Part shown: piece after piece, positions 1 through 64,000 of the stretch
How the letters are laid out: the number at the start of each line of letters is the position of its first letter
Numbering within the stretch: the stretch's first letter is position 1
Source of the DNA: Sphingomonas sp. SUN019
Lineage (GTDB): Bacteria; Pseudomonadota; Alphaproteobacteria; Sphingomonadales; Sphingomonadaceae
Assembly: GCF_024758705.1 (NCBI RefSeq)
Contig: NZ_CP096971.1
Coordinates: 1,674,001-1,738,000 of the forward strand
Reading direction: 5' to 3'
DNA length: 64,000 nucleotides
The notes under the pieces: model-generated
The model's database searches: none
What the model was told of the DNA's origin: nothing
What the model saw: only the letters and a program-made list of their open reading frames with translations
Made by a program: the position numbers and the translations under genes

Positions 1-102
1 CGCGCCGGTCGCCGGGTTCAGCACATCCTGCGTATCGCGTCCGTCCGCGCCCAACCATTCGCCATCGACGTACAGCGCGAGCTTCGTATCATATCCGGTC
101 AT
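1..102 (-). CDS. Aldehyde dehydrogenase, N-terminal fragment (cut by window edge)
   Basis: Only the first 34 codons are visible; the rest lies beyond base 1. The ATG at 102 opens a peptide with LYVDGEW near residue 10 and VLNPATG near residue 28. This is the typical N-terminal strand pair of NAD(P)-dependent aldehyde dehydrogenases of the succinate-semialdehyde or betaine-aldehyde type. It starts 32 bases after the hydantoinase B-type gene on the same strand, so it is probably the last visible gene of that operon and may oxidise an aldehyde intermediate of the same pathway. The catalytic Cys and Glu are outside the window, so the substrate class cannot be judged. Confidence 0.75.
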   Translation of the reverse strand, partial: MTGYDTKLALYVDGEWLGADGRDTQDVLNPATGA

Positions 103-134
103 GTATCGATCCTGTCCGAGCGCCGCGTGGGGCT

Positions 135-2024
135 TCATTCGGCGGCGATCGATAGCGGGGTTTCGGTGCGTGTCCAGCGCGGCTGGATCGGCGCGACGAG
201 ACCGGTGTCGGCTTGGGAGCGGGTGCGCAGGTCGTCGATCGACGGACCGTAGTTGAACAGCGGGATCGCGTCGCCGCGGGCGGCGCGCATTTTGGCACGC
301 AGCGCATCGGTCGCCGCCTGATCGACCGCGCCGTCGGCGATCACCACGCCGTAAGCGCGCGCGCCCTCGGCGGTGACGAGGCCCTGGCCGATCTCCTTCG
401 CGATGAGCGCGGGATCGCGGTCGAGCGGGTCGCCCCAGCCGCCGCCGCCCCAGGTGATGAAGTCGAGTTCGTCGCCGGCCTGGACCTTCAAATCCTCGCG
501 CTTGTTGCCGACGATCTCGGTCGTGCCGTCGACGCGGCGCAGGATCTTCTTCGCGCGCGCGCCCGGCGCGCCGCCGTTGACGCCCCACGGATGGACGAAC
601 CAGCGATCGTCGTGGATCGCGATCTCTCCGTCCTCGAGGAACTGGTAGGTCATCAATATGCCGTTGCCACCACGGTGCAGCCCGGCCCCGCCGCTGTCGG
701 GCACGGTTTCGTACCGCTCGATCCTGAGCGGGAAATAGCGTTCGAGGAACTCGTTCGGCACGTTGGTGAAGTTGGGCCAGAGGCTGTGGCCGTCGGGGCC
801 GTCGCCGAGCGGACGGCCGGGGATGCCGCCGAAGCCGATCTGGAACAGCTGGAACCATTCGCCCTTCGCGTCGCGCCCCGAATAGAACAGGTGTGGGCTT
901 GAGCTGAACCCGGCGGCGTTGAGGAACTCGGGCGTCTTCTGGCCGAGCAGACCGCCGAGAATGTCGAACAGCCGCCCGAGCGCGTGCGTCCGGCCGCTGA
1001 GCGCGGCGGGAAACTTCGGCTTCAACAGCGATCCTTCGGGGATGCGCACGTCGATCAGGTCGTAATAGCCGTCGTTGAACAGGATCTGCGGGTCAAACAC
1101 CATGATCATGTAAATGCCGAAGAACATCCGCATCATGTTTTCATTGAGCAGGAAATTGATGCTGCCCTGGCTCTGCGGATCGGTGCCCTCGAAGTCGAGC
1201 ACCACACGCCCGTTCTCGCGCCACATCGTGCACTTGATCTTGTACGGGCCGTAACCGAGCCCGTCGTCGCAGATGTAATCCTCGAAGCTGACCGGTTCCT
1301 CGCCGATCGCAGTGTCGATCAGCGCCTTCATCGCGCGGTGGTTGCGCGCGAGCAGGTCTTCGCACGCCGAGACGAACACATCGTCGCCGAAGCGCTCCGC
1401 CATCTCGATCACGCGGCGCGCGGCGACGCGGCAGCTGGCGATCAGCGCATTGAGGTCGGCCTTGCACCATTCGGGCGAGCGCGACTGCGCCATGACGAGC
1501 TTGACCAGTTCCTCGTTATAGACGCCTGCTTTCCAGATCTTGACCGGCGGGATGCGCACGCCTTCCTGGAAGATGTTGGTCGCGTCGATCGGCATCGACC
1601 CCGCGACCTTGCCGCCGATGTCGCTCTGGTGCCCGAACATCGAGGTATAGGCGATGATCCGCCCCTCCTTGAACACCGGCAGCAGCACAAGCCAGTCGTT
1701 CAGATGGCTGATCGCGCCCTGCACCGAATAGGGATCACTGAGAAAGATCATGTCGCCTTCCTCGACCGTGCCGTCATAGCCGTCGAGGAACGGGCCGATG
1801 TACGATCCGAACTGCCCGACGATCATGCGGCCCTTGTGATCGGCGATCAGCGGGAAGGCGTCGCCCTGTTCGCGGATGCCGGGCGACATCGCGGTGCGCA
1901 CCAGCGTCGCGTCCATCTCGATGCGGGCGTTGCGCAGCGCGTTCTCGATGATGTCGAGCGTTACGGGATCGATCGATACCGTGGCGAAGGGCGTGTCGTT
2001 GGTCTGGACGATCGTGGCGGGCAT
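135..2024 (-). CDS. Hydantoinase B/oxoprolinase family protein (HyuB / acetone carboxylase alpha-like)
   Basis: A 629-aa protein of the hydantoinase B family, the partner of HyuA-type ATPases in 5-oxoprolinase, N-methylhydantoinase and acetone or acetophenone carboxylases. Recognisable segments are DPVTLDIIENALRNARIEMD near the N-terminus, a MIFLSDPY segment near residue 95, GHQSDIGGK near residue 130, and a glycine-rich C-terminal part with SGGAGLHRGG and WGGGGWGDP. The length is normal for a stand-alone B subunit. Its ATG shares one base with the stop of the upstream A subunit (TGATG), so the two are translationally coupled. Whether the enzyme hydrolyses a cyclic amide or carboxylates a ketone or phenol cannot be read from the sequence. 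Confidence 0.9.
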   Translation of the reverse strand: MPATIVQTNDTPFATVSIDPVTLDIIENALRNARIEMDATLVRTAMSPGIREQGDAFPLIADHKGRMIVGQFGSYIGPFLDGYDGTVEEGDMIFLSDPYSVQGAISHLNDWLVLLPVFKEGRIIAYTSMFGHQSDIGGKVAGSMPIDATNIFQEGVRIPPVKIWKAGVYNEELVKLVMAQSRSPEWCKADLNALIASCRVAARRVIEMAERFGDDVFVSACEDLLARNHRAMKALIDTAIGEEPVSFEDYICDDGLGYGPYKIKCTMWRENGRVVLDFEGTDPQSQGSINFLLNENMMRMFFGIYMIMVFDPQILFNDGYYDLIDVRIPEGSLLKPKFPAALSGRTHALGRLFDILGGLLGQKTPEFLNAAGFSSSPHLFYSGRDAKGEWFQLFQIGFGGIPGRPLGDGPDGHSLWPNFTNVPNEFLERYFPLRIERYETVPDSGGAGLHRGGNGILMTYQFLEDGEIAIHDDRWFVHPWGVNGGAPGARAKKILRRVDGTTEIVGNKREDLKVQAGDELDFITWGGGGWGDPLDRDPALIAKEIGQGLVTAEGARAYGVVIADGAVDQAATDALRAKMRAARGDAIPLFNYGPSIDDLRTRSQADTGLVAPIQPRWTRTETPLSIAAE

Positions 2025-4087
2025 CAGTTGTTCCCCCCGGAAAGTACGGGTGTGATCAGGATATTGCCGAAATCATCCACGGTGCCGATATGTCGGGTCT
2101 CGATCAGCGTGGTCGAATCCATCTCGATCACGATCGCGGGGCCGGGGATCACGTCGCCGGCCTCCAGCTTCGACCGGTCGTAGATCACCGCGGCCTGTTC
2201 GGCATTGTCCATCCACAGCGTATGATCGCGAAGTCTCGCCTGTGCCGGATCGCCGTCGCCTTGTGGAAGGGTCAGCGCGGGCAGTTCCAGCGCCCGGCCG
2301 GTCGCGACCGCGCGGAGGTTCACCAGCTCGTGTTCGCTGTCCATGTTGAAGGTGAACAGGCGGCGGTGTTCATCGTCGAACCGCGTGGTGAGCGTGTCCA
2401 GCCCGCCCTCCAGATCGGCGAGCGACACCGTCATCGGGACTTCGAACGCCTGACCCGAATAGCGCACGTCGATCTCGAACCCGGTCTCGATCTCGGCTTC
2501 GTCGATGCCGTCGGCGATCAGTTCGTCGCGGACCTGGCGCTCCATCGTCTTCAGCGTGGCGATGACCTCGTCGGCGCTCGTCTCGGACAGACGCTTCGAC
2601 AGCGAACGCGCGGTTTCGGTGCGCATGCGCGTCGTCGCGTCGCCCAAAGCACACAGCACGCCGGGCGAGACCGGGGACACCGCGGGATAGCTGCCCATCA
2701 GCCGCGCGACCGCATTGACGTGCAGCGGCCCCGCGCCGCCGAACCCCATCAGCGCGAACCCGCGCGGGTCGTAGCCCTGCTGGACCGAGATCATGCGCAG
2801 CGCGCCGAACATGTTCTCGTTGACGATATCGATGATGCCGCGCGCCGCCGCCATCAGCCCGATGCCGAGCGCGTCGGCGATCGTCTGCACCGCCGCGGTC
2901 GCCGCCGGACGATCGAGCTTGAACGTGCCCCCGAGCAGGTTTTCGGGCAGGTAGCCGAGCACGACATTGGCGTCGGTCACCGTCGGCAGCGTGCCGCCCT
3001 TCCCGTAAGCGGCAGGCCCCGGCACCGCGCCCGCGCTCTGCGGGCCCACTCGAAGGGCTTTGGTCAGTTCGGGCACGTAGGCGATCGACCCGCCGCCCGC
3101 GCCGACCGTCTTCACGTCGAGCGACGAGGCGCGCACCGACAGATGCCCCACCTCGGTGGTGCGCACGCGGCGCGGCTCGCCGTGCTCGATCAGCGCGACG
3201 TCGGTCGAGGTGCCGCCGACGTCCAGCGTCAGGATGTTGTCCAGCCCCGCATTCTTCGCGACCCACAAGGCGCCGGTGACGCCGCCCGCAGGTCCAGACA
3301 TCAGCAACGAGACCGGATGCTCCTCCGACTTCTGCGACGACATCAGCCCGCCATCCGAGCGCAGCAGCGACAGCCGCCCGGTCATCTCGACCTTCTCCAG
3401 CTTCTCGCGCAGATTGCGGACATAGCGCCCGACGAGCGGCCGCACCGCGGCGTTGGCGACGGTTGTCAGCGTGCGTTCGTATTCCTGCATCTCAGGCAGG
3501 ACGATGTGGCTCATCGACAGCGGCACGTCGGGCAGCACCTCCGCGGCGATCGCCGCCACGCGGCGTTCGTGCTCGCCGTTGAGATAGGCGTTGATCAGGC
3601 TGATCGTCAGCGCCTCGATCCCCTGTCGCTTCAATCTCTCCAGCGCGGCGCGGATGTCGGCATCGTCGACCGGCCGCACCTCGCGCCCCTCCGCGTCCAT
3701 CCGCCCCTTGATCTCGACCGTATCCTCCAGCTTCGCCAGCGGCTCGGGCTTTGGCCAGACGATCCAGCCCGCCAGACCGCCGGGCACGAAGCTGCGCGCG
3801 ATCTGCATGATCTGGCGGTAACCCTCGGTCGTGACCAGACCGACGCGCGCGCCCTTGCCCTCCAGCATCGCGTTGGTCGCCACGGTCGTGCCGTGCAGGA
3901 ACACCGCGATCTCCGACGGCGAAACCCCGGCCGAGGCGCATACCGCCTCGACCCCGGTCAATATCCCTTCGGAACTGTCGTGCGGGGTCGACGGCGTCTT
4001 GTGCCGCCAGAAATCACCGCTCGCATCGTCGAACAGCAACAGATCGGTGAACGTGCCGCCAACGTCGACACCCAGGCGATACCCCAT
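2024..4087 (-). CDS. Hydantoinase A/oxoprolinase family ATPase (HyuA / acetone carboxylase beta-like)
   Basis: A 687-aa ATP-dependent subunit with the ASKHA-type fold. The N-terminal phosphate-binding motif DVGGTFTD is at residues 8-15. HGTTVATNA follows near residue 65, a second DVGGTSTD near residue 290, then GAGGGSIA and GPAAYGKGG. These are the signatures of the HyuA/oxoprolinase family. I start at the ATG at 4087, three bases after the methyltransferase stop; a TTG directly upstream at 4090 is also possible. It is coupled to the B subunit by a one-base overlap. The family uses ATP to activate an amide or carbonyl; the methyltransferase and heme-binding-like genes upstream are probably part of the same pathway. 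Confidence 0.9.
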   Translation of the reverse strand: MGYRLGVDVGGTFTDLLLFDDASGDFWRHKTPSTPHDSSEGILTGVEAVCASAGVSPSEIAVFLHGTTVATNAMLEGKGARVGLVTTEGYRQIMQIARSFVPGGLAGWIVWPKPEPLAKLEDTVEIKGRMDAEGREVRPVDDADIRAALERLKRQGIEALTISLINAYLNGEHERRVAAIAAEVLPDVPLSMSHIVLPEMQEYERTLTTVANAAVRPLVGRYVRNLREKLEKVEMTGRLSLLRSDGGLMSSQKSEEHPVSLLMSGPAGGVTGALWVAKNAGLDNILTLDVGGTSTDVALIEHGEPRRVRTTEVGHLSVRASSLDVKTVGAGGGSIAYVPELTKALRVGPQSAGAVPGPAAYGKGGTLPTVTDANVVLGYLPENLLGGTFKLDRPAATAAVQTIADALGIGLMAAARGIIDIVNENMFGALRMISVQQGYDPRGFALMGFGGAGPLHVNAVARLMGSYPAVSPVSPGVLCALGDATTRMRTETARSLSKRLSETSADEVIATLKTMERQVRDELIADGIDEAEIETGFEIDVRYSGQAFEVPMTVSLADLEGGLDTLTTRFDDEHRRLFTFNMDSEHELVNLRAVATGRALELPALTLPQGDGDPAQARLRDHTLWMDNAEQAAVIYDRSKLEAGDVIPGPAIVIEMDSTTLIETRHIGTVDDFGNILITPVLSGGNN

Positions 4088-4090
4088 CAA

Positions 4091-5203
4091 TCAGTCCTTC
4101 ATTGCGCCGACAAAACTTATCCGGGGTAGCTGACCTTTTAGATAGACCGGATCGCGCTTGCCGCGGACCAATTTGTCCTTGGCGAAACCGGCGTCGATGA
4201 ACGCCTGATCATAATCCAAACTCTTGAATCCGGCCGAGAACGGCTCGTTCACATTGTTGCCGAACCAGCTCATCAGCAGATTCTCGAACGGATCGGAGGC
4301 ATAGGACGCGCCACCGTCATGCAGCGTCAGTCCGCCCGGCGCGAGCAGGCGATTCGCTTCCTTGAACAGCGCGCGAATCACCGGCTGCGGGCATTCGTGC
4401 GTGACCAGCATCGACACGACGATGTCGAAATGACCGTCGGGAAAGTCGGTCGCGGTGCCGTCCTGTTGGCTGAAGTGGATCGCCTCACCCATCGCCTCGG
4501 CCCGGCCGTGCGCATAGCGGACCTGCGGGCCGCCGATGTCGATGCCGTGGACCTCGGCGTCCGGGAACGCCTCCTTCCACGGCAGCGTGGTGAAGCCCGG
4601 ACCACAGCCCATGTCGAGGATCCGCTTCGGCTTTAGATCGGGATATGTCTCACGCACGAACGCCGCCATCGCGACGCCGAGCCCGTCATTGCGCGCACCC
4701 AATCCGCCGAACGAAAAGACATGCACGCCGCGATCATACAGCGCGCCCGCGAACGTATCGTCGGGGCTCAGCTCGGTATGGAAATTGCCCGGCATGACGT
4801 GGATGTCGACCGAATCGATATAGCGCGGGATCGGCAGATCGGGATTGGTGCGCAGCGTGCCGAGATCGCCGGGCTTGGGCTTCGCGGCCTCGTCCAGCGT
4901 GTCGAGCTGGCGTTCGACGCTCTCCCCGACCGTATCCCACAGCAATTCCTGCGCGGCGCGGCCGATGACGTTCGATCCGCGATAGTAGAAGCTTTGCTCC
5001 ATCAGCGTCTTGGCTTCACGCACGTCGTCGGGCGTGCGGCCGTGCTTGGCCTCGAACGCGGGGCGCTGACGTTCGTTGTAGACGGTGCGCATCCCCGGAA
5101 AGAGATCGACCGTGAACATTTTCCGCAAGCTCGACACGAAGGCGTAGCGCGCGGCTTCGTCATGCGTTTCGGAGGGGAGAAGGGCGTGGCGTTCCTGGAA
5201 CAC
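4091..5203 (-). CDS. Class I SAM-dependent methyltransferase
   Basis: A 370-aa protein with a Rossmann methyltransferase domain in its C-terminal half. Motif I is LDMGCGPG at residues 196-203, followed by an acidic strand end (VHGIDIGG) and a motif IV-like FDIVVSML. The N-terminal 190 residues are a helical extension rich in charged residues that I cannot assign. Such an extension is unusual for small-molecule methyltransferases and may bind the substrate. It sits between the GlcG-like gene (12-base gap) and hyuA (3-base gap), so it is co-transcribed with the hydantoinase/carboxylase subunits. The acceptor is unknown; methylation or demethylation of the pathway substrate is an inference from context. 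Confidence 0.85.
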   Translation of the reverse strand: MFQERHALLPSETHDEAARYAFVSSLRKMFTVDLFPGMRTVYNERQRPAFEAKHGRTPDDVREAKTLMEQSFYYRGSNVIGRAAQELLWDTVGESVERQLDTLDEAAKPKPGDLGTLRTNPDLPIPRYIDSVDIHVMPGNFHTELSPDDTFAGALYDRGVHVFSFGGLGARNDGLGVAMAAFVRETYPDLKPKRILDMGCGPGFTTLPWKEAFPDAEVHGIDIGGPQVRYAHGRAEAMGEAIHFSQQDGTATDFPDGHFDIVVSMLVTHECPQPVIRALFKEANRLLAPGGLTLHDGGASYASDPFENLLMSWFGNNVNEPFSAGFKSLDYDQAFIDAGFAKDKLVRGKRDPVYLKGQLPRISFVGAMKD

Positions 5204-5215
5204 GATTGTTCTCCT

Positions 5216-5635
5216 TCAGGCCAGGGCGGAGAGGCCGACCGCCTCGACCGCCGCGACGATGATATCATGATCGACGTTCGGCATCCCGCCCGAAATCGAC
5301 GCCGCGCCGATCGTCACGCCGTCCTTCTGCACGACCACCGCGCCGCCCAGCGGCACGAACGCGCCGCCGGTCGCGGCGGTGATCGCGGCGACCCCGCACG
5401 GATCGACGAAGGTCTTCTGCAGCGACCACGAACTGCGGTTGAACCCCAGCGCCGAGCGCGCCTTGCCGAGCGCGGTGTCGACGCCGAAATTCCCCTGCGC
5501 GTCGTTGCGCATCGCCAGCCGGATGTGCCCGCCCGGATCGGTGACGACCACCGACATGACGGTGACGCCACGGCCGGGCGCGTCGGCGAAGGCGATGCGC
5601 GCGATCTCGGCGGCGGTTTCCAGGGTGATGCTCAT
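5216..5635 (-). CDS. GlcG/HbpS family heme-binding-like protein
   Basis: A 139-aa single-domain protein of the GlcG/HbpS (DUF336) family. Typical features are an N-terminal helix (LETAAEIARIAFADA), a VVVTDPGGH strand, the conserved KARSALGF segment and the glycine-rich GGAFVPLGGAVVV region near residue 90. HbpS from Streptomyces binds heme and GlcG-like proteins often accompany catabolic enzymes, but in many operons the function is unknown. There is no signal peptide, so it is probably cytoplasmic. Its start overlaps the upstream small gene by four bases (ATGA). Confidence 0.85.
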   Translation of the reverse strand: MSITLETAAEIARIAFADAPGRGVTVMSVVVTDPGGHIRLAMRNDAQGNFGVDTALGKARSALGFNRSSWSLQKTFVDPCGVAAITAATGGAFVPLGGAVVVQKDGVTIGAASISGGMPNVDHDIIVAAVEAVGLSALA

Positions 5636-5973
5636 GCTGTCGCCTTCTTTACCGGGCCGTCGGTGGCCGCCGCGTCGCGTTCTTCGGTGACGACGCGCAG
5701 CACGCGCTTCAGCATCGCCTCCCGTTTCGCCTCGCGCGCCGCATGGCGTTCGGGGGTGAGTTCATACGCTTCGATCGCGTCGGTCGTCGCCGTGCCGCCA
5801 AGGTCGGCGACCGCTTCATGCGTGTCGATCCGGTCGCGCAGCGCGGAGACTTCGGACATCAGCGCGACCAGCATGATCATCACCTGATCGATGTCGCCGG
5901 GCTGGAGATATTCGGGGCGCGACTGACCGCGCGCAAAGCGGCGGCGGGGTTTGCGGATGGGGGCGTCGGTCAT
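5632..5973 (-). CDS. Small hypothetical protein, first gene of the hydantoinase/carboxylase operon
   Basis: A 113-aa protein of unknown function. The N-terminus is strongly basic (KPRRRFARGQSR). A predicted helical middle (DQVMIMLVALMSEVSALRDRID) could form an amphipathic or coiled-coil helix, and the C-terminus is rich in charged residues. I chose the ATG at 5973; another in-frame ATG at 5985 is possible. Starts further upstream would run into the palindromic repeat at 6053-6158. It overlaps the GlcG-like gene by four bases and so probably belongs to the same pathway. It may be an accessory or assembly subunit of the carboxylase-like enzyme; this is inference from position only. Confidence 0.6.
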   Translation of the reverse strand: MTDAPIRKPRRRFARGQSRPEYLQPGDIDQVMIMLVALMSEVSALRDRIDTHEAVADLGGTATTDAIEAYELTPERHAAREAKREAMLKRVLRVVTEERDAAATDGPVKKATA

Positions 5974-6052
5974 GCCGGTTTCCATGTCCGCGCCAAGGGT
6001 GCGCCGACAACGACGCCGTTGCCGGTGTCCGCTATCCGGTGTTTCGATAAGC

Positions 6053-6158
6053 ACCTCCCCGGCGCAGGCCGGGGCCCAGGCTGGCCGAAATCTATACAGA
6101 GGGCAGGCCTAAAGCCGAGAAGCCGTGGCGACTGGACCCCGGCCTTCGCCGGGGAGGT
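6053..6158. repeat. Palindromic repeat, family A (GGCCGGGGCCCAG type), intergenic copy
   Basis: About 106 bases bounded by complementary ends ACCTCCCCGGCG and CGCCGGGGAGGT. Each end is itself a small hairpin (CCCCGGC / GCCGGGG). The same core is found at 19061-19133 and 52422-52487, and as a half copy at 63271-63294. It fills most of the gap between the hydrolase stop (6170) and the carboxylase operon start (5973), and could act as a transcription attenuator or mRNA stabiliser. Confidence 0.75.
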
Positions 6159-6169
6159 AGGAATAGCGC

Positions 6170-7939
6170 TCACCGGAACGTCCGCTTCAGCCACGCAGCC
6201 ATGTCTTCGATGATCCGTTCCTTGTTCTCGCGAAAGCCGTGGCTGCCGTTCGGATAGCGGACCTGCTCTAGGTTGCCGCGATAGGCGGCGGAGAATTCGC
6301 GGACGAAATCCTCGCTCATCAGCGGGTCTTTTGCGCCGGTGATCGACAGCCCCGGCAGGTCGAATTCACGCACCCGCGCGGTATGGACGGTGCGCGCGTC
6401 GGGGCCGTTATTGTCCAGGAACGCGCGCGCGCTCATCAGCCCGATCGCCACGTCCATGTCGCGGCCTGCGGCGGTCGCAGCACGCGCGGTCGCGACGTCC
6501 TTCTCATACTGACCGGGCGGCGAATGGTCGCGCGCATAGGTGGGGCTGTCACGCGTCGGCGCGATGTAGATCAGGCCCGCCACGCGCTTGTCGTGCGTGC
6601 CGGCGACATACGCCGATTCCCAGATACCGCCGTTCGAATGGCCCGCCAGCACCACGCGCCGCGCGCCCAGCGCCGCTGCCTTGTCGACCCATTTACCGAT
6701 ATCCTCGGTCACCTCGGTCAACCGGGAGGACTGGAAGCCCGCGACGCCCGAAATCCGCATGCCCGGCGCGATTGCGACATAGCCCTGCTGCGCCAGCCGC
6801 CAGCCGAGCCAGTGAGTCGAGGACTGGATCGTGTCCCCGACCCGCCCCGAGATCAGCATCACCACCGGCCGCGCGGGATCGCCACCGCCCGCGGGCGCAT
6901 AGCGCACCCCCTGCAGCACGCGCCCGCCGCCGGTCGTCACGTCCAGCACGTCGGTCGTCACCGCAGGCCTGACGCCCAGCCCGTGCGTCGTCAGCCAGTC
7001 AGCGATCGCATCGGCGGCGCGCGTTTCCGCACCTGCGAAATTGCCGACGTCCTTCGGGAAACGAACGATATCGACCCTGCCCGCCGTCTTCAGCCGGTCG
7101 GAGGTGGATCGATCGCCGCCGCTGATCAGCGCCAGCGTCGGCAGCGACAGCTTTGCCAGCACCGCCACGTTACGCGCCTGCGCCGCCGGGCTCCACAATT
7201 GCATGAACGCTTCGGCGGGCTGGACGAACACGCCGTTGCCGACCCACGGATCGGTCGCCGGGGCCGCCCCCTGCCCCGGCTCCAGCGATTTGGGATACAG
7301 GCCGCGGCCACTATTCACCGACGCTTCCGCCGCGGAGACACGGGCCGCATAATTGGGGCGATCGAGACCCGCGCGCGGGAAGGCGCGCAGGTTCGTGGTC
7401 GGGTTGATCAGCACCACGGCCTTCACCCGGCGTTCCCCGCCGTTGTCGATCAGCACGTCGGGCTGCGTCGCGAGATATTCGGCGGCGACGATCGCCCCGT
7501 AATTCTGCCCGGCGAGGACGAAATCCTCGTATCCGCTCATCTCGAGGTAATCGAGGCCCGCCTTCACCGCCCAAACCGTGTCGGCGAAGCGCACGGTGGT
7601 GAAATCGTGTTCCAGCTTTCCGTAGAGGCTGAGCACCGTATAGCCCCGCGCCGCCAGCCGTTCGGCGGCGAAGCGGCTGGCCTGCCCCTGCTCCAGCGGA
7701 TGCGCGCCGGGACCGGTGGTCAGCATGACGATCGCCGGGCCGTGGATGTTCGCGCCGCTCGCCGGTGTGAACAGCACCGCGGGCGTCGTCACGCGGCCGC
7801 CGCCGGGGGCCTCGATCACCCGGCCAGGCGGATCGCTCGGCAATTGCAGGACGGTGATCTTGAAATCCGCCAGCGTAGCCGCCGCCGCGACGGACGGCAG
7901 GCACAACAGGATCGCGAGCAGGAATCGGATCATCGTCAT
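6170..7939 (-). CDS. Secreted tandem alpha/beta hydrolase (dienelactone hydrolase-like)
   Basis: A 589-aa protein with an N-terminal signal peptide (about residues 1-21, ending AAA-ATLA) followed by two alpha/beta-hydrolase domains. The second domain has a normal nucleophile elbow, GHSNGG, at residues 433-438 and a C-terminal NGSHGF that supplies the catalytic His. In the first domain the elbow reads GQNYG at residues 144-148, so the nucleophilic Ser is replaced by Asn and the domain is probably not catalytic. It is likely a periplasmic esterase. It is divergent from the MFS transporter gene (148-base shared upstream region), which supports a role in processing the transported substrate. Confidence 0.8.
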   Translation of the reverse strand: MTMIRFLLAILLCLPSVAAAATLADFKITVLQLPSDPPGRVIEAPGGGRVTTPAVLFTPASGANIHGPAIVMLTTGPGAHPLEQGQASRFAAERLAARGYTVLSLYGKLEHDFTTVRFADTVWAVKAGLDYLEMSGYEDFVLAGQNYGAIVAAEYLATQPDVLIDNGGERRVKAVVLINPTTNLRAFPRAGLDRPNYAARVSAAEASVNSGRGLYPKSLEPGQGAAPATDPWVGNGVFVQPAEAFMQLWSPAAQARNVAVLAKLSLPTLALISGGDRSTSDRLKTAGRVDIVRFPKDVGNFAGAETRAADAIADWLTTHGLGVRPAVTTDVLDVTTGGGRVLQGVRYAPAGGGDPARPVVMLISGRVGDTIQSSTHWLGWRLAQQGYVAIAPGMRISGVAGFQSSRLTEVTEDIGKWVDKAAALGARRVVLAGHSNGGIWESAYVAGTHDKRVAGLIYIAPTRDSPTYARDHSPPGQYEKDVATARAATAAGRDMDVAIGLMSARAFLDNNGPDARTVHTARVREFDLPGLSITGAKDPLMSEDFVREFSAAYRGNLEQVRYPNGSHGFRENKERIIEDMAAWLKRTFR

Positions 7940-8087
7940 TCCTCGGGGGCTTGAACCGCAAGACTGTGCGCGCGGACCGGGCGCGCGCGATCCGGGCGCA
8001 TTGGGGTAACCGGCATTCGGAGGTCCGTGGCCGGTCGCGTTGCCCGGACTGGCGTTCGCGGGTCCGCTACGTCACGAGGAGACGGGC

Positions 8088-9458
8088 ATGGCCAGCACGA
8101 CGATCGATCCTGCACTTGATGGCGCGGAGCCGAGGCTGAGCCGCGGCGCGATGATCGCGTGGGGTGTCGGGACGCTCGGCCCGGTAACTGTGCTGACCGC
8201 GACTAATGCGCTGCTGCTGCGTTTCCTGACCGACAATTACGGCCTGGCCGCGGGGATGGCGGCGACGCTGATCGCGGTGTCGAAATTCTACGACGCCTTC
8301 GCCGATGTCGCGATGGGGATCGCCAGCGACCGGACGAAGAGCCGCTGGGGGCGCAGGCGGCCGTATCTGATCGGCGGCGCGGTGCTGCTGGCGATATCGC
8401 TGCTGGCGATCTTCGCCGCGCCGTCCTTCGCCGGGGAGACCGCGCGGATCGCATACATGGCGCTGATCCTGATCTTCTACGCCACCGCTTATACCGTGTT
8501 CAACGTGCCCTATATGGCGATGCCGGGCGAGATGACGCGCAATTACCATGAGCGCACCGAACTGATGCGCTGGCGGGTATATGGCGTCGGCCTGGCGATC
8601 ATCATCGCGAGCGCGGCCGGGCCGAAACTGCTCGACTGGTTCGGGGGTGGCGAGGACGCCTATGCCAAGATGGCGCTGGTGTTCGTGCCGATCGTGATCG
8701 GCGCAGGCATGATCGCCTTCTTCGGCACCGCGCACGCCCCCTCGACCGAACGCACCGCGATGCATCACGGCATCGGTGAACAAATCCGCTCGGCTGCGGC
8801 GAACCGGCCGTTCGTGGTGCTGGTGATCGTGAAGTTCATCACGCTGATGTCGCTCGGCACGCAATCGATCTTCCCGTTCTTCTTCCAGCGCATCCTGGGC
8901 GTGTCGAACGGGGTGCTCGGCACGTATTTCCTGTGCCAGTCGGCGATGTTCCTGATTGCGCCGTCACTGTGGCTGTGGTGCTCGAAGCGGATCGGCAAGA
9001 AGCGCACGTTCCTGGTCGCGCTGGCGATCAGCCTGCCGGTGTGGCTCAGCTGGATGCTGGCGGCGCAGGGCGAGCCGTTGTGGATGGTCTATCTGCGCGG
9101 GGTCGTCATCGGCATCAGCGGCAGCGGCGTCATCCTGATGGGCCAGTCGATGCTGCCCGACACGATGGAATATGATTACCGGCGCACGGGGCTTCGGCGC
9201 GAGGGCGTGTTCGCCGCGCTGTACACGACGGTCGAGAAATTCTCCGGCGCGATCGGCGTAGCGCTGGTCGGCGCGTTGCTCGGGGCATACGGCTATGTCC
9301 AGTCACGCGGCGGCGCGATCGCGCAACCCGAGAGCGCGTTATGGGCGATCCGCATCGCGATGGCCTACGTCCCCGCCGCGATCACGCTGGCGGGAATGAC
9401 GGCGCTGGCGTTCTACGACCTGGAGGAGCGCAAGCTGAACGAGACGGTCCGCGCCTGA
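8088..9458 (+). CDS. MFS transporter, GPH (glycoside-pentoside-hexuronide:cation symporter) type
   Basis: A 456-aa inner-membrane protein with about 12 hydrophobic segments. The KSRWGRRRPYLIGG stretch after the second or third helix matches the conserved loop of GPH/MelB-like symporters, and MPDTMEYDYRRTGLRREG in the C-terminal half also fits that family. The ATG at 8088 follows a good ribosome-binding site (GAGGAG) eight bases upstream. In sphingomonads such transporters often lie in aromatic, terpenoid or glycoside catabolic loci. Its stop directly abuts the stop of the convergent cupin-like gene. Cargo is unknown but is probably the substrate, or a product, of the surrounding catabolic genes. 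Confidence 0.85.
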   Translation: MASTTIDPALDGAEPRLSRGAMIAWGVGTLGPVTVLTATNALLLRFLTDNYGLAAGMAATLIAVSKFYDAFADVAMGIASDRTKSRWGRRRPYLIGGAVLLAISLLAIFAAPSFAGETARIAYMALILIFYATAYTVFNVPYMAMPGEMTRNYHERTELMRWRVYGVGLAIIIASAAGPKLLDWFGGGEDAYAKMALVFVPIVIGAGMIAFFGTAHAPSTERTAMHHGIGEQIRSAAANRPFVVLVIVKFITLMSLGTQSIFPFFFQRILGVSNGVLGTYFLCQSAMFLIAPSLWLWCSKRIGKKRTFLVALAISLPVWLSWMLAAQGEPLWMVYLRGVVIGISGSGVILMGQSMLPDTMEYDYRRTGLRREGVFAALYTTVEKFSGAIGVALVGALLGAYGYVQSRGGAIAQPESALWAIRIAMAYVPAAITLAGMTALAFYDLEERKLNETVRA

Positions 9459-9947
9459 TTAGCGCGCGGGCTTGATCGACAGCGAGACATAGCCGCACGG
9501 GCCGATGCGCCCACCGTGTCCGATCTTCGCGTCAGTATCCTCGAACAGCAGCACCGACCCCGGCTTCATCGGGATCGAGACCTTTGCGGTCTTGAACGTG
9601 AACGACCCGCCGAGCAGGACGAACATCTCCTTGTACGGCGCGGGGTGCAGCGCCAGGTCGACGTCGGCCGCACCGATCACGATCTGGCCAGCGCGATCAC
9701 CTTCCTTGGGCAGATCGATGATGCCGAGCTTCTTGCCGGTCTTCAGCAGCGGCACGATCCGCGCGTCGATGCGCAAGGGCGCCACCGCGGAGTCGCCGTC
9801 GGGACCGGTGAACACGCGGTAGCCGTCGAGATGCGCGAGGTCGGTGGTGAATATGGTCGTCGGCGGACACGTCTTCGCTTTCGCAGAGACGGCGCCCGGC
9901 AGCATCGACGCGAGCAGCGCGGCGGCGATCATCGTGGTTCGGTTCAT
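9459..9947 (-). CDS. Exported cupin-like protein
   Basis: A 162-aa protein with a signal peptide (about residues 1-21, ending AVSA). The mature part looks like a small cupin barrel: KEMFVLLGGSFTFKT followed by PGSVLLFED and a final GHGGRIGPCGYVSLSI. This resembles the second cupin motif region, where a ligand is held by strands. I use the ATG at 9947 because the GGGAGA ribosome-binding site has better spacing to it than to the adjacent ATG at 9950. It lies 82 bases downstream of the TonB-dependent receptor on the same strand and could bind or isomerise the imported compound in the periplasm. No specific activity is claimed. Confidence 0.6.
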   Translation of the reverse strand: MNRTTMIAAALLASMLPGAVSAKAKTCPPTTIFTTDLAHLDGYRVFTGPDGDSAVAPLRIDARIVPLLKTGKKLGIIDLPKEGDRAGQIVIGAADVDLALHPAPYKEMFVLLGGSFTFKTAKVSIPMKPGSVLLFEDTDAKIGHGGRIGPCGYVSLSIKPAR

Positions 9948-10029
9948 CATCTTCTCCCAAAAAGAAATGCGGTCGCGCCGGGATCGGCGCGACCGCATCA
10001 GGCCGTTCATGAAGGTTGCGCGGCCAATC

Positions 10030-12588
10030 TCAGAACTTCGCCCCCAGCGTCAGGCCATATTGCCGGCCGACCGGCAGATAGCCGTTCAGGTCGCCCTGAA
10101 AATCGCTCAATCGCGCATTGACCGAGACGATTTCCGGCGTGTGGTCGTCGGTCAGGTTGTTCACGTACAGCGACGCCGAATACATTCCGTTATCGACGCC
10201 CGCGCGAACGTTCATGATCGTGCGCGGACCATAGTAGCTGATGTTGTTGTTGAAGCCGTACTGCCGGTCCTCATACCGCGCATTGTAGGTCGCGGTCCAT
10301 TTCCAGTCGCCCTGGATCGGCCCTTCCAGATCGACGCCCGCGTTCAACATCCAGTGCGGCGTGCGCGGCACGCTGAGCCCGCCGAGGCGCAGCACGTTCT
10401 TGCTCGTCGTGTTGAGCGGCGGGCCGACCGGATTCAGCGGCGTGCCCGGCGCGGCGACGACGATGCGCGCGGCGCATTGCGGGATCAGGAAGCACGAGGC
10501 GTTCGCCGCGCCGAAATCGAACGCGTCGTCGCCGAATTCCGGATCGGCATGGGCGACGCCCACATTCACGCGTACGCCGTCCGCCAGCTTCGCCGCCAGT
10601 TCGGCCTCGAAACCGTTGGTCTTCACGCTGCCGAAGTTGGTGATGACCAGGCCCGGATTGTTCGGATCGGCGCTGGGGCCGGAGATCTGAATGCCCTTCG
10701 TCTTGATGTGATACAGCGATACGTTGAATTGCAGCCGGTTGTCGAACAGGCTGTTCTTGATGCCGATTTCATAGGTCGTGTTGGTTTCGGGATCATAGCT
10801 GCGGTCGAGGATCGAGGTCGAACGCTGGTTGAACCCGCCCGATTTCAGGCCGTCGGCGATGCTGGCATAGACGTTGGTTCCGGGCGTCACCGCATATTTC
10901 ACGGTCGCGCGGAAATTGTCGTAGCGGAACGTGCGCTCGGCGGGCGTCGTGCCGTTCGGGAACAGATAAGGCGTCGGCGCTGGACCGGTGCAGGTGCCAG
11001 CCGCCACCGTCAGCGTACTGGGGCACGCGACGTTGCGGATGATGATCTGGTCCTTCTTCTGATCGGTGTAGCGATATTCGCCCGACACCGTTAACCCGTC
11101 GAACACGTCGTAATCGGCCGCGACGAACCCCGACAACTGGCGATCGTGCGACAGCGTCTGCGTGATCCGGGTGGTGCTGAGCGCCGCGCCGTCGCTGTAG
11201 CTGTCGCGCGGGAATCCCGGCAGCAACTGCTGCCCCGCCGGAATCGGCGCGCCACCGATGCCGACGATCGTCGTGCCGAACGTCCGGCCCTTGTAATAGA
11301 AGCCGCCTAGCTGCCAGCGGAACGGCTGGTCCTGCGCCGACTGGATACGGAGTTCCTGGCTGAAATCCTTGTTGTTGGTGTTCGATCCGAACAGTTCCTG
11401 CAGGAACAGGACGCCGGGTCCGGGGGTCAGCAGAAACGGAATGCCGCTGCGCCGCGCGATGAAGTCGGTGTAACGCTGCTGATCGATCTTCGTATAGCCG
11501 GTCAACGACGTGATCCTGGCGAAACCGAAATCGTAGCTGACGTTCAAGCTGGCCAGGTTGACCTTGCGATCGTTGCCCGACGCGCCCGCGCCGCCCGGAA
11601 TGGTCGGCACTTCGACGGGATGCTGATCGGGATCGAACCGCCCGCAGAATTCGGCGAAGCCGGTCCCGCTGACGTCCTGCGCGGTTGGTGGGGTCGTCCG
11701 CACGCCGCAGTTCTTGGCGTTGTAGGCGATCGCCGACAGCCCGAACGTATCGACGCCGTAATAGTACGCCGCGCTGACCGAAAATTCCGGCGTCGGCGTG
11801 AAATACAGCGACGCCTGCATGTCGCGCTTCTCGAAGCCGCCGGCCTTGTTGCCGTTGACCTCGTCCTGATAACTGCCGTCGAAATGTTCGTACCCGGCGG
11901 CGACGCGCACGCCGAGCACGTCCTTGATCAGCGGATAGCTCAGCACCCCGGTGAAGCTGTACTGCCCGTCATTGCCGACGAAACCGGTCGCGCTGGCGTG
12001 CGGTTCGGTGATCGAGGGGCGCTTCGATACGTAGTTGATCGCACCCGCGAACGCGTTGCGGCCATAAAGCGCGCTGACCGGCCCCTTCACGACCTCGACC
12101 CGCTCGATATCGATCAGCCCGACGTTGATCGCGGTGTTGTTCGAAATGTAGATGCCGTCCAGGAACACCGAGACGTTGGGGTCGCCGCCGCCGCCGTTCA
12201 GGTTGGTCTGACCGCGGATGATCGGGTTGACGCCGAATTCCGAGCCGCCGCTGGTGATCGACAGGCCCGGCGTCAGATACGAGATGTCGCGCAGGTTGCG
12301 GACGTTCGCATTGGACAGCGCCTGGCTGTTGAACGCGGTGATCGACAGCGGCACGTCCTGTAATCGCTCTTCGCGGTTGCGCGCGGTTACGACGATATCG
12401 CCGGCCCCGGTCGATGGCGGCGTGTCGGCGGCAGGCGCTGGCTCCGTCGTCTGCGTCGTCTGCGCGCCGGGGGCGGTCGCAGGCGCGTCCTGCGCCGCCG
12501 CCAGTCCCGGTGCGGCGAGTGCGAGCATCGCGACCCCCGACAGCAAGGCCTTCTGACCAAAGTTCGGTGAAATCGAGATCGAGCGCAT
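10030..12588 (-). CDS. TonB-dependent outer-membrane receptor
   Basis: An 852-aa outer-membrane receptor. It has a signal peptide ending LAAAQ, a Pro/Thr/Ala-rich linker, and a plug domain beginning IVVTARNREERLQDVPLSI, with the conserved RVEVVKGPVSALYGRNAFAG in the plug. The long beta-barrel ends in a terminal Phe (TLGAKF) as needed for barrel assembly. The ATG at 12588 follows an AGAGGGG ribosome-binding site; longer reading frames to 12756 lack a signal peptide. It is the type abundant in sphingomonads for uptake of aromatic or other hydrophobic compounds rather than a clear siderophore receptor. It is probably co-transcribed with the upstream duplicated hydrolase-fold gene and the downstream cupin gene. 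Confidence 0.92.
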   Translation of the reverse strand: MRSISISPNFGQKALLSGVAMLALAAPGLAAAQDAPATAPGAQTTQTTEPAPAADTPPSTGAGDIVVTARNREERLQDVPLSITAFNSQALSNANVRNLRDISYLTPGLSITSGGSEFGVNPIIRGQTNLNGGGGDPNVSVFLDGIYISNNTAINVGLIDIERVEVVKGPVSALYGRNAFAGAINYVSKRPSITEPHASATGFVGNDGQYSFTGVLSYPLIKDVLGVRVAAGYEHFDGSYQDEVNGNKAGGFEKRDMQASLYFTPTPEFSVSAAYYYGVDTFGLSAIAYNAKNCGVRTTPPTAQDVSGTGFAEFCGRFDPDQHPVEVPTIPGGAGASGNDRKVNLASLNVSYDFGFARITSLTGYTKIDQQRYTDFIARRSGIPFLLTPGPGVLFLQELFGSNTNNKDFSQELRIQSAQDQPFRWQLGGFYYKGRTFGTTIVGIGGAPIPAGQQLLPGFPRDSYSDGAALSTTRITQTLSHDRQLSGFVAADYDVFDGLTVSGEYRYTDQKKDQIIIRNVACPSTLTVAAGTCTGPAPTPYLFPNGTTPAERTFRYDNFRATVKYAVTPGTNVYASIADGLKSGGFNQRSTSILDRSYDPETNTTYEIGIKNSLFDNRLQFNVSLYHIKTKGIQISGPSADPNNPGLVITNFGSVKTNGFEAELAAKLADGVRVNVGVAHADPEFGDDAFDFGAANASCFLIPQCAARIVVAAPGTPLNPVGPPLNTTSKNVLRLGGLSVPRTPHWMLNAGVDLEGPIQGDWKWTATYNARYEDRQYGFNNNISYYGPRTIMNVRAGVDNGMYSASLYVNNLTDDHTPEIVSVNARLSDFQGDLNGYLPVGRQYGLTLGAKF

Positions 12589-12752
12589 GGAATTCCCCTC
12601 TTGGGATGCAATGTGCATCCAGTCCCGTTCGCGCCGATCGGTTGCGTTCTTCTGGGTTCCGCTTTCCGGCTCGGTCTGACCGCCGACGAGAACGGTGCGC
12701 GCACGCTGCACCCGCGAACAGACCCAGTTTGTCCCGCACCGATGACCGAATG

Positions 12753-14438
12753 TCATATCGCGGTAACGAACCGCACCAGTTGCTCCACGAAGCCCGACGC
12801 GGCGTCTATCGCGACTGCATTCGGGGCTAGTGCACGAAGGCGGTCGTCCTGCGCCGAGAGCGGCGTTGCGGGATCGCGCACCAGCAACAATGGCGTCGGC
12901 AACGCCGTCAGCGCCGCCGCGGCGTCATGATCCAGCGCAGCGTGGATCGGATGCGCATAGCTTTGCCGCGCGCGCATCACGTCCATCGTCCAGCGATGCA
13001 GCGGTCGCGCGGAGAAGTCCGCCTCGACGCGTCGCAGCGCTGGCAGCCGCCGGTCGTACCACGGCCAGTATACCTGCGAATCGCGCAACATCAGCCAAGT
13101 GCGATACCAATGTGCCCCATCGGCCTCGATCTCAATCGGCGGCGCGTAATGCGCGCGAAGCGATGCGCGCTCGTCCGCGTCTGGTAACGCAAGCGCCTGC
13201 AGAATCGCCGCGGTCGCGCGGCCGGTATGCGCGAGCGCCAGCGCCACCGACGATCCGAAGCCGATGCCATAGACTGCCGCGCGATCGATCCCGAGCGTGT
13301 CGAGCACGCCCGCCGCCGCATCGGCCAGCGTGGCAACGCTCGGCGGTTCGGCGAACGCATCCGATTCCCCGCTGCCCGGCAGATCGGGGGCGACCACGAA
13401 GAACCGTTCGGCCAGCTGTGCGATCAGCGGTTCGGCTTGTTCCGACGATCCCGGTGCGTCGTGGATCAGCAGCAGCGGGGGCGCGGAACGATCGCCTGCG
13501 TAACGGACATGGATCTGTCCCGTCAGGCCATCCATGAACTGCCGCGCGATGCCGCCCGATGATCCGATCGCGTCGCGGTCCACCGGGGGCAGACCGTCCG
13601 CGCCGTACCGCGCGAACGCTTCGGCGGCGACCTTGCGCTTGCGCTCAAACGATGTGCCGATCGGCGCGATCGCCTGGCCGTCCTTCAGCGGCGGAAAGCG
13701 GTCGAGGTGGGGGTACAGCATGTCGGTTTCGGTCGCGGTGAACACCGCGGGCACCGTCAGTTCGGCGATCGCGGCGATGGCGCGCGCGCCGTAGAAGCTG
13801 GCGGCGCGGTAGGCCGGGGCATAATGTTCCGCGGCCTCGAAGAACATCTGCACCCACAGATGCGTGCTGTGCGGCGGGCCGAGATCATAGGGGTTGAGCT
13901 GTTCGGGCGTGCGATTGGTCCACGGAAACCAGATCGACTGGTCGCGAAACCGGGTCCACGCCTCGGCATAATGCCCGCCCAAGGGCGACGGCGGCATCTT
14001 TTGGAAATAGGTGCCGAAGAAGCGCTCGCACTCCGCGTCGGTAAAGGCGGGCACGCCGTCCAGCACTAGCCCGGTCGTCCGTTCAGGATGGCGCACGCCG
14101 AATTCCAGCGCGATCGCTGCCCCGGTATGCGTCCCGAACACCGGGCAGCGCGGCATATCGATCGCCGACAGCGTCCCGGCCAGCGCATCGGCCAGGTCGG
14201 CCACCACCATCTCGGTCATCGGCAGCGGATCGGACAGGCCGAAGCCCGGCGTGTCGAACGCGAAGACGGTGTGATCGCGCGACAGCCGGTCGATCTCCTT
14301 CATCAACAGCCGCGCATTGGCGGGCGATGAATGGATCAGCACCGCGGGCGGGCCGTCCCCGGCGCGGAAGTAATGCACGCGGCGATTTCCGACCTGCAGG
14401 AAGCGGCGCTTCAAGGCAGGTGCGCCCGCCACGCTCAT
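12753..14438 (-). CDS. Duplicated alpha/beta-hydrolase-fold protein lacking canonical nucleophiles
   Basis: A 561-aa cytoplasmic protein made of two alpha/beta-hydrolase-like halves. Half 1 has VLIHSSPAN, the DTPGFGLSD loop and an elbow GTHTG at residues 102-106, where the usual Ser is His. Half 2 has LLLIHDAPGSS, DLPGSGESD and an elbow GIGFG at residues 391-395, where the Ser is Gly. The usual C-terminal GHF around the catalytic His reads SGF in half 2. Neither half therefore shows a complete Ser-His-Asp triad. It is the first gene of the receptor operon (165 bases upstream of it) and divergent from the EthD operon. It may be a binding protein or use unusual chemistry; function unknown. Confidence 0.75.
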   Translation of the reverse strand: MSVAGAPALKRRFLQVGNRRVHYFRAGDGPPAVLIHSSPANARLLMKEIDRLSRDHTVFAFDTPGFGLSDPLPMTEMVVADLADALAGTLSAIDMPRCPVFGTHTGAAIALEFGVRHPERTTGLVLDGVPAFTDAECERFFGTYFQKMPPSPLGGHYAEAWTRFRDQSIWFPWTNRTPEQLNPYDLGPPHSTHLWVQMFFEAAEHYAPAYRAASFYGARAIAAIAELTVPAVFTATETDMLYPHLDRFPPLKDGQAIAPIGTSFERKRKVAAEAFARYGADGLPPVDRDAIGSSGGIARQFMDGLTGQIHVRYAGDRSAPPLLLIHDAPGSSEQAEPLIAQLAERFFVVAPDLPGSGESDAFAEPPSVATLADAAAGVLDTLGIDRAAVYGIGFGSSVALALAHTGRATAAILQALALPDADERASLRAHYAPPIEIEADGAHWYRTWLMLRDSQVYWPWYDRRLPALRRVEADFSARPLHRWTMDVMRARQSYAHPIHAALDHDAAAALTALPTPLLLVRDPATPLSAQDDRLRALAPNAVAIDAASGFVEQLVRFVTAI

Positions 14439-14515
14439 GCGTGCGACCGGAAAAGCGATTGGTGCGACATGAGTGAACTCCGGGAACTAGCAATCGGCTG
14501 ATGCTTGGTGGCGCT

Positions 14516-14560
14516 CCCGATAAGGGCAATTCGTCGCCGCACGGCCACCCGCTTATCGGG
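14516..14560. promoter_or_regulatory. Inverted repeat CCCGATAAG...CTTATCGGG in divergent promoter region
   Basis: Two perfect nine-base complementary arms at 14516-14524 and 14552-14560, 27 bases apart. They lie in the 241-base gap between the divergent hydrolase-fold gene (start 14438) and the EthD-like gene (start 14680). The position suits an operator for a dimeric regulator acting on both operons, or a hairpin in the leader RNA. No regulator gene is adjacent; the LysR gene at 23535 is the nearest candidate. Confidence 0.4.
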
Positions 14561-14679
14561 TAACTTCGTCAGGATCGATCCGCACGCCGCCACGCCTTTT
14601 AATCAAGTCAGGTCGCGAAGCGTTGCGTCCGTGCCGTCAGGATTTCATGCCTTCGCCACGCCGAGAAACGGGGGAAGTC

Positions 14680-15594
14680 ATGCCGGACACGGCCATCGAT
14701 ACCGAAAACCACGCCCGCATCTGCCGCATCACCTGCGGCTGGAAAAAGCCCGATCTGCCGCTCGACGCGGTGCGGCGCTATTGGCGCGACGTGCACAGCC
14801 CAGCGATCGCACGGCGGCCGGGGATCTGGGAATATCGCCACTATCAGTTCGATGCGGTGCATCCGATCTTCGATTTGGGCGAGGTCGATCAGACGTGCCC
14901 GGCGGACGAACAGCTCATGTGGCTGTCCGACGTGCGCTATGCCGACGGCGCGGCGCTGGCGACCTTCGCCGCCGAACCGGGCGATCAGGTGCGCGGCGAA
15001 TTGCTCGGCGACATCGACCTGATCGTCGACCAGAGCACGACCTACAAAGCCGTCGACGAGATGGCGCATACCCTAGTCGATCGCAGCGCGCTGATCCCGC
15101 CGCAGGGCCGGCCGTCCGCGCCCGCGTTCGGGCTTTTCCTGCGCAGCCGCACCCCCGAAGCCGAGTTCCGCGTCTTCGTGCGCAATCTGGCGCGGCGCTG
15201 GACCGACGCGCCGGGCGTGCTGCGGCTACGCTACAGCCTGCTAGAGGCACCCGACGTCGCCGCCGAACGCGCCGCGGGCTATCCGATCAAGACGCATCCG
15301 CCCGAACGGCAATATCAGGCGTGGATCGATCTCGCACTGGCCAACGAGGATGTGGCGAAGGCGCTGCCGACCGCGGGCCTCGCCGATCATGTCCGCGCGC
15401 TGCACGCCTATCCGGTGGCGGCGAATTACACCTCAAACTATGCGGGCAAACCGACCTTCGTCGGCCTGCGCGGCTTTCCCGCGTGGGACGCGCTGACCGC
15501 GATCGGCGGCTACAATCAGGCGCAACCCGCGATCCTCGGCTGGATGTATGGTCCGGTCGCTGACGGCGTGACGCTGGAGCCGGTCGCGCGATGA
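14680..15594 (+). CDS. EthD-domain (dimeric alpha-beta barrel) protein, duplicated
   Basis: A 304-aa protein. The N-terminal half has RYWRDVHSPAIARRPGIWEY (about residues 30-50), which matches the conserved helix of EthD/ferredoxin-like dimeric alpha-beta barrel proteins. The C-terminal half seems to repeat the fold (FGLFLRS, then LRLRYSLLE and HPPERQYQAWIDL). I use the ATG at 14680, preceded by a GGGGGAAG ribosome-binding site; an upstream ATG at 14647 lacks one. EthD-like proteins act in ether, aromatic or polyketide-like metabolism as small cofactor-free enzymes or accessory proteins. It is the first gene of a three-gene operon with a four-base overlap to the MmgE/PrpD gene. Confidence 0.65.
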   Translation: MPDTAIDTENHARICRITCGWKKPDLPLDAVRRYWRDVHSPAIARRPGIWEYRHYQFDAVHPIFDLGEVDQTCPADEQLMWLSDVRYADGAALATFAAEPGDQVRGELLGDIDLIVDQSTTYKAVDEMAHTLVDRSALIPPQGRPSAPAFGLFLRSRTPEAEFRVFVRNLARRWTDAPGVLRLRYSLLEAPDVAAERAAGYPIKTHPPERQYQAWIDLALANEDVAKALPTAGLADHVRALHAYPVAANYTSNYAGKPTFVGLRGFPAWDALTAIGGYNQAQPAILGWMYGPVADGVTLEPVAR

Positions 15595-16934
15595 CCGTAT
15601 CCGAAACGTTGGCCCGGTTCCTGACGACCGCGACCGCGCCCGAAGGCGTACTGCACGAAGCGAAACGCTTGCTGCTCAATCAGTTGAAGGCGTCGGTGGG
15701 GGCGAAGGAGCATCCTGCGGTTCGTCTCCTACACGACTGGGCGACCGAGCATGGCGGGACAGGGGCGAGCGTGCATTGGTACGGAACGCCGACGACTCCG
15801 CAGGCCGCGGCGATGGTCAACGGCGCGCTGTACGAGGTGCTCGATTTCCACGACACCTACATTCCGTGCTTCATGCACGCGGTGTCCGCGGTGCTGCCCG
15901 CGGTTCTGGCGCTGGCCGAGGCGCGCGGGGCGAGCGGGCGTGACTTGCTCATCGCGCTGGCGCTGGGAGTCGAAGCCGAACTGGCGGTGGCGACGATCCT
16001 GATGCCGACCGGTTATTGCCGCGGTGGCGTGCCCGCGGGGCTGACCGGCGGGGTCGGTGCAGCCGCAGCGTGCTGCGTGCTGGCGGGCCTGGACGAAGCG
16101 CGCACGACGCACGCGCTGGGCATCGCGATGTGCACCGCCTTCGGGCTGTATGCGTCGGTCGGCAGCATGACGCTCAGCTATATCACCGGCGCGACCGCGC
16201 GGAGCGGGCTGTCGGCGTTCGAGCTGGCCGAACGTGGCTTCACCGCGCCCGCCACCGCGTTCGAGGGCGACCGGGGCATGTTCCAGGCGCTGTGCGATGA
16301 AGACGCTGCGAAAATCGCACCGGCGCTCGCCACGCTCGGCCATGAATGGCGGCTGTTCGGGCAGACCTACAAGGTTGTGCCGACCGAGACGATCACCCAC
16401 GGCCCGGTCGAATGCGTGCTGGCCGTCCGCCCACGCGCCGCGGGCCGCACGGTCGATCGGATGACGTTCAAGGTGAACCCGCTGGTCCAATCGATCGCCG
16501 ACGAACGCCGCGACCGTTTCGGCGCGCCCTCTAGTGAAAGCGAGGCGACGTTCGACCTGCGACATTGCGCCGCCGCGGCGTGGCTACGCGGCCGCTTCAC
16601 CACTGCGGAAACGACGGCGGATTGCTATACCGATCCGGCAGTGCTGGCCTTGCGCGACCGGATCGACCTGATCGCCGACGATGCACGCGCGACGTTCGAG
16701 GGGTGTTCGCTGGAAGTCGCCTTCACTGATGGCTCGACCGAGGCGCGCAACGTCGATCATTTCCTCGGCACGCCCGGCGCGCGCGTTCCCGACGCGACGC
16801 TCGGCCAGCTGTTCCGCGATTATGCCGGGGCGCTTCCGCCAGGCCGCGCCGACGCGATCATCGACACCGTCTGGGCGCTCGACACGGTGCCCGGCATCCG
16901 CACGCTGACACACCTGTTGAGGATCGACGCATGA
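15591..16934 (+). CDS. MmgE/PrpD family protein
   Basis: A 447-aa protein of the MmgE/PrpD family (2-methylcitrate dehydratase and related lyases, including cis-aconitate decarboxylase and iminodisuccinate epimerase relatives). Seen features are an N-terminal helical domain with HEAKRLLLNQLKASVGA, a VNGALYEVLDFHDTY motif near residue 80, and the C-terminal part with VNPLVQSI and the TFEGCSLEV strand. The length is typical. It overlaps its neighbours on both sides by four bases (ATGA), so it is tightly coupled to the EthD-like protein and the hydrolase. A dehydratase or isomerase step on an organic acid is likely, but 2-methylcitrate itself is not indicated because prpB and prpC are absent. 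Confidence 0.85.
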   Translation: MTVSETLARFLTTATAPEGVLHEAKRLLLNQLKASVGAKEHPAVRLLHDWATEHGGTGASVHWYGTPTTPQAAAMVNGALYEVLDFHDTYIPCFMHAVSAVLPAVLALAEARGASGRDLLIALALGVEAELAVATILMPTGYCRGGVPAGLTGGVGAAAACCVLAGLDEARTTHALGIAMCTAFGLYASVGSMTLSYITGATARSGLSAFELAERGFTAPATAFEGDRGMFQALCDEDAAKIAPALATLGHEWRLFGQTYKVVPTETITHGPVECVLAVRPRAAGRTVDRMTFKVNPLVQSIADERRDRFGAPSSESEATFDLRHCAAAAWLRGRFTTAETTADCYTDPAVLALRDRIDLIADDARATFEGCSLEVAFTDGSTEARNVDHFLGTPGARVPDATLGQLFRDYAGALPPGRADAIIDTVWALDTVPGIRTLTHLLRIDA

Positions 16935-17740
16935 CCTTGGTGACCCTGCCCGGCGGCGAGGCGATCTGGTACAAGGTGACCGGAGATGGTCCGCCGTTGC
17001 TCCACATCCACGGCTCCGCGTTCGGGCATCGCAATTTCGGGCATTTGACGCCGCTGAGCGCGCAGGACTTTGCGGTGATCGACTTCGATCTGCCCGGCTA
17101 CGGCGACAGCCGCGGCGACTCGCGGCCCGGCGGCATGGCGGGAATCGCCGAACTGGTGTTCGAACTGATCGAGGCGCTGCCGTATGAGAAGGTCAGCATC
17201 CACGGCACGTCGTTTGGTGCGATGGTCGCGTTGACGCTGGCGGCGCATCATCCCGAGGTGGTCGACCGGCTGGTGCTGAGCTGCTTTCTCGCACGCTACG
17301 ACAATGCCGCGCGGATGATGCGCGCGACGTGGAAACGGTGCGCGCGCGAGCAGGGCATGGTCGCGGTCGCCGACCTCACGTCGGTCGCGGGGTTTGCGCG
17401 CGGCTTCTACGATCGGCCGGATGCGGAGGCGGTACTAGAATCGATCCGCGACGCGAACAGCAAAACCTTGCCCGAGGCGTTCATCGCGGGCACGGAGACG
17501 ATCGAGAAGACCGACCTCTCGCCGCTGCTGCCCAAGATCACGATGCCCGTCCTGCTGCTGGCGGGCGCGGAGGACAATATGACCGCGTTCGACACCGCGC
17601 CGTCGGGCTTCGGGATGCGCCGGATCGCCGAAGCGCTGCCGCAGGCCGAACTGCACGTCATTCCGGAAAGCGGGCATTATCTGGTGATCGAACAGCCCGA
17701 AATCGCGGCGGAAAAGATCGCGGCGTTCTTCAGGAAATAG
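16931..17740 (+). CDS. Alpha/beta hydrolase
   Basis: A 269-aa single-domain alpha/beta hydrolase. The oxyanion-hole strand LLHIHGSAF is near residue 25, the DLPGYGDSRG loop near 55, a canonical nucleophile elbow HGTSFGAM near residues 94-101 (Ser present), the acid in LLAGAEDN near 215, and the catalytic His in PESGHYLVIEQP near 250. All triad residues are visible, unlike the duplicated protein encoded at 12753-14438. It is the third gene of the EthD/PrpD operon and converges on the amidase, their 3' ends overlapping by 11 bases. Likely an esterase, C-C hydrolase or lactonase of the local pathway. Confidence 0.88.
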   Translation: MTLVTLPGGEAIWYKVTGDGPPLLHIHGSAFGHRNFGHLTPLSAQDFAVIDFDLPGYGDSRGDSRPGGMAGIAELVFELIEALPYEKVSIHGTSFGAMVALTLAAHHPEVVDRLVLSCFLARYDNAARMMRATWKRCAREQGMVAVADLTSVAGFARGFYDRPDAEAVLESIRDANSKTLPEAFIAGTETIEKTDLSPLLPKITMPVLLLAGAEDNMTAFDTAPSGFGMRRIAEALPQAELHVIPESGHYLVIEQPEIAAEKIAAFFRK

Positions 17741-19268
17741 GCGGGAACACCGGGCCGCCCATCGCGCGTTCCCATTCGGCGGCGACCGCGAGCAGCCGCC
17801 CCTCCTCGCCCATCCGGCAAGCGAACTGTACCGACAGCGGCAGGCCGTCCGCGGACAGCCCGGCCATCATCGCGAGCGCGGGGTGACCGCTGACGTTGAA
17901 CGGGGTGCGCGCCTGCAACATGTAGCTGCGCGCGATCTCGGCCGGGTCGTCGATCCGGCACGCGGGCTCCATGCTGCTGGCGGTCAGCAGGATGTCGACG
18001 GTCTCGAATGCGACATCGACCGCGGCGGTCAGCACGCCCTGCTGGCGATAGACGGCGATCAGCGTTTCGGCCGAGATGAACGCGCCGGGCAGTAGGGCCG
18101 TTCGGGTCAGTTTCGACAGGGCCTCTGGTTGCCCGCGAAGGCGGTCGGCGTGCGCGGCGAAGCCTTCGCTTTGCAGGATGATGCGATTGACCAAGGCGAA
18201 GTCGCCGAGCGGGGGCAGTTCGATGTCCTGCGCGCCGAGTTCGGCCGCGACCCGATCGAGCGCGGTGGAAACGTCCGGCGTCGCCGCCAGGTCGCGCGTA
18301 TGGAAGTGGCGAACGTAGCCGATCCGGCCCGGCGCGGTCGGGCGCACTTCGATGCCGAGCGCCGCCGCTGCGATCCCCATGTCCTCGACGCTGCGGGTCA
18401 GCAAGCCGATGTGATCGAGCGTCCAGGCGAGCGGCACGACGCCCTCCACGGACAGCATCCCCCGCCCCGGCTTCAGCCCGACGATTCCGCATGCGCTGGC
18501 CGGATTGCGCACCGATCCCGCGGTGTCGGTGCCGATCGCCAGCGGCGCCAGCCCCGCCGCCACCGCCGCACCTGCGCCGGACGAGGAACCGCCGGGGTGA
18601 TGATCCATATTCCACGGATTGCGCGCAGGCGGGAACGGCAGGTCGAACGCGGGGCCGCCGATCGCGAATTCATGCGTCGCGAGCTTGCCGAGGATGATCG
18701 CGCCGCCCGCGCGCAGCGTCGCCACGACTGCCGCGTCGGCTTGCATGGGGGCATCGCTGGTGGTGCGCGAATGGCACCGTGTTGGCAGACCCGCCACGTC
18801 GATCACGTCCTTGACGCCGACCGGTATGCCGTCGAGCGGGCCGAGCGGCCGATGCGCGCGCCACCGTTCGGCGGACGCCTGCGCCGCGGCGCGCGCGCCG
18901 TCGTGGTCGATCGCGACGAAGCTGTTCAACTGGCTGTCGATCGCATCGATTCGCGCGAGGAGTGCGTCGAGCAGGGTTGGTGGGTCGAGCGATCCGTCGG
19001 CGTATGCGCTTGCGATCTGAGCGATTGAGTATTGATGCAATGGGACGCCAGCCCCCCCACCACTACCCCGGCGAAGGCCGGGGCCCAGTTGCGGGCTGCT
19101 CGTAACTGGGTTCCGGCTTTCGCCGGGGTAGTGCCTAGACAATGCAACGATCCCGGCCGCCTGTTCTTCCGCCAGCCGCGCCGCGACCTCGACCTCCGGC
19201 GGGAAATGGGCCAGCGCCCGGTCCAACCCCTGCCTCAGCGCAGCACCAGCGATGTCGTCGTCGTTCAT
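17730..19268 (-). CDS. Amidase (amidase signature family) with repeat-encoded N-terminal insert
   Basis: A 512-aa amidase-signature enzyme. The Ser-cisSer-Lys triad is visible: Lys in GVKDVIDVAG, Ser in the GGSSSG loop and Ser in GTDTAGSVR. The catalytic domain begins around residue 78 (LHQYSIAQIAS). Before it lie about 45 residues of helix (ALRQGLDRALAHF) and then about 25 residues (46-70) encoded by a palindromic repeat at 19061-19133 that stays in frame. The ATG at 19268 has a good GAGGGGG ribosome-binding site; an upstream ATG at 19295 is less likely. It is divergent from the acyl-CoA dehydrogenase and probably hydrolyses an amide or ring-opened product of the pathway. Confidence 0.88.
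   Translation of the reverse strand: MNDDDIAGAALRQGLDRALAHFPPEVEVAARLAEEQAAGIVALSRHYPGESRNPVTSSPQLGPGLRRGSGGGAGVPLHQYSIAQIASAYADGSLDPPTLLDALLARIDAIDSQLNSFVAIDHDGARAAAQASAERWRAHRPLGPLDGIPVGVKDVIDVAGLPTRCHSRTTSDAPMQADAAVVATLRAGGAIILGKLATHEFAIGGPAFDLPFPPARNPWNMDHHPGGSSSGAGAAVAAGLAPLAIGTDTAGSVRNPASACGIVGLKPGRGMLSVEGVVPLAWTLDHIGLLTRSVEDMGIAAAALGIEVRPTAPGRIGYVRHFHTRDLAATPDVSTALDRVAAELGAQDIELPPLGDFALVNRIILQSEGFAAHADRLRGQPEALSKLTRTALLPGAFISAETLIAVYRQQGVLTAAVDVAFETVDILLTASSMEPACRIDDPAEIARSYMLQARTPFNVSGHPALAMMAGLSADGLPLSVQFACRMGEEGRLLAVAAEWERAMGGPVFPPIS
19061..19133. repeat. Palindromic repeat, family A, inside the amidase coding region
   Basis: A 73-base element with perfect 15-base complementary ends (CACTACCCCGGCGAA and its complement). 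Its core matches the elements at 6053-6158 and 52422-52487. It lies wholly inside the amidase gene and is read through without a stop, encoding residues of about 46-70 (HYPGESRNP...). The reading frame continues into the conserved catalytic domain. Confidence 0.85.
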
Positions 19269-19337
19269 GGCCCCCTCGTCGACCACACCCGACAATCGAT
19301 CAAGCAGCTATGCCGCCTTCGCATCAAGCGTTGCGTG

Positions 19338-19351
19338 CGCCATGCATGGCG
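19338..19351. promoter_or_regulatory. Perfect 14-base palindrome in divergent amidase/acyl-CoA dehydrogenase region
   Basis: CGCCATGCATGGCG is a perfect palindrome, 32 bases before the acyl-CoA dehydrogenase ATG (19383) and 70 bases from the amidase start (19268). It could be an operator for the divergent genes. Chance occurrence in GC-rich DNA cannot be excluded. Confidence 0.3.
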
Positions 19352-19382
19352 GCGCGCCCATGTTGAGGATAGTGCCGACCCG

Positions 19383-20534
19383 ATGAGCCATGATTTCGAA
19401 GACATCCGCGAATCCGTGCGCCGGTTGTGCGCGGATTTCCCCGGTTCCTACTGGCAGGCCAAGGACCGCGACCGCGCCTATCCTGGCGAATTCGTCGCGG
19501 CGTTGACTGAGGCCGGGTTCCTGTCAGTGTTGATCCCGGAGGAATATGGCGGGTCGGGCCTTGGCCTGCGCGCCGCGACCGCGATCCTGGAGGAAGTCCA
19601 CCGATCGGGTTGCAACGGCGGCGCGTGCCATGCGCAAATGTATGTGATGGGCACGCTGCTGAAACACGGATCGGCGGCGCAGAAGGCGATGTATCTGCCG
19701 AAGGTCGCGACCGGCGAACTCCGCCTGCAGGCGTTCGGCGTGACCGAACCGACCAGCGGCACCGACACCACGCGCATCCGCACCTTCGCGCGCCGGGACG
19801 GCGACGATTATGTCGTATCGGGACAGAAGATCTGGATCAGCCGCGCCGAACATTCCGACCTGATGGTGCTGCTGGTCCGCACCACTGCGCGGGAGGACGC
19901 CGCACGCCCCGCCGACGGGATGAGCGTGCTGCTGGTCGATATGCGCGAGGCGATCGGCAACGGGCTGACGATCCGCCCGATCCGCACGATGCTGAACCAC
20001 GCGACGACCGAATTGTTCTTCGACGATCTGCGTGTGCCCGCCGCGAACCTGATCGGCGAGGAGGGCAAGGGGTTCCGCTACATCCTGGATGGGATGAATG
20101 CCGAACGCATCCTGATCGCGTCGGAATGTATCGGCGACGGGCGTTTCTTCATCGACCGCGCCAGCGCCTACGCCAGCGAGCGATCGGTGTTCGGCCGCGC
20201 GATCGGCGAGAATCAGGGCGTGCAATTCCCGATCGCGCGCGCGCACGTGCAATTGTCGGCCGCATCGCTGATGGTCGATAAGGCCGCGGCGATGTTCGAC
20301 GTGGGCGAGCCCTGCGGCACCGAGGCTAACATGGCGAAGATGCTGGCATCCGAAGCGTCGTGGTACGCGGCCGACATGTGCGTCCAGACACACGGCGGGT
20401 TCGGCTTTGCGGAAGAGTACGACATCGAACGCAAGTTCCGCGAGACGCGGCTGTACCGGGTCGCGCCGATCAGCACGAACCTGATCCTCAGCCATGTAGC
20501 GACCCACGCGCTGAAGCTTCCGAAGTCATTCTGA
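19383..20534 (+). CDS. Acyl-CoA dehydrogenase (IVD/LCAD-type catalytic Glu)
   Basis: A 383-aa FAD-dependent acyl-CoA dehydrogenase. FAD and acyl-CoA binding segments are clear: FGVTEPTSGTD (about residue 120), a QKIWISRAEHSD strand near 145, RSVFGRAIGENQGVQFPIA near 270 and QTHGGFGFAEEYDIER near 340. The usual C-terminal YEGT base is absent (RVAPIST there); instead the helix-G Glu in MNAERIL matches the position used as base in isovaleryl-CoA and long-chain dehydrogenases. It introduces a double bond into an acyl-CoA thioester. It leads the operon with the CoA transferase, separated by a 106-base repeat-filled gap. Confidence 0.9.
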   Translation: MSHDFEDIRESVRRLCADFPGSYWQAKDRDRAYPGEFVAALTEAGFLSVLIPEEYGGSGLGLRAATAILEEVHRSGCNGGACHAQMYVMGTLLKHGSAAQKAMYLPKVATGELRLQAFGVTEPTSGTDTTRIRTFARRDGDDYVVSGQKIWISRAEHSDLMVLLVRTTAREDAARPADGMSVLLVDMREAIGNGLTIRPIRTMLNHATTELFFDDLRVPAANLIGEEGKGFRYILDGMNAERILIASECIGDGRFFIDRASAYASERSVFGRAIGENQGVQFPIARAHVQLSAASLMVDKAAAMFDVGEPCGTEANMAKMLASEASWYAADMCVQTHGGFGFAEEYDIERKFRETRLYRVAPISTNLILSHVATHALKLPKSF

Positions 20535-20549
20535 TGGCTTCAGCCCGGT

Positions 20550-20634
20550 CATTCCCGCGAACGCGGGAACCCGTCTCCCGCGGTTCCGCTGAGCGAAACG
20601 GGCAGGTGATGGACCCCCGCTTTCGCGGGGGCGA
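20550..20634. repeat. Palindromic repeat, family B (CCCGCGAA/TTCGCGGG type)
   Basis: Two hairpin arms, CCCGCGAACGCGGG near 20554 and CCCCCGCTTTCGCGGGGG near 20614, in opposite orientation around a 45-base centre. It fills the gap between the acyl-CoA dehydrogenase stop and the GTG of the CoA transferase. A related element is at 44438-44547. Confidence 0.75.
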
Positions 20635-20640
20635 CGGGTT

Positions 20641-21777
20641 GTGGTGAATAAAGGCCCTCTCGACGGCATTCTCGTCGTCGCGCTCGAACAGGCGGTCGCC
20701 GCGCCGCTCTGCACGTTGCGGCTGGCCGAGGCGGGTGCGCGCGTCATCAAGATCGAGCGCGCCGAGGGCGATTTCGCGCGCGGCTACGATTCGGTCGTGC
20801 ATGGGGAGAGCGCGTATTTCGTGTGGCTCAACCGCGGCAAGGAGAGCCTGGTGCTCGACATCAAGCGTCCTGAGGACGCGGCGCTGCTGGCGTGGTTGAT
20901 CGCCCAGGCCGATGTGTTCGTCCAGAACCTTGCCCCCGGCGCGACCGCGCGCGCGGGGCTGGGATCGAGCGACCTTCGCGCGCGCCACCCGCGCCTGATC
21001 ACGGTCGATATCTCGGGCTATGGCGAGGACGGCCCGGCGGCGGCGATGAAGGCGTATGATTTCCTGATCCAATGCGAGACGGGGCTCGCGTCGATCACCG
21101 GGGGCGTGAACGAAGCGGGCCGGGTCGGCGTGTCGGTGGCGGACATCGCGTGCGGGATGAACGCGCACGCCGCGGTGCTGCAGGCGCTCTACGCGCGCGA
21201 AGCGACCGGCGAAGGCGCGGGGATTGCGGTGTCGCTGTTCGATTCGATCGCCGACTGGATGGCGGTCCCGCTGCTGCATCACGATTATGCCGGACGCGCC
21301 CCGGCGCGCGCCGGGCTGCATCACGCAACGATCGCGCCCTATGGCGCATATGTTTGCGGCGACGGGCGGCAGGTGGTGCTGTCGATCCAGAACGAGCGCG
21401 AATGGCGCGCGTTCTGCGCGGGCGTGCTGGGCGACGCCGCGATCGCGCGCGACCCGCGGTTTGCCGACAACAGCGCGCGCTGCGTCAACCGGCCCACGCT
21501 GGATGCGGTGATCGATGCGGTGTTCGGAACGCTCGATTCGACTGCGGTGATCGCGCGGCTGGCAGCGAGCGGCACGGCTTACGCGTCGCTCAACGAGGTC
21601 GCCGATCTCTCAGCCCACCCGCAATTGCGCCGGGTCGAGGCCGGGTCGCCGACCGGTCCGGTGGCGCTGCCCGCGTCGCCCGTCCGCTGGGCGGGAAGCG
21701 AAGCGGCTACGCCGACCGTCCCCGCGATCGGGGCCGACAGCGCCGCGATCCGCGCCGAGTTCGCGTTGCCCGAATAG
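20641..21777 (+). CDS. CaiB/BaiF family (class III) CoA transferase
   Basis: A 378-aa class III CoA transferase. Typical features are LDGILVVALEQAVAAP at the N-terminus, the RVIKIERAEGDFAR and FVWLNRGKESLVLDIK segments, and DLRARHPRLITVDISGYGEDGP near residue 115. The VADIACGMNAHAAVLQAL segment carries the Asp expected to form the acyl-anhydride intermediate. The start is GTG (20641, or the next GTG at 20644) just behind repeat B, with only a weak ribosome-binding site. It transfers CoA to the pathway carboxylic acid, matching the adjacent acyl-CoA dehydrogenase. Confidence 0.9.
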   Translation: MVNKGPLDGILVVALEQAVAAPLCTLRLAEAGARVIKIERAEGDFARGYDSVVHGESAYFVWLNRGKESLVLDIKRPEDAALLAWLIAQADVFVQNLAPGATARAGLGSSDLRARHPRLITVDISGYGEDGPAAAMKAYDFLIQCETGLASITGGVNEAGRVGVSVADIACGMNAHAAVLQALYAREATGEGAGIAVSLFDSIADWMAVPLLHHDYAGRAPARAGLHHATIAPYGAYVCGDGRQVVLSIQNEREWRAFCAGVLGDAAIARDPRFADNSARCVNRPTLDAVIDAVFGTLDSTAVIARLAASGTAYASLNEVADLSAHPQLRRVEAGSPTGPVALPASPVRWAGSEAATPTVPAIGADSAAIRAEFALPE

Positions 21778-21833
21778 CGGGGGGCCGCGGCGCACCGCTT
21801 GGTCCCGTCGCTTACTCACGCGCTAGTGGGGAT

Positions 21834-23444
21834 ATGTCGACCAGCGCCACCGCAGCACCGCCCGTCACGGGCGACATCTCCAGCGATCTGATCGCGTTGC
21901 TTGGTCCGGGCCGGGTCGAAACCGACCTGGACAAACGGACTTTCTTTTCCACCGACATGAGCAGGCGTGGCCCCGCCGCCGCCGCGGTGATCCGCCCCGA
22001 CGACGCCGGACAGGTCGCCGCCGCCGTAAAGCTGTGCACCACGCGCGGCGTCGTGGTGATCCCGCGCGGCGGCGGTTTCTCCTACACCGGCGGCTATGTG
22101 CCGACGCAGGACGACAGTGTGATCGTCGACCTGCGCGGACTCGACCGGATCGTCGAGATCAACGCCGACGACATGTACGTCGTCGTCGAAACCGGTGTCA
22201 CGTGGCGGGAATTGTATGAGGCGCTGAAGGAAAAGGGCCTGCGCACGCCTTATTTCGGGCCGATGTCGGGGTACCACGCGACGGTCGGCGGCGCGGTGAG
22301 CCAGGGATCGTTCTTCCTCGGGTCGTCGCAATATGGCCCGGTCGCGGATTCGGTGCTGGCGATCGAGGTCGCGCTGGCCGACGGCACGTTGCTGCGCACC
22401 GGATCGTGGGGCGGCGCGGGTGACGCGTCGCCGTTCTTCCGCAGCTACGGCCCCGACCTGACCGGGCTGTTCCTCGGCGATACCGGCGCGTTCGGGTTCA
22501 AGACCAAGGCGGTGCTGAAGCTGATCCCGTTTCCCGCGCATCAGGGTTTCGCGAGCTTCGCCTTCACCGACGAAGCGACCGCCGCAGCCGCGGTTTCGGC
22601 GATCGCGCGCACCGGCATCGCGGCCGAATGCTACCTCTGGGATCCGTATTTCGTGAAGGTCATGGCGAGCGCCACGACGGGCCTGGCCGAAGATCTGAAG
22701 TTCCTCGCCGGGGTGCTGCGCGGGGGCGGATCGAAGACGCGCGGGTTGTTCAATGCGGCAAAGGTCGCGGTGGCGGGCAAGAGCGTGTTCGACGGCGACG
22801 TCTTCATGCTGAACCTGACCGTCGACGACGCCACGCGCACCGGGGCCGATGCGCGCATCGCGCTGCTGAAGCAGATCGCGGCGGACGGCGGCGGGCGCGA
22901 GATGCCCGCGTCCGCGCCGATGGCGATGCGCGGCACACCGTTCACCGATTTCAACACCCCCGAACGCCGCCGCCCGTTGCGCAACCTGCCGACACACGGC
23001 CTGGTCCCGCATTCGCACCTGCCCGCGCTCAGCCGCGAGGTGCGCGCGTTGCTCGACGATCGCCGCCCGGCGATGCAGGCGCTGGGGGTGGAGGTCGGGG
23101 TGATCTATTTCGGCGTCGGCGTGCAGGCGGCCTGTCTGGAACCGGTATTCTATTGGGACGACGATCAGCATTTCCATCACGATCGGGTCGCCGAACGCAC
23201 CGATTTGACCGGGCTGGGCGACAGCACCACGCCCGATGCGACCACGCTGGTGATGGATATCCGCAAGGAACTGGTCGAAATCTTCACGCGCCACGGCAGC
23301 GCGCACGTCCAGATCGGCAAATCCTATCCGTGGCTCGCCACTCGCAGCGAACCCGTCGCGCAGATGATTGCCGCGATGAAGACGACGCTCGATCCGAACG
23401 CGCGGGTCAACCCCGGTTCGCTGGGGCTTTCCACACCCGGATAG
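21834..23444 (+). CDS. FAD-binding oxidase, PCMH/VAO type (cresol dehydrogenase or glycolate oxidase-like)
   Basis: A 536-aa flavoprotein of the vanillyl-alcohol oxidase superfamily. The PCMH FAD domain starts near residue 50 (VIRPDDAGQVAAAVKLC), with the FAD-binding PRGGGFSYTGGYVPTQ near 80, ETGVTWRELYEAL near 120 and GGAVSQGSFFLGSSQYG near 155. The C-terminal cap has YPWLATRSEP and ends with LDPNARVNPGSLGL, as in 4-cresol methylhydroxylase and related oxidases. The ATG at 21834 begins 56 bases after the CoA transferase. It probably oxidises a hydroxy acid, alcohol or phenol of the same pathway. Covalent FAD attachment cannot be judged. Confidence 0.85.
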   Translation: MSTSATAAPPVTGDISSDLIALLGPGRVETDLDKRTFFSTDMSRRGPAAAAVIRPDDAGQVAAAVKLCTTRGVVVIPRGGGFSYTGGYVPTQDDSVIVDLRGLDRIVEINADDMYVVVETGVTWRELYEALKEKGLRTPYFGPMSGYHATVGGAVSQGSFFLGSSQYGPVADSVLAIEVALADGTLLRTGSWGGAGDASPFFRSYGPDLTGLFLGDTGAFGFKTKAVLKLIPFPAHQGFASFAFTDEATAAAAVSAIARTGIAAECYLWDPYFVKVMASATTGLAEDLKFLAGVLRGGGSKTRGLFNAAKVAVAGKSVFDGDVFMLNLTVDDATRTGADARIALLKQIAADGGGREMPASAPMAMRGTPFTDFNTPERRRPLRNLPTHGLVPHSHLPALSREVRALLDDRRPAMQALGVEVGVIYFGVGVQAACLEPVFYWDDDQHFHHDRVAERTDLTGLGDSTTPDATTLVMDIRKELVEIFTRHGSAHVQIGKSYPWLATRSEPVAQMIAAMKTTLDPNARVNPGSLGLSTPG

Positions 23445-23461
23445 CGGTCGTCGATCCGATC

Positions 23462-23476
23462 TTGCGCGTAACGCAA
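23462..23476. promoter_or_regulatory. Candidate LysR-type regulator box (TTGCG-N5-CGCAA)
   Basis: A perfect dyad with five-base arms that contains the T-N11-A core typical of LysR-type binding sites. It lies 58 bases before the LysR start. A related half site, TTGCGTAA, recurs at 23493-23500. It probably serves autoregulation of the LysR gene; this is inferred from pattern and position. Confidence 0.45.
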
Positions 23477-23504
23477 TAGGAATATGGCATTCTTGCGTAA
23501 TCAT

Positions 23505-23520
23505 CATGTCACGCGACATG
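23505..23520. promoter_or_regulatory. Inverted repeat CATGTC-ACGC-GACATG upstream of LysR
   Basis: A perfect six-base dyad with a four-base centre, ending 14 bases before the LysR ATG. It could be a second operator or an RNA hairpin close to the ribosome-binding site (CGGAGGA at 23524-23530). Confidence 0.35.
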
Positions 23521-23534
23521 GATCGGAGGATGCG

Positions 23535-24470
23535 ATGGAAATCCAGCAGCTGCGCCATCTGATCGCCGCGGTCGAACACCGCAATCTGCTGAAGGCGGCG
23601 GACAAATCCTATATCTCGCAATCGGGCCTGAGCCGCAGTCTGAAAAGCCTGGAGCACCGGCTCGGCGTGCCGCTGTTGACGCGTGGTCCCAAGGGCGTCG
23701 AGCCGACGGTCTACGGCCTGACCGTGATCCGCCGCGCGAAGGTGATCCTGAACGAAGTCCAGCGATCGATCGAGGAGGTGCGCGCGATCGAACATGGCCG
23801 GATCGGCGAAACCACGTTCGGCATCACGCAGAATTACGCCAACTACATGATGCCCGAACTGCTCGCGTCGCTGCACGCCGAACGCCCCGGCCTACACGTC
23901 ACCGTCGTCGCCGACGGGTTCCTGGAACTGGTCAAGAAGGTAAAGGCCGAGGAGATCGACTTCGCCTTCGGCCTGATCGGACGCATCCACCACAGCGACG
24001 GGCTGACGATCGAGCCGCTGATGGAGAACCGGTCGCGCGTCGTCGCGGGAAGCCATCATCCGCTGGCGGGGAAGCGCGACATCAGCATCGCCGATCTGGC
24101 GGGCGCTGAATGGGCGATGCTGTCGAGCGAGAGCGTCCAGCGCGGCTTCGGGCTGTTCTTCGAGACGCGCGGGCTGCCGGTCGCGCCGCAGATGTTGAAG
24201 AGCAATTCAATCGCCATGATTCGTCACGTCGTCTGCGAATCCGACGCGCTGACCATCCTGCCGCAGGAAGTGGTCCAGCCCGAGATCGACGCGGGCGCAC
24301 TGGTCGCGCTCGATTGCGAGACGCCGGTCGAACGCACGCGGATCGGGCTGATCTTCCGCGACGGCGGGCTGATCACGCCGCAGGCCGAGGTGGTGGTGAA
24401 GCGCATCCGCGCGGTGCTGGCCGAACGCGCGCCGGTCGAAGAATTATTGGAGGAAGCAGCGCTGCAATGA
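23535..24470 (+). CDS. LysR-type transcriptional regulator
   Basis: A 311-aa LysR regulator. The winged helix-turn-helix spans about residues 3-62 (LRHLIAAVEHRNLLKAADKS, then SQSGLSRSLKSLEHRLGVPL). The effector-binding periplasmic-binding-protein-like domain follows from about residue 90 (TTFGITQNYANYMMPELLAS). The ATG at 23535 has a strong CGGAGGA ribosome-binding site. A candidate LysR box is at 23462-23476. It is on the same strand as the acyl-CoA dehydrogenase/CoA transferase/oxidase genes and overlaps the DUF1838 gene by four bases. It is the only regulator gene in the first 25 kb, so it is the prime candidate for controlling the catabolic island. Confidence 0.93.
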   Translation: MEIQQLRHLIAAVEHRNLLKAADKSYISQSGLSRSLKSLEHRLGVPLLTRGPKGVEPTVYGLTVIRRAKVILNEVQRSIEEVRAIEHGRIGETTFGITQNYANYMMPELLASLHAERPGLHVTVVADGFLELVKKVKAEEIDFAFGLIGRIHHSDGLTIEPLMENRSRVVAGSHHPLAGKRDISIADLAGAEWAMLSSESVQRGFGLFFETRGLPVAPQMLKSNSIAMIRHVVCESDALTILPQEVVQPEIDAGALVALDCETPVERTRIGLIFRDGGLITPQAEVVVKRIRAVLAERAPVEELLEEAALQ

Positions 24471-25240
24471 ACGCCTCCAACATCTACCGCCGCACGCTGA
24501 CCTCGCTCGGGCCGGAACCGACCGCCTGGTGGTATCTCGGCACGACGACCTTCGTCACCGATGGCCATCCCGAAATCGTCGTCAACCACGTCGAGACCGT
24601 GATGCTCTATCGGGCCGAACCGCTGGAGGGTGAACCAGATAAAGGGGGGGCGTTCCGGGTGCCGTGGTGGGAGATCGGGCTGTTCCGCGACGCAATCACC
24701 GGCGAGGTCGCGAGCGAGTGGACCAACCCGCTCACCGGCGCGACCGTCGCGGCGGCGCGCACGTTCGAGGAAGGTCCGTCGGGCTATACGATCCGGCCCG
24801 ATGGAAACGGCGTGATCCTGACCGATGCGATGCAGGCGTTCGCGCGGCTCGACAAGGCGAGCGTGACCATCGCGGAAGGCGCAGGGCGCGTCAGCGTGAC
24901 GCAGGTCGAGGAAAAGGTCCGCTCGTTCCCCGGCCGCGACGGTATCCCCGACTTGGATCAGGGCCAAGGCACACGGTCACGCACCGTCCTGCAATGGTTC
25001 GCCGATGCCAAGGATCTCGCGGGGGATGCGCCGAGCGTGCCCGCGACCGGCCTCTACAGCTTCGAGATCGGCGCGCCGCCGTGGCTTGGCATGGACGGGC
25101 GCGCGGGTGTCTTTTCGGTCAAGGGCCTGATGCACAAGGCGCCGCTAGAGACCCCGCTCAACCCGCGCGGCTGGGCCGATCTGAAACGGCTGTTCCCGCA
25201 CTATTTCGACGGCGACGTTATTCTGCCGCGGTGGAGCTAG
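24467..25240 (+). CDS. DUF1838 family protein
   Basis: A 257-aa protein that I place in the DUF1838 family from its pattern of conserved Trp/Tyr segments: TAWWYLGTTTF near residue 20, RVPWWEIGLFRD near 65, SEWTNPLTG near 85 and WADLKRLFPHYFDGDVILPRW at the C-terminus. No catalytic motif of a known enzyme class is evident and there is no signal peptide. It overlaps the LysR stop by four bases (ATGA), so regulator and DUF1838 protein are made from the same message. Family members occur near aromatic or steroid catabolic genes in other bacteria, but no activity is known to me. Confidence 0.65.
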   Translation: MNASNIYRRTLTSLGPEPTAWWYLGTTTFVTDGHPEIVVNHVETVMLYRAEPLEGEPDKGGAFRVPWWEIGLFRDAITGEVASEWTNPLTGATVAAARTFEEGPSGYTIRPDGNGVILTDAMQAFARLDKASVTIAEGAGRVSVTQVEEKVRSFPGRDGIPDLDQGQGTRSRTVLQWFADAKDLAGDAPSVPATGLYSFEIGAPPWLGMDGRAGVFSVKGLMHKAPLETPLNPRGWADLKRLFPHYFDGDVILPRWS

Positions 25241-25264
25241 AGCATCACGCGGGAATATGGACCT

Positions 25265-25342
25265 TCATTGCGAGGAGCGTAGCGACGAAGCAACCCAGGA
25301 GGCGCGCGGAACCCTGGATTGCTTCGCTGCGCTCGCAACGAC
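25265..25342. repeat. Palindromic repeat, family C (CATTGCGAGGAGCG type)
   Basis: Two inverted arms of about 30 bases (starting CATTGCGAGGAGCGTAGC at 25265 and ending in the near-complement before 25342) around a 17-base centre. The arm sequence belongs to a dispersed repeat type common in proteobacterial intergenic regions. It lies between the convergent DUF1838 and nitronate monooxygenase genes and may serve as a terminator or stabiliser. Confidence 0.75.
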
Positions 25343-25369
25343 GGTCCGGCAGGTTTAGTGCAACCGGTT

Positions 25370-26494
25370 CTAGTCCGCCACCAGCCCGATCATCCGCTCC
25401 ATCGCCTCGGCGAACTCCAGCTTGAAATCCTGCACCACCTGCCCCGCTGGCCGGACCTGATCGATCAGCCCGACGCCCTGTCCGACGAAATACGTGACCA
25501 TTTCGCGCGCCGCGGCGTCGCCCTTTTCCGCGGCGCGGTCGCACGCGCGGATCGCGGGTTCGCTGATCAGGCTCTGGTACGGCATCGGCAACGGATCGGG
25601 CGAGCCGGGCGCGTCCCACGCGTCGGTCCAGGCCGAGCGGAGTTGGCGCGAGGGTTTGCCGGTGCGGCTTTTCGATCGCACGGTGTCGCGGCTCGTCGCG
25701 GCGACCATCTTGTCGCGGAACACGTCGCTGCATTCGCTTTCGGGCGTGGCGAGCCAGACCGATCCCGTCCACACGCCGTCCGCGCCCATCGCCATCGCGC
25801 CCGCCATCTGCGCGCCGGTCATGATCCCGCCCGCCGCGAGCACCGGCACCGCGCCCCCGATCGCGCGAATGACCTCGGGCACCAGCACCATCGTCGACAC
25901 CTCGCCGCAATGCCCGCCCGCCTCGCCGCCCTGCACGACGAGGATGTCGACCCCCGCCGCAACCTGCCTGAGCGCGTGTTCCTTAGCGCCGACCAGCGCC
26001 GCGACGGGGACGCCGTGACGCTTCCCAAGGTCGATCATCGCCTGCGGCGGCACGCCGAGCGCGTTGGCGATCAGCTTGATCGGATGGCGGAACGCGACGT
26101 CGAGCATCGCGAGCGCGAGATTGGGATCGAACGGCGCGGGCGCGTCCGAATCGGCGCGCTCCTCGGGCATCGTGAAGTGATGACGTTCGGCCAGTTCGCC
26201 GACGAACGCGCGGTGCTCGGCGGGCACCTTGTCGGCGAGCGACGCGCGCGTGAGCCCCTTCGCGCCGCCGGTGGCGAGGTTTTCGGGGATCAGCACGTCG
26301 AGGCCGTAAGGCTTCCCATCGACATGCGCGTCGATCCACGCGAGTTCGGTCTCCAGGCTTTCGAGCGTATGCCCGGTCGCGCCGAGCACCCCGAACCCGC
26401 CCGCACGGCTGACCGCCGCAACAACGTCCCGGCAATGGCTGAAGGCGAGCAAAGGGAAGTCGATTCCCAGCATCTCGCAGATCGGGGTGCGCAT
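25370..26494 (-). CDS. Nitronate monooxygenase family flavoprotein (NMO / 2-nitropropane dioxygenase)
   Basis: A 374-aa TIM-barrel flavoprotein. Visible family marks are PLLAFSHCRDVVAAVSRAGG near the N-terminus, the FMN-binding QGGEAGGHCGE near residue 195, VPVLAAGGIMTGAQMAGAMA near 225 and GADGVWTGSVWLATPES near 245. The His of EAGGH is the expected catalytic base. These enzymes oxidise alkyl nitronates such as propionate-3-nitronate; many paralogs have unknown substrates. It stands alone between the catabolic island and the L,D-transpeptidase gene and converges on the DUF1838 gene across repeat C. Confidence 0.87.
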   Translation of the reverse strand: MRTPICEMLGIDFPLLAFSHCRDVVAAVSRAGGFGVLGATGHTLESLETELAWIDAHVDGKPYGLDVLIPENLATGGAKGLTRASLADKVPAEHRAFVGELAERHHFTMPEERADSDAPAPFDPNLALAMLDVAFRHPIKLIANALGVPPQAMIDLGKRHGVPVAALVGAKEHALRQVAAGVDILVVQGGEAGGHCGEVSTMVLVPEVIRAIGGAVPVLAAGGIMTGAQMAGAMAMGADGVWTGSVWLATPESECSDVFRDKMVAATSRDTVRSKSRTGKPSRQLRSAWTDAWDAPGSPDPLPMPYQSLISEPAIRACDRAAEKGDAAAREMVTYFVGQGVGLIDQVRPAGQVVQDFKLEFAEAMERMIGLVAD

Positions 26495-26567
26495 AGTGTC
26501 TCTCCCTCGGACCGTTCGCCGGTCGCTTGAGAGAGTCGCTAGGCGATTGCGCGCTTGTGCGAAAGCG

Positions 26568-27179
26568 TCAGTCGGCGCTGGCCAGAAACGACTTCAACTC
26601 CCGCGCGGCGGCCTTGTTTGCCGCCGCGGTCTGCGCGTCCTGACCGGCCGGGGCCGCCATGCCGTCGACCACCGGCAGGTCGGTCACCTCGACCGTTGCG
26701 CCCATTTCGGTCGCCGCGAACAGTTTCTTGGCGAAAGCGGCGGGAACGCGGATGCAGCCATGCGAGGCGGGGAAACCGGGGTTGCGCCCGGCGTGGATCG
26801 CGACGCCGTCCCATGTCAGGCGCTGCATATAGGGCATCGGCGCATCGTCGTATTTGTTCGAACGGTGCACCTCCTTCTTCTGTAATATCGTGAAGATGCC
26901 GACAGGCGTGTCGTTGCCGTCCTTGCCGGTCGATACGGTCGACGCCGCGACCAGCGCATCGCCGCGATAGACGTACATCCGCTGGTCTGGGATGCTGATG
27001 AGGATCGCGACCGGTCCGGCGGCGGCGTCAGCCTCCCACACATAACGCCCCGGCGTCAGCGAGGCGGCGGCGTTGAAGACGGTCGCGCCACCATCCTCCG
27101 CATGTGCGAGCGTCGGCGACAGGGCCAGCGCCGCCGCAATCGCGGGCAACGTCATGGCGAAGGTTGAGCGTTGCGGCAT
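26568..27179 (-). CDS. L,D-transpeptidase (YkuD domain)
   Basis: A 203-aa exported protein. A signal peptide (about residues 1-27, ending AHA) is followed by the YkuD catalytic domain. The active-site signature is complete: His in GVAIHAG, then SHGCIRVP with the catalytic Cys near residue 140. A C-terminal tail of about 30 residues rich in Ala/Lys follows. It forms 3-3 cross-links in peptidoglycan or attaches proteins to it. It is divergent from a second L,D-transpeptidase-like gene (27411), with 231 bases between them. Confidence 0.92.
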   Translation of the reverse strand: MPQRSTFAMTLPAIAAALALSPTLAHAEDGGATVFNAAASLTPGRYVWEADAAAGPVAILISIPDQRMYVYRGDALVAASTVSTGKDGNDTPVGIFTILQKKEVHRSNKYDDAPMPYMQRLTWDGVAIHAGRNPGFPASHGCIRVPAAFAKKLFAATEMGATVEVTDLPVVDGMAAPAGQDAQTAAANKAAARELKSFLASAD

Positions 27180-27367
27180 GGCGTCCTCCGATCGAAATCG
27201 ATGCAGACCAGAAAGGCCGCAGTCGCAATTCGTTAACCAGAATAACGCGGCGAGTCGCTTTTAGTGCCACGGCGGTACGATTTCGACGAGTCGTTCCAAT
27301 CGCGCGGCGGATGGCCGGTTTTGCGCGATAAGCAGTGGAACTGATTGCGGAATTTTCATTCCCGACG

Positions 27368-27376
27368 TGCTATATG
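27368..27376 (+). promoter_or_regulatory. Candidate extended -10 promoter element (TGC-TATATG)
   Basis: TGCTATATG lies about 35 bases before the start of the YkuD_2-type gene, in an AT-rich pocket that contrasts with the GC-rich surroundings. No well-spaced -35 element is obvious, which fits an extended -10 promoter. The ribosome-binding site CAGGAAAG follows at 27401. Confidence 0.35.
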
Positions 27377-27410
27377 ATTAATCCAACGGGGAGGGGTTCC
27401 CAGGAAAGCC

Positions 27411-28127
27411 ATGAGCATATCGCACGACACGCGCACCCGGCGCGCTATCATCAAGACCGGGGGGCTGCTGGCGGGATCGATGATTCTGCCCGACGCGCTG
27501 GCCGCCGCGATGCGCGACCCCGAGACGAGGCACAAGCCGCTGACCGCGGAGGATCTGCGTCCGGTTCGTCCCGCGCCCTATCCCAAGCCCTATGCGACCG
27601 CGCGCACCTCGCCGCGGGTCGTTCGCCCCGATCTCATGCGCCGCGCGATGGCCGCGCTCGACGCGCATTCGCACCAGGGGATCAAGCGCGACCGCATCGT
27701 CATCGCCGATTTTGCCGCGCCGTCGTCACAGGCGCGCTTCCATTTCATCGATCTGGTCAGCGGGAAAAGCAGTTCGATGCTCGTGTCGCACGGCAGCGGA
27801 TCGGACCCCGAACACACTGGCTGGCTGCAGCGTTTCTCGAACCGCGACGGATCGAACGCAACCAGCGAAGGCGCGTATCGTTCGGTCGATTATTATGTCG
27901 GCAAGCACGGCCGGTCGCAGCGGTTGATCGGGCTGGACCACACCAACAACAATGCGCTGCAGCGCGCGATCGTCGTCCATGCGGCCTGGTATGCGAACCC
28001 CGAGATCGTGCGTGAGCGCGGCGTGCTGGGGCGGAGCCAAGGCTGTTTCGCGGTCGGCGAGCGCGATCTGGACGAGGTCTTCGCCCGGCTCGGACAGGAC
28101 CGGATGATCTACGCCGCGAAGGTGTAA
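27411..28127 (+). CDS. Murein L,D-transpeptidase catalytic domain family protein (YkuD_2)
   Basis: A 238-aa exported protein with a twin-arginine-like or Sec signal (TRRAIIKTGGLLAGS, cleaved around residue 29). The catalytic part contains VIADFAAPSSQARFHFIDL, HGSGSDPEHTG, the IVVHAAWYANPE His region and GRSQGCFAV with the catalytic Cys near residue 208. This arrangement matches the YkuD_2 branch of L,D-transpeptidase catalytic domain proteins. It probably remodels peptidoglycan in the periplasm. Its 3' end overlaps the convergent glycosyltransferase gene by 19 bases. Confidence 0.85.
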   Translation: MSISHDTRTRRAIIKTGGLLAGSMILPDALAAAMRDPETRHKPLTAEDLRPVRPAPYPKPYATARTSPRVVRPDLMRRAMAALDAHSHQGIKRDRIVIADFAAPSSQARFHFIDLVSGKSSSMLVSHGSGSDPEHTGWLQRFSNRDGSNATSEGAYRSVDYYVGKHGRSQRLIGLDHTNNNALQRAIVVHAAWYANPEIVRERGVLGRSQGCFAVGERDLDEVFARLGQDRMIYAAKV

Positions 28128-29170
28128 CGTCGCCTGAGGCCGCGCGCGCGACCGATCAGCCGCGCCCAGACCAGTTCATCGATTCCTGCATGCCCGAGGC
28201 CCAGATGCGGCGGGCGTACCGCGAGCGCATCCGGGAGCGTGATCGTTCCTTCGCGCAAGGATGCGCGCGACACCGCCGACCAGCGCCGCGCGGTTTCCCA
28301 GCGGATCAGCCGCACGTCGTTCGCATCGCAGGCATGTCCCATGAAATGCGCCTCCTGCAATCGCACCAGCGCCTGCCCCAGCCGCGCGAGCGTAGCGCGA
28401 TCGGCGGCGGGCTGGCGGTGCATCAGGTGGTGGACCACGCACGCCGCGGCATCCGTGGCCTTGTCGGCGAACACCGGCGTATAGGCCTCTGCCAGCACGC
28501 GTGTCGCGCTGGCCAGCATGATCGTCTCATAGCGTTGCGACGCGCCGCCCGCATGACGGCGATAGACCAAAAGATCGTCGTCGAGCCGGGCGATCTCTCC
28601 GATCGCGGCGATGCGGTGATAGAGGTCGAAATCCTCGGCGTAGAGGATGTCGGGGCGTGTGAACGGATCGAGCGCGCGCGCCGCGGCGGCGCGGATCATC
28701 ACCGACGACCAGACGAGCGGGTTTTCGATCATCGTCAGCCAGCGCAGCAACGCGGGCGTGGTGTGGACCGGATAGGCCGACGGGCCGACCGCGACGTCCT
28801 CCAGCACCGCGGTGGCGCTGCCGATCAGCACGCAATCAGGATGCACATCGAGATAGGCGACCTGCCGTGCGAACCGCTCGGGGCGGCACAGATCGTCCTG
28901 GTCTAGCGCGGCGATATATCGCCCGCGCGCCTCGGCGAAGGCGCGATTGCGCGCGCGCACCGGCCCGCCGTTCTCGGCCAGTGCGATCACCCGGACGCGC
29001 GGGTCGGGCCATGCCGCCAGCACCGCCAGCGTGTCGTCGGTCGACCGGTCATCGACCACGATGACCTCGAAATCGCCGAACGTTTGCGCCGACAGGCTGG
29101 CCAACGTCTCGCGGATCAGTGCGGCGCCATTGTAGGCCGCCATGATGACACTGATCACCGGTTTAGTCAT
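28109..29170 (-). CDS. Family 2 glycosyltransferase
   Basis: A 353-aa GT-A fold glycosyltransferase. The N-terminal SVIMAAYNGAALIRETLASL and VVDDRSTDDTLAV are the nucleotide-sugar binding motifs, and ALDQDDLCRPERF (near residue 85) carries the DxD-like metal site. The ATG at 29170 overlaps the stop of the upstream FAD protein (ATGA). The frame continues upstream through the FAD gene without a stop, but that extension is out of the FAD protein's frame and is not real. Acceptor and sugar are unknown; coupling to an FAD protein and a chorismate mutase hints at decoration of a small molecule. Confidence 0.9.
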   Translation of the reverse strand: MTKPVISVIMAAYNGAALIRETLASLSAQTFGDFEVIVVDDRSTDDTLAVLAAWPDPRVRVIALAENGGPVRARNRAFAEARGRYIAALDQDDLCRPERFARQVAYLDVHPDCVLIGSATAVLEDVAVGPSAYPVHTTPALLRWLTMIENPLVWSSVMIRAAAARALDPFTRPDILYAEDFDLYHRIAAIGEIARLDDDLLVYRRHAGGASQRYETIMLASATRVLAEAYTPVFADKATDAAACVVHHLMHRQPAADRATLARLGQALVRLQEAHFMGHACDANDVRLIRWETARRWSAVSRASLREGTITLPDALAVRPPHLGLGHAGIDELVWARLIGRARGLRRRYTFAA

Positions 29171-30495
29171 GCGGCGGCGCGCGCGCGTTCGCAGATCAAC
29201 TGGTCGACGATCATCAGCCCGACGTCGTTCTGCCACAGCCACAGGCCGTTGGCCTGCCCGACGAAGCTCGCCTCCCCGCCAAGCTTGCCCCACGGCACGA
29301 ACCCAGCGGCGAGCCCGATGCCGTAAAGTCCCGGCACCGCCGCGCCGCCCGCATCGACCACGCGGCAATGCTTGTCGACCATCGGCTTGCCCGCGTCGGC
29401 CGCGAGCGCCAGCGGCGTGCCGTCGACCCGCTCCACCGTCAGCGCACGCGGGCGATAACCGAGCGCGGCGATCACCAGATCGGCCTCGCCAACGATTCGG
29501 CGCGCGCTCGCGTCGTCGCCATCGATCCGGTGCAACGCGACGCGCGGATCGGGCGCGCGGCCATCGATGCCGAGCATCCTGAGCACCAGATCGCGCGCCT
29601 CGAGCCGGAAACCTGCGAGGCGATAGACGAACCCCGACACCGGGCAGATGTCGTCCGCGCCGAAATCGGTGAACCCCTCGGCGTGCGCCGCCTCGACCGA
29701 ATAGTAGAACGGCCTGAGCGGACGACGGTGAAGCAAGGTGATCGCGCCCGCGCCAAGCGGCAAGGCGGGGTTGCCCTTCAGCAGCAGCGCGACCGTCGTC
29801 AGCGCGCTGGTCGACCCGCCGATCACCGCGATCCGCGGCGCGCGTTTGGCCGACAACAGATCGGCGACCTGCTCGAATCCACCGAGCGTCAGCACCTGAT
29901 CCGATTGCAGCAGGCGATCGCCCGCCAGATCTATCAGCCGCTCGCCCGCGACGCGTTGCGTCACCAGCCGGTCGAGCGGCTGGTGCCCGCCGGTCGCGAG
30001 GACGATGTTGCGCGCGATACGCTGATGGCTCTCGCCGGTCGCCAGGTCGACGACGCGCGCACGCCACAGGCCGTCGCCGTCGCGGCGGATCGCCTGCACC
30101 TCATGCCCCGTCAGCACCGTCGCACCGTGGCGTTCGGCCACCCGGTGCAGCGCCGCGCCGGTATCGCGCAACAGCGGCCCGACCGTCGCAAGCGGTACGC
30201 CGAGCGCATCGCGATACGCCGCCACCGCCTGCCCCGCGGGCGCGTCGGCCAGCGCGGCGAGTTCCGGATGGGGATTGTTTGCGACCGCGGTCAGGAAGGT
30301 CTGCGCAGTCGAATCCGATGTGATCGCATAGCGTCCCAGCCGCCCGCCGCCGAGCGCCGCGTCGCGCTCGACGATCACCAGACCTCGCGCGAGCCTTTCA
30401 AGCGCCCCGTTCTTCGACGCCGCGGTCAGCACCGCCGTGCCCGCTGGGCCGCCGCCGACGATCAGCGTCTCCGCAACACGCTCCATTCCCGCCAT
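29167..30495 (-). CDS. FAD/NAD(P)-binding oxidoreductase, unassigned
   Basis: A 442-aa flavoprotein. The N-terminal Rossmann motif is LIVGGGPAGTAVL (residues 11-23), with a GGGRLGRY segment after the second strand. A second dinucleotide fold, IAVIGGSTSALTTVALLL, lies near residue 215, and an ATG-like IVLATGGHQPLD near 165. The C-terminal AAVPGLYGIGLAAGFVPWG is the usual FAD-binding closing segment. This layout resembles the flavin monooxygenase / N-hydroxylase group, but no family-specific motif is clear. It is the middle gene of a three-gene string: 51 bases after the chorismate mutase and overlapping the glycosyltransferase by four bases. Confidence 0.75.
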   Translation of the reverse strand: MAGMERVAETLIVGGGPAGTAVLTAASKNGALERLARGLVIVERDAALGGGRLGRYAITSDSTAQTFLTAVANNPHPELAALADAPAGQAVAAYRDALGVPLATVGPLLRDTGAALHRVAERHGATVLTGHEVQAIRRDGDGLWRARVVDLATGESHQRIARNIVLATGGHQPLDRLVTQRVAGERLIDLAGDRLLQSDQVLTLGGFEQVADLLSAKRAPRIAVIGGSTSALTTVALLLKGNPALPLGAGAITLLHRRPLRPFYYSVEAAHAEGFTDFGADDICPVSGFVYRLAGFRLEARDLVLRMLGIDGRAPDPRVALHRIDGDDASARRIVGEADLVIAALGYRPRALTVERVDGTPLALAADAGKPMVDKHCRVVDAGGAAVPGLYGIGLAAGFVPWGKLGGEASFVGQANGLWLWQNDVGLMIVDQLICERARAAA

Positions 30496-30546
30496 TCCCG
30501 AATCCTTTCGCGAAGGCGGGTATGGCGCGACGTGCCTAAAAAGCGG

Positions 30547-30846
30547 TTAGCGGCGGTCGAACGCGGCCAGTTCATAGGCGATCGACGCCTCGACCAGGTC
30601 GTCCCACAATTCCGCAATCGCATCCGCGGGCAGGCCCGCAGCGTTCGCGCCATCGCGGGCGTTGGCGATCACCTGCGCCTTGCGCGCCTCGTCACGCACC
30701 GCGCCGCGCATCGGTTTGATCCGCGCAGCGGCGTCCATATAGTCGAAGCGGCGACGCAGCAGCGCGATCAGCTCGCGGTCGACCTGGTCGACGCCCGCGC
30801 GAACCTCCGCCATCGTGGTGCAATCTGGTCCGGGAAGGATGTTCAT
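30547..30846 (-). CDS. Chorismate mutase, PchB-like AroQ type
   Basis: A 99-aa all-helical protein. It aligns by eye with Pseudomonas PchB: DCTTMAEVR places an Arg at residue 16, RRRFDYMDAAARIK gives Arg33 and Lys44, matching PchB Arg14, Arg31 and Lys42. It therefore belongs to the chorismate mutase / isochorismate pyruvate lyase group. The ATG at 30846 gives the normal PchB-like length; longer starts to 30927 are not needed. No salicylate synthase or isochorismate synthase gene is next to it, so chorismate to prephenate conversion is the simpler reading. It lies 51 bases upstream of the FAD protein. Confidence 0.88.
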   Translation of the reverse strand: MNILPGPDCTTMAEVRAGVDQVDRELIALLRRRFDYMDAAARIKPMRGAVRDEARKAQVIANARDGANAAGLPADAIAELWDDLVEASIAYELAAFDRR

Positions 30847-31024
30847 AGGCGTGCGCTCTGGCGAGCCCAGCGGCGGCTGTCCAGCTTGACTCATACAGGT
30901 CACGCGGCTAGGCGCGCCGCTTCGCAATGCCCCTGCACCCCGGTGAAGCAGGCGGCCTGCCCGGATTTTTTCTGAAGCAGCGCGAGACCGGGAATACCGT
31001 TGTTAGCACTTGCAAGGAATACAT

Positions 31025-31639
31025 ATGTCGAAGCGCCATAGCGCCAAGTACAAGCTCGACCGCCGGATGGGCGAGAACATCTGGGGTCGTCCGAAGAGCC
31101 CGGTCAACAAGCGTGAATATGGCCCCGGCCAGCACGGCCAGCGCCGCAAGGGCAAGGTTTCCGACTTCGGCATTCAGCTGCGCGCCAAGCAGAAGCTGAA
31201 GGGCTATTACGGCGACGTGACCGAAAAGCAGTTCCGCGCCTGCTACACCGAGGCCGCCCGGATGAAGGGCGACACCGGCCAGAATCTTATCGGCCTGCTC
31301 GAGCAGCGCCTGGACATGATCGTGTACCGCGCGAAGTTCGCGCCGACCGTGTGGGCCGCGCGCCAGCTGGTCAGCCACGGCCACGTCCGCGTCAACGGCG
31401 TGAAGTGCAACATCGCCTCGCGCCGCTGCTTCGTCGGCGACGAGATCACGCTGGGATCGAAGGCGCAGGAAATGGCGCTGGTGATGGAAGCGCAGAGCCT
31501 GGCCGAGCGCGAAATCCCCGACTACGTCGCCCCCGACGGCGCCGCGAAGATCACCTTCGTCCGTGTGCCTTCGCTCGACGAAGTGCCCTATCCGGTGAAG
31601 ATGGAACCGAACCTCGTGGTTGAATTTTACTCGCGTTAA
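31025..31639 (+). CDS. rpsD: 30S ribosomal protein S4
   Basis: A 204-aa ribosomal protein S4. It begins [21 protein letters not shown] in the alpha-proteobacterial style and contains [20 protein letters not shown] near residue 25. The S4 RNA-binding domain ([12 protein letters not shown] to [13 protein letters not shown]) is at about residues 95-130. It binds 16S rRNA early in 30S assembly. The gene stands alone rather than in the alpha operon with rpsM, rpsK and rpoA, which is usual in this lineage. Its stop is directly followed by a structured 3' region and a strong terminator. Confidence 0.99.
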
Positions 31640-31694
31640 TTCGCGCTGAGGCGAGGGCTTAGCGCAGCTAAGCCCAGCCAACACTCAGCGCGAA
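31640..31694. repeat. Nested inverted repeat directly behind rpsD
   Basis: An outer perfect stem of eleven pairs (TTCGCGCTGAG at 31640-31650 with its complement at 31684-31694) encloses an inner perfect stem of eight pairs (GGGCTTAG at 31655-31662, CTAAGCCC at 31668-31675). It begins at the base after the rpsD stop codon. It could protect the mRNA 3' end or be the core of a small RNA. Confidence 0.7.
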
Positions 31695-31701
31695 CGGCCA
31701 A

Positions 31702-31717
31702 CGGCGCTAGAGCGCCG
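31702..31717. repeat. Short hairpin CGGCGCT-AG-AGCGCCG
   Basis: Seven perfect pairs around two bases, between the nested inverted repeat and the terminator in the rpsD 3' region. Probably part of the same structured 3' untranslated region. Confidence 0.45.
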
Positions 31718-31757
31718 CTCGACGACACGGCTTTGCCGGGTCGCGGTCCCGGAAAAG

Positions 31758-31792
31758 AAAAAGGGCGGCTCCCCCGGGGAGCCGCCCTTTTT
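31758..31792. terminator. Bidirectional intrinsic terminator between rpsD and the S9 peptidase gene
   Basis: A ten-pair GC stem (GGGCGGCTCC / GGAGCCGCCC) with loop CCCGG, flanked by AAAAA on the left and TTTTT on the right. It works in both directions and separates the convergent rpsD and S9 peptidase genes; the peptidase stop is only seven bases away. Confidence 0.93.
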
Positions 31793-31798
31793 CACATC

Positions 31799-33781
31799 CT
31801 ACTTCAGCGCGGCCTTCAAAAACGCGTCAGCCTTGTCCAGCATCGCGATGCGCGCGTTCGAATCGTCGAGCTGGTGGTCCAGCCCCCTGTATTCGACATA
31901 TTCCACTTTCCGCCCGGCATCCTTCAGCCGGTCCGCCATTAGCCGCGACTGGCCGACCGCGACATTCAGGTCGAGATCGCCGTGAAACAGCAACACCGGC
32001 GCCTTGATCCGGTCGACGTTGCGCGCGGGCGATCCCTCTTTCACGTGCGCGCCGCTGCCGATGAAGCGATCGACGTTCACGAAGTTGCTGTAATTGCGCG
32101 AATCGTTGCGCAACGTATCCAGATCGGTGACCGGCGCGATCGCCACGATGCCCTTGAATAGGTCGGGGTCGAGCACCGACGATTGCAGCGCGGCATAGCC
32201 GCCGTAGGACCACCCGACGATGCCCAGCTTGCCGGGCGCCGCAATCCCCTGCGACAGCAACCAGCGTCCACCGTCGTTCACGTCGCCGATCGCGGTGCGC
32301 CACGATTGGAACCCGTTCTTCTGGAACCACGCCTCGCCATAGCCGGAAGAACCGCGGAAATTGGGCTGCAGCACGGCAAAGCCCTTCGCCGCGAAATATT
32401 GCGCCAGCCAGTCGAAGCCCCATTCGTCACGCGCGCCGGGGCCGCCGTGCGGCATGACGATCGCGGGCAGACCCTTTCCGTTGCCGCCCGCAGGGACGGT
32501 CAGATAGCCCGGGATCATCGTGCCATCGGCGGCGGGAAAGCTGACCGGTTTCATCGTCGCCAGCTTCAGCCGGTCGGCGTGCGGACGAACCGGCAGCACC
32601 TCCTCCAGCTTCCGCGTTCCTTTATCGAACACGTAGTAGCGGCCCGCATCGTTATCGCTTCCGGCGAACATCAGCAGCCGCTTTTCGTCCGCGCTGGCGT
32701 CGACGAACCGCACCAGCGGCTTCAACGGCAGCGCGCGCCCCAGCGACGCGCTGAGCGCCTTCAGTTCTGGATCGAAGAACGTCGCCTCGCGCCGCTCGGT
32801 GGCCCAGCTTGCCCCGACCACCCGGTTCTGCCGCCCGATCTGGATCAGTCCGTCGACATCGACGTCCGGTCGTGACACCACCATCTCGCGTTTCAGCGTG
32901 CCGTCCAGCGCGATACGCCACAAGGCGCTGCGCCCGTTCGAATCGTCGAAACCGTAAACCTGGTTCGATTTGGAATCGACCGCATAGGGATTGAAGCCGC
33001 GGCTCCCGACCCCGGTCAGCGACAGCGTGCCGAGCGGCGACCAGCCCCGATCGGTCGGCTTGCGATAGAAGTAGCTGACCTCGCTACCGGAATAGCCGCT
33101 GGAGGTGGTCCCGATCGTGCCCATCACGCGAACGTCGCCAAGACCGTCGGAGATATATTCGACCGCGCCCTTGCGCGGCTGTTCGACGACGCTGCGCGCC
33201 AGCGTCACCGTGTCGAGCCGGTCGACGCCCAATCCAGTCTTGGACTTGCCCAGATTCGTCCCGATCGTTTCTTCGGGTACATGGACCCGAGTCATCAGCA
33301 CCGATGCGCTGCCCTCCTTGCCGCCGGTCCAGTCGATGACGGTCCCGCCGTTCTGCGCGACACCCAGCGCACGGCTGTTCGTGCGCTCGGTAAGCATCTT
33401 CAGTCCGCTGCCGTCCGTGTTGATCGCCACCATGCGGGTGAACGCCAGCCGGAGGCCGCTGTCGGATCGCACGATGTACAGACGGCAGACCAGACGGCTG
33501 GAGGTCGACCAGCGGCAACCGGTCAATCGTTCCGGATCGCCGGAGGCCGTCATGATGACCTTGGGCGCACCGCTCGTCATCAGGTCGGCGATGGCGACCG
33601 CGCTGCCCCGCGCACCCACCGGCTGGATCATCGCCACTTTCGTCCCGTCGGGCGACAGGCTCATGTCCTGAATGTATTCGCGACCGCCGAATGCGACGGC
33701 CTCCACCGACGGATCGGCCAAGGCCCCGTCAGCCGCGCCCACCAGCCACAACGCCGCCCCCGCGCAAATAAACGCCTTCAT
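31799..33781 (-). CDS. S9 family peptidase (prolyl oligopeptidase / acylaminoacyl-peptidase type)
   Basis: A 660-aa exported serine peptidase. A signal peptide (residues 1-22, ending GALA) is followed by an N-terminal beta-propeller region of about 390 residues and a C-terminal alpha/beta-hydrolase domain. The catalytic parts are all visible: LTVPAGGNGKGLPAIVMPHGGPGARDEWGF is split over the domain entry, the nucleophile elbow is GWSYGGYA near residue 520, the acid is in LFHGDLDLNV near 610 and the His in GLDHQLDD near 640. It degrades peptides in the periplasm. It is divergent from the agmatine deiminase gene. Confidence 0.92.
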   Translation of the reverse strand: MKAFICAGAALWLVGAADGALADPSVEAVAFGGREYIQDMSLSPDGTKVAMIQPVGARGSAVAIADLMTSGAPKVIMTASGDPERLTGCRWSTSSRLVCRLYIVRSDSGLRLAFTRMVAINTDGSGLKMLTERTNSRALGVAQNGGTVIDWTGGKEGSASVLMTRVHVPEETIGTNLGKSKTGLGVDRLDTVTLARSVVEQPRKGAVEYISDGLGDVRVMGTIGTTSSGYSGSEVSYFYRKPTDRGWSPLGTLSLTGVGSRGFNPYAVDSKSNQVYGFDDSNGRSALWRIALDGTLKREMVVSRPDVDVDGLIQIGRQNRVVGASWATERREATFFDPELKALSASLGRALPLKPLVRFVDASADEKRLLMFAGSDNDAGRYYVFDKGTRKLEEVLPVRPHADRLKLATMKPVSFPAADGTMIPGYLTVPAGGNGKGLPAIVMPHGGPGARDEWGFDWLAQYFAAKGFAVLQPNFRGSSGYGEAWFQKNGFQSWRTAIGDVNDGGRWLLSQGIAAPGKLGIVGWSYGGYAALQSSVLDPDLFKGIVAIAPVTDLDTLRNDSRNYSNFVNVDRFIGSGAHVKEGSPARNVDRIKAPVLLFHGDLDLNVAVGQSRLMADRLKDAGRKVEYVEYRGLDHQLDDSNARIAMLDKADAFLKAALK

Positions 33782-33909
33782 GATTCACCCCCCTGTTTCC
33801 AGAACGTTACAGCGCCTGCGCCGCCTCGCCAAGCGCCGTGCTTGCACCCCTGCCGCACCGCTGCCAAACAGCCGCAACTCAGGCAGAATCGAACCGGAAG
33901 GCTCCCGCG

Positions 33910-34875
33910 ATGACCCGCCCCCCGAAGCCCGAATGGGCGCCGCACAAGGCGTTGTGGATCGGCTTTCCCAGCCACCCCGAATTATGGGCCGAAGATCTCG
34001 CCGAAGCCCGTTCGGAAGTCGCCGCATTCGCGCGAGCGGTCCATGCCGATGGCCGCGGCGAGACCGTGCTGCTGGTCGCCGCGGATGACGAAGCCGCCGA
34101 CGCCGCGCGCCGCCTGGCCCCGTTCGCGCAACTGGTGGTCGAGCCGTTCGGTGACATCTGGCTGCGCGATACCGGGCCGATCGTGTCGGGCGACGGCGTG
34201 GCGCATGATTTCGGTTTCAACGGCTGGGGCGGGAAATACGATCTGCCCGGCGACAACGATATCGGCCGCCGCCTGGCCGAAGCGCGCGGCAAGCGACTGG
34301 TTACGCACGACTGGGTGCTGGAGGGCGGCGCGATCGATGGCGACGGCACCGGGCTGATCGTGACGACCGAACAATGCCTGCTCCACCCAAACCGCAACCC
34401 GGCGTTGTCGAAGGCCGAGATCGAGCGGCGGCTGGACGAAGACCTCGCGCTCGACCGCGTGTTGTGGCTGGGCGAGGGATTGCTCAACGATCACACCGAC
34501 GGCCATGTCGACAACCTCGCGCGCTTCGTCGGCGAAGGGCGCCTCGCGATCCCGGTCGGGGGCGAGAACGACCCGAACTGGCAGGTCTATGCCCGCGCCG
34601 CCGAACGCGCGCGCGGTTTCGGCGTCACCGTCGTCCCGGTCCCCTCCCCCGGCCGCGTGCTGCGCGACGAGGAGATCGTGCCCGCCAGCTACATGAACTT
34701 CTACATCGGCAATGCGAGCGTCGTCGTCCCGCTGTACGGCGCGCCCGACGACGATGTCGCGGTGAAGGAGTTCCAGGCGTTGTTCCCCGACCGGCAGGTC
34801 ATCGGGCTGCGCGCCGACGCGATCCTGACCGGCGGCGGCAGTTTCCACTGCATCAGCCAGCAGATTCCGGCGTAA
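33910..34875 (+). CDS. aguA: Agmatine deiminase
   Basis: A 321-aa guanidine-modifying enzyme. It converts agmatine to N-carbamoylputrescine and ammonia. Family marks are PEWAPHKALWIGFPSHPELW at the N-terminus, FGDIWLRDTGPI near residue 80, VLEGGAIDGDG near 135, LNDHTDGHVDN near 195 with the catalytic His, and the catalytic Cys in GGGSFHCISQQ near residue 313. The ATG at 33910 matches the family start; the reading frame is open further upstream but with no ribosome-binding site. It is followed after ten bases by aguB, completing the pathway from agmatine to putrescine. Confidence 0.96.
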   Translation: MTRPPKPEWAPHKALWIGFPSHPELWAEDLAEARSEVAAFARAVHADGRGETVLLVAADDEAADAARRLAPFAQLVVEPFGDIWLRDTGPIVSGDGVAHDFGFNGWGGKYDLPGDNDIGRRLAEARGKRLVTHDWVLEGGAIDGDGTGLIVTTEQCLLHPNRNPALSKAEIERRLDEDLALDRVLWLGEGLLNDHTDGHVDNLARFVGEGRLAIPVGGENDPNWQVYARAAERARGFGVTVVPVPSPGRVLRDEEIVPASYMNFYIGNASVVVPLYGAPDDDVAVKEFQALFPDRQVIGLRADAILTGGGSFHCISQQIPA

Positions 34876-34885
34876 GGGTGCGCGC

Positions 34886-35733
<848 letters not shown>

Positions 35734-35737
<4 letters not shown>

Positions 35738-36255
35738 CGATCCAGGATCACTTTGCGGTCGACCGCCTGAGGGCAACGGCTCGTCAACACTGGTTCTATC
35801 TGCTGTTGCCTGTCGCGCTTGCGGCGTCGCTTAACCTTCGTTCGATGATCGATTGGCGAACCGACGCGCTTCAGATGGAGGCGGTGACGCTCTTCGACTG
35901 GTGCGTGTTCCTGCCGGCCATGTTCGTGTTGTGTTATCGACGACAACTAACGACAGGCGCGCTTGCGGTGCGGACCATCGGGATCGTCTGCGCCGGATTG
36001 TGGGTGGCGGCGTCGATCGTGCCCGACGATCGGGAAAGTCTGATCGGTTCGGTGACGTGGCTGCGCTATCCTGGCCTTGCGCTACTCGTGCTCGCCGAAG
36101 GATTGGCGCTGGTCGCGGTGCTGAAAATCACCTTTTCGAAGACCCCGGACGAAGCCGCGCTGCGCCGACTGAACGTCCCGCCGCTGATCGCTCGGCTGAT
36201 GCTGGCGGAGGCGCGCTTCTGGCGCTGGCTGTGGACGAAATTGCGCGGCGAGTAA
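35734..36255 (+). CDS. Hypothetical membrane protein coupled to aguB
   Basis: A 173-aa protein starting at a GTG that overlaps the aguB stop. Four hydrophobic segments can be seen at about residues 20-35, 50-68, 78-95 and 108-128, followed by a basic C-terminal tail (RFWRWLWTKLRGE). I do not recognise the family. Translational coupling to the putrescine genes suggests a linked role, perhaps in polyamine handling, but it may simply share the transcript. Confidence 0.7.
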
Positions 36256-36258
36256 TGT

Positions 36259-36918
36259 TCAGCACGGTCGCAGTTCCACTGCCCGAGCGAACACCGCCTC
36301 GAACATCTCCGCGGTCAGCCGCCCGGTGTTGGTGTTGTAGCGCGAGCAATGGTAACTATCGATCAGGATGCGGCCGTCGGGCATGCGGTGTTCGGCCAGG
36401 TGCCCGAACTGCGCCTTCGGCAGCCGCCCGCCCAATACCTTCACCGCCGATTGATGCGCGATCTGGCCGAGCGCGATGAACACCCGCGCGTTGGGCAGCG
36501 CGGCGACCTGCGTGTCGAGGAACGGGCGGCAGGTGCGGATTTCCTCCGGCGTCGGCTTGTTCTGCGGCGGCAGGCATTTCACCGAATTGAGGATGATCGC
36601 ACCGTCCAACCGCAGCGTGTCGTCGGGCTTGCCCTCGTACACGCCGGTCGCCAGCCCGAATTTCAACAGCGTCGCGAACAGCAGGTCGCCCGCATAGTCG
36701 CCGGTGAAAGGCCGCCCGGTACGGTTCGCACCGTGCTTGCCGGGCGCTAGGCCGATGATGCCGAGCCACGCCTGTGGATTGCCGAACGCCGGGACGGGCG
36801 CGTTCCACCAGCCCGGAAACTCGCTGCGAAGCGACTCGCGAAACGCGACCAGGCGCGGGCAGCGCGGGCAATCGTGTGGCGGTTCGGTGTCGGGGATCGG
36901 CGAGGGTGCGAAATTCAT
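36259..36918 (-). CDS. Uracil-DNA glycosylase, family 5 (UDGb)
   Basis: A 219-aa DNA repair enzyme. The active-site motif GLAPGKHGANRTGRPFTGD near residue 55 is the family 5 (UDGb) signature, which lacks the polar catalytic residue of family 1. N-terminal Cys residues in PHDCPRCPRL with later Cys residues (VKCLPPQ and TCRPFL) can bind a 4Fe-4S cluster. The C-terminal motif DSYHCSRYNTNTGRL completes the pattern. It removes uracil and other deaminated bases from DNA. Its start lies only 23 bases from the start of the divergent folK gene. Confidence 0.92.
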   Translation of the reverse strand: MNFAPSPIPDTEPPHDCPRCPRLVAFRESLRSEFPGWWNAPVPAFGNPQAWLGIIGLAPGKHGANRTGRPFTGDYAGDLLFATLLKFGLATGVYEGKPDDTLRLDGAIILNSVKCLPPQNKPTPEEIRTCRPFLDTQVAALPNARVFIALGQIAHQSAVKVLGGRLPKAQFGHLAEHRMPDGRILIDSYHCSRYNTNTGRLTAEMFEAVFARAVELRPC

Positions 36919-36941
36919 CGCGCTCGGGTAGGCGCAGATGC

Positions 36942-37442
36942 GTGACGACGCAAAACTATGTCATCGCCTTGGGCAGCAACCGCCGCGGCCGCCACGGTTC
37001 GCCAGTGGAGGAGGTGCGCGCCGCGCTTGCCGAACTGCGCGCGGTCGCCCAGTCGCGAATCGTCGCCAGCGCGCCGCTCGGCCCGTCGATCCGGCGCTTC
37101 GCCAATGCGGTCGCGGTGGTCGAGAGCCGCGATTCGCCGCCCGCGATGCTGGCGCGGCTGAAGCGGATCGAACGCGCGTTCGGCCGCCGCCGCGGCATCC
37201 GCTGGGGGCAGCGCGTGATCGACCTCGACATCATCGCGTGGAGCGGCGGCATCTGGGCCGGCCGCGGCCTGACCATCCCGCACGCCGCGCTGAACGAACG
37301 CGCTTTCGTTCTCGCACCATTGGTGGAACTTGTACCCGACTGGCGCGATCCGCTTAGCGGGCTTTCCGCACGACAATTGCTTGCGCGGTTGACCCGGAAG
37401 CGTAGCGTCCCTAGTCGCGCACGGCTGGTCGGGGGTCCGTAG
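36942..37442 (+). CDS. folK: 2-amino-4-hydroxy-6-hydroxymethyldihydropteridine diphosphokinase
   Basis: A 166-aa HPPK, which transfers pyrophosphate from ATP to hydroxymethyldihydropterin in folate synthesis. YVIALGSNRRGRHGSPVEEV at the N-terminus and RRGIRWGQRVIDLDIIAW near residue 90 (the metal- and ATP-binding loop) are typical, as is IPHAALNERAFVLAPL near 115. The start is the GTG at 36942; in-frame ATGs upstream lie within the divergent UDG gene. Its stop codon lies inside the downstream tRNA-Lys gene (10-base overlap). No other folate gene is adjacent. Confidence 0.93.
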   Translation: MTTQNYVIALGSNRRGRHGSPVEEVRAALAELRAVAQSRIVASAPLGPSIRRFANAVAVVESRDSPPAMLARLKRIERAFGRRRGIRWGQRVIDLDIIAWSGGIWAGRGLTIPHAALNERAFVLAPLVELVPDWRDPLSGLSARQLLARLTRKRSVPSRARLVGGP

Positions 37443-37508
37443 CTCAGTTGGTAGAGCAAGCGACTTTTAATCGAGAGGTCCCGGGTTCGAGCCCCGGCGG
37501 ACCCACCA
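37433..37508 (+). tRNA. tRNA-Lys (anticodon UUU)
   Basis: A 76-base tRNA with encoded CCA. The acceptor stem GGGTCCG/CGGACCC, D arm (GCTC/GAGC), anticodon loop CTTTTAA, five-base variable loop and T arm (CCGGG/CCCGG with TTCGAGC) are all present. The anticodon stem is odd: the three inner pairs form, but the two outer ones (A59-G75 and G60-A74 in the 374xx numbering) are purine mismatches. Its first ten bases are also the last codons of folK. Confidence 0.95.
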
Positions 37509-37516
37509 CGCCACTC

Positions 37517-38194
37517 ATGGATCATGAGGAAGCGACGCCCGCTGGCGTCGCGCGGCCGCCCCATCTGCTGTGGGCGGCGGGGATCGGCGCGGTCGCGATC
37601 GCGCTGATGTTGCTGCTGGGCTTCGTCATCGATCGCTGGCCGTTCGCGTTCGATCAGCGAATCATCATCGGCGTGCATGGCGCAGGGCCGCCGTGGGTCC
37701 GCAAGTCGATGATCGACATCACCGCTCTGGGCGGCGGCACGGTGCTGACGATGGTCACCGTCGCGACCGCGGCGCTGCTGCTGTTGCGCCGTCTGTGGAT
37801 CACCGCGTTGCTGATGGTGATCGCGACGATCAGCGGATCGACCATCGTGCAGGCGCTGAAGGTCGAATTCGCGCGCGCGCGGCCCGACATCGTCGACCAT
37901 ATCGTCGTCGCGTCTGGCAACAGCTTCCCCAGCGGACACGCCGCCAATTCGGCGATCGTCTATCTCACCATCGCCGGGCTGCTGAGCCAGGTCGTCCGCG
38001 GCCGGTCGACACGCAATTTCGTCATCGCGGTCGCGGTGCTGCTGGTCGGCGCGATCGGGATGAGCCGCGTGTATCTGGGCGTCCACTGGCCATCCGACGT
38101 GCTGGCCGGATGGAGTTTCGGGACGCTCTGGGCGCTCGCATGGTGGTGGGCGGCGGCCAAGACCCGCGCCGCCACGATCCACCGCCAGGATTGA
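37517..38194 (+). CDS. PAP2 family phosphatase (membrane-bound)
   Basis: A 225-aa integral membrane phosphatase with about six hydrophobic segments. The three PAP2 motifs are present: KVEFARARPD near residue 120 (K-x6-RP), the FPSGHAAN motif near 140, and SRVYLGVHWPSDVLAG near 185. Such enzymes dephosphorylate phosphatidate, undecaprenyl pyrophosphate or related lipids. The ATG at 37517 is nine bases after the tRNA; the longer open frame to 37448 would be read from tRNA sequence and is rejected. It converges on the LD-carboxypeptidase gene with nine bases between stops. Confidence 0.92.
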   Translation: MDHEEATPAGVARPPHLLWAAGIGAVAIALMLLLGFVIDRWPFAFDQRIIIGVHGAGPPWVRKSMIDITALGGGTVLTMVTVATAALLLLRRLWITALLMVIATISGSTIVQALKVEFARARPDIVDHIVVASGNSFPSGHAANSAIVYLTIAGLLSQVVRGRSTRNFVIAVAVLLVGAIGMSRVYLGVHWPSDVLAGWSFGTLWALAWWWAAAKTRAATIHRQD

Positions 38195-38203
38195 GCCGCT
38201 GGT

Positions 38204-39019
38204 TCAGGCGACCCCGAACGGCACCACGCGATTAGTCTGGGTATGGCCGATCTCGGCCCGGCCCAGATACGGCACGCCCATTTCGCGGCACCAGCGCACG
38301 ATCATCGTCTCCAGCGGCTCGCCCCATTCCGGTTCGTTCGCCTGCACATCGTTGACCGCACCCAGCCGCAGGCCGGCGATGCCCTTCAACTGCGTCGCGT
38401 GCGCCATGTGCCAGAGCAAGCGGTCGATATTGTACATCGGCTCGGACACGTCCTCGATCAGCAGCACGTGGTCGGTCAGGTCGGGCAGATACGGCGTGCC
38501 GATCAGCGCGCCCAGGATGGAAAGGTTGAACGCCGCGGCGGGGCGTCCGTCCAGCCCCGGTTCCAGCCCCTGCCGGTCGCCGCGCGCCATCCACCCGAGC
38601 GCGCGCGCGACGGTCTGATCGCCGCCCTGCCGCCGGATGTCGCTCGCCATCGGCCCGTGCGCGGGCCGGCCGATGCGCCGCGCATAGAGCGCGCCCAAGA
38701 TGAACCCCATGTCCGAATAACCGACATAGGTCTTGTGCCGCGCCGCTGGCCCCAGTTGCGGCAGGATGATCGGCAGGATGCGGTTCGATCCATAGCCGCC
38801 GCGCAGGAACCAGATCGCATCGAAGGCGGAATCGTTGGCGAATTCGAGGAATGCAGCCGCGCGGGCCGCGTCCGACCCGGCAAAATGCCCGTCCTCGGCC
38901 CAACATTGCGGATGGATCACCAGATCGACGCCGGGATAGGCGATCGCCGCGAACGCGCTGACCGGCGGTTCGGCGGCGCGATTGCCGCGGCTGGCGGGGG
39001 CGACGACGCCGATCTTCAT
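38204..39019 (-). CDS. LD-carboxypeptidase (LdcA / S66 family)
   Basis: A 271-aa cytoplasmic S66 peptidase that removes D-Ala from murein tetrapeptides during peptidoglycan recycling. Features are KIGVVAPASRG at the N-terminus, IWFLRGGYGSNRILP near residue 75 (nucleophile region of the family), KTYVGYSDMGFIL near 100, LLIEDVSEPMYNIDRLLW near 190 (catalytic Glu) and the C-terminal EIGHTQTNRVVPFG with the catalytic His. It is about 30 residues shorter than E. coli LdcA. It is divergent from an unusual Mur ligase gene, 48 bases away. Confidence 0.9.
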   Translation of the reverse strand: MKIGVVAPASRGNRAAEPPVSAFAAIAYPGVDLVIHPQCWAEDGHFAGSDAARAAAFLEFANDSAFDAIWFLRGGYGSNRILPIILPQLGPAARHKTYVGYSDMGFILGALYARRIGRPAHGPMASDIRRQGGDQTVARALGWMARGDRQGLEPGLDGRPAAAFNLSILGALIGTPYLPDLTDHVLLIEDVSEPMYNIDRLLWHMAHATQLKGIAGLRLGAVNDVQANEPEWGEPLETMIVRWCREMGVPYLGRAEIGHTQTNRVVPFGVA

Positions 39020-39067
39020 TCCCACCCCAATCTTGCCTCTGTGCGAAACCGTCGATAGCGCCGCGCG

Positions 39068-40477
39068 ATGCAGATCGGCAACCTTTCGGACCACAGCTTC
39101 TTTTTCGTCGGGATCGGCGGATCGGGGATGATGCCGCTCGCCATGATCCTCGCCGGGCGCGGCGCGACCGTCGCAGGGTCGGACCGCGGACTGGATCAGG
39201 GGCGTGTTCCCGCCAAATTCGACGATCTCGCAGCGAAGGGCATTGCGCTCCACCCGCAGGACGGCAGCGGGATCGTGGCGCGCGAGCAGATCGTCGTCGC
39301 CTCCGCCGCGGTCGAAGCGAGCGTGCCCGACATGATCGCCGCCGATACACTCGGCTGCGCGAGAATGACTCGCGCCGAGCTGAACGCCGCTTTGTTCAAC
39401 GCCAGCGTCCTGCCGATCGGCGTGGCCGGAACGAGCGGCAAATCGACCGTCACCGGCATGATCGCGCGCATCCTGCACGATGCGGGCCGCGATCCGACCG
39501 TGATGAACGGCGCGGTGATGAAGGATTTCGCCGCGCCCGACCGCCCCTTCGCCAGCGCGCTGGTCGGCGCAGGCGAGGCTTACGTCAGCGAGGTCGACGA
39601 AAGCGACGGATCGATCGCGCTGTATTCGCCGCGGATCGCGGTGCTGAACAACGTCAGCCTCGATCATAAATCGCTCGACGAACTGAACGCGCTGTTCGCC
39701 GATTTCATCGCCAAGGCCACGACCGCGGTCATCAACCTCGACAATCCCGACGCCGCGCGGCTGGCGATGACGCTGCCGAAGGACCGGCTGATCACCTTCG
39801 CGCTGGACCGCGAGGCCGATCTGCGCGCGACCGATATCGTCGAGGAACCGTTTGCGGTCGCCTTCACGCTCGGCGAGCGCCATGTACGGCTGTCGGTCCC
39901 CGGCCGCCACAACGTGTCGAATGCGCTCGCCGCGATCGGCGCGGCGGTCGCGGCGGGCATACCACTCGACGAAGCGGTTGCAGGAATCGCGCGCTTCACC
40001 GGCCTGCGCCGCCGTTTCGATCTGGTCGGTCAAGCCGCAGGCGTCGCGGTGATCGACGATTTCGGGCACAACCCGGACAAGATCGCCGCCACGCTCGACA
40101 CGCTCCACGCCTTTCCCGGCCGTTTGCTGCTGCTGTTCCAGCCGCACGGTTATGGCCCGCTGAAGGTCATGCGATCCGAGCTCGTCACAATGTTCGCCGC
40201 GAAATTAGCGCCCGACGACGTGCTGGCCCTGCCCGATCCGGTCTATCAGGGCGGCACGGTCAACCGCGAGGTCACCAGCGCGGACATCGTCGCCGACGTG
40301 ACGCTGGCGGGCCGTCACGCGCGCCACATCCCCGACCGCGCCGCCGCCGCCGCGCATCTGGTGGCGCAGGCGCGCCCCGGCGACCGCATCGTCGTGATGG
40401 GCGCGCGCGACGATACACTCAGCTTGCTGGCAGCCGATATGGTCGCGGCGCTGGGTGGCAAGAGCGGCCAAAACTGA
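39068..40477 (+). CDS. Mur ligase family protein (MurC/Mpl-like)
   Basis: A 469-aa three-domain Mur ligase. The UDP-binding N-terminus reads [15 protein letters not shown] as in MurC and Mpl. The ATP loop is [10 protein letters not shown] near residue 122, where MurC and Mpl usually have [19 protein letters not shown] near 175 and [11 protein letters not shown] near 200 hold metal-binding residues, and the C-terminal domain has [16 protein letters not shown] and [14 protein letters not shown]. Together with the divergent LD-carboxypeptidase this suggests ligation of recycled peptide to UDP-MurNAc (Mpl role). The altered loop leaves substrate choice open. Confidence 0.82.
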
Positions 40478-40512
40478 TAGTCTCCGCCTCCGCAGCCTTC
40501 ACGGAGACCCGC

Positions 40513-40767
40513 ATGTTCCGCCGTCTGTTCCTCGATCACCCCGCCTCGGTCGGGGAGAGCTATGCCGAGCATTTCGGTGTCGCCTCGCGCTTCGGCGCGA
40601 CGTTGGTCGCGGGCGGCATCGGCTGCATGATCCACGCGGTCCTGCCGTTCGCATTCAAGACCCGCGGCAGCGATACAGTGATGGCGCTGCACCGCGATCT
40701 GGTCGCCAAACGCAACGCGCACCGCGCCGCGCATCTCGAGATGACGACGGTCGAATACGTCATCTAA
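40513..40767 (+). CDS. DUF6356 family protein
   Basis: An 84-aa protein with one or two hydrophobic helices (VAGGIGCMIHAVLPFAF at about residues 34-50). The N-terminal LFLDHPASVGESYAEHFGVA is the typical start of DUF6356 proteins, common in sphingomonads. Function unknown. It lies 35 bases behind the Mur ligase gene and may share its transcript. Confidence 0.75.
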   Translation: MFRRLFLDHPASVGESYAEHFGVASRFGATLVAGGIGCMIHAVLPFAFKTRGSDTVMALHRDLVAKRNAHRAAHLEMTTVEYVI

Positions 40768-40818
40768 GCGATTGACCCGCCGCGAGGATTACGCTCCATT
40801 CGCGGCGGGGGACTTTTC

Positions 40819-41922
40819 ATGAACGACGACACGGCCGGGGGCGACGCCGCCTTCGGTTTCTACGGCGACTGGCGTGAATTCGCGCCGATCGCCTTCACCA
40901 ACCTGTTGCTGACGATCGTCACGCTGGGCATCTACCATTTCTGGGCGAAGACGCGCGTGCGCCGCTATCTGTGGAGCCGTACGCGCTTCATCGACGACCG
41001 GCTCGACTGGACCGGGACGGGGCTGGAGCTGTTCATCGGCTATCTGATCGCCTTCGCCTTGTTTGTCGTGCCGTTCGGCGTGCTGAACCTGATCCTGCAG
41101 GGCATTTTGTTGCGCGGCCATCCGGGATGGGCGGGACTGATCGGCGCGACCGTTTACCTGCTGCTGATCTATCTGGTCGGCGTCGCGATCTTCCGTGCGC
41201 TGCGCTACCGGCTCAGCCGCACCTTCTGGCACGGCATCCGCGGCGGCAGCGACGATCAGGGCTTCGCTTACGGCTGGCAGTATTTCTGGCGCACGATCGT
41301 GGGGATGTTCGCCGCCGGGCTGATGGTGCCGTGGTCGATGACGACGCTCTGGAACCGGCGCTGGGGGCGGATGAGCTTCGGCCCGATGCCGTTCGCCGCC
41401 GATGCGAAATGGCAGCCGATCTTTCCGCGCTATATGCTGTTCTACCTCGCGCCGATCATCTTGTTCATCGGCTTTTTTGCTATCGGCCTGGCGTTCGCGG
41501 GATTTAGTGCAGGTGGGGGCTTCAATCCCAGTACGCCGCCGACCGGCGGAACGCTGGTCGCGATCGTGATCGTTGCGGCGCTGGCCTATATCCTTTTCTT
41601 CGGCGTGCTCGGGCTGATCGCGATGATCTTCTATGCGGCTTATTACCGTGAGGCCGTCGGCACACTGACGCTGGGGCGGCTGAGCTTTGCGTTCAACGCG
41701 CGTACGATGGACTGGATCAGGCTGTACCTTGGCAACATCGGACTCGTGCTGGTCACGTTCGGCGTCGGCTACATCTTCATCCCGTATCGCAACTGGGCGT
41801 TCTTCGTGCGGCACATGGAGGCGTTCGGCGACATCCATCTCGACGATCTGACCCGCTCGACCTCGCGTAAGCCGGGCCAGGGCGAGGGTCTGCTGGATGC
41901 GTTCGATGTCGGCGCATTCTGA
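40819..41922 (+). CDS. YjgN/DUF898 family membrane protein
   Basis: A 367-aa inner-membrane protein of the YjgN (DUF898) family. Its repeated unit can be seen: YHFWAKTRVRRYLWSRTRFIDDRLDWTGTG near residue 40 (split by the first helices) and RYRLSRTFWHGIRGG near 135. About six hydrophobic segments are present, among them FFAIGLAFAGF and YILFFGVLGLIAMIFYAAYY. Function of the family is unknown. The 3' end overlaps the M48 protease gene by 26 bases, a pairing that suggests a functional unit in the membrane. Confidence 0.88.
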   Translation: MNDDTAGGDAAFGFYGDWREFAPIAFTNLLLTIVTLGIYHFWAKTRVRRYLWSRTRFIDDRLDWTGTGLELFIGYLIAFALFVVPFGVLNLILQGILLRGHPGWAGLIGATVYLLLIYLVGVAIFRALRYRLSRTFWHGIRGGSDDQGFAYGWQYFWRTIVGMFAAGLMVPWSMTTLWNRRWGRMSFGPMPFAADAKWQPIFPRYMLFYLAPIILFIGFFAIGLAFAGFSAGGGFNPSTPPTGGTLVAIVIVAALAYILFFGVLGLIAMIFYAAYYREAVGTLTLGRLSFAFNARTMDWIRLYLGNIGLVLVTFGVGYIFIPYRNWAFFVRHMEAFGDIHLDDLTRSTSRKPGQGEGLLDAFDVGAF

Positions 41923-42973
41923 AGGCTATCCAATCTGGCATCAGGACGGCGAGGTCGCGTACCGTCGCCGTCCGGTGCTGGTCGCCGACGGCGCGACCTT
42001 CACGCTGGTCGAGGGCGAGCGCACCACCGGCCCGTTCGCCTTCACGGACCTGATTGCGCATGACCCCGCCGGCGGTGCGCCGACATGGGGACTAAAGCGC
42101 CACCCCGGCTGGCGGATCGGCTTCCCCGAAGGCGTGCCCGGCGACCTCGCCGACCACCTGCCGGGACAGCAGCGCTACGGCGGCGTCATCGACCGCATCG
42201 GCCTGTGGCCAGCGACCGCCGCCTTCGCCGCGGTCGCCGCGATGGTCGTCGTCGCTTTCCTCAACACCCCGCCTTTGGTCGCGCGCGCCATCCCCGCCTC
42301 GGTCGAGAAACGTCTCGGCGACGTGATGGTCGGCGATTTCGGGCGCAAGGGATGCGCCACGCCTGCCGGTGACGCCGCGCTGGCCGCGATGGTCGAGCGG
42401 ATCGATCCCTATGACCCGACACTAGAGGTCAGCGTGGTACGGATTCCGATCGTCAACGCGGTGACGTTGCCGGGCGGGCGGATCGTGCTGTTCGACGGAC
42501 TCCTCAAGGCGGCGCGCTCGCCCGACGAGGTGGCGGGGGTGATAGGGCATGAGATCGGCCATGTCCGCCACCGCGACGTGATGGAGTCGCTGCTCCGCCA
42601 GATCGGCCTGTCGGTTCTGCTCGGCGGGATGGAGGGGCATGTCGGCGGCTACACCAACGCTTTGCTCGCCTCCTCCTATTCACGAAAGGCCGAATCGGAC
42701 GCCGACGCCTTCGCGCTCCAGCTGATGCAGGAGGCGAAGGTGTCTCCCGCCGCGACCGCGGGCTTCTTCACCCGGCTTGGCGGTCGGGCGGGGAAGGCCG
42801 AACGCCTGTTCGCCTATGTCGCGTCGCACCCCGTCTCGGCCGATCGCGCGCAACGCTTCGCCGCCGCGGTCGACCGCACGGCGACGTACCGCCCGACGAT
42901 CGACGCGCAGCAGTGGCGCGCGCTCAGGTCGATATGTTCGAAGACGCCAAAGGAGACAGACTGGCGGTTCTGA
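41897..42973 (+). CDS. M48 family metalloprotease
   Basis: A 358-aa membrane-anchored zinc protease. The N-terminal part (about 90 residues) has no motif; one transmembrane helix follows (TAAFAAVAAMVVVAFLNT, about residues 105-122). The zinc motif HEIGHVRHRD is near residue 218 and the third ligand Glu in SRKAESDADAFAL near 262. It may degrade damaged membrane or periplasmic proteins. I use the ATG at 41897 with GAGGG eight bases upstream; an ATG at 41906 is possible. It overlaps the DUF898 gene and is followed 24 bases later by a hydrolase gene. Confidence 0.88.
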   Translation: MRSMSAHSEGYPIWHQDGEVAYRRRPVLVADGATFTLVEGERTTGPFAFTDLIAHDPAGGAPTWGLKRHPGWRIGFPEGVPGDLADHLPGQQRYGGVIDRIGLWPATAAFAAVAAMVVVAFLNTPPLVARAIPASVEKRLGDVMVGDFGRKGCATPAGDAALAAMVERIDPYDPTLEVSVVRIPIVNAVTLPGGRIVLFDGLLKAARSPDEVAGVIGHEIGHVRHRDVMESLLRQIGLSVLLGGMEGHVGGYTNALLASSYSRKAESDADAFALQLMQEAKVSPAATAGFFTRLGGRAGKAERLFAYVASHPVSADRAQRFAAAVDRTATYRPTIDAQQWRALRSICSKTPKETDWRF

Positions 42974-42997
42974 TCCGACGCGCGTAACTCGGGTCGT

Positions 42998-43714
42998 ATG
43001 AACGTACCCGCCCGCCCCCGCCTCGCCTATCACCTGACCGAGGGCGCCGGCCCAACGATCGTCTTCCTGCCCGGCTACGCCTCCGACATGACGGGCACGA
43101 AGGCGGTCGCGATCGAGGAGTGGGCGAAGGCCGAGGGGCGCGCCTTCCTGCGTTTCGATTATGGCGGCTGCGGCGCGAGCGAAGGCGTGTTCGAGGATCA
43201 GACGCTCGCCGACTGGCGTGACGATACGCTGGCGATGATCGACCATGCGGTTACTGGCCCGGTGGTGCTGGTCGGATCGTCGATGGGCGGGTGGATCATG
43301 CTGCTGGCGGCACTGAAGCGCACCGATCGCATCGCGGGTCTGGTCGGCATCGCGCCTGCGCCCGATTTCACCGACTGGGGGTTCTCGCAGGACGAAAAGA
43401 TGCGGCTGCTGCAGGACGGGCGGATCACGCGGGCCAACGCGTACGGCCCGGAGCCGACGGTCTATACCAGCCGCTTCTGGTCGTCGGGAGAGGCCAATCG
43501 CGTGATGTTCGGTGAACTCGCGATCGATTGTCCGGTGCGGCTGATCCAGGGACAGCGCGACGCCGACGTGCCGTGGCATCGCGCGCCTCGGCTGGCCGAG
43601 CTGATCCGGTCCGCCAACGTCCAGACCCTGCTGGTCAAGGACGGCGACCACCGGCTGTCGCGGCCATCCGACATCGCGCTGATCCTGCGCGCGATCGGCG
43701 AGGTGCTGGCGTGA
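42998..43714 (+). CDS. Alpha/beta hydrolase (ABHD10-like)
   Basis: A 238-aa serine hydrolase. Features are IVFLPGYASDMTGTKA near residue 22 (oxyanion hole), FDYGGCGASEG near 55, a GSSMGGWI elbow near 92-99 with the Ser present, the acid in LIQGQRDADVPW near 188 and His in KDGDHRLSRP near 218. This order and the SDMTGTKA segment resemble mitochondrial ABHD10-type thioesterases. It overlaps the next gene by four bases (GTGA). Confidence 0.87.
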   Translation: MNVPARPRLAYHLTEGAGPTIVFLPGYASDMTGTKAVAIEEWAKAEGRAFLRFDYGGCGASEGVFEDQTLADWRDDTLAMIDHAVTGPVVLVGSSMGGWIMLLAALKRTDRIAGLVGIAPAPDFTDWGFSQDEKMRLLQDGRITRANAYGPEPTVYTSRFWSSGEANRVMFGELAIDCPVRLIQGQRDADVPWHRAPRLAELIRSANVQTLLVKDGDHRLSRPSDIALILRAIGEVLA

Positions 43715-44436
43715 TCCTGTTCGCGCTGGCGCTGCAGGCCGCCGCCGTCGACACCGAAGCGTGCGCGAAGCAGGCTCAGGGCGATCCCGTCGCGGCAGAA
43801 CGCGCGGCGGAACGCTGGGCGCTGGCGGGCGGCGCGCACGCGGCGCAGCAGTGCCGCGGCATCGCGCTCGCCGCGCAGGCGCGCTATCCCGAGGCGGCGG
43901 GCGCGTTCGAGGCCGCGGCGCGGGCCGCCGAACTGGCGAAGGACACCGCGGCGGCGAGCTACTGGGCGCAGGCCGGCAATGCGTGGCTGGCGGGGCAGCA
44001 ACCCGCCAAGGCGCGCACCGCTCTGGACGCGGCGCTGGCGGCGGGGACGCTGGGCGGGCTCGAGCGTGGCGAGGCGCAACTTGACCGCGCCCGCGCGCTG
44101 GTTGCGACTAACGACCTGAAGGGCGCGCGGGTCGATCTCGACGCCGCTACCGCCAACGCGTCGGACGACCCGCTTGGCTGGCTGCTGTCGGCAACGCTCT
44201 CGCGGCGGATGAACGATCAGGCACGGGCGACGGCCGACATCGCGCAGGCACTCCGCCTCGCCCCCGACGATGCGTCGGTTCAACTGGAAGCAGGCAATAT
44301 CGCCGCGCTGGCGGGCGACGAAGCGCGGGCGAAGGCCGCGTGGACCGAAGCCGCCCGCCTCGCCCCGGTCGGCCCCGCCGGGCAATCCGCAGCCAAGGCA
44401 CTGGCGCAGTTCGCGGTCATGCCCGCGAAAAACTAG
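43711..44436 (+). CDS. TPR-like repeat protein
   Basis: A 241-aa Ala-rich helical protein starting at a GTG overlapping the hydrolase stop. Helix pairs with TPR-like spacing can be seen (ARYPEAAGAFEAAARAAELA, QQPAKARTALDAALAAG, NDQARATADIAQALRLAPDD, GDEARAKAAWTEAARLAP). The N-terminal LFALALQAAA may be a signal sequence, so it could be periplasmic. Probably a scaffold; no partner is known. Starts upstream of 43711 would overlap the hydrolase in another frame and are rejected. Confidence 0.7.
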   Translation: MILFALALQAAAVDTEACAKQAQGDPVAAERAAERWALAGGAHAAQQCRGIALAAQARYPEAAGAFEAAARAAELAKDTAAASYWAQAGNAWLAGQQPAKARTALDAALAAGTLGGLERGEAQLDRARALVATNDLKGARVDLDAATANASDDPLGWLLSATLSRRMNDQARATADIAQALRLAPDDASVQLEAGNIAALAGDEARAKAAWTEAARLAPVGPAGQSAAKALAQFAVMPAKN

Positions 44437-44437
44437 C

Positions 44438-44547
44438 CGTCATCCCCGCGAAAGCGGGGACCCATGGCGATCGATCGCCAAAAACGAACGCCGCGTTATG
44501 TGCAAAGCGCAGGCCATGGATCCCCGCTTTCGCGGGGACGACACGGG
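44438..44547. repeat. Palindromic repeat, family B, second copy
   Basis: About 110 bases with arms ATCCCCGCGAAAGCGGGGA (44442-44460) and its near complement (44520-44538), then flanking CCATGG on both inner sides. The centre holds a perfect 14-base palindrome GGCGATCGATCGCC at 44466-44479. It lies between the convergent TPR and acyl-CoA dehydrogenase genes and may act as a bidirectional terminator-like structure. Confidence 0.8.
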
Positions 44548-44551
44548 CTTT

Positions 44552-45730
44552 CTATGCCCCCTCCTGCGCCGCCTTCCAGTCGCGCTTCACCTTCTTGGCC
44601 AGGCTCCATTTGTGGACCTCGGTCGGGCCGTCGTAGATACGGAAGGCCCGAATTTCGCGGAACACCTGTTCGACGATGGTGTCGCCGGTCACCCCGGCCC
44701 CGCCCATCACCTGGACACAGCGGTCGGCGATCCGCATCAGCGCCTCGCTGACCGCGACCTTCGCCATCGAGCTTTCGACCGTGCCCAGCGCCCCGGTGTC
44801 CAGCACGCCTGCGCACCAGTCGATCATCAGTTCGGCCTGTTTCAGATCGATGAGGTTCTCCGCCAGCATGAACCCGACGCCCTCATGATCGACCAGCGGC
44901 TTGCCGAACGCATGGCGGCGGCAGGCGTAATCGGTCGCGATCTCGTTCGCGCGGACGCACGAACCGAGCCAGCGCATGCAATGCGTCAGCCGCGCGGGCG
45001 CGAGGCGAATCTGCGCCAGCTTGAACCCGTCGCCAGGGTTGCCGAGCATCTGGTCGGCGGTGACGCGAAGCCCTTCTATCGCGACGACGGCATGGCCGCC
45101 CGGCATCGACGAATCGATCGTGTCGAGCACGCGTTCGATGCGGATCGCCCCTTGCTCATAGGCGTCCGGCAGATCGACCAGGAACATCGACGCGCCCTCA
45201 TCGGCCTTCGCCATGACGATGCCGACCTTCGCGCCCTCCGCGCCGGTGATGAACGCCTTGCGCCCGTCGATCACCCAATGGTTGCCGTCGCGCCGCGCGG
45301 TCGTCTGCATCATCGACGGGTCCGACCCGGCCCCGCCCTCGCTCGCCGGTTCGGTCATGAAGAACGCCGATCGAGCCTCACCGCTGACCAACGGATCGAG
45401 GAAGCGCGCGCGTTGTTCGGGGCTGGCGACCTTCCCCAGCAGGTACATATTGCCCTCGTCAGGCGCGGCGACGTTGACCGCGACCGGGCCGAGCGGCGAC
45501 AGCCCTGACGCCTGCAGCACGAGCGCGACCTCGCGGTGGTGCAGATGCTCGCCGTCCGACAGGATATGCGGGGTCAGCACGCCCGCCGCGCGCGCCTTGC
45601 CGCGAAGCTCGACCACCAGATCGTCCGACGGTCCATGCGCGCCGCACCGCGGATCGCGCTCGTACGGCGCAACGACGTCGCGAACGAACGCCTCGACGCG
45701 GGTGGCGATTTCTCGGGCGCGGTCAGTCAT
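44552..45730 (-). CDS. Acyl-CoA dehydrogenase (ACAD10/11-like)
   Basis: A 392-aa flavoenzyme. FAD/substrate motifs are SAFFMTEPASEGGAGSDP near residue 120, NHWVIDGRKAFITGAEGA near 150, RRHAFGKPLVDHEGVGFMLA near 270 and QVMGGAGVTGDTIVEQVFRE near 345. At the catalytic position the usual YEGT reads YDGPTEVHK, an Asp for Glu substitution seen in ACAD10/11-like enzymes that handle 4-hydroxy or other special acyl-CoAs. It may be co-transcribed with nothing else; its upstream neighbour NnrU starts 33 bases before it. Confidence 0.9.
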   Translation of the reverse strand: MTDRAREIATRVEAFVRDVVAPYERDPRCGAHGPSDDLVVELRGKARAAGVLTPHILSDGEHLHHREVALVLQASGLSPLGPVAVNVAAPDEGNMYLLGKVASPEQRARFLDPLVSGEARSAFFMTEPASEGGAGSDPSMMQTTARRDGNHWVIDGRKAFITGAEGAKVGIVMAKADEGASMFLVDLPDAYEQGAIRIERVLDTIDSSMPGGHAVVAIEGLRVTADQMLGNPGDGFKLAQIRLAPARLTHCMRWLGSCVRANEIATDYACRRHAFGKPLVDHEGVGFMLAENLIDLKQAELMIDWCAGVLDTGALGTVESSMAKVAVSEALMRIADRCVQVMGGAGVTGDTIVEQVFREIRAFRIYDGPTEVHKWSLAKKVKRDWKAAQEGA

Positions 45731-45763
45731 CGCAGCTCTCCTGTTTGGCGAGCCTTTGGCAGG

Positions 45764-46450
45764 TCAGCCGATCCAGCGCCAGATGCCCGCGGGCCAGCCA
45801 CTGAGCGGAATATGCGCCCATGTCGCCGCCAGCCACACGACCAGCCCGCCCGCCAGCGCATGCATCCCGAACCCGCCCAGCTTCGCGCGGCCCGATGCGA
45901 TCGCGGCGAACGGGAGGTAGCTCGTCCGGCGTTCCCATTCGGGCCAGAAATCGGGTTGCAGCGCGCGTTTCTTCCGGTCCTGCATATGCGCCCCGACCAA
46001 AGCGAGTACGATGATCGCGACCGACACGGTGACGTTCGACGGCTCGGGATAAACCAGGATATGCACGACGCCCCACAAAGCGAACGCCCACATCATCGGA
46101 TGCCGCGTGATCGCGAACACGCCGCGCGCCTCCGGCACCGCTTTCGTGGCACCGGTCGGATCAGGCATCGCGGGATTGCGGATCAGCGAGCCCAGCAGCA
46201 GCACGCTCGCCACCAGCATGATCAGCGTGCCGACCACCCACAATCCGTCGCCGACCGCCCACAGCTGCGGCTGCTCCGGCGCGGCGCGATAGGCGAGTCC
46301 GAGCCAGATCAGCGTCGCGAACGCCACCACGCTGTAGAGGCCGAGGAATCCCGTGGCCCCCACTCGCGCCACCAGCGGCGCGCGCAGCGGATGCGACAAC
46401 AGGAAATGCGTGCCGACAAAGGCGACCGCGGCCAGCATCACATTTCCCAT
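45764..46450 (-). CDS. NnrU family membrane protein
   Basis: A 228-aa protein with about six transmembrane segments. GTHFLLSHPLRAPLVARVG at the N-terminus and RGVFAITRHPMMWAFALWGVVH near residue 110 are the NnrU signature; the RHPM motif is shared with isoprenylcysteine methyltransferase-like proteins. NnrU was found near nitrite and nitric oxide reductase genes, but no denitrification gene is here. It lies 13 bases behind the peptide transporter gene. Confidence 0.88.
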   Translation of the reverse strand: MGNVMLAAVAFVGTHFLLSHPLRAPLVARVGATGFLGLYSVVAFATLIWLGLAYRAAPEQPQLWAVGDGLWVVGTLIMLVASVLLLGSLIRNPAMPDPTGATKAVPEARGVFAITRHPMMWAFALWGVVHILVYPEPSNVTVSVAIIVLALVGAHMQDRKKRALQPDFWPEWERRTSYLPFAAIASGRAKLGGFGMHALAGGLVVWLAATWAHIPLSGWPAGIWRWIG

Positions 46451-46463
46451 GATCTACCTTCCC

Positions 46464-48254
46464 TTATTGCACCCCGTGCATCCAGCGTTTGATCAGCGGC
46501 GAGATCAACAGCAGGAACAGCCCGATTCCCGCCGACACCAGCCCGATCGTCCAGAACACGCCCGAATACGTTTCAAGGCTGACCTTCAGGTTCGTCACCT
46601 GCCCGCCGACCGTCTCGACACTCGCCACCTGCGCGACGACGCCCGCGACATATTGCGCGACCGAGATCGACAGGAACCACACGCCCATCATCAGCCCGAC
46701 GATCCGCGCGATCGACAGCTTGGTGATCATGCTGAGGCCGACCGGCGAGATGCAGAGTTCGGCGAACGAATGGATGAAATACAGCCCGGCCAGCCACCAG
46801 ATCGCGACTTTGAACGACGGGCCGACCATCGTCGCGCCCCAGACGAGGAACAGGAAGCCGAGCCCGACCCCGATCAGCGCGATGCCGAACTTGATCGGGA
46901 TCGACGGTTCGATGCCCTTCGCCGCCAGCTTCGTCCACAGCACCGACATGACCGGCGCCAGCGCGACGATGAAGAACGCGTTGAAGAACTGCGTCTGCCC
47001 CGCCGAGATGCTGAACAGCCCAAAGATCGACAGATCGGTGTTGCGATCGGCGAACAAGGTCAGCGACGACCCGGCCTGTTCGAACAACGTCCAGAACACG
47101 ACGTTGAACACAATCAGGATCATCGCCGCGCACATCATCTGAAATTCACGGCGATCGCCGACCTTCGCCGACCAGATCAGGATGCCGGGGACCGAGATCA
47201 GGAACGTGCCGAACAGCAGTTTCCCCATCAGCGACAGCGACGCGACGTACCCGATGATGCCCGATCCGGGCACCTGCTCGGGCGCGTTCATCAGGTTCGT
47301 GAACAGGAAATACAGCACCGGCACCGCGGCCAGCGCGCCGAGGTAGATCGGGATCGACCGGTTCGCCTTGTCCACGGGCGGCTCGCCGATACCGTTCAGC
47401 CTGCCGCCGTCGAACTGGATCAGCGACCACGACAGCAGCATCCCGAAGGCGGCGAGCCCGAAGCCCGCCCACCAGCCCACCGCATCGGCGAGGAATGGGC
47501 ACAAAAGCTGCGAGAACAGCGAGCCGAGGTTGATTCCCATGTAGAAGATCGTGAACCCGGAATCACGCCGCCGGTCCCCCTCGGCGTAGAGCGTGCCGAC
47601 CATCGTCGAGATGTTGGGTTTGAAGAACCCGTTCCCGACCGAAACGAGGCTTAATGCCACCAGCATCAGCGCGACGAAGAACGGACTGCGATCGGCGCGG
47701 CTCTCGAACCCGCCCTTCTCGACCGTGCGCGCCACCGCGCCCGACCCGTCGAGCAACGACACCGTACCGTCGTCATTGCCCTTGATCGCCAAGCGCTGCG
47801 TGCCGTCGATCACATAGCGCGTCTCGACGCCGCCCCGCTCCTCCAACTGCACTTCGTACCGTTGGCCCGAAATCTCGGCATAGGGCTTCGACACCTCGCC
47901 GCCGAAGCACAGCGTGAAATAGCCGACCGCCATGACGATCGCGCCGAACTTCACCGCGCGTTTCGAACCCAGATACTGATCCGCCAGATACCCGCCGATC
48001 AGCGGGGTCAGATACACCAGCGCGGTGAACCCGCCATACAGCCCAGTCGCCTCACGATCGCCGAAGATGAAATGCTTGGTGAGATACAGCGTCAGCAGCG
48101 CGCGCATCCCGTAGAAGCCGAACCGCTCCCACATCTCCGTCGTGAACAGCCGCGCGAGTTGCCGCGGATGGCCGAACCAGGTGGCCTCGCTGGCGGGATT
48201 GACGTGCGAAATATCCGGCTCGCGCGGGGTGTCCGCGGTCGGGGTGTCCACCAT
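46464..48254 (-). CDS. Peptide MFS transporter (POT/PTR family)
   Basis: A 596-aa proton-coupled oligopeptide transporter. The family motif is TEMWERFGFYGMRALLTLYL near residue 40, followed by GGYLADQYLGSKRAVKFG near 90 and VGNGFFKPNISTMVG near 205. A soluble insert of about 80 residues (roughly 118-198: KPYAEISGQRYEVQL and on) lies between transmembrane helices, making the protein longer than E. coli DtpA; such inserts occur in related groups. It imports di- and tripeptides into the cytoplasm. Confidence 0.92.
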   Translation of the reverse strand: MVDTPTADTPREPDISHVNPASEATWFGHPRQLARLFTTEMWERFGFYGMRALLTLYLTKHFIFGDREATGLYGGFTALVYLTPLIGGYLADQYLGSKRAVKFGAIVMAVGYFTLCFGGEVSKPYAEISGQRYEVQLEERGGVETRYVIDGTQRLAIKGNDDGTVSLLDGSGAVARTVEKGGFESRADRSPFFVALMLVALSLVSVGNGFFKPNISTMVGTLYAEGDRRRDSGFTIFYMGINLGSLFSQLLCPFLADAVGWWAGFGLAAFGMLLSWSLIQFDGGRLNGIGEPPVDKANRSIPIYLGALAAVPVLYFLFTNLMNAPEQVPGSGIIGYVASLSLMGKLLFGTFLISVPGILIWSAKVGDRREFQMMCAAMILIVFNVVFWTLFEQAGSSLTLFADRNTDLSIFGLFSISAGQTQFFNAFFIVALAPVMSVLWTKLAAKGIEPSIPIKFGIALIGVGLGFLFLVWGATMVGPSFKVAIWWLAGLYFIHSFAELCISPVGLSMITKLSIARIVGLMMGVWFLSISVAQYVAGVVAQVASVETVGGQVTNLKVSLETYSGVFWTIGLVSAGIGLFLLLISPLIKRWMHGVQ

Positions 48255-48383
48255 GTGTACGTACGCTCCCTGATACTCTCCGCCTGTTGCCTTTGAATAT
48301 GGCCGGGCGAATTGGTTGCGGGTGAGACTAGCGGCATTGGAGCGGGTGTAAATGCCGCAGGTGCGTCGCTAAGGGCTGATCAC

Positions 48384-48962
48384 ATGTTCAACGATCCCTC
48401 GACGCCGCTCTCGCTGCTCGCCACACGCCGCTCGGGCAAGCCGCGCGATCTCGTCGCACCCGGGCCAGATTTCGCAAAGCTGCGCGAACTGTGCGCCATC
48501 GCGGCGCGTACGCCCGATCACGGCAAGCTCACCCCATGGCGCTTTGTGATCGTCGAAGCCGATCAGCGCGACGCGCTCGCCGCGTTGCTGACCGATGCGT
48601 ATCGCGCGGAAAGGCCTGATGCGAAGCGGCTGGAGATCGAGGCGATGGAGCAATTCGCGCGGCAAGCCCCCGCACTGGTGATCGTTCTGTCTTCACCCAA
48701 GCCCGAAAGCCACATCCCGCTGTGGGAACAGGAATTGTCGGCGGGCGCGGCGTGCATGAACCTGCTCCACTCGGTCCATGCCGCGGGTTTCGCGGGCGGC
48801 TGGCTGACCGGCTGGGCGGCCTATTCGGATGCAGTGCGCGACGCGTTCGGCCACGCGCCCGAACGAATCGCGGGGTTCGTGTTCATCGGCACGCCAAGCA
48901 GGCCGCTGGACGAACGTCCGCGTCCCGATTTGGCCACGACTGTCCGAAAATGGACGGTGTAG
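48384..48962 (+). CDS. Nitroreductase family protein (YdjA-like)
   Basis: A 192-aa FMN-dependent reductase. RRSGKPRDLVAPGP at the N-terminus, AARTPDHGKLTPWRFVIV near residue 42 (FMN binding), LSAGAACMNLLHSVHAAGF near 120 and FVFIGTPSRPLDERPRPDL at the C-terminus match the short YdjA-type nitroreductases. The ATG at 48384 is the best family start; the open frame extends to 48312 without support. Physiological substrate unknown. Confidence 0.9.
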   Translation: MFNDPSTPLSLLATRRSGKPRDLVAPGPDFAKLRELCAIAARTPDHGKLTPWRFVIVEADQRDALAALLTDAYRAERPDAKRLEIEAMEQFARQAPALVIVLSSPKPESHIPLWEQELSAGAACMNLLHSVHAAGFAGGWLTGWAAYSDAVRDAFGHAPERIAGFVFIGTPSRPLDERPRPDLATTVRKWTV

Positions 48963-49000
48963 GGACTCGACGGGGCGCACCGTTGCTGTATTAAGGCAGC

Positions 49001-49357
49001 ATGACAGGTCTCAGCAGCGAGGACAGCCCGGTCTACATCCGGCTTCGCGGCGGCATCGCCGCCGCGATCCTGCGCGGCGAATATCGTGCGGGTGACCAAT
49101 TGCCCTCGGTCCGCGCGCTCGCCGCCGAACATGGCGCGAACCCATTGACCGTCGCCAAGGCCTATCAGAGCTTCCAGGACGACGGCTATGTCGAGGTCCG
49201 CCGCGGTGTCGGGATGTTCGTCCTGCCCGGCGCGGCGGAGAAACTGCGCATCGCCGAACGCGACAGCTTCGTGAACGGCCAATGGCCCCGCATCCGCGAC
49301 CATATCGACCTGCTCGGGCTCGACATCGACGAACTGATGGCGCGCGAACGCGCTTAA
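49001..49357 (+). CDS. GntR family transcriptional regulator, short YtrA type
   Basis: A 118-aa regulator with only the winged helix-turn-helix (YIRLRGGIAAAILRGEYRAG, LPSVRALAAEHGANPLTVAKAY, then VEVRRGVGMFVLPG) and a helical tail (about residues 80-118) instead of a full effector domain. This is the YtrA subfamily, which often controls neighbouring transporter genes. It starts 38 bases after the nitroreductase and converges on the CitE-like gene with a four-base overlap. Confidence 0.9.
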   Translation: MTGLSSEDSPVYIRLRGGIAAAILRGEYRAGDQLPSVRALAAEHGANPLTVAKAYQSFQDDGYVEVRRGVGMFVLPGAAEKLRIAERDSFVNGQWPRIRDHIDLLGLDIDELMARERA

Positions 49358-50178
49358 GTAGCCAACGCCAACAGCCGCTGCGCCGCCTTCAGGTGCGGCG
49401 CGTCGATCATCCGCCCGTCGAGTTGCAACGCCCCCGCGCCCGGATTGGCCGCGAAAGCCGCGACCACCGCACGGGCGTGTGCGCTCTCCGCTTCGGAAGG
49501 GGAGAATGCCGCGTTGATGACCGCCACCTGCGTCGGATGGATCGCCATCATGCCGGTAAAGCCGTCGCGCCGCCCGCGCGCGACATAGGCCGCCAACCCG
49601 TCCAGATCGCGGAAATCGGGCCACACGGTCTCGATCGCGGGCACGCCCGCGGCGTGCGCGCCGAACAGGGTCAGCGCACGGACGACCTTGTACGGATCGG
49701 TGTAGCTGCCGTCCTCCTCGCGGCTGGACGATGCGCCGATCGCCGCGGGCAGATCCTCCGCGCCCCACGTCAGCCCCACCAGCCGGTCGCCCTTGTACGT
49801 CCCCAACTCGAACACCGCGCGCGGCGTTTCGCTCGCCACGGGCAGCACGCGATAATCCCCCGGCAAGCGCGCGGTCAGCGCATCGACCGACGCCTGCCCC
49901 TCGGCCTTGGGCAGCACGATCCCGTCGAACCCCGCCCCGGTCAGCGCATCGATATCCGCCGCGGCTTCATCCGAATCGATCGGGTTCACGCGGACGAACA
50001 GCGCCACGTCGCGCTTTGCCGACAGGAACGCGCGCACTGCGCCTCGCGCCTCGGGCTTCTTCGACGGCGCGACCGCATCCTCCAGGTCGAGGATCAACGC
50101 ATCCGCCCCCATCGCGAGCGCCTTCTCCATCCGTTCGGGCCGGTCGCCCGGCACGAACAGCAGCGAGCGCAACCTCAC
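49354..50178 (-). CDS. HpcH/HpaI aldolase / citrate lyase beta (CitE-like) family protein
   Basis: A 274-aa TIM-barrel lyase. LRSLLFVPGDRPERMEKAL at the N-terminus, DALILDLEDAVAPSKKPEAR near residue 28, VRVNPIDS near 60, GIVLPKAEG near 85 and LTWGAEDLPAAIGAS near 150 are CitE/malyl-CoA lyase features. It may cleave a (methyl)malyl- or citramalyl-CoA type substrate. The start is the GTG at 50178, which overlaps the galE stop by four bases. Confidence 0.88.
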   Translation of the reverse strand: MRLRSLLFVPGDRPERMEKALAMGADALILDLEDAVAPSKKPEARGAVRAFLSAKRDVALFVRVNPIDSDEAAADIDALTGAGFDGIVLPKAEGQASVDALTARLPGDYRVLPVASETPRAVFELGTYKGDRLVGLTWGAEDLPAAIGASSSREEDGSYTDPYKVVRALTLFGAHAAGVPAIETVWPDFRDLDGLAAYVARGRRDGFTGMMAIHPTQVAVINAAFSPSEAESAHARAVVAAFAANPGAGALQLDGRMIDAPHLKAAQRLLALAT

Positions 50179-51161
50179 TTGCCCATCTCCACAAGCTTGC
50201 GCTCCCACGCCAGCGCATCGCGCACGATCCCGTCGAGATCGGCGCGCTTCGGCCGCCACGGCAGCGCGGCCAGGATCGCGGCGTTGTCCGCCACCAGTTC
50301 GGCCGGATCGCCCGCGCGGCGTCCCTCCAGCTTGCGTTCGATCGTCAGGTTCGTCACCCGATCGACCGCGTCGAGCACCTCCAGCACCGAAAACCCGCGG
50401 CCATAGCCTGCGTTCAGGATGTGGCTCTGCTCCGGCCCGGCCGCCAGCAATTCCAGCGCCGCGACATGCGCGTCGGCCAGATCGGAAACGTGGATATAGT
50501 CGCGCACCCCCGTCCCGTCGCGGGTCGGGAAATCGGTGCCGAACACGCCGACCGACGAGCGCTTGCCCGTCGCCGCCTCGACCGCAATCTTGATGAGGTG
50601 CGTGGCGCCGACCGTGGATTGGCCGCTGCGTCCCGCGGGGTCGGCCCCCGCCACGTTGAAATAACGCAGGCAGGCGTAGTTGATCGGATGCGCCGCCGCG
50701 ACATCGCGCAACATCGCCTCGGTCATCAGCTTCGACATGCCATAGGGGTTGATCGGCAGCGTCGGATCACCCTCCGCGATCGGCACCTTGTCCGGCGTGC
50801 CGTAGGTCGCCGCGGTTGACGAAAAGATGAAATGCGCCACCCCCGCCGCCACCGCGCTCTCGATCAGGCTGCGCGAGGCGGCGGTGTTGTTGCGATAATA
50901 TTTGAGCGGATCGGTCACCGATTCGGGCACCACGACCGACCCGGCGAAATGCATGATCGCCTTCACGTCATGCTCGCGCAGCACGTCGCGCACCGCGGGG
51001 TCTTCGACCGCCAGCTCGATCAGCGTGGCGCGGGAGTCGACCGCCCAGTCGAATCCGGTGACGAGATTGTCGATCACGACCACCTCGTGCCCCGCATCCA
51101 GCAGCGCCAGAACCGCGTGGCTGCCGATATAGCCCGCCCCGCCCGTGACCATCACCTTCAT
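50175..51161 (-). CDS. galE: UDP-glucose 4-epimerase
   Basis: A 328-aa short-chain dehydrogenase-type epimerase that interconverts UDP-glucose and UDP-galactose. The NAD motif [11 protein letters not shown] is at residues 5-15, the catalytic Ser in FSSTAATYG near 122 and the YGMSK Tyr-Lys pair near 146-150. [21 protein letters not shown] near 205 (split here by function: sugar binding then domain core) is typical of GalE. It is followed by the CitE-like gene with a GTGA overlap, an uncommon partner. Confidence 0.95.
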
Positions 51162-51222
51162 CGCAACAACTCCTTTTGGCCGCGTTAGCGGCTACCTACA
51201 TGGGGTGCAAAGGAGACTCCCC

Positions 51223-51765
51223 ATGACCGACTATGTGACGCTCGCCGGCGGCTGCTTCTGGTGCACCGAAGCCATCTTCAAGGACGTGATCGGCGTCGAA
51301 ACCGTCGAGAGCGGCTATATCGGCGGCGCGATTCCGAACCCGACCTACAAACAGGTCTGCGGCGGCGACACCGGCCATGCCGAGGCGATCCGCATCGGAT
51401 ACGATCCCGAACAGCTGAACCTCGGCGACCTGCTCGACATCTTCTTCGCCACGCACGATCCGACGCAACTGAACCGGCAGGGCAACGACGTCGGCACGCA
51501 ATATCGCTCGGCGATGTTCCCTGCGGACGAGGCGCAAGAGGCCGAGATGCGCGCAGCGCTGGAACGCGCGCAGGCCGACAGCACGAAGCCGATCGTCACG
51601 ACGATCGAGCCGATGAGCGAATGGTATCCAGCGGAGGATTATCATCAGGATTATTGGGAGGTTTCGGGCCGCTCCAACCCCTATTGCATGGCGATCATCC
51701 CGCCCAAGCTGCAGAAGCTGCGCAAGTCGTTCGCCGCACGATCGAAGGCCGCGGTGACCGCCTGA
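51223..51765 (+). CDS. msrA: Peptide-methionine (S)-S-oxide reductase
   Basis: A 180-aa MsrA. The catalytic Cys lies in GGCFWCTEA at residues 8-16, and the substrate-binding Glu/Asp and Tyr residues are in [33 protein letters not shown] and AEDYHQDYW. It repairs oxidised methionine with thioredoxin. The ATG at 51223 has a good AAGGAGA ribosome-binding site. A strong intrinsic terminator follows at 51800. Confidence 0.97.
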
Positions 51766-51769
51766 CGCG

Positions 51770-51794
51770 GGAACCACTCGCCTTATCGCCAGTT
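51770..51794 (+). promoter_or_regulatory. Possible EcfG-type stress promoter (GGAAC-N16-AGTT)
   Basis: GGAAC at 51770-51774 and AGTT at 51791-51794 with a 16-base spacer resemble the alpha-proteobacterial general-stress promoter (GGAAC-N16/17-CGTT) with one mismatch. It would drive the small lipoprotein gene, but an intrinsic terminator lies between it and the gene, so the assignment is weak. Confidence 0.25.
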
Positions 51795-51799
51795 ACGAC

Positions 51800-51833
51800 G
51801 CGACCGGATCGCCCTCGATCCGGTCGCTTTTTT
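51800..51833 (+). terminator. Intrinsic terminator behind msrA
   Basis: An eleven-pair stem (GCGACCGGATC / GATCCGGTCGC) with loop GCCCTC, followed by six T. It ends msrA transcripts and lies only 15 bases before the ATG of the next gene, so it may also act as an attenuator for that gene. Confidence 0.93.
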
Positions 51834-51848
51834 CAAGGATTATTTCCC

Positions 51849-52136
51849 ATGAAGCCCATCATCGCATTGTCGGCGCTCGCGCTGCTATCGGCTCCGCTCG
51901 CTGCGTGCGGCGGGCAGGGTGACGACAAATTGGCGAGCCGTGTCGAGGAATCGGCCGAGAACCGCGCCGACCAGATGGAGGCCACGGCTGACAATCTTGA
52001 GGATCAGGCCGAACAGGTTCGCGAAAACGGCGAAGACCGCGCCGAGGCGATCGACGATTCGGACGTGAACGCCGACGCGCTGACCGAAACGCAGAAGGCC
52101 GACGTCGTGAACAACGGCGCGACGGTCGTAAAATGA
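51849..52136 (+). CDS. Small lipoprotein, coiled-coil type
   Basis: A 95-aa protein with a lipoprotein signal peptide: the lipobox LAAC places the lipidated Cys at residue 20. The mature part is very acidic and Ala/Glu/Asp/Asn-rich with heptad-like spacing (SRVEESAENRADQMEATADN and following), suggesting a helical coiled coil in the periplasm, as in small Lpp-like or stress-related envelope proteins. Function unknown. The ATG at 51849 has AAGGAT upstream. An intrinsic terminator lies immediately before the ribosome-binding site. Confidence 0.8.
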   Translation: MKPIIALSALALLSAPLAACGGQGDDKLASRVEESAENRADQMEATADNLEDQAEQVRENGEDRAEAIDDSDVNADALTETQKADVVNNGATVVK

Positions 52137-52137
52137 A

Positions 52138-53091
52138 CTAATACGCGGCGCGGCGCAGGCGATCGTTGATCGCCGCGCCGACGCCATCCTCCGGCACCGG
52201 GGCGACCGCGATCCGCGGCTTCGGTCCGGCGTCGGCGCGGTGGAGCGCGTCGAACAGGTTCGCGGCGGCTTCGACAGGGTCGCCCGTGGGGGAAAGGGTC
52301 TCGTCGCCTGAGACGGGGCCGAAGCCGATCAGCCATTCGTCGCTATTGGGTGAAGTCGCGTCCAAGCGGAGCGGCTTGGTCGGCGAATAGTGGCTCTCAA
52401 GCTGCCCCGGCGACAGCACGCTCCCCGGCGAAGGCCGGGGCCCAGTGTTGGGCTGCGTCGTAACTAGGCCCCGGCCTTCGCCGGGGAAAAGCTGTTCGAG
52501 CGTGATCGGACCGGGCCTTAAAATCTCTTCGCCCATTACGATCGTCGATTCCAGTCCTGCCGCACACGCGCCGTCGTCGATAATCAGCGAAACCCGATCC
52601 CCCAGACTGCGCACCACATGCTCCGCCCGCGTCGGGCTGATCGCGTTGCTCGCATTGGCCGACGGTGCGGCAAGCGGCGCGCCCGTCGCCGTCAGCAGAT
52701 CGCGCATCGCCCGCCCAGCAGGTACGCGCACCGCGATCGTCCCCAACCCCGCCGTCACCAGCGATGCGATCCCCGCCTCCGCCCGCAACGGCAACACCAG
52801 CGTCAACGGCCCCGGCCAGAACCGGGCCGCCAGATCGCGCGCCGCGGCGTCGAACACCGCGATCAGTTCCGCCGCCGGCAGGCCCAGCACATGCACGATC
52901 AGCGGATTGAAGCTCGGACGACCCTTGGCGGCGTAAATCCGCGCCACCGCCGCCGAATCGCGGGCGTCCGCCGCCAGCCCGTACACCGTCTCGGTCGGCA
53001 CCGCGACGATCCCACCGCTCGCGATCAACGCCGCGGCCTCCGCGATCGCGGCCGCGCCGTAAGGGCGGACACCGGGGTGTTGAGCATGCAT
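52138..53091 (-). CDS. L-threonylcarbamoyladenylate synthase (Sua5/YciO/YrdC), with repeat-encoded linker
   Basis: A 317-aa Sua5-type enzyme that makes threonylcarbamoyl-AMP for the t6A37 modification of ANN-decoding tRNAs. The YrdC domain covers about residues 10-200 (GGIVAVPTETVYGLAADA, KGRPSFNPLIVHV, FWPGPLTLVLP, SANASNAISPT). The Sua5 C-terminal domain starts near SPGQLESHYSP (228). Between them, residues of about 202-224 (FPGEGRGLVTTQPNTGPRPS) are encoded by a palindromic repeat at 52422-52487 that is in frame. The linker in Sua5 is known to be flexible and functionally important, so the insert is at a tolerant place. Confidence 0.93.
   Translation of the reverse strand: MHAQHPGVRPYGAAAIAEAAALIASGGIVAVPTETVYGLAADARDSAAVARIYAAKGRPSFNPLIVHVLGLPAAELIAVFDAAARDLAARFWPGPLTLVLPLRAEAGIASLVTAGLGTIAVRVPAGRAMRDLLTATGAPLAAPSANASNAISPTRAEHVVRSLGDRVSLIIDDGACAAGLESTIVMGEEILRPGPITLEQLFPGEGRGLVTTQPNTGPRPSPGSVLSPGQLESHYSPTKPLRLDATSPNSDEWLIGFGPVSGDETLSPTGDPVEAAANLFDALHRADAGPKPRIAVAPVPEDGVGAAINDRLRRAAY
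52422..52487. repeat. Palindromic repeat, family A, inside the Sua5 coding region
   Basis: A 66-base element with complementary ends TCCCCGGCGAAGGCCGGGGC and its complement. It is the same family as 19061-19133 (in the amidase) and 6053-6158. On the coding strand both protein-internal copies begin in the same frame (PGE-x-R), but the right arm is read in another frame because the centres differ by one base. Confidence 0.88.
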
Positions 53092-53128
53092 CGCGCGCGG
53101 CTATAGCGGGTGCGATCAGGAGAGAGAA

Positions 53129-54829
53129 ATGCCCTTCACCCCCGCAGTCACCGAGCAGCGTTTCGTGCTCGATCAGATCGTCCGCATCGACGAACTCGCC
53201 GCGACCGATCGCTTCGCCAGCGCGACCCCCGACGTGATCGACGCGGTGCTGGAGGGGATCGGCGATCTCGCGAGCGGCGAATGGGCGCCACTGGCGCGCG
53301 CGGGCGATACCGTCGGCGCGAAATGGACCCCGGAAGGCGTGGTCATGCCCGACGGCTATGGCGCGGCGTACAAGGCCTATGTCGACGGCGGCTGGGGCGG
53401 CATCGGCGTGGCGGAGGAATTCGGCGGTCAGGGCCTGCCGTTCGCGGTCGCCGCCGCGGTGCTGGAGACGCTGGGGGCTGCGAACATGGGCTTTGCACTG
53501 GCCCCCACGCTGACCGTCGGCGCGATCGAATCTTTGATCCATCACGGCACGCCCAAACAGCAGGCCGAGTATCTGCCGAAGCTCGCGACCGGCGAATGGA
53601 CCGGCACGATGAACCTGACCGAACCGCAGGCGGGCAGCGACGTCGGCGCATTGCGCACGATCGCGACCCCGCTGGAGGGCGACAAATGGTCGATCCGCGG
53701 CACGAAGATCTACATCAGCTTCGGCGATCACGACATGGCGGACAACATCATCCACCTCGTCCTGGCGCGGACTCCCGACGCGCCCGAGGGGACGCGCGGC
53801 ATATCATTGTTCCTGGTCCCCAAGGTCCGGCTCGACGGCACGCCGAACGACCTCCGCGTCGTGTCGATCGAACACAAGATGGGGCTCCACGCCTCCCCCA
53901 CCTGTGTCCTCAGCTTCGGCGATCACGATGATTGCGTCGGTGAGCTGATCGGCCCGGTGAACGGGGGCATGCGCGCGATGTTCACGATGATGAACAATGC
54001 CCGTCTCAACGTCGGACTGCAGGGCGTGCAGGTGGCGGAGGGCGCGACGCAGAAGGCGGTCGAATACGCCCGCGAACGCATCCAGTCGGCGCGCGCCGGA
54101 TCGCCCGATCGCACCCCCGTCGCGATCGTCGAACATCCCGACGTGCGCCGGATGCTGCTAAGGATGAAGGCGCAGACGCAGGCCGCGCGGGCGCTGGTCT
54201 ATTACGCCTGCGCGCAGGTCGATCGCGTCGCGCTGGGCGATGCCGACGCAAAGGACCGGCTTGAGATCATGACCCCGCTCGCCAAGGCGCACGGCACCGA
54301 TCTGGGCAACGAAGTCGCGTCGATCGGCATCCAGATCCACGGCGGAATGGGCTATATCGAGGAGACGGGCGCCGCGCAGTTCTTCCGCGATGCGCGGATC
54401 ACCCCGATCTACGAAGGCACCAACGGTATCCAGGCCGCCGACCTCGTCGGGCGAAAGCTGGGCCTGTCGAACGGCGCCGCCTTCGCCACGCTGATCGCCG
54501 ATATGCGCGCCGAGGCTGAGCACGAACAGCTCCGTGCGCTGATCCACGCGTGCGAGGGCGTCGGCCGCCGCCTCGCCACCGCCGACGCGGACGACCGGCT
54601 CGCGGCAAGCTATCCGTTCCTGACGATGCTGTCGGTCGCCGCCTGCGGCTGGCTGATGGAGCGGCAGGGCCGCGCCGCGACCGGCGACACGGCCTTCGCG
54701 CAGATGAAGCGCGCCAGCGTCGCCTTCTATCTCGACCAGATCGTACCCGAGGCGCGCGGGCTGGAGGCGGCGGCCAGCGCCAGCGCGGCGGTGCTTTATG
54801 CGCTGTCGCCCGAAGCCTTCGCGGCCTGA
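53129..54829 (+). CDS. Acyl-CoA dehydrogenase, large form (DmdC/FadE-like)
   Basis: A 566-aa acyl-CoA dehydrogenase with N-terminal ([13 protein letters not shown]), middle ([18 protein letters not shown] near residue 155) and C-terminal domains plus an extra C-terminal helical extension of about 130 residues. [30 protein letters not shown] near residue 410-440 (in two parts) holds the canonical catalytic Glu in YEGT. This long form resembles 3-methylmercaptopropionyl-CoA dehydrogenase (DmdC) and related enzymes; sphingomonads carry several paralogs with unknown substrates. It has a good CAGGAGAG ribosome-binding site and is followed by the glyoxalase genes. Confidence 0.92.
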
Positions 54830-54866
54830 GCGCGTTGTCCCGTCAAACCATCAGGAGCAGCCGCCC

Positions 54867-55301
54867 GTGAAATACCTCCACACCATGATCCGCGTCACCG
54901 ATCCCGACGCCACGATCGCCTTCCTCGAACTCGTCGGGCTGAAGGAAGTCCGTCGGATGGAGAGCGAGAAGGGCCGCTTCACGCTGATTTTCCTGGCCGC
55001 GCCCGAAGACATGGCCGCCCCCGGCGAACGCGCGCAGGCCGAGGTCGAACTGACCTATAATTGGGATCCCGAAAGCTACACCGGCGGGCGCAATTTCGGT
55101 CACTTGGCCTACCGCGTCGACGACATTTACGCCACCTGCCAGCGGATCATGGATGCCGGGTTCACGATCAACCGCCCGCCGCGCGACGGCCATATGGCGT
55201 TCGTTCGCACCCCCGACGGCATCTCGATCGAGCTGCTGCAGGACGGCGTGCTCGACCCTGCCGAGCCGTGGGCGTCGATGCCCAACACCGGCGAATGGTG
55301 A
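54867..55301 (+). CDS. gloA: Lactoylglutathione lyase (glyoxalase I)
   Basis: A 144-aa VOC-fold metalloenzyme that isomerises the methylglyoxal-glutathione hemithioacetal. The four metal ligands are visible: His5 in YLHTMIRV, Glu in VELTYNWD, His in [10 protein letters not shown] and Glu in ISIELLQD. The start is a GTG at 54867 with CAGGAGCAG before it. It overlaps the glyoxalase II gene, so the complete methylglyoxal pathway is coupled. Confidence 0.95.
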
Positions 55302-56032
55302 TGCCGCTGGAGATCGTCCGCGTCACCGTGCTGAGCGACAATTACAGCTGGCTGGTGCATGATTCGGCGTCGGGTGAGACGATGGTCGTCGATCCGGGCG
55401 AGGCGCAGCCGGTGTTAGACGCCGCCGCCGCGTGCGGCTGGTCGATCGGCGCGATCTGGATCACCCACTGGCATCCCGACCACACCGGCGGCAATGCCGG
55501 GGTTGTCACGGCAACGGGTGCGAAGGTGATCGGTCCAGAAGCGGAACGCGCCAAGATCGTCGGACTGGATCAGGGTTTGGCTGAGGGCGATACCGTGCGA
55601 CTCGGCGATCATTCGGCGACGGTCATGGAAGTGCCGAGCCATACCGCGGGGCACATCGCGTTCCATTTCGCCGACGACGCCGCGATCTTCACCGGCGACA
55701 CGCTGTTCGCGATGGGCTGTGGACGGTTGTTCGAGGGCGATGCCACGCAGATGCACGCCAACATGACCCGTTTCGCCGCACTGCCAGAGCATACGCAGGT
55801 ATATTGCGGCCACGAATATACCCAGTCGAACGGCCGCTACGCACTCGTCGCCGAACCCGACAATTTGGCGATCCGCGACCGGGTGGCGCGCGTCGATGCG
55901 GCGCGCGCGGCAAACGAACCGACCGTCCCGACGACGATCGGCGAGGAACTGGCGACCAACCCCTTCCTCCGCGCGCCCGACGCCGCGACGCTCGCGCGGC
56001 TGCGGCAGGGCAAGGATGATTTCCGCGGCTGA
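55301..56032 (+). CDS. gloB: Hydroxyacylglutathione hydrolase-like MBL-fold protein (glyoxalase II)
   Basis: A 243-aa metallo-beta-lactamase-fold hydrolase. The metal motif THWHPDHTGG is near residue 52, VPSHTAGHIAFHF near 105, TGDTLFAMGCGRLFEGDA near 128, and the glutathione-binding YCGHEYTQSNGRYA near 165. The ATG at 55301 overlaps the gloA stop by one base; ATG 55295 and GTG 55298 are in-frame alternatives. It hydrolyses S-lactoylglutathione to lactate and glutathione. Confidence 0.93.
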   Translation: MPLEIVRVTVLSDNYSWLVHDSASGETMVVDPGEAQPVLDAAAACGWSIGAIWITHWHPDHTGGNAGVVTATGAKVIGPEAERAKIVGLDQGLAEGDTVRLGDHSATVMEVPSHTAGHIAFHFADDAAIFTGDTLFAMGCGRLFEGDATQMHANMTRFAALPEHTQVYCGHEYTQSNGRYALVAEPDNLAIRDRVARVDAARAANEPTVPTTIGEELATNPFLRAPDAATLARLRQGKDDFRG

Positions 56033-56073
56033 TTCTGTTATGCTGGCCGCGTGGGGGTGAAGGAGTGACCGAT

Positions 56074-56493
56074 ATGCGTAAACCCCTGTTCATGCTCGCC
56101 GCGGGTGCGGCAGCAATCCTCTCGATGACCGGCGCGACCGCCGCCGATCGATCGACCCGCGCGCAGGATCGCGCCGCCAAGGATGCCGCCGAATTCCAGA
56201 AGGCCGTCGCGGGCCTGACCCCCGGCAAGCCGATGTCCTGCCTGCCGCTGTCGCGCCAGTCGCTGGCGATGAAGGGGATCGGATCGAAACTGGTGTACCG
56301 CGCCAGCCGCAAGCTGATGTACGTCAACGATGCGCCGGGCTGCGAAGGCGTCGCGCGCGGTGACACGCTGGTGACGCGGCAATACACCGGCCGCTCATGC
56401 CGCGGCGACATCGCGCAGACCGTCGACCGCATCGCACGCTTCCCGACCGGCAGCTGCGCGCTCGGCGACTTCGTCCCCTATCGCGCGAACTGA
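56074..56493 (+). CDS. Exported Cys-containing protein, paralog 1
   Basis: A 139-aa protein with a signal peptide (residues 1-23, ending ATA). The mature part has four Cys in the pattern C-(P)-n-GC-n-S-CRGD-n-GSC, with GDTLVTRQYTGRSCRGD and the C-terminal GDFVPY. The neighbour at 56496 shows the same pattern, so the two arose by tandem duplication. Probably periplasmic with two disulfides. The ATG at 56074 has AAGGAG eight bases upstream; an upstream GTG at 56065 overlaps that site. Function unknown. Confidence 0.78.
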   Translation: MRKPLFMLAAGAAAILSMTGATAADRSTRAQDRAAKDAAEFQKAVAGLTPGKPMSCLPLSRQSLAMKGIGSKLVYRASRKLMYVNDAPGCEGVARGDTLVTRQYTGRSCRGDIAQTVDRIARFPTGSCALGDFVPYRAN

Positions 56494-56495
56494 CG

Positions 56496-56870
56496 ATGCG
56501 CCGCACCCTCGCGGCGTTGCTGCTGGCGGTGACGACCACCGCGTCAGCGCGCGATCCGCTGGAAGGCCGCACGCCCGGCCCAGCCAAGCGCTGCGTCCCC
56601 GTCACCCAGAACCGATCGCTGACGATCACCGCCGACCGCGTCATCCTGTACCGCGAATCGGGCCGTCGCATCTGGCGCACCGAGCCGATCGGCGCATGCA
56701 CGCGCATGCGACCGATGGACACGTTGGTGATCGAGGTGTTCGGCGGCAGCATCTGCCGCGGAGACCGGTTCCGCGTCGTGACTCCGGGGCTGTCGATCCC
56801 GTCCGCCCCTTGCCGCTTCGGTAATTTCGTGCCCTACGACCGCACGAAAGTATCAGGAGCAACCAAGTGA
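56496..56870 (+). CDS. Exported Cys-containing protein, paralog 2
   Basis: A 124-aa protein with a signal peptide (residues 1-19, ending ASA). It shares with its upstream neighbour the four-Cys pattern and the motifs DTLVIEV, S-ICRGD, CRFGNFVPY. It starts two bases after the stop of paralog 1 and its own stop overlaps the GTG of the PLP enzyme gene (GTGA). The family is unknown to me. Confidence 0.78.
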   Translation: MRRTLAALLLAVTTTASARDPLEGRTPGPAKRCVPVTQNRSLTITADRVILYRESGRRIWRTEPIGACTRMRPMDTLVIEVFGGSICRGDRFRVVTPGLSIPSAPCRFGNFVPYDRTKVSGATK

Positions 56871-58180
56871 CCCGTCCCACCGAAGCCGAACTGACCGGAA
56901 TCGAAGCGCGCCATTCGCCCAAGCCGGAGGTCGACGCGATCGGCGGGCGCAAGCTGAAGCCATCGACGCTGATGATGGGCCACGGCTTCGATCCCGCGCT
57001 GTCGGAAGGATCGCTGAAACCCCCGATCTTCCTGACCTCCACCTTCGTCTTCCCCAACGCCGCCGCGGGGAAGCGCCATTTCGAGGGCGTGACCGGCAAG
57101 CGCCCCGGCGGCGCGGAGGGGCTGGTTTATTCGCGCTTCAACGGCCCGAACCAAGAAATCCTCGAAGACCGCCTGGGCGTGTGGGAGGATGCCGAGGACG
57201 CGCTGACCTTCTCGTCCGGCATGTCGGCGATCGCGACCTTATTCCTCGCGATGGTGAAACCCGGCGACACGATCGTCCATTCCGGCCCGCTGTATGCGGC
57301 GACCGAAACGCTGATCGCGCGCATCCTCGGCAAGTTCGGGGTCAATTACATCGACTTCCCGGCGGGTGCGACGCGCGAGGAGATCGACGCGGTGATGACA
57401 AAGGCCGCGACCGGCAACGTCGCGTTGATCTATCTCGAAAGCCCCGCCAACCCGACCAACGCCCTGGTCGACGTGCAGGCGGTCGCCGCCAGCCGCGACG
57501 CGATCTTCGGTGAGAACAAGCCGCCGATCGCGATCGACAACACCTTCCTCGGCCCGGTCTGGCTCCAGCCGCTGAAGCATGGCGCGGACATCGTCGTCTA
57601 TTCTTTGACCAAATATGCCGGCGGGCACAGCGATCTGGTCGCGGGCGGGGTGCTGGGGTCGAAGGAGCACATCAACACGATCCGGCTGATGCGCAACACG
57701 ATCGGCACGATCTGCGACCCCAACACTGCGTGGATGCTGCTGCGCTCGCTCGAGACGCTCGAACTGCGCATGAGCCGCGCGGGCGAGAATGCGGCGAAGG
57801 TCTGCGGATATCTCCGCACGCATCCGAAGGTCGAACGCGTCGGCTATCTCGGGTTCCTGGAGGGCGGGGACGACGAACGGCAGGCCGACATCTACCGCCG
57901 CCATTGCACCGGCGCGGGCTCCACCTTCTCGCTCTACCTGAAGGGCGGGGAGGCGGAGGCGTTCCGGTTCCTCGACGCGCTGAAGATCGCGAAACTCGCG
58001 GTGAGTCTCGGCGGCACCGAGACGCTCGCCTCGCACCCCGCGGCGATGACGCATCTGTCGGTCGCCGACGCGCGCAAGCAGGCGCTGGGCATCACCGACA
58101 ATCTCGTGCGCATCTCGATCGGCGTCGAAGACCCCGACGACCTTATCGCCGACATGGAAAACGCGCTGGCCGCGATTTAA
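56867..58180 (+). CDS. Cys/Met metabolism PLP enzyme (cystathionine gamma-synthase / methionine gamma-lyase family)
   Basis: A 437-aa fold-type I PLP enzyme. The PLP-binding Lys is in YSLTKYAGGHSDLV near residue 250; YSRFNGPNQEILEDRL near 85, SSGMSAIATLFLA near 110 and the AIDNTFLGPVWLQPL near 222 are also typical. The GTG start at 56867 follows an AGGAG site inside the previous gene. It could be a cystathionine gamma-synthase, O-succinylhomoserine sulfhydrylase or methionine gamma-lyase; the N-terminal extension of about 35 residues and LTSTFVFPNA do not settle this. It is coupled to the two exported Cys proteins. Confidence 0.9.
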   Translation: MTRPTEAELTGIEARHSPKPEVDAIGGRKLKPSTLMMGHGFDPALSEGSLKPPIFLTSTFVFPNAAAGKRHFEGVTGKRPGGAEGLVYSRFNGPNQEILEDRLGVWEDAEDALTFSSGMSAIATLFLAMVKPGDTIVHSGPLYAATETLIARILGKFGVNYIDFPAGATREEIDAVMTKAATGNVALIYLESPANPTNALVDVQAVAASRDAIFGENKPPIAIDNTFLGPVWLQPLKHGADIVVYSLTKYAGGHSDLVAGGVLGSKEHINTIRLMRNTIGTICDPNTAWMLLRSLETLELRMSRAGENAAKVCGYLRTHPKVERVGYLGFLEGGDDERQADIYRRHCTGAGSTFSLYLKGGEAEAFRFLDALKIAKLAVSLGGTETLASHPAAMTHLSVADARKQALGITDNLVRISIGVEDPDDLIADMENALAAI

Positions 58181-58274
58181 CGCGACCGACTTAGAAACCC
58201 CCTTCCCTCGCGCCGTCCGAAGCGGCATCCTTTCCACCGCGGACGACAAAGATCGTCTGTGATGGAGAGAGAGA

Positions 58275-59735
58275 ATGGCCAAACGCATCGCGGTGATCGG
58301 CGCAGGGATGGGCGGGCTGTGCGCCGCGATTCTGGCGCGCGAGGCGGGGCACGACGTCACGATCTACGAACATGCCGATTCGGTCGGCGGGACGTGGCGC
58401 GCGAACCGCTACCCCGGCGTCGCGTGCGACGTGCCGGCGATCCTCTATCAGTTCAGCTTCGCCCCCAATCACAACTGGAGCCACAATTACGCGCGCGGCC
58501 CGGAAATCCACGCCTATACGAAGTCGCTGGTCGACCAGTTTGACCTTGGCGGGTCGCTCCATCTGAACGAAGGCGTCACCCGCGCGACATGGGACCCCGC
58601 CGCCAAGCACTGGACGGTCGAAACCGAGAAAGGCGCGCTGGAGACGTTCGACGCGATCGTCCCCGCGCTGGGCCAACTCAGCCGGCCGACGTTGCCCGAC
58701 ATCACGGGCGTCGAAAGCTTCAAAGGAGCAAAATTCCACGCCGCGGAATGGCCCGACGGGATCGAGCTGACCGGCAAGCGCGTCGGCGTGATTGGGTCGG
58801 CGGCGAGCGCCGTGCAGTTCATCCCCGAAGTAGCGAAGGACGCCGCCGCGCTGGTCGTGTTCCAGCGCACCGCCAATTGGGTGATCCCGCGCAACGACCT
58901 GGCGGTCACCGACGAAACCAAGGTGCTGATGGCGACCAATCTGCCGGTCGCGATGCGGCTGGGCGCACAGCAACGCGCGATGATCTTCGACAATGCCGAC
59001 ACGTTCTTCTGGCAGGCGTTCCAGTTCACGCCGGAGGGCCGCGCCGCCTTCACCCGCACCGCGCTCGACCATCTCGAGGAACAGGTGCCCGACGCCGAGC
59101 TCCGCGCGAAGCTGATCCCCGACTATCCGATCGGGTGCAAGCGCATCCTGATCACCGACGATTTCTATCCCGCCTTGATGCGCGACAACGTGACGCTGGA
59201 GACGAACGGGATTGTCGCGGTCGAACAGACCGGCGTGCGCACAACGGACAGTTTCCACGACCTCGACGTGCTGATCTTTGCGACGGGGTTCGAGACGACC
59301 GCATGGAACTGGTCGATGGAGGTCGTCGGGGCCGAGGGGAGGACGCTCAAGGAAACGTGGAAGGACGGACCCGAGGCGTATCTCGGTATCATGGTCCACG
59401 GCTTCCCCAATATGTTCATGCTCTATGGTCCGAACACGAACCTGGGGCACAATTCGATCAGCTTCATGATCGAGGCGCAGGTCGGCTACATGCTGAAGGC
59501 GCTGGCCGCGATCGAGACCGACGAGGCGCAGGTGGCGGAGGTCACCGCCGACGGCCAGCGCCGCTTCAACGATCGCATCGCGCAATTGCTGTCGGGCAGC
59601 GTCTGGGCCGACCCGCATTGCAAAAGCTGGTACAAGGCCGCGAACGGCCGCGTGTATCAGAATTGGTCCGGCAATTGCGCCGCCTATGCGGAGGAAACCG
59701 CGGAGGTCGATCGCGAGGCGGTGGCGCTGGTTTGA
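58275..59735 (+). CDS. Flavin-containing monooxygenase, Baeyer-Villiger type
   Basis: A 486-aa flavoprotein monooxygenase. The FAD motif GAGMGG is at residues 9-14, the second dinucleotide motif GVIGSAAS near 172, and the Baeyer-Villiger fingerprint FKGAKFHAAEW (F-x-G-x3-H-x3-W) near 150. The C-terminal ATGFETT is also typical. It likely oxidises ketones to esters or heteroatoms, using NADPH. The ATG has a purine-rich GGAGAGAGAG ribosome-binding site. It is convergent with the catalase gene over repeat D. Confidence 0.9.
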   Translation: MAKRIAVIGAGMGGLCAAILAREAGHDVTIYEHADSVGGTWRANRYPGVACDVPAILYQFSFAPNHNWSHNYARGPEIHAYTKSLVDQFDLGGSLHLNEGVTRATWDPAAKHWTVETEKGALETFDAIVPALGQLSRPTLPDITGVESFKGAKFHAAEWPDGIELTGKRVGVIGSAASAVQFIPEVAKDAAALVVFQRTANWVIPRNDLAVTDETKVLMATNLPVAMRLGAQQRAMIFDNADTFFWQAFQFTPEGRAAFTRTALDHLEEQVPDAELRAKLIPDYPIGCKRILITDDFYPALMRDNVTLETNGIVAVEQTGVRTTDSFHDLDVLIFATGFETTAWNWSMEVVGAEGRTLKETWKDGPEAYLGIMVHGFPNMFMLYGPNTNLGHNSISFMIEAQVGYMLKALAAIETDEAQVAEVTADGQRRFNDRIAQLLSGSVWADPHCKSWYKAANGRVYQNWSGNCAAYAEETAEVDREAVALV

Positions 59736-59757
59736 ACGGTACGAGGCCGTCTTGTTA

Positions 59758-59873
59758 TCCTCCCCTGCAAGGGGAGGTGGCAGGCCGCAGGCCTGACGGA
59801 GGGGTGTCGCGCTATCGAGACGGTGTCACCCCTCCGACGCGCTACGCGCGCCACCTCCCCTGGCAGGGGAGGA
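59758..59873. repeat. Palindromic repeat, family D (TCCTCCCCTG type)
   Basis: A 116-base element with complementary ends TCCTCCCCTG / CAGGGGAGGA and further inner complementarity (GGAGGGGTGTC with GTGTCACCCCTCC). It contains two hairpins and sits between the convergent monooxygenase and catalase stops, probably ending both transcripts. Confidence 0.8.
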
Positions 59874-59880
59874 TTTTCAA

Positions 59881-61953
59881 TTACGCCAACGTCCGCACCC
59901 CCGGCTCGCGATCATAGAACCGCTTCTTCGCCGCCGCGACGAACTCTTTCCCCAAACCCGTCACACCATCGTCCGGCTCAACCCCCGCCTTGTCCAGCAA
60001 AGGCTTGGCCGCATCGCTCGCGCCGATTGCCTTCAGATGCCCGAACGCATCCATCGCGAACTGCACCGCGGCGCCCTCTTTCAGCAACGCCGCGCAGCCT
60101 TCCGCCGATAATACGATCGCCACCGCGTCGAAGATCTGGCTCGGCGATCCGGCCAACTGCCCGTCCGCCTTCTGCATCTTTCCATCGGACAGCTTTGCGC
60201 CGCCGACCTTCGGCGCGACGATCACCGCCTTGCCCTTCGCGTCCTCGACCGCTTTCTTCACCGCCGCCAGTTCGCCCGCGTCTGAGCCATCAGCGATCAG
60301 GATGCCGACCGCGCGGCCCTCCAGCGTGTCCTTCATGTTCTTGTGGATCGACAGCGCGTCGGATGGCGTCATGTCGACCGGCTCCTTCGCCGCCTTCATC
60401 TTCTTCGGCAGGGCGATGCCGAGGCCTTCAGCGACGCGCTTCGCCAGATCCTCATCGACGTTGCGCAGGTTCGCGACCATCCGCGGCGGCACCTGATCCA
60501 GCAGCCCGACCTTCGACAATTCGAACACGAACGACGACGCGATATGCGCCTGTTCGTGCGCGTCCTGCGAACGATAGAACAGCCGCGCCTGGCTATAGTG
60601 ATCCGCAAACGTTTCAGCCCGCACCCGCAGCTTGTCGCCCTGCTCGTCAGGCCCGGTCGCCGCGTTCACCGTCGCAAAACCCTTCGCAACACTTTCGCGC
60701 GGCCCGCCATCCTCACCGTGTTCGGCCAGACTGTTCGGCTCGTAATTTGCCCGGCCTTTAGGCACCTGCGTCTGCATCATCCCGTCGCGCTGGAAATTCC
60801 CGAACGGGCAGCGCGGCGCATTGACCGGAATCTGGTGGAAGTTCGTCGTCCCCAATCGCGACTTCTGCGTGTCGAGATAGCTGAACAGCCGCCCCTGCAG
60901 CAAAGGATCGTTCGAGAAATCGATCCCCGGCACGATGTTGGTCGGCAGGAACGCGACCTGTTCGGTTTCGGCGAAGAAATTGTCGACGTTGCGGTTCAGC
61001 ATCAGCGTGCCGATGATTCGCACCGGTACGTCGTCTTCGGGGATCAGCTTTGTCGCATCCAGCACGTCATACGGCTGCGCGTCGGCGAACTTCTGGTCGA
61101 ACACCTGGATACCCAGCTCCCACCGCGGAAAATCGCCGCTGTCGATCGCCTCGAACAGGTCGCGGCGATGATAGTCGTTGTCCGCCGCCTGCAGCTTCAG
61201 CGCCTCGTCCCATATCGTCGACTGCAGCCCCAGCTTCGGCTTCCAGTGGAATTTCACGAAACTGACCTTGCCCGCATCGTTCACCAGCTTGAACGTGTGG
61301 ACCCCGAACCCCTCCATCATCCGCAGCGACCGCGGCAGCGTTCGGTCGGACATCGCCCACATCAGCATGTGCGTCGTCTCGGGCATCAGCGACGCCCAGT
61401 CCCAGAAGGTGTCATGCGCGCTGCCCGCCTGCGGATAGCCGCTGTTCGCCTCCATCTTCACCGCATGGACCAGATCGGGAAACTTGATCGCGTCCTGGAT
61501 GAAGAACACCGGAATGTTGTTGCCGACCAGATCCCAATTGCCTTCGCGCGTGTAGAATTTAACCGCGAAGCCGCGCACATCGCGCGGCGTATCGACCGAC
61601 CCCGCACCGCCTGCGACGGTCGAAAAGCGCACGAAGACCTCGGTCTTCTCGCCCTTGGTGAACACCGCCGCGCGCGACAGATCGCTGATATCGTCGGTCG
61701 CCTCGAACACGCCGTGTGCGCCCGAACCCCGCGCGTGGACGATCCGCTCGGGGATACGCTCGTGATCGAAGTGGAAGATCTTCTCGCGCAGCACGAAATC
61801 CTCGAGCAGTGTAGGCCCCCGAGCGCCTGACCGCAGCGAGTTCTGATTGTCGCTGACCGGAACGCCGTGGTTGGTGGTCAGAACTGTGGCGTCACCGTCT
61901 GCCTGTTGATGCGTTTCGCCGCCGTTTCCGGGATTGCGTCCGTCGTCGCTCAT
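59881..61953 (-). CDS. katE: Large-subunit catalase, HPII type
   Basis: A 690-aa monofunctional heme catalase with the C-terminal flavodoxin/class I glutamine amidotransferase-like domain of HPII. The active-site His is in [13 protein letters not shown] near residue 77, the Asn in the [13 protein letters not shown] region near 150, and the heme-ligand Tyr in [14 protein letters not shown] near 360. The C-terminal domain starts near 540 ([17 protein letters not shown]). I use the ATG at 61953 (AGGACG upstream). It decomposes hydrogen peroxide, mostly in stationary phase or stress. A stress-sigma-like promoter is at 61994-62018. Confidence 0.95.
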
Positions 61954-61993
61954 GGAAATACGTCCTAGCTTGCGGTGAAGGTGATGCGCGTCG

Positions 61994-62018
61994 AACGAAC
62001 GTCGCGGCGCATCGCTCC
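61994..62018 (-). promoter_or_regulatory. Candidate EcfG-type general-stress promoter of katE
   Basis: On the minus strand: GGAGC, 16 bases, CGTT. This is one mismatch from the alpha-proteobacterial EcfG consensus GGAAC-N16/17-CGTT. The -10 lies 40 bases before the katE ATG. General-stress control of katE-type genes is known in this group. Confidence 0.45.
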
Positions 62019-62085
62019 CCGTCATTCACCCTGATCGCGATCAACCCGAATGGCGCGGCACCGACGCGTGTGGCAGGGGCCGCGA

Positions 62086-63258
62086 ATGACGACCCCGGAA
62101 CATTTCGATGCAATCGTGCTCGGCGCAGGCGGCGCGGGGCTGATGTGCGCGGCAGTCGCGGGACAGCGCGGGCGGCGCGTGGCGTTGCTCGACCATGCCG
62201 ACGAACCGGGCAAGAAGATCCTGATCTCGGGCGGCGGGCGGTGCAATTTCACTAACATCGGCGCAGGCCCGACAAACTACATCTCCGCCAACCCACATTT
62301 CGCAAAGTCCGCGCTCGGCCGCTACACCGCACAGGATTTCATCGCGCTGGTCGATCGCCACCGCATCGCCTGGCACGAAAAGACGCTCGGGCAATTATTC
62401 TGCGACGGCTCGGCGAAGCAGATCGTCGCGATGTTGCTCGACGAATGTCCGAACACCGTATCGCTCCGCCTCGGCCAGCCGATCCGCGACGTGACACACG
62501 CCGATGGCCGCTTCGCGGTAACCTACGGCGATCGCACGCTGACCGCGCCTGCGCTGGTGATCGCCACCGGCGGACCGTCGATCCCGAAGATGGGCGCAAC
62601 CGGCTTCGCATACGACCTCGCACGCCGCTTCGGCCTGAAGGTGGTCGAACCGCGCCCCGCGCTCGTTCCGCTGACGCTCTCGGGCGACGAGGCGTTGTTC
62701 CGCAACCTCGCGGGCGTCGCCACCCCCGTCGTCGCACGCGCGGGCAAGGCGTCGTTCGCCGAGGCCGCGCTGTTCACCCACCGCGGCCTGTCCGGCCCCG
62801 CGATCCTGCAGGTGTCTTCCTATTGGCGGCACGGCGAGAGCATCGGGATCGACTTCCTCCCCGGCGTGGCGGACGGCTGGCTCCGCATCGCCAAACGCGC
62901 CCGTCCGCGCGCCGGATTGCGCAGCGCGCTCCCATTGCCCGCGCGTCTTGCCGAGGCGCTGGAGGAAAAACTCGCGCTCCCCGGCGAGCTTGGTGCGGCA
63001 ACCGATAAGGCGCTGGCCGAGATCGAACGCACGCTCTCCGACTGGCGCTTCACCCCCAACGGCAGCGAAGGCTTCGCCAAGGCCGAGGTCACCGTCGGTG
63101 GGATCGCTACCGATGCGCTGTCATCGAAGACGATGGAGGCGCGCACCGTCCCCGGCCTCCACGCGATCGGCGAGGCGGTCGACGTGACGGGTTGGCTCGG
63201 CGGCTACAACTTCCAATGGGCCTGGGCGAGTGGTGTGGCTGCAGGGCAGAGCCTCTAA
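62086..63258 (+). CDS. HI0933/YhiN family NAD(P)/FAD-dependent oxidoreductase
   Basis: A 390-aa flavoprotein. FAD motif VLGAGGAGLMCA at residues 9-20, then KKILISGGGRCNFTN near 42 (the HI0933/BaiN family mark), and the closing GEAVDVTGWLGGYNFQWAWASG near 365. The family includes BaiN-like reductases but mostly has unknown roles. ATG at 62086 is the family start; it is divergent from katE. Confidence 0.92.
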   Translation: MTTPEHFDAIVLGAGGAGLMCAAVAGQRGRRVALLDHADEPGKKILISGGGRCNFTNIGAGPTNYISANPHFAKSALGRYTAQDFIALVDRHRIAWHEKTLGQLFCDGSAKQIVAMLLDECPNTVSLRLGQPIRDVTHADGRFAVTYGDRTLTAPALVIATGGPSIPKMGATGFAYDLARRFGLKVVEPRPALVPLTLSGDEALFRNLAGVATPVVARAGKASFAEAALFTHRGLSGPAILQVSSYWRHGESIGIDFLPGVADGWLRIAKRARPRAGLRSALPLPARLAEALEEKLALPGELGAATDKALAEIERTLSDWRFTPNGSEGFAKAEVTVGGIATDALSSKTMEARTVPGLHAIGEAVDVTGWLGGYNFQWAWASGVAAGQSL

Positions 63259-63270
63259 CCCCGACAAGCA

Positions 63271-63294
63271 CCTCCCCGGCGAAGGCCGGGGAGG
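63271..63294. terminator. Hairpin, half copy of repeat family A
   Basis: A perfect ten-pair stem CCTCCCCGGC / GCCGGGGAGG with loop GAAG between the convergent HI0933-type gene and murA. It equals one arm of repeat family A. No T-run follows, so termination is uncertain. Confidence 0.5.
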
Positions 63295-63317
63295 AACTTA
63301 CGCGAGGATTAGCTACC

Positions 63318-64000
63318 TCAACCGTCGCTGACCCGCTCGATATCCGCCCCGACCGCGCTCAGTTTCTCCTCCAGCCGCTCATAACCGCGGTCCAGGTGGT
63401 ACACGCGCGACACCTGCGTCTCGCCGTCCGCCGCCAGCCCCGCCAGGATCAGGCTCATCGACGCGCGCAGGTCGGTCGCCATCACCGGCGCGCCGACCAT
63501 ATGATCGACACCGCGCACCACCGCAGTGCGCCCGCGGACCTGGATATCGGCCCCCATCCGCGCCAGTTCGGGCACGTGCATGTAACGGTTTTCGAAGATC
63601 GTTTCGGTCAACACGCTCGCCCCGTCGGCCCGGCAGAGCATCGCCATGAACTGCGCCTGCATGTCGGTCGCGAAGCCCGGAAACGGCGCGGTCGACAGCG
63701 TCAACGGCTTCAGCTTGCCGTCGGACGACACCCGCACCGAATTCTTGCCCTCCTCAATCGCGACCCCCGCCTCGCGCAGCGCATCCAGCGTCGCGCCCAT
63801 GTCCGCCGCCGACACGCCGGTCAGTTCCAGGTCGCCGCCGGTGATCGCCGCAGCGCAGGCATAACTGCCCGCCTCGATCCGGTCGGGCATCACCGCATAG
63901 GTCGCGCCGTGCAGCCGGTCGACGCCCTCGATCTCCAGCGTCTCGGTCCCGACGCCCTCGATCCGCGCGCCCATCGCGATCAGGCAGCGGCACAGGTCGA
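63318..64000 (-). CDS. murA: UDP-N-acetylglucosamine 1-carboxyvinyltransferase, C-terminal part (cut by window edge)
   Basis: The last 227 codons of MurA, which adds enolpyruvate to UDP-GlcNAc as the first committed step of peptidoglycan synthesis. The visible part has the catalytic Asp in [11 protein letters not shown], the EGK-like [38 protein letters not shown] and the C-terminal [13 protein letters not shown] with the conserved Arg. The start and the phosphoenolpyruvate-binding Cys are beyond base 64000. Confidence 0.97.

Follow-up and report, generated by a model that had tools for sequence, protein, structure and literature searches.

Can a dispersed palindromic repeat be read as part of a protein and, in settling there, join two genes? 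The question is raised by an amidase gene of Sphingomonas sp. SUN019 that carries a 73-base element (19061–19133 of the window, i.e. the whole 64,000-base stretch analysed, positions 1,674,001–1,738,000 of the single-contig 3.81 Mb genome). The element, CACTACCCC...GGGGTAGTG, is a short twin made up of two REP-like units in opposite orientation. When compared with its own reverse complement, 62 of 73 bases were identical and the outermost 15 were perfect, in agreement with the perfectly complementary ends reported in a preliminary description of this DNA. Folded with RNA parameters, it forms a single hairpin of −72.2 kcal/mol on one strand and −55.5 kcal/mol on the other.

To place the element in a family, we searched the genome with the 24-base arm unit, allowing up to 3 mismatches. 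The search returned 75 matches (38 forward and 37 reverse), while the pattern read backwards gave none in either orientation. The matches pair into 40 places: 9 short twins with outer arms spaced by 63–64 bases, 27 long twins (95–100 bases, one 107) and 4 single arms, a count that omits weaker halves such as 63274–63291. The unit consists of a short stem with a 4-nt loop (CCCCGGC GAAG GCCGGGG), and its copies occur dispersed, as inverted pairs. Among the 73 arms compared, the tail is CCA-like (CCCAG in 41, TCCAG in 27) and the head is mostly CACCA or CACCT; the ten-base heads contained GTAG/CTAC in 7 and CGTC/GACG in 1, so the tag of the GTAG/CGTC super-family is not a feature of this one. Within the window, the preliminary description had listed copies near 6053 and 63271. 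The former is a long-form copy with 98 bases between the outer arms (6057–6154), the latter proved to be a single 18-base half element (63274–63291), and a full short palindrome at 52423–52486, in frame in the interdomain linker of Sua5, had been missed. A different family is represented by an inverted-repeat pair, seen by eye, at 20548–20634 (CATTCCCGCGAACGCGGGAA ... CCCCCGCTTTCGCGGGGG), directly 3' of an acyl-CoA dehydrogenase-like ORF. At the gathering threshold, a tRNA was the sole Rfam match in the window, and a guess at the common sphingomonad repeat, made from recall, gave 0 matches there. A RAYT as the mover of the repeats was rejected, as no match to the Y1_Tnp transposase (PF01797) was found in the genome at E ≤ 0.001, with 5 of 14 control genomes positive. 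Exact arm copies ranged from 0 (G063, G049) to 254 (G022, G341) per congener genome.

The amidase ORF lies on the reverse strand (17730–19268, ATG at 19268) and encodes 512 amino acids (P0001): an N-terminal module (residues 1–45, 19134–19268), the element, read as residues 46–70 with no in-frame stop, and the remaining linker with the catalytic domain (17730–19060). The latter matched Pfam Amidase PF01425 with E 2.4e-81 over residues 108–502 of a longer, 521-aa ORF started at TTG. AlphaFold2 predicted helices at residues 6–12, 16–21 and 23–46 of the module, and residues 49–72 had pLDDT < 50; the stop-free element thus lies in frame between a predicted helical N-terminus and the catalytic domain, as had been proposed. 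Tryptic peptides NPVTSSPQLGPGLR or HYPGESR would be expected if this region is translated. In a Foldseek search, the best matches of the fused model included transamidosome and GatCAB chains (4wj3, 3h0l) and 6c62, the matched chains being, we assume, GatA and AtzE.

DNA-level relatives of the amidase, besides the genome itself, were limited to G066, G082 and G279 in three overlapping search sets (3 of 199 relatives at E ≤ 1e-60 and 4 of 295 genus genomes at E ≤ 1e-80, own genome included; 1 of 397 family genomes at 1e-100, which was the own genome). One distant amidase locus, titled Myxococcales, was left unused. All three relatives have a small ORF followed by the amidase, the two genes overlapping with a stop/start of GTGA in G279 and ATGA in G082 and G066. 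The small ORF is 60 aa long in G279 and 50 aa in G082, its start codon in G066 being not settled. G279 is apparently Sphingomonas sp. Leaf357, where the small gene is annotated separately as ASG11_07620 and the amidase as ASG11_07615. Orthologues lacking exactly the ~25 residues had been anticipated; the element is indeed absent from G279, G082 and G066, but two overlapping genes are found there instead, so that the element apparently bridges genes and does not only lengthen one. In G279 and G082 the amidase frame is +2 relative to the small gene, hence a stop-free net insertion of 3k+1 bases is needed to fuse them. The distance between flanking landmarks is 110 bases in the window and 40 in G279, a net gain of 70, which corresponds to the 73-base element and a loss of 3 bases in the flanks. 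Since no more than these three DNA relatives turned up, none of them very close, neither the precise empty site nor a possible target duplication can be seen. The N-terminal module is homologous to the separate Leaf357 gene, with pN 0.343 and pS 0.586 over 43 codons; for the amidase part the same comparison gave pN 0.163 and pS 0.445.

From these results, we consider it probable that the palindrome bridges the small gene and the amidase gene into one ORF, as a REP-like copy surviving in frame in a flexible linker. REP-like twin inverted palindromes would occasionally settle in coding DNA and survive where the reading frame is kept and a flexible linker is hit. One such copy, presumably moving as a repeat, would have landed at the junction of the small gene and the amidase gene, which overlapped by four bases (GTGA/ATGA). 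Ribosomes starting at the small gene would then avoid its former stop and continue across the palindrome into the amidase, and in the fused protein, if it is expressed, the ~25 palindrome-encoded residues may form a disordered tether. In this order of events, the original start of the amidase (GTG in G279) would have decayed; the aligned codon in the window is apparently GTC. The small partner may be likened to AtzG or GatC, given the Foldseek matches of the fused model to AtzE- and GatA-like chains and the position of the small gene upstream in three relatives, but when three small ORFs and four fused proteins were searched, none matched Pfam AtzG or GatC.

We then asked how often the family is found in genes. 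Thirty-nine of the 40 places were scored for open frames with coding-like flanks, the choice being made by eye on codon scores; the 40th (6057–6154) is crossed by three open frames, which were viewed with their coding potential unscored. Copies in other predicted coding sequences, which the preliminary description had suggested looking for, do exist: five twins have coding sequence on both sides in one frame, namely those in the amidase, Sua5, PutA, a BtuF-like and a BchD-like ORF, the last name being our own reading. The PutA element makes up residues 532–565, between Pro_dh (185–467) and Aldedh (571–998); in the BtuF-like ORF the element is enclosed by the region of a single Peripla_BP_2 match, and in the BchD-like ORF it immediately precedes AAA_lid_2, a VWA domain following later. 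The open frame of a CysG-like ORF with one NAD_binding_7 match contains a single arm, QLGPGRRRG (L127, G000:C1:2531019; left codon score −0.08), and an ORF for an ABC transporter ATPase gains ~29 C-terminal residues from a short twin (L006, G000:C1:2713392-2713460). Long open frames at L014, L132, L010, L007 and L004 showed no Pfam domain across the element, MatE starting 3' of it at L007. The family is a short, closely similar, multi-copy palindrome that is mostly extragenic, with 5 twins and 1 single arm of the 40 places coding on both sides, plus L006; the remaining places are without in-gene evidence, which alone does not make them extragenic. Short twins were in frame in genes in 4 of 9 cases, long ones in 1 of 27 (Fisher p 0.009); 63 is a multiple of three.

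The same linkers were compared across species, PutA and BtuF-like in the best 30 of 54 and the best 30 of 35 matching genomes, respectively, the PutA set including other genera. PutA linkers reached an arm score of at least 13 in 10 of 30 loci, with at least four repeat families; one of the ten, L141, looks more like a simple repeat. At least three further families were seen in L138, L139, L143, L147, L145 and L148 (CCCCCTCCCGCAAGCGGGAGGGG; CCCCTCCCCTTCAGGGGAGGGG; CCGTTCGTGTCGAGCGAAGTCGAGA), L146 being similar to those but below the score cut, and the linker is short and empty in L151, L152, L153, L156, L162 and L163. The score of 13 was reached in 3 of 30 BtuF-like loci and in 1 of 14 BchD-like loci, a fifteenth locus missing one side. 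In Sua5, PutA and the BtuF-like and BchD-like ORFs, the copies are thus in frame and stop-free, and orthologues can lack them.

The richest series came from Sua5 (L-threonylcarbamoyladenylate synthase, 317 aa, 52138–53091, reverse strand), in which the palindrome encodes residues about 202–224 (FPGEGRG...GPRPSPG) between PF01300 and PF03481. The AlphaFold2 model has pLDDT < 50 at residues 206–232, and in both this model and that of the amidase the longest low-confidence stretch is the one encoded by the element. The Sua5 element directly precedes PGQ (228–230) and HY (234–235); the HY histidine of this loop is important for Sua5 activity (PMC10321239). A Sua5 match was obtained in 291 of 295 genus genomes at E ≤ 1e-30, and 90 loci were examined (own, the 29 next best and 60 hand-picked from the other listed matches), among which carriers are probably over-represented because the list holds the better matches only and the query itself carries the element. 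The linker had a twin-arm score of at least 14 in 37 of 90 loci and a codon-shuffle p of at most 0.01 in 38; the reading frame was kept in all 90. An automated splitter found 44 twins in Sua5, 40 of them with a core of 3k+1 bases, the remaining four being three copies of other families and one mis-split. For 54 dispersed twins (34 from this genome, including five in-gene copies, plus 20 of unchecked gene context from four others) the core length left remainders of 0, 1 and 2 in 25, 12 and 17 cases. The 40 are not independent events, since Sua5 copies share ancestry. Independent insertion of every Sua5 copy was mostly rejected, because the majority encode PGEGRG...GPRPSPG with the two frames unchanged; the cores of this family in Sua5 are 61, 64, 73 or 97 bases, each 3k+1, and, judged by eye, the 28-base group has look-alike interiors. 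L069, L108 and L114, which are copies from other families, do appear independent. The splitter mis-split L029, L054 and L064, another pass giving 64 for L029 and 73 for L054. The L091 linker is short compared with those of its relatives L115 and L118, which have 102 and 111 more bases; the alignment of these three revealed no identifiable target duplication. A clean, close empty site was not seen for the family.

The proposed bridging has to be weighed against two other readings of the amidase locus. One is that the genes were fused before this copy came and that palindromes only accumulate in a pre-existing, tolerant linker. A tree built on 60 amidase domains shows fused forms mixed with amidase-only ones, and several of its forks are open. 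The proteins nearest to P0001, P0002 and P0003 (support 92/84), are both already fused, so that fusion may predate this copy. The P0002 linker holds a long form of the same family in a different left frame (PRRRPGP...LDPGLRRG); its 35 residues align over their full length to long-form copies, with 60% identity to L119 of the own genome and 63% to L187 of the relatives, among the best 45 of 217 linker matches listed. The linkers of P0003 and P0004 resemble it by eye, P0004 having no match among those best 45 of 217. Peptides of P0007 and P0016 matched a second dispersed family (L057, L058, L153) weakly, at 38–50% identity and some with stops, again among the best 45 of 217; the palindrome content of P0005 and P0006 is doubtful, and P0018, P0019, P0020 and P0024 are fused with no palindrome evident by eye. 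Linkers of Sua5, PutA and the BtuF-like protein also gather palindromes without any gene junction. On the other hand, P0008 (G279) and P0011, in the same unresolved 11-row group as P0001, begin at the amidase domain, as do deeper branches; the DNA of P0008 shows two genes, and since P0008 is the only amidase-only database protein with its upstream DNA examined, the others may owe their form to another choice of start. Moreover, a bridge requires 3k+1, and the element supplies exactly that. We therefore regard an earlier fusion as a real possibility, though one we would not bet on. As a separate observation, repeats translating like RTCSGIH...RWIPEQVRDD flank the sua5 and putA genes of L057, L058 and L153, with three in a row in L057.

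The other reading, by which the repeat is an untranslated leader and the amidase starts downstream, appears quite improbable. It would be served by a TTG (19040, context CCA TTG CAT) near the ancestral start position, two codons after the one aligned with it, which could still start the amidase alone (~436 aa), and by the caution of Di Nocera et al., in the accessible part of PMC3733652, that many N-terminal REPs may fall outside the true gene. Yet the module upstream has a homologue that is a gene by itself, and its pN is below pS, over 43 codons only, and with no stop between module and amidase, ribosomes on the module would run through. The preliminary description had held that a leader would be indicated if no orthologue had upstream homology; homologues of the module are in fact fused to the amidase in P0002–P0007 and separate in Leaf357. 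Copies between or within conserved domains, as in Sua5, PutA and the BtuF-like protein, cannot be leaders.

The Sua5 series also allowed the fate of in-gene copies to be followed. In 28 genomes, self-chosen from the 90, we counted CTCCGGCGAAGGCCGGAG and CCCC[G/T]GCGAAGGC[C/A]GGGG, the counts including the Sua5 arms themselves and the GAAAGC loop of G339 and G230 falling outside the pattern. The Sua5 arms matched the commoner repeat variant of their genome in 20 of 22 genomes. Where Sua5 has CTCC arms, CTCC outnumbered CCCC in all five genomes (74:1, 23:1, 16:13, 34:28 and 14:10); where the arms are CCCC-type, CCCC was commoner in 15 of 17, the contrary cases being G203 (19:5) and G207 (23:8). 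The association of arm type and genome variant had a Fisher p of 0.0008, uncorrected for kinship. Both variants are absent from G063 and G049, whose Sua5 lacks a palindrome, G067 and G214 have copies in the genome but none in Sua5, and G212 and G053 carry another family there. In the Sua5 tree (86 of 90 rows, 4 having been dropped by the parser), sister rows differ in arm type: L052 and L080 (support 100/73), L036 and L079 (100/91). The interiors of species pairs with different arms gave a mean z of 3.14 (24 pairs), four pairs reaching 4.8–7.2, compared with 2.69 among dispersed copies (190 pairs) and 2.18 between in-gene and dispersed copies (80 pairs, maximum 4.7). As these scores are barely above the controls, a vertically inherited interior is suggestive only.

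Within a six-species clade (L063, L071, L073, L087, L092, L106), the Sua5 element had pS 0.105 and pN 0.115, and its flanks 0.415 and 0.070 (15 pairs, ~29 synonymous element sites); four-fold sites differ by 0.036 inside the element and by 0.245 upstream. The upstream comparison is restricted to this clade, because gaps were not handled and L042 was mis-split in the 28-base and 37-base groups, which makes it unreliable there. The pattern is compatible with homogenisation, with a younger element and with hairpin selection alike. It could accordingly be that in-gene hairpins are selected as RNA or DNA signals, in pausing or mRNA stability, with the peptide as a by-product: in this clade the DNA is kept and the peptide is not, and arm variants are matched on both sides of the stem (CTCCGG...CCGGAG; CCCCTGC...GCAGGGG). 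But the arm score is below 14 in 53 of 90 Sua5 loci, some with relics and some with nothing, the arms of L087 and L030 have decayed, and arms mostly track the repeat of their own genome, which homogenisation explains equally; we thus hold hairpin selection to be unlikely. Concerted evolution may be put forward tentatively, with more doubt than confidence: Sua5 arms would be overwritten to the current variant of the genome while interior and site descend vertically, so that a segment of a tRNA-modification enzyme is rewritten, and the same elements would bridge overlapping genes whenever the net insertion is 3k+1.

Phenomena of this kind are already known, from Rickettsia palindromic elements and from in-gene REPs, sphingomonads included. 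S. alaskensis and E. litoralis, which we take to be a Sphingopyxis and an Erythrobacter, presumably belong in or near the sphingomonads. Both are among the many species with in-gene REPs in Di Nocera et al. 2013 (tRNA synthetases, tRNA pseudouridine synthase B; PMC3733652), so that the earlier view that no equivalent had been described for sphingomonads does not hold. As far as its accessible text goes, that paper also proposes flexible linkers or loops for in-gene REPs and reports two Xanthomonas recB genes with REPs at about the same site; neither arm tracking nor a bridge between overlapping genes is described there, and Sua5 is unmentioned in its main text. Our family resembles REPs and BIMEs in its short stem with a 4-nt loop, CCA-like tail, inverted pairs, dispersal and occasional presence in genes, but differs in its head, mostly CACCA or CACCT in place of the GTAG or CGTC of those REPs. 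Rickettsia elements, in the accessible part of PMC10969869, likewise form several families in frame in unrelated genes, also in other Rickettsia genomes, but are described as ~150 bp long, as against cores of 61–107 bp here; it is by description only that they are set apart. The Coxiella QMITE elements, small non-autonomous MITEs yielding in-frame fusions and protein segments (PMC5896051, in part), are comparable, although target duplication and a parent transposase were not found for the sphingomonad family. Small mobile repeats within and between genes have been reviewed (PMC2229807). At the level of titles and abstracts, with subscription journals mostly outside this scope, in-gene palindromes in sphingomonads and palindromes fusing overlapping genes were unreported. 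Gene bridging, one linker occupied by several repeat families, and arm tracking were not found described.

Gene bridging, and the recurrence of repeats in certain protein linkers, are less expected than in-gene palindromes themselves. How a mobile DNA family contributes protein can here be followed in a comparable series: two genes that a repeat seems to have joined, together with linkers of Sua5, PutA, the BtuF-like protein and the amidase repeatedly occupied in one genus by several families, in empty, full and decayed states. The origin of linkers and fusions, and a possible function of the segments, become testable in this way, and so does the homogenisation of dispersed repeats when one copy is under reading-frame constraint.
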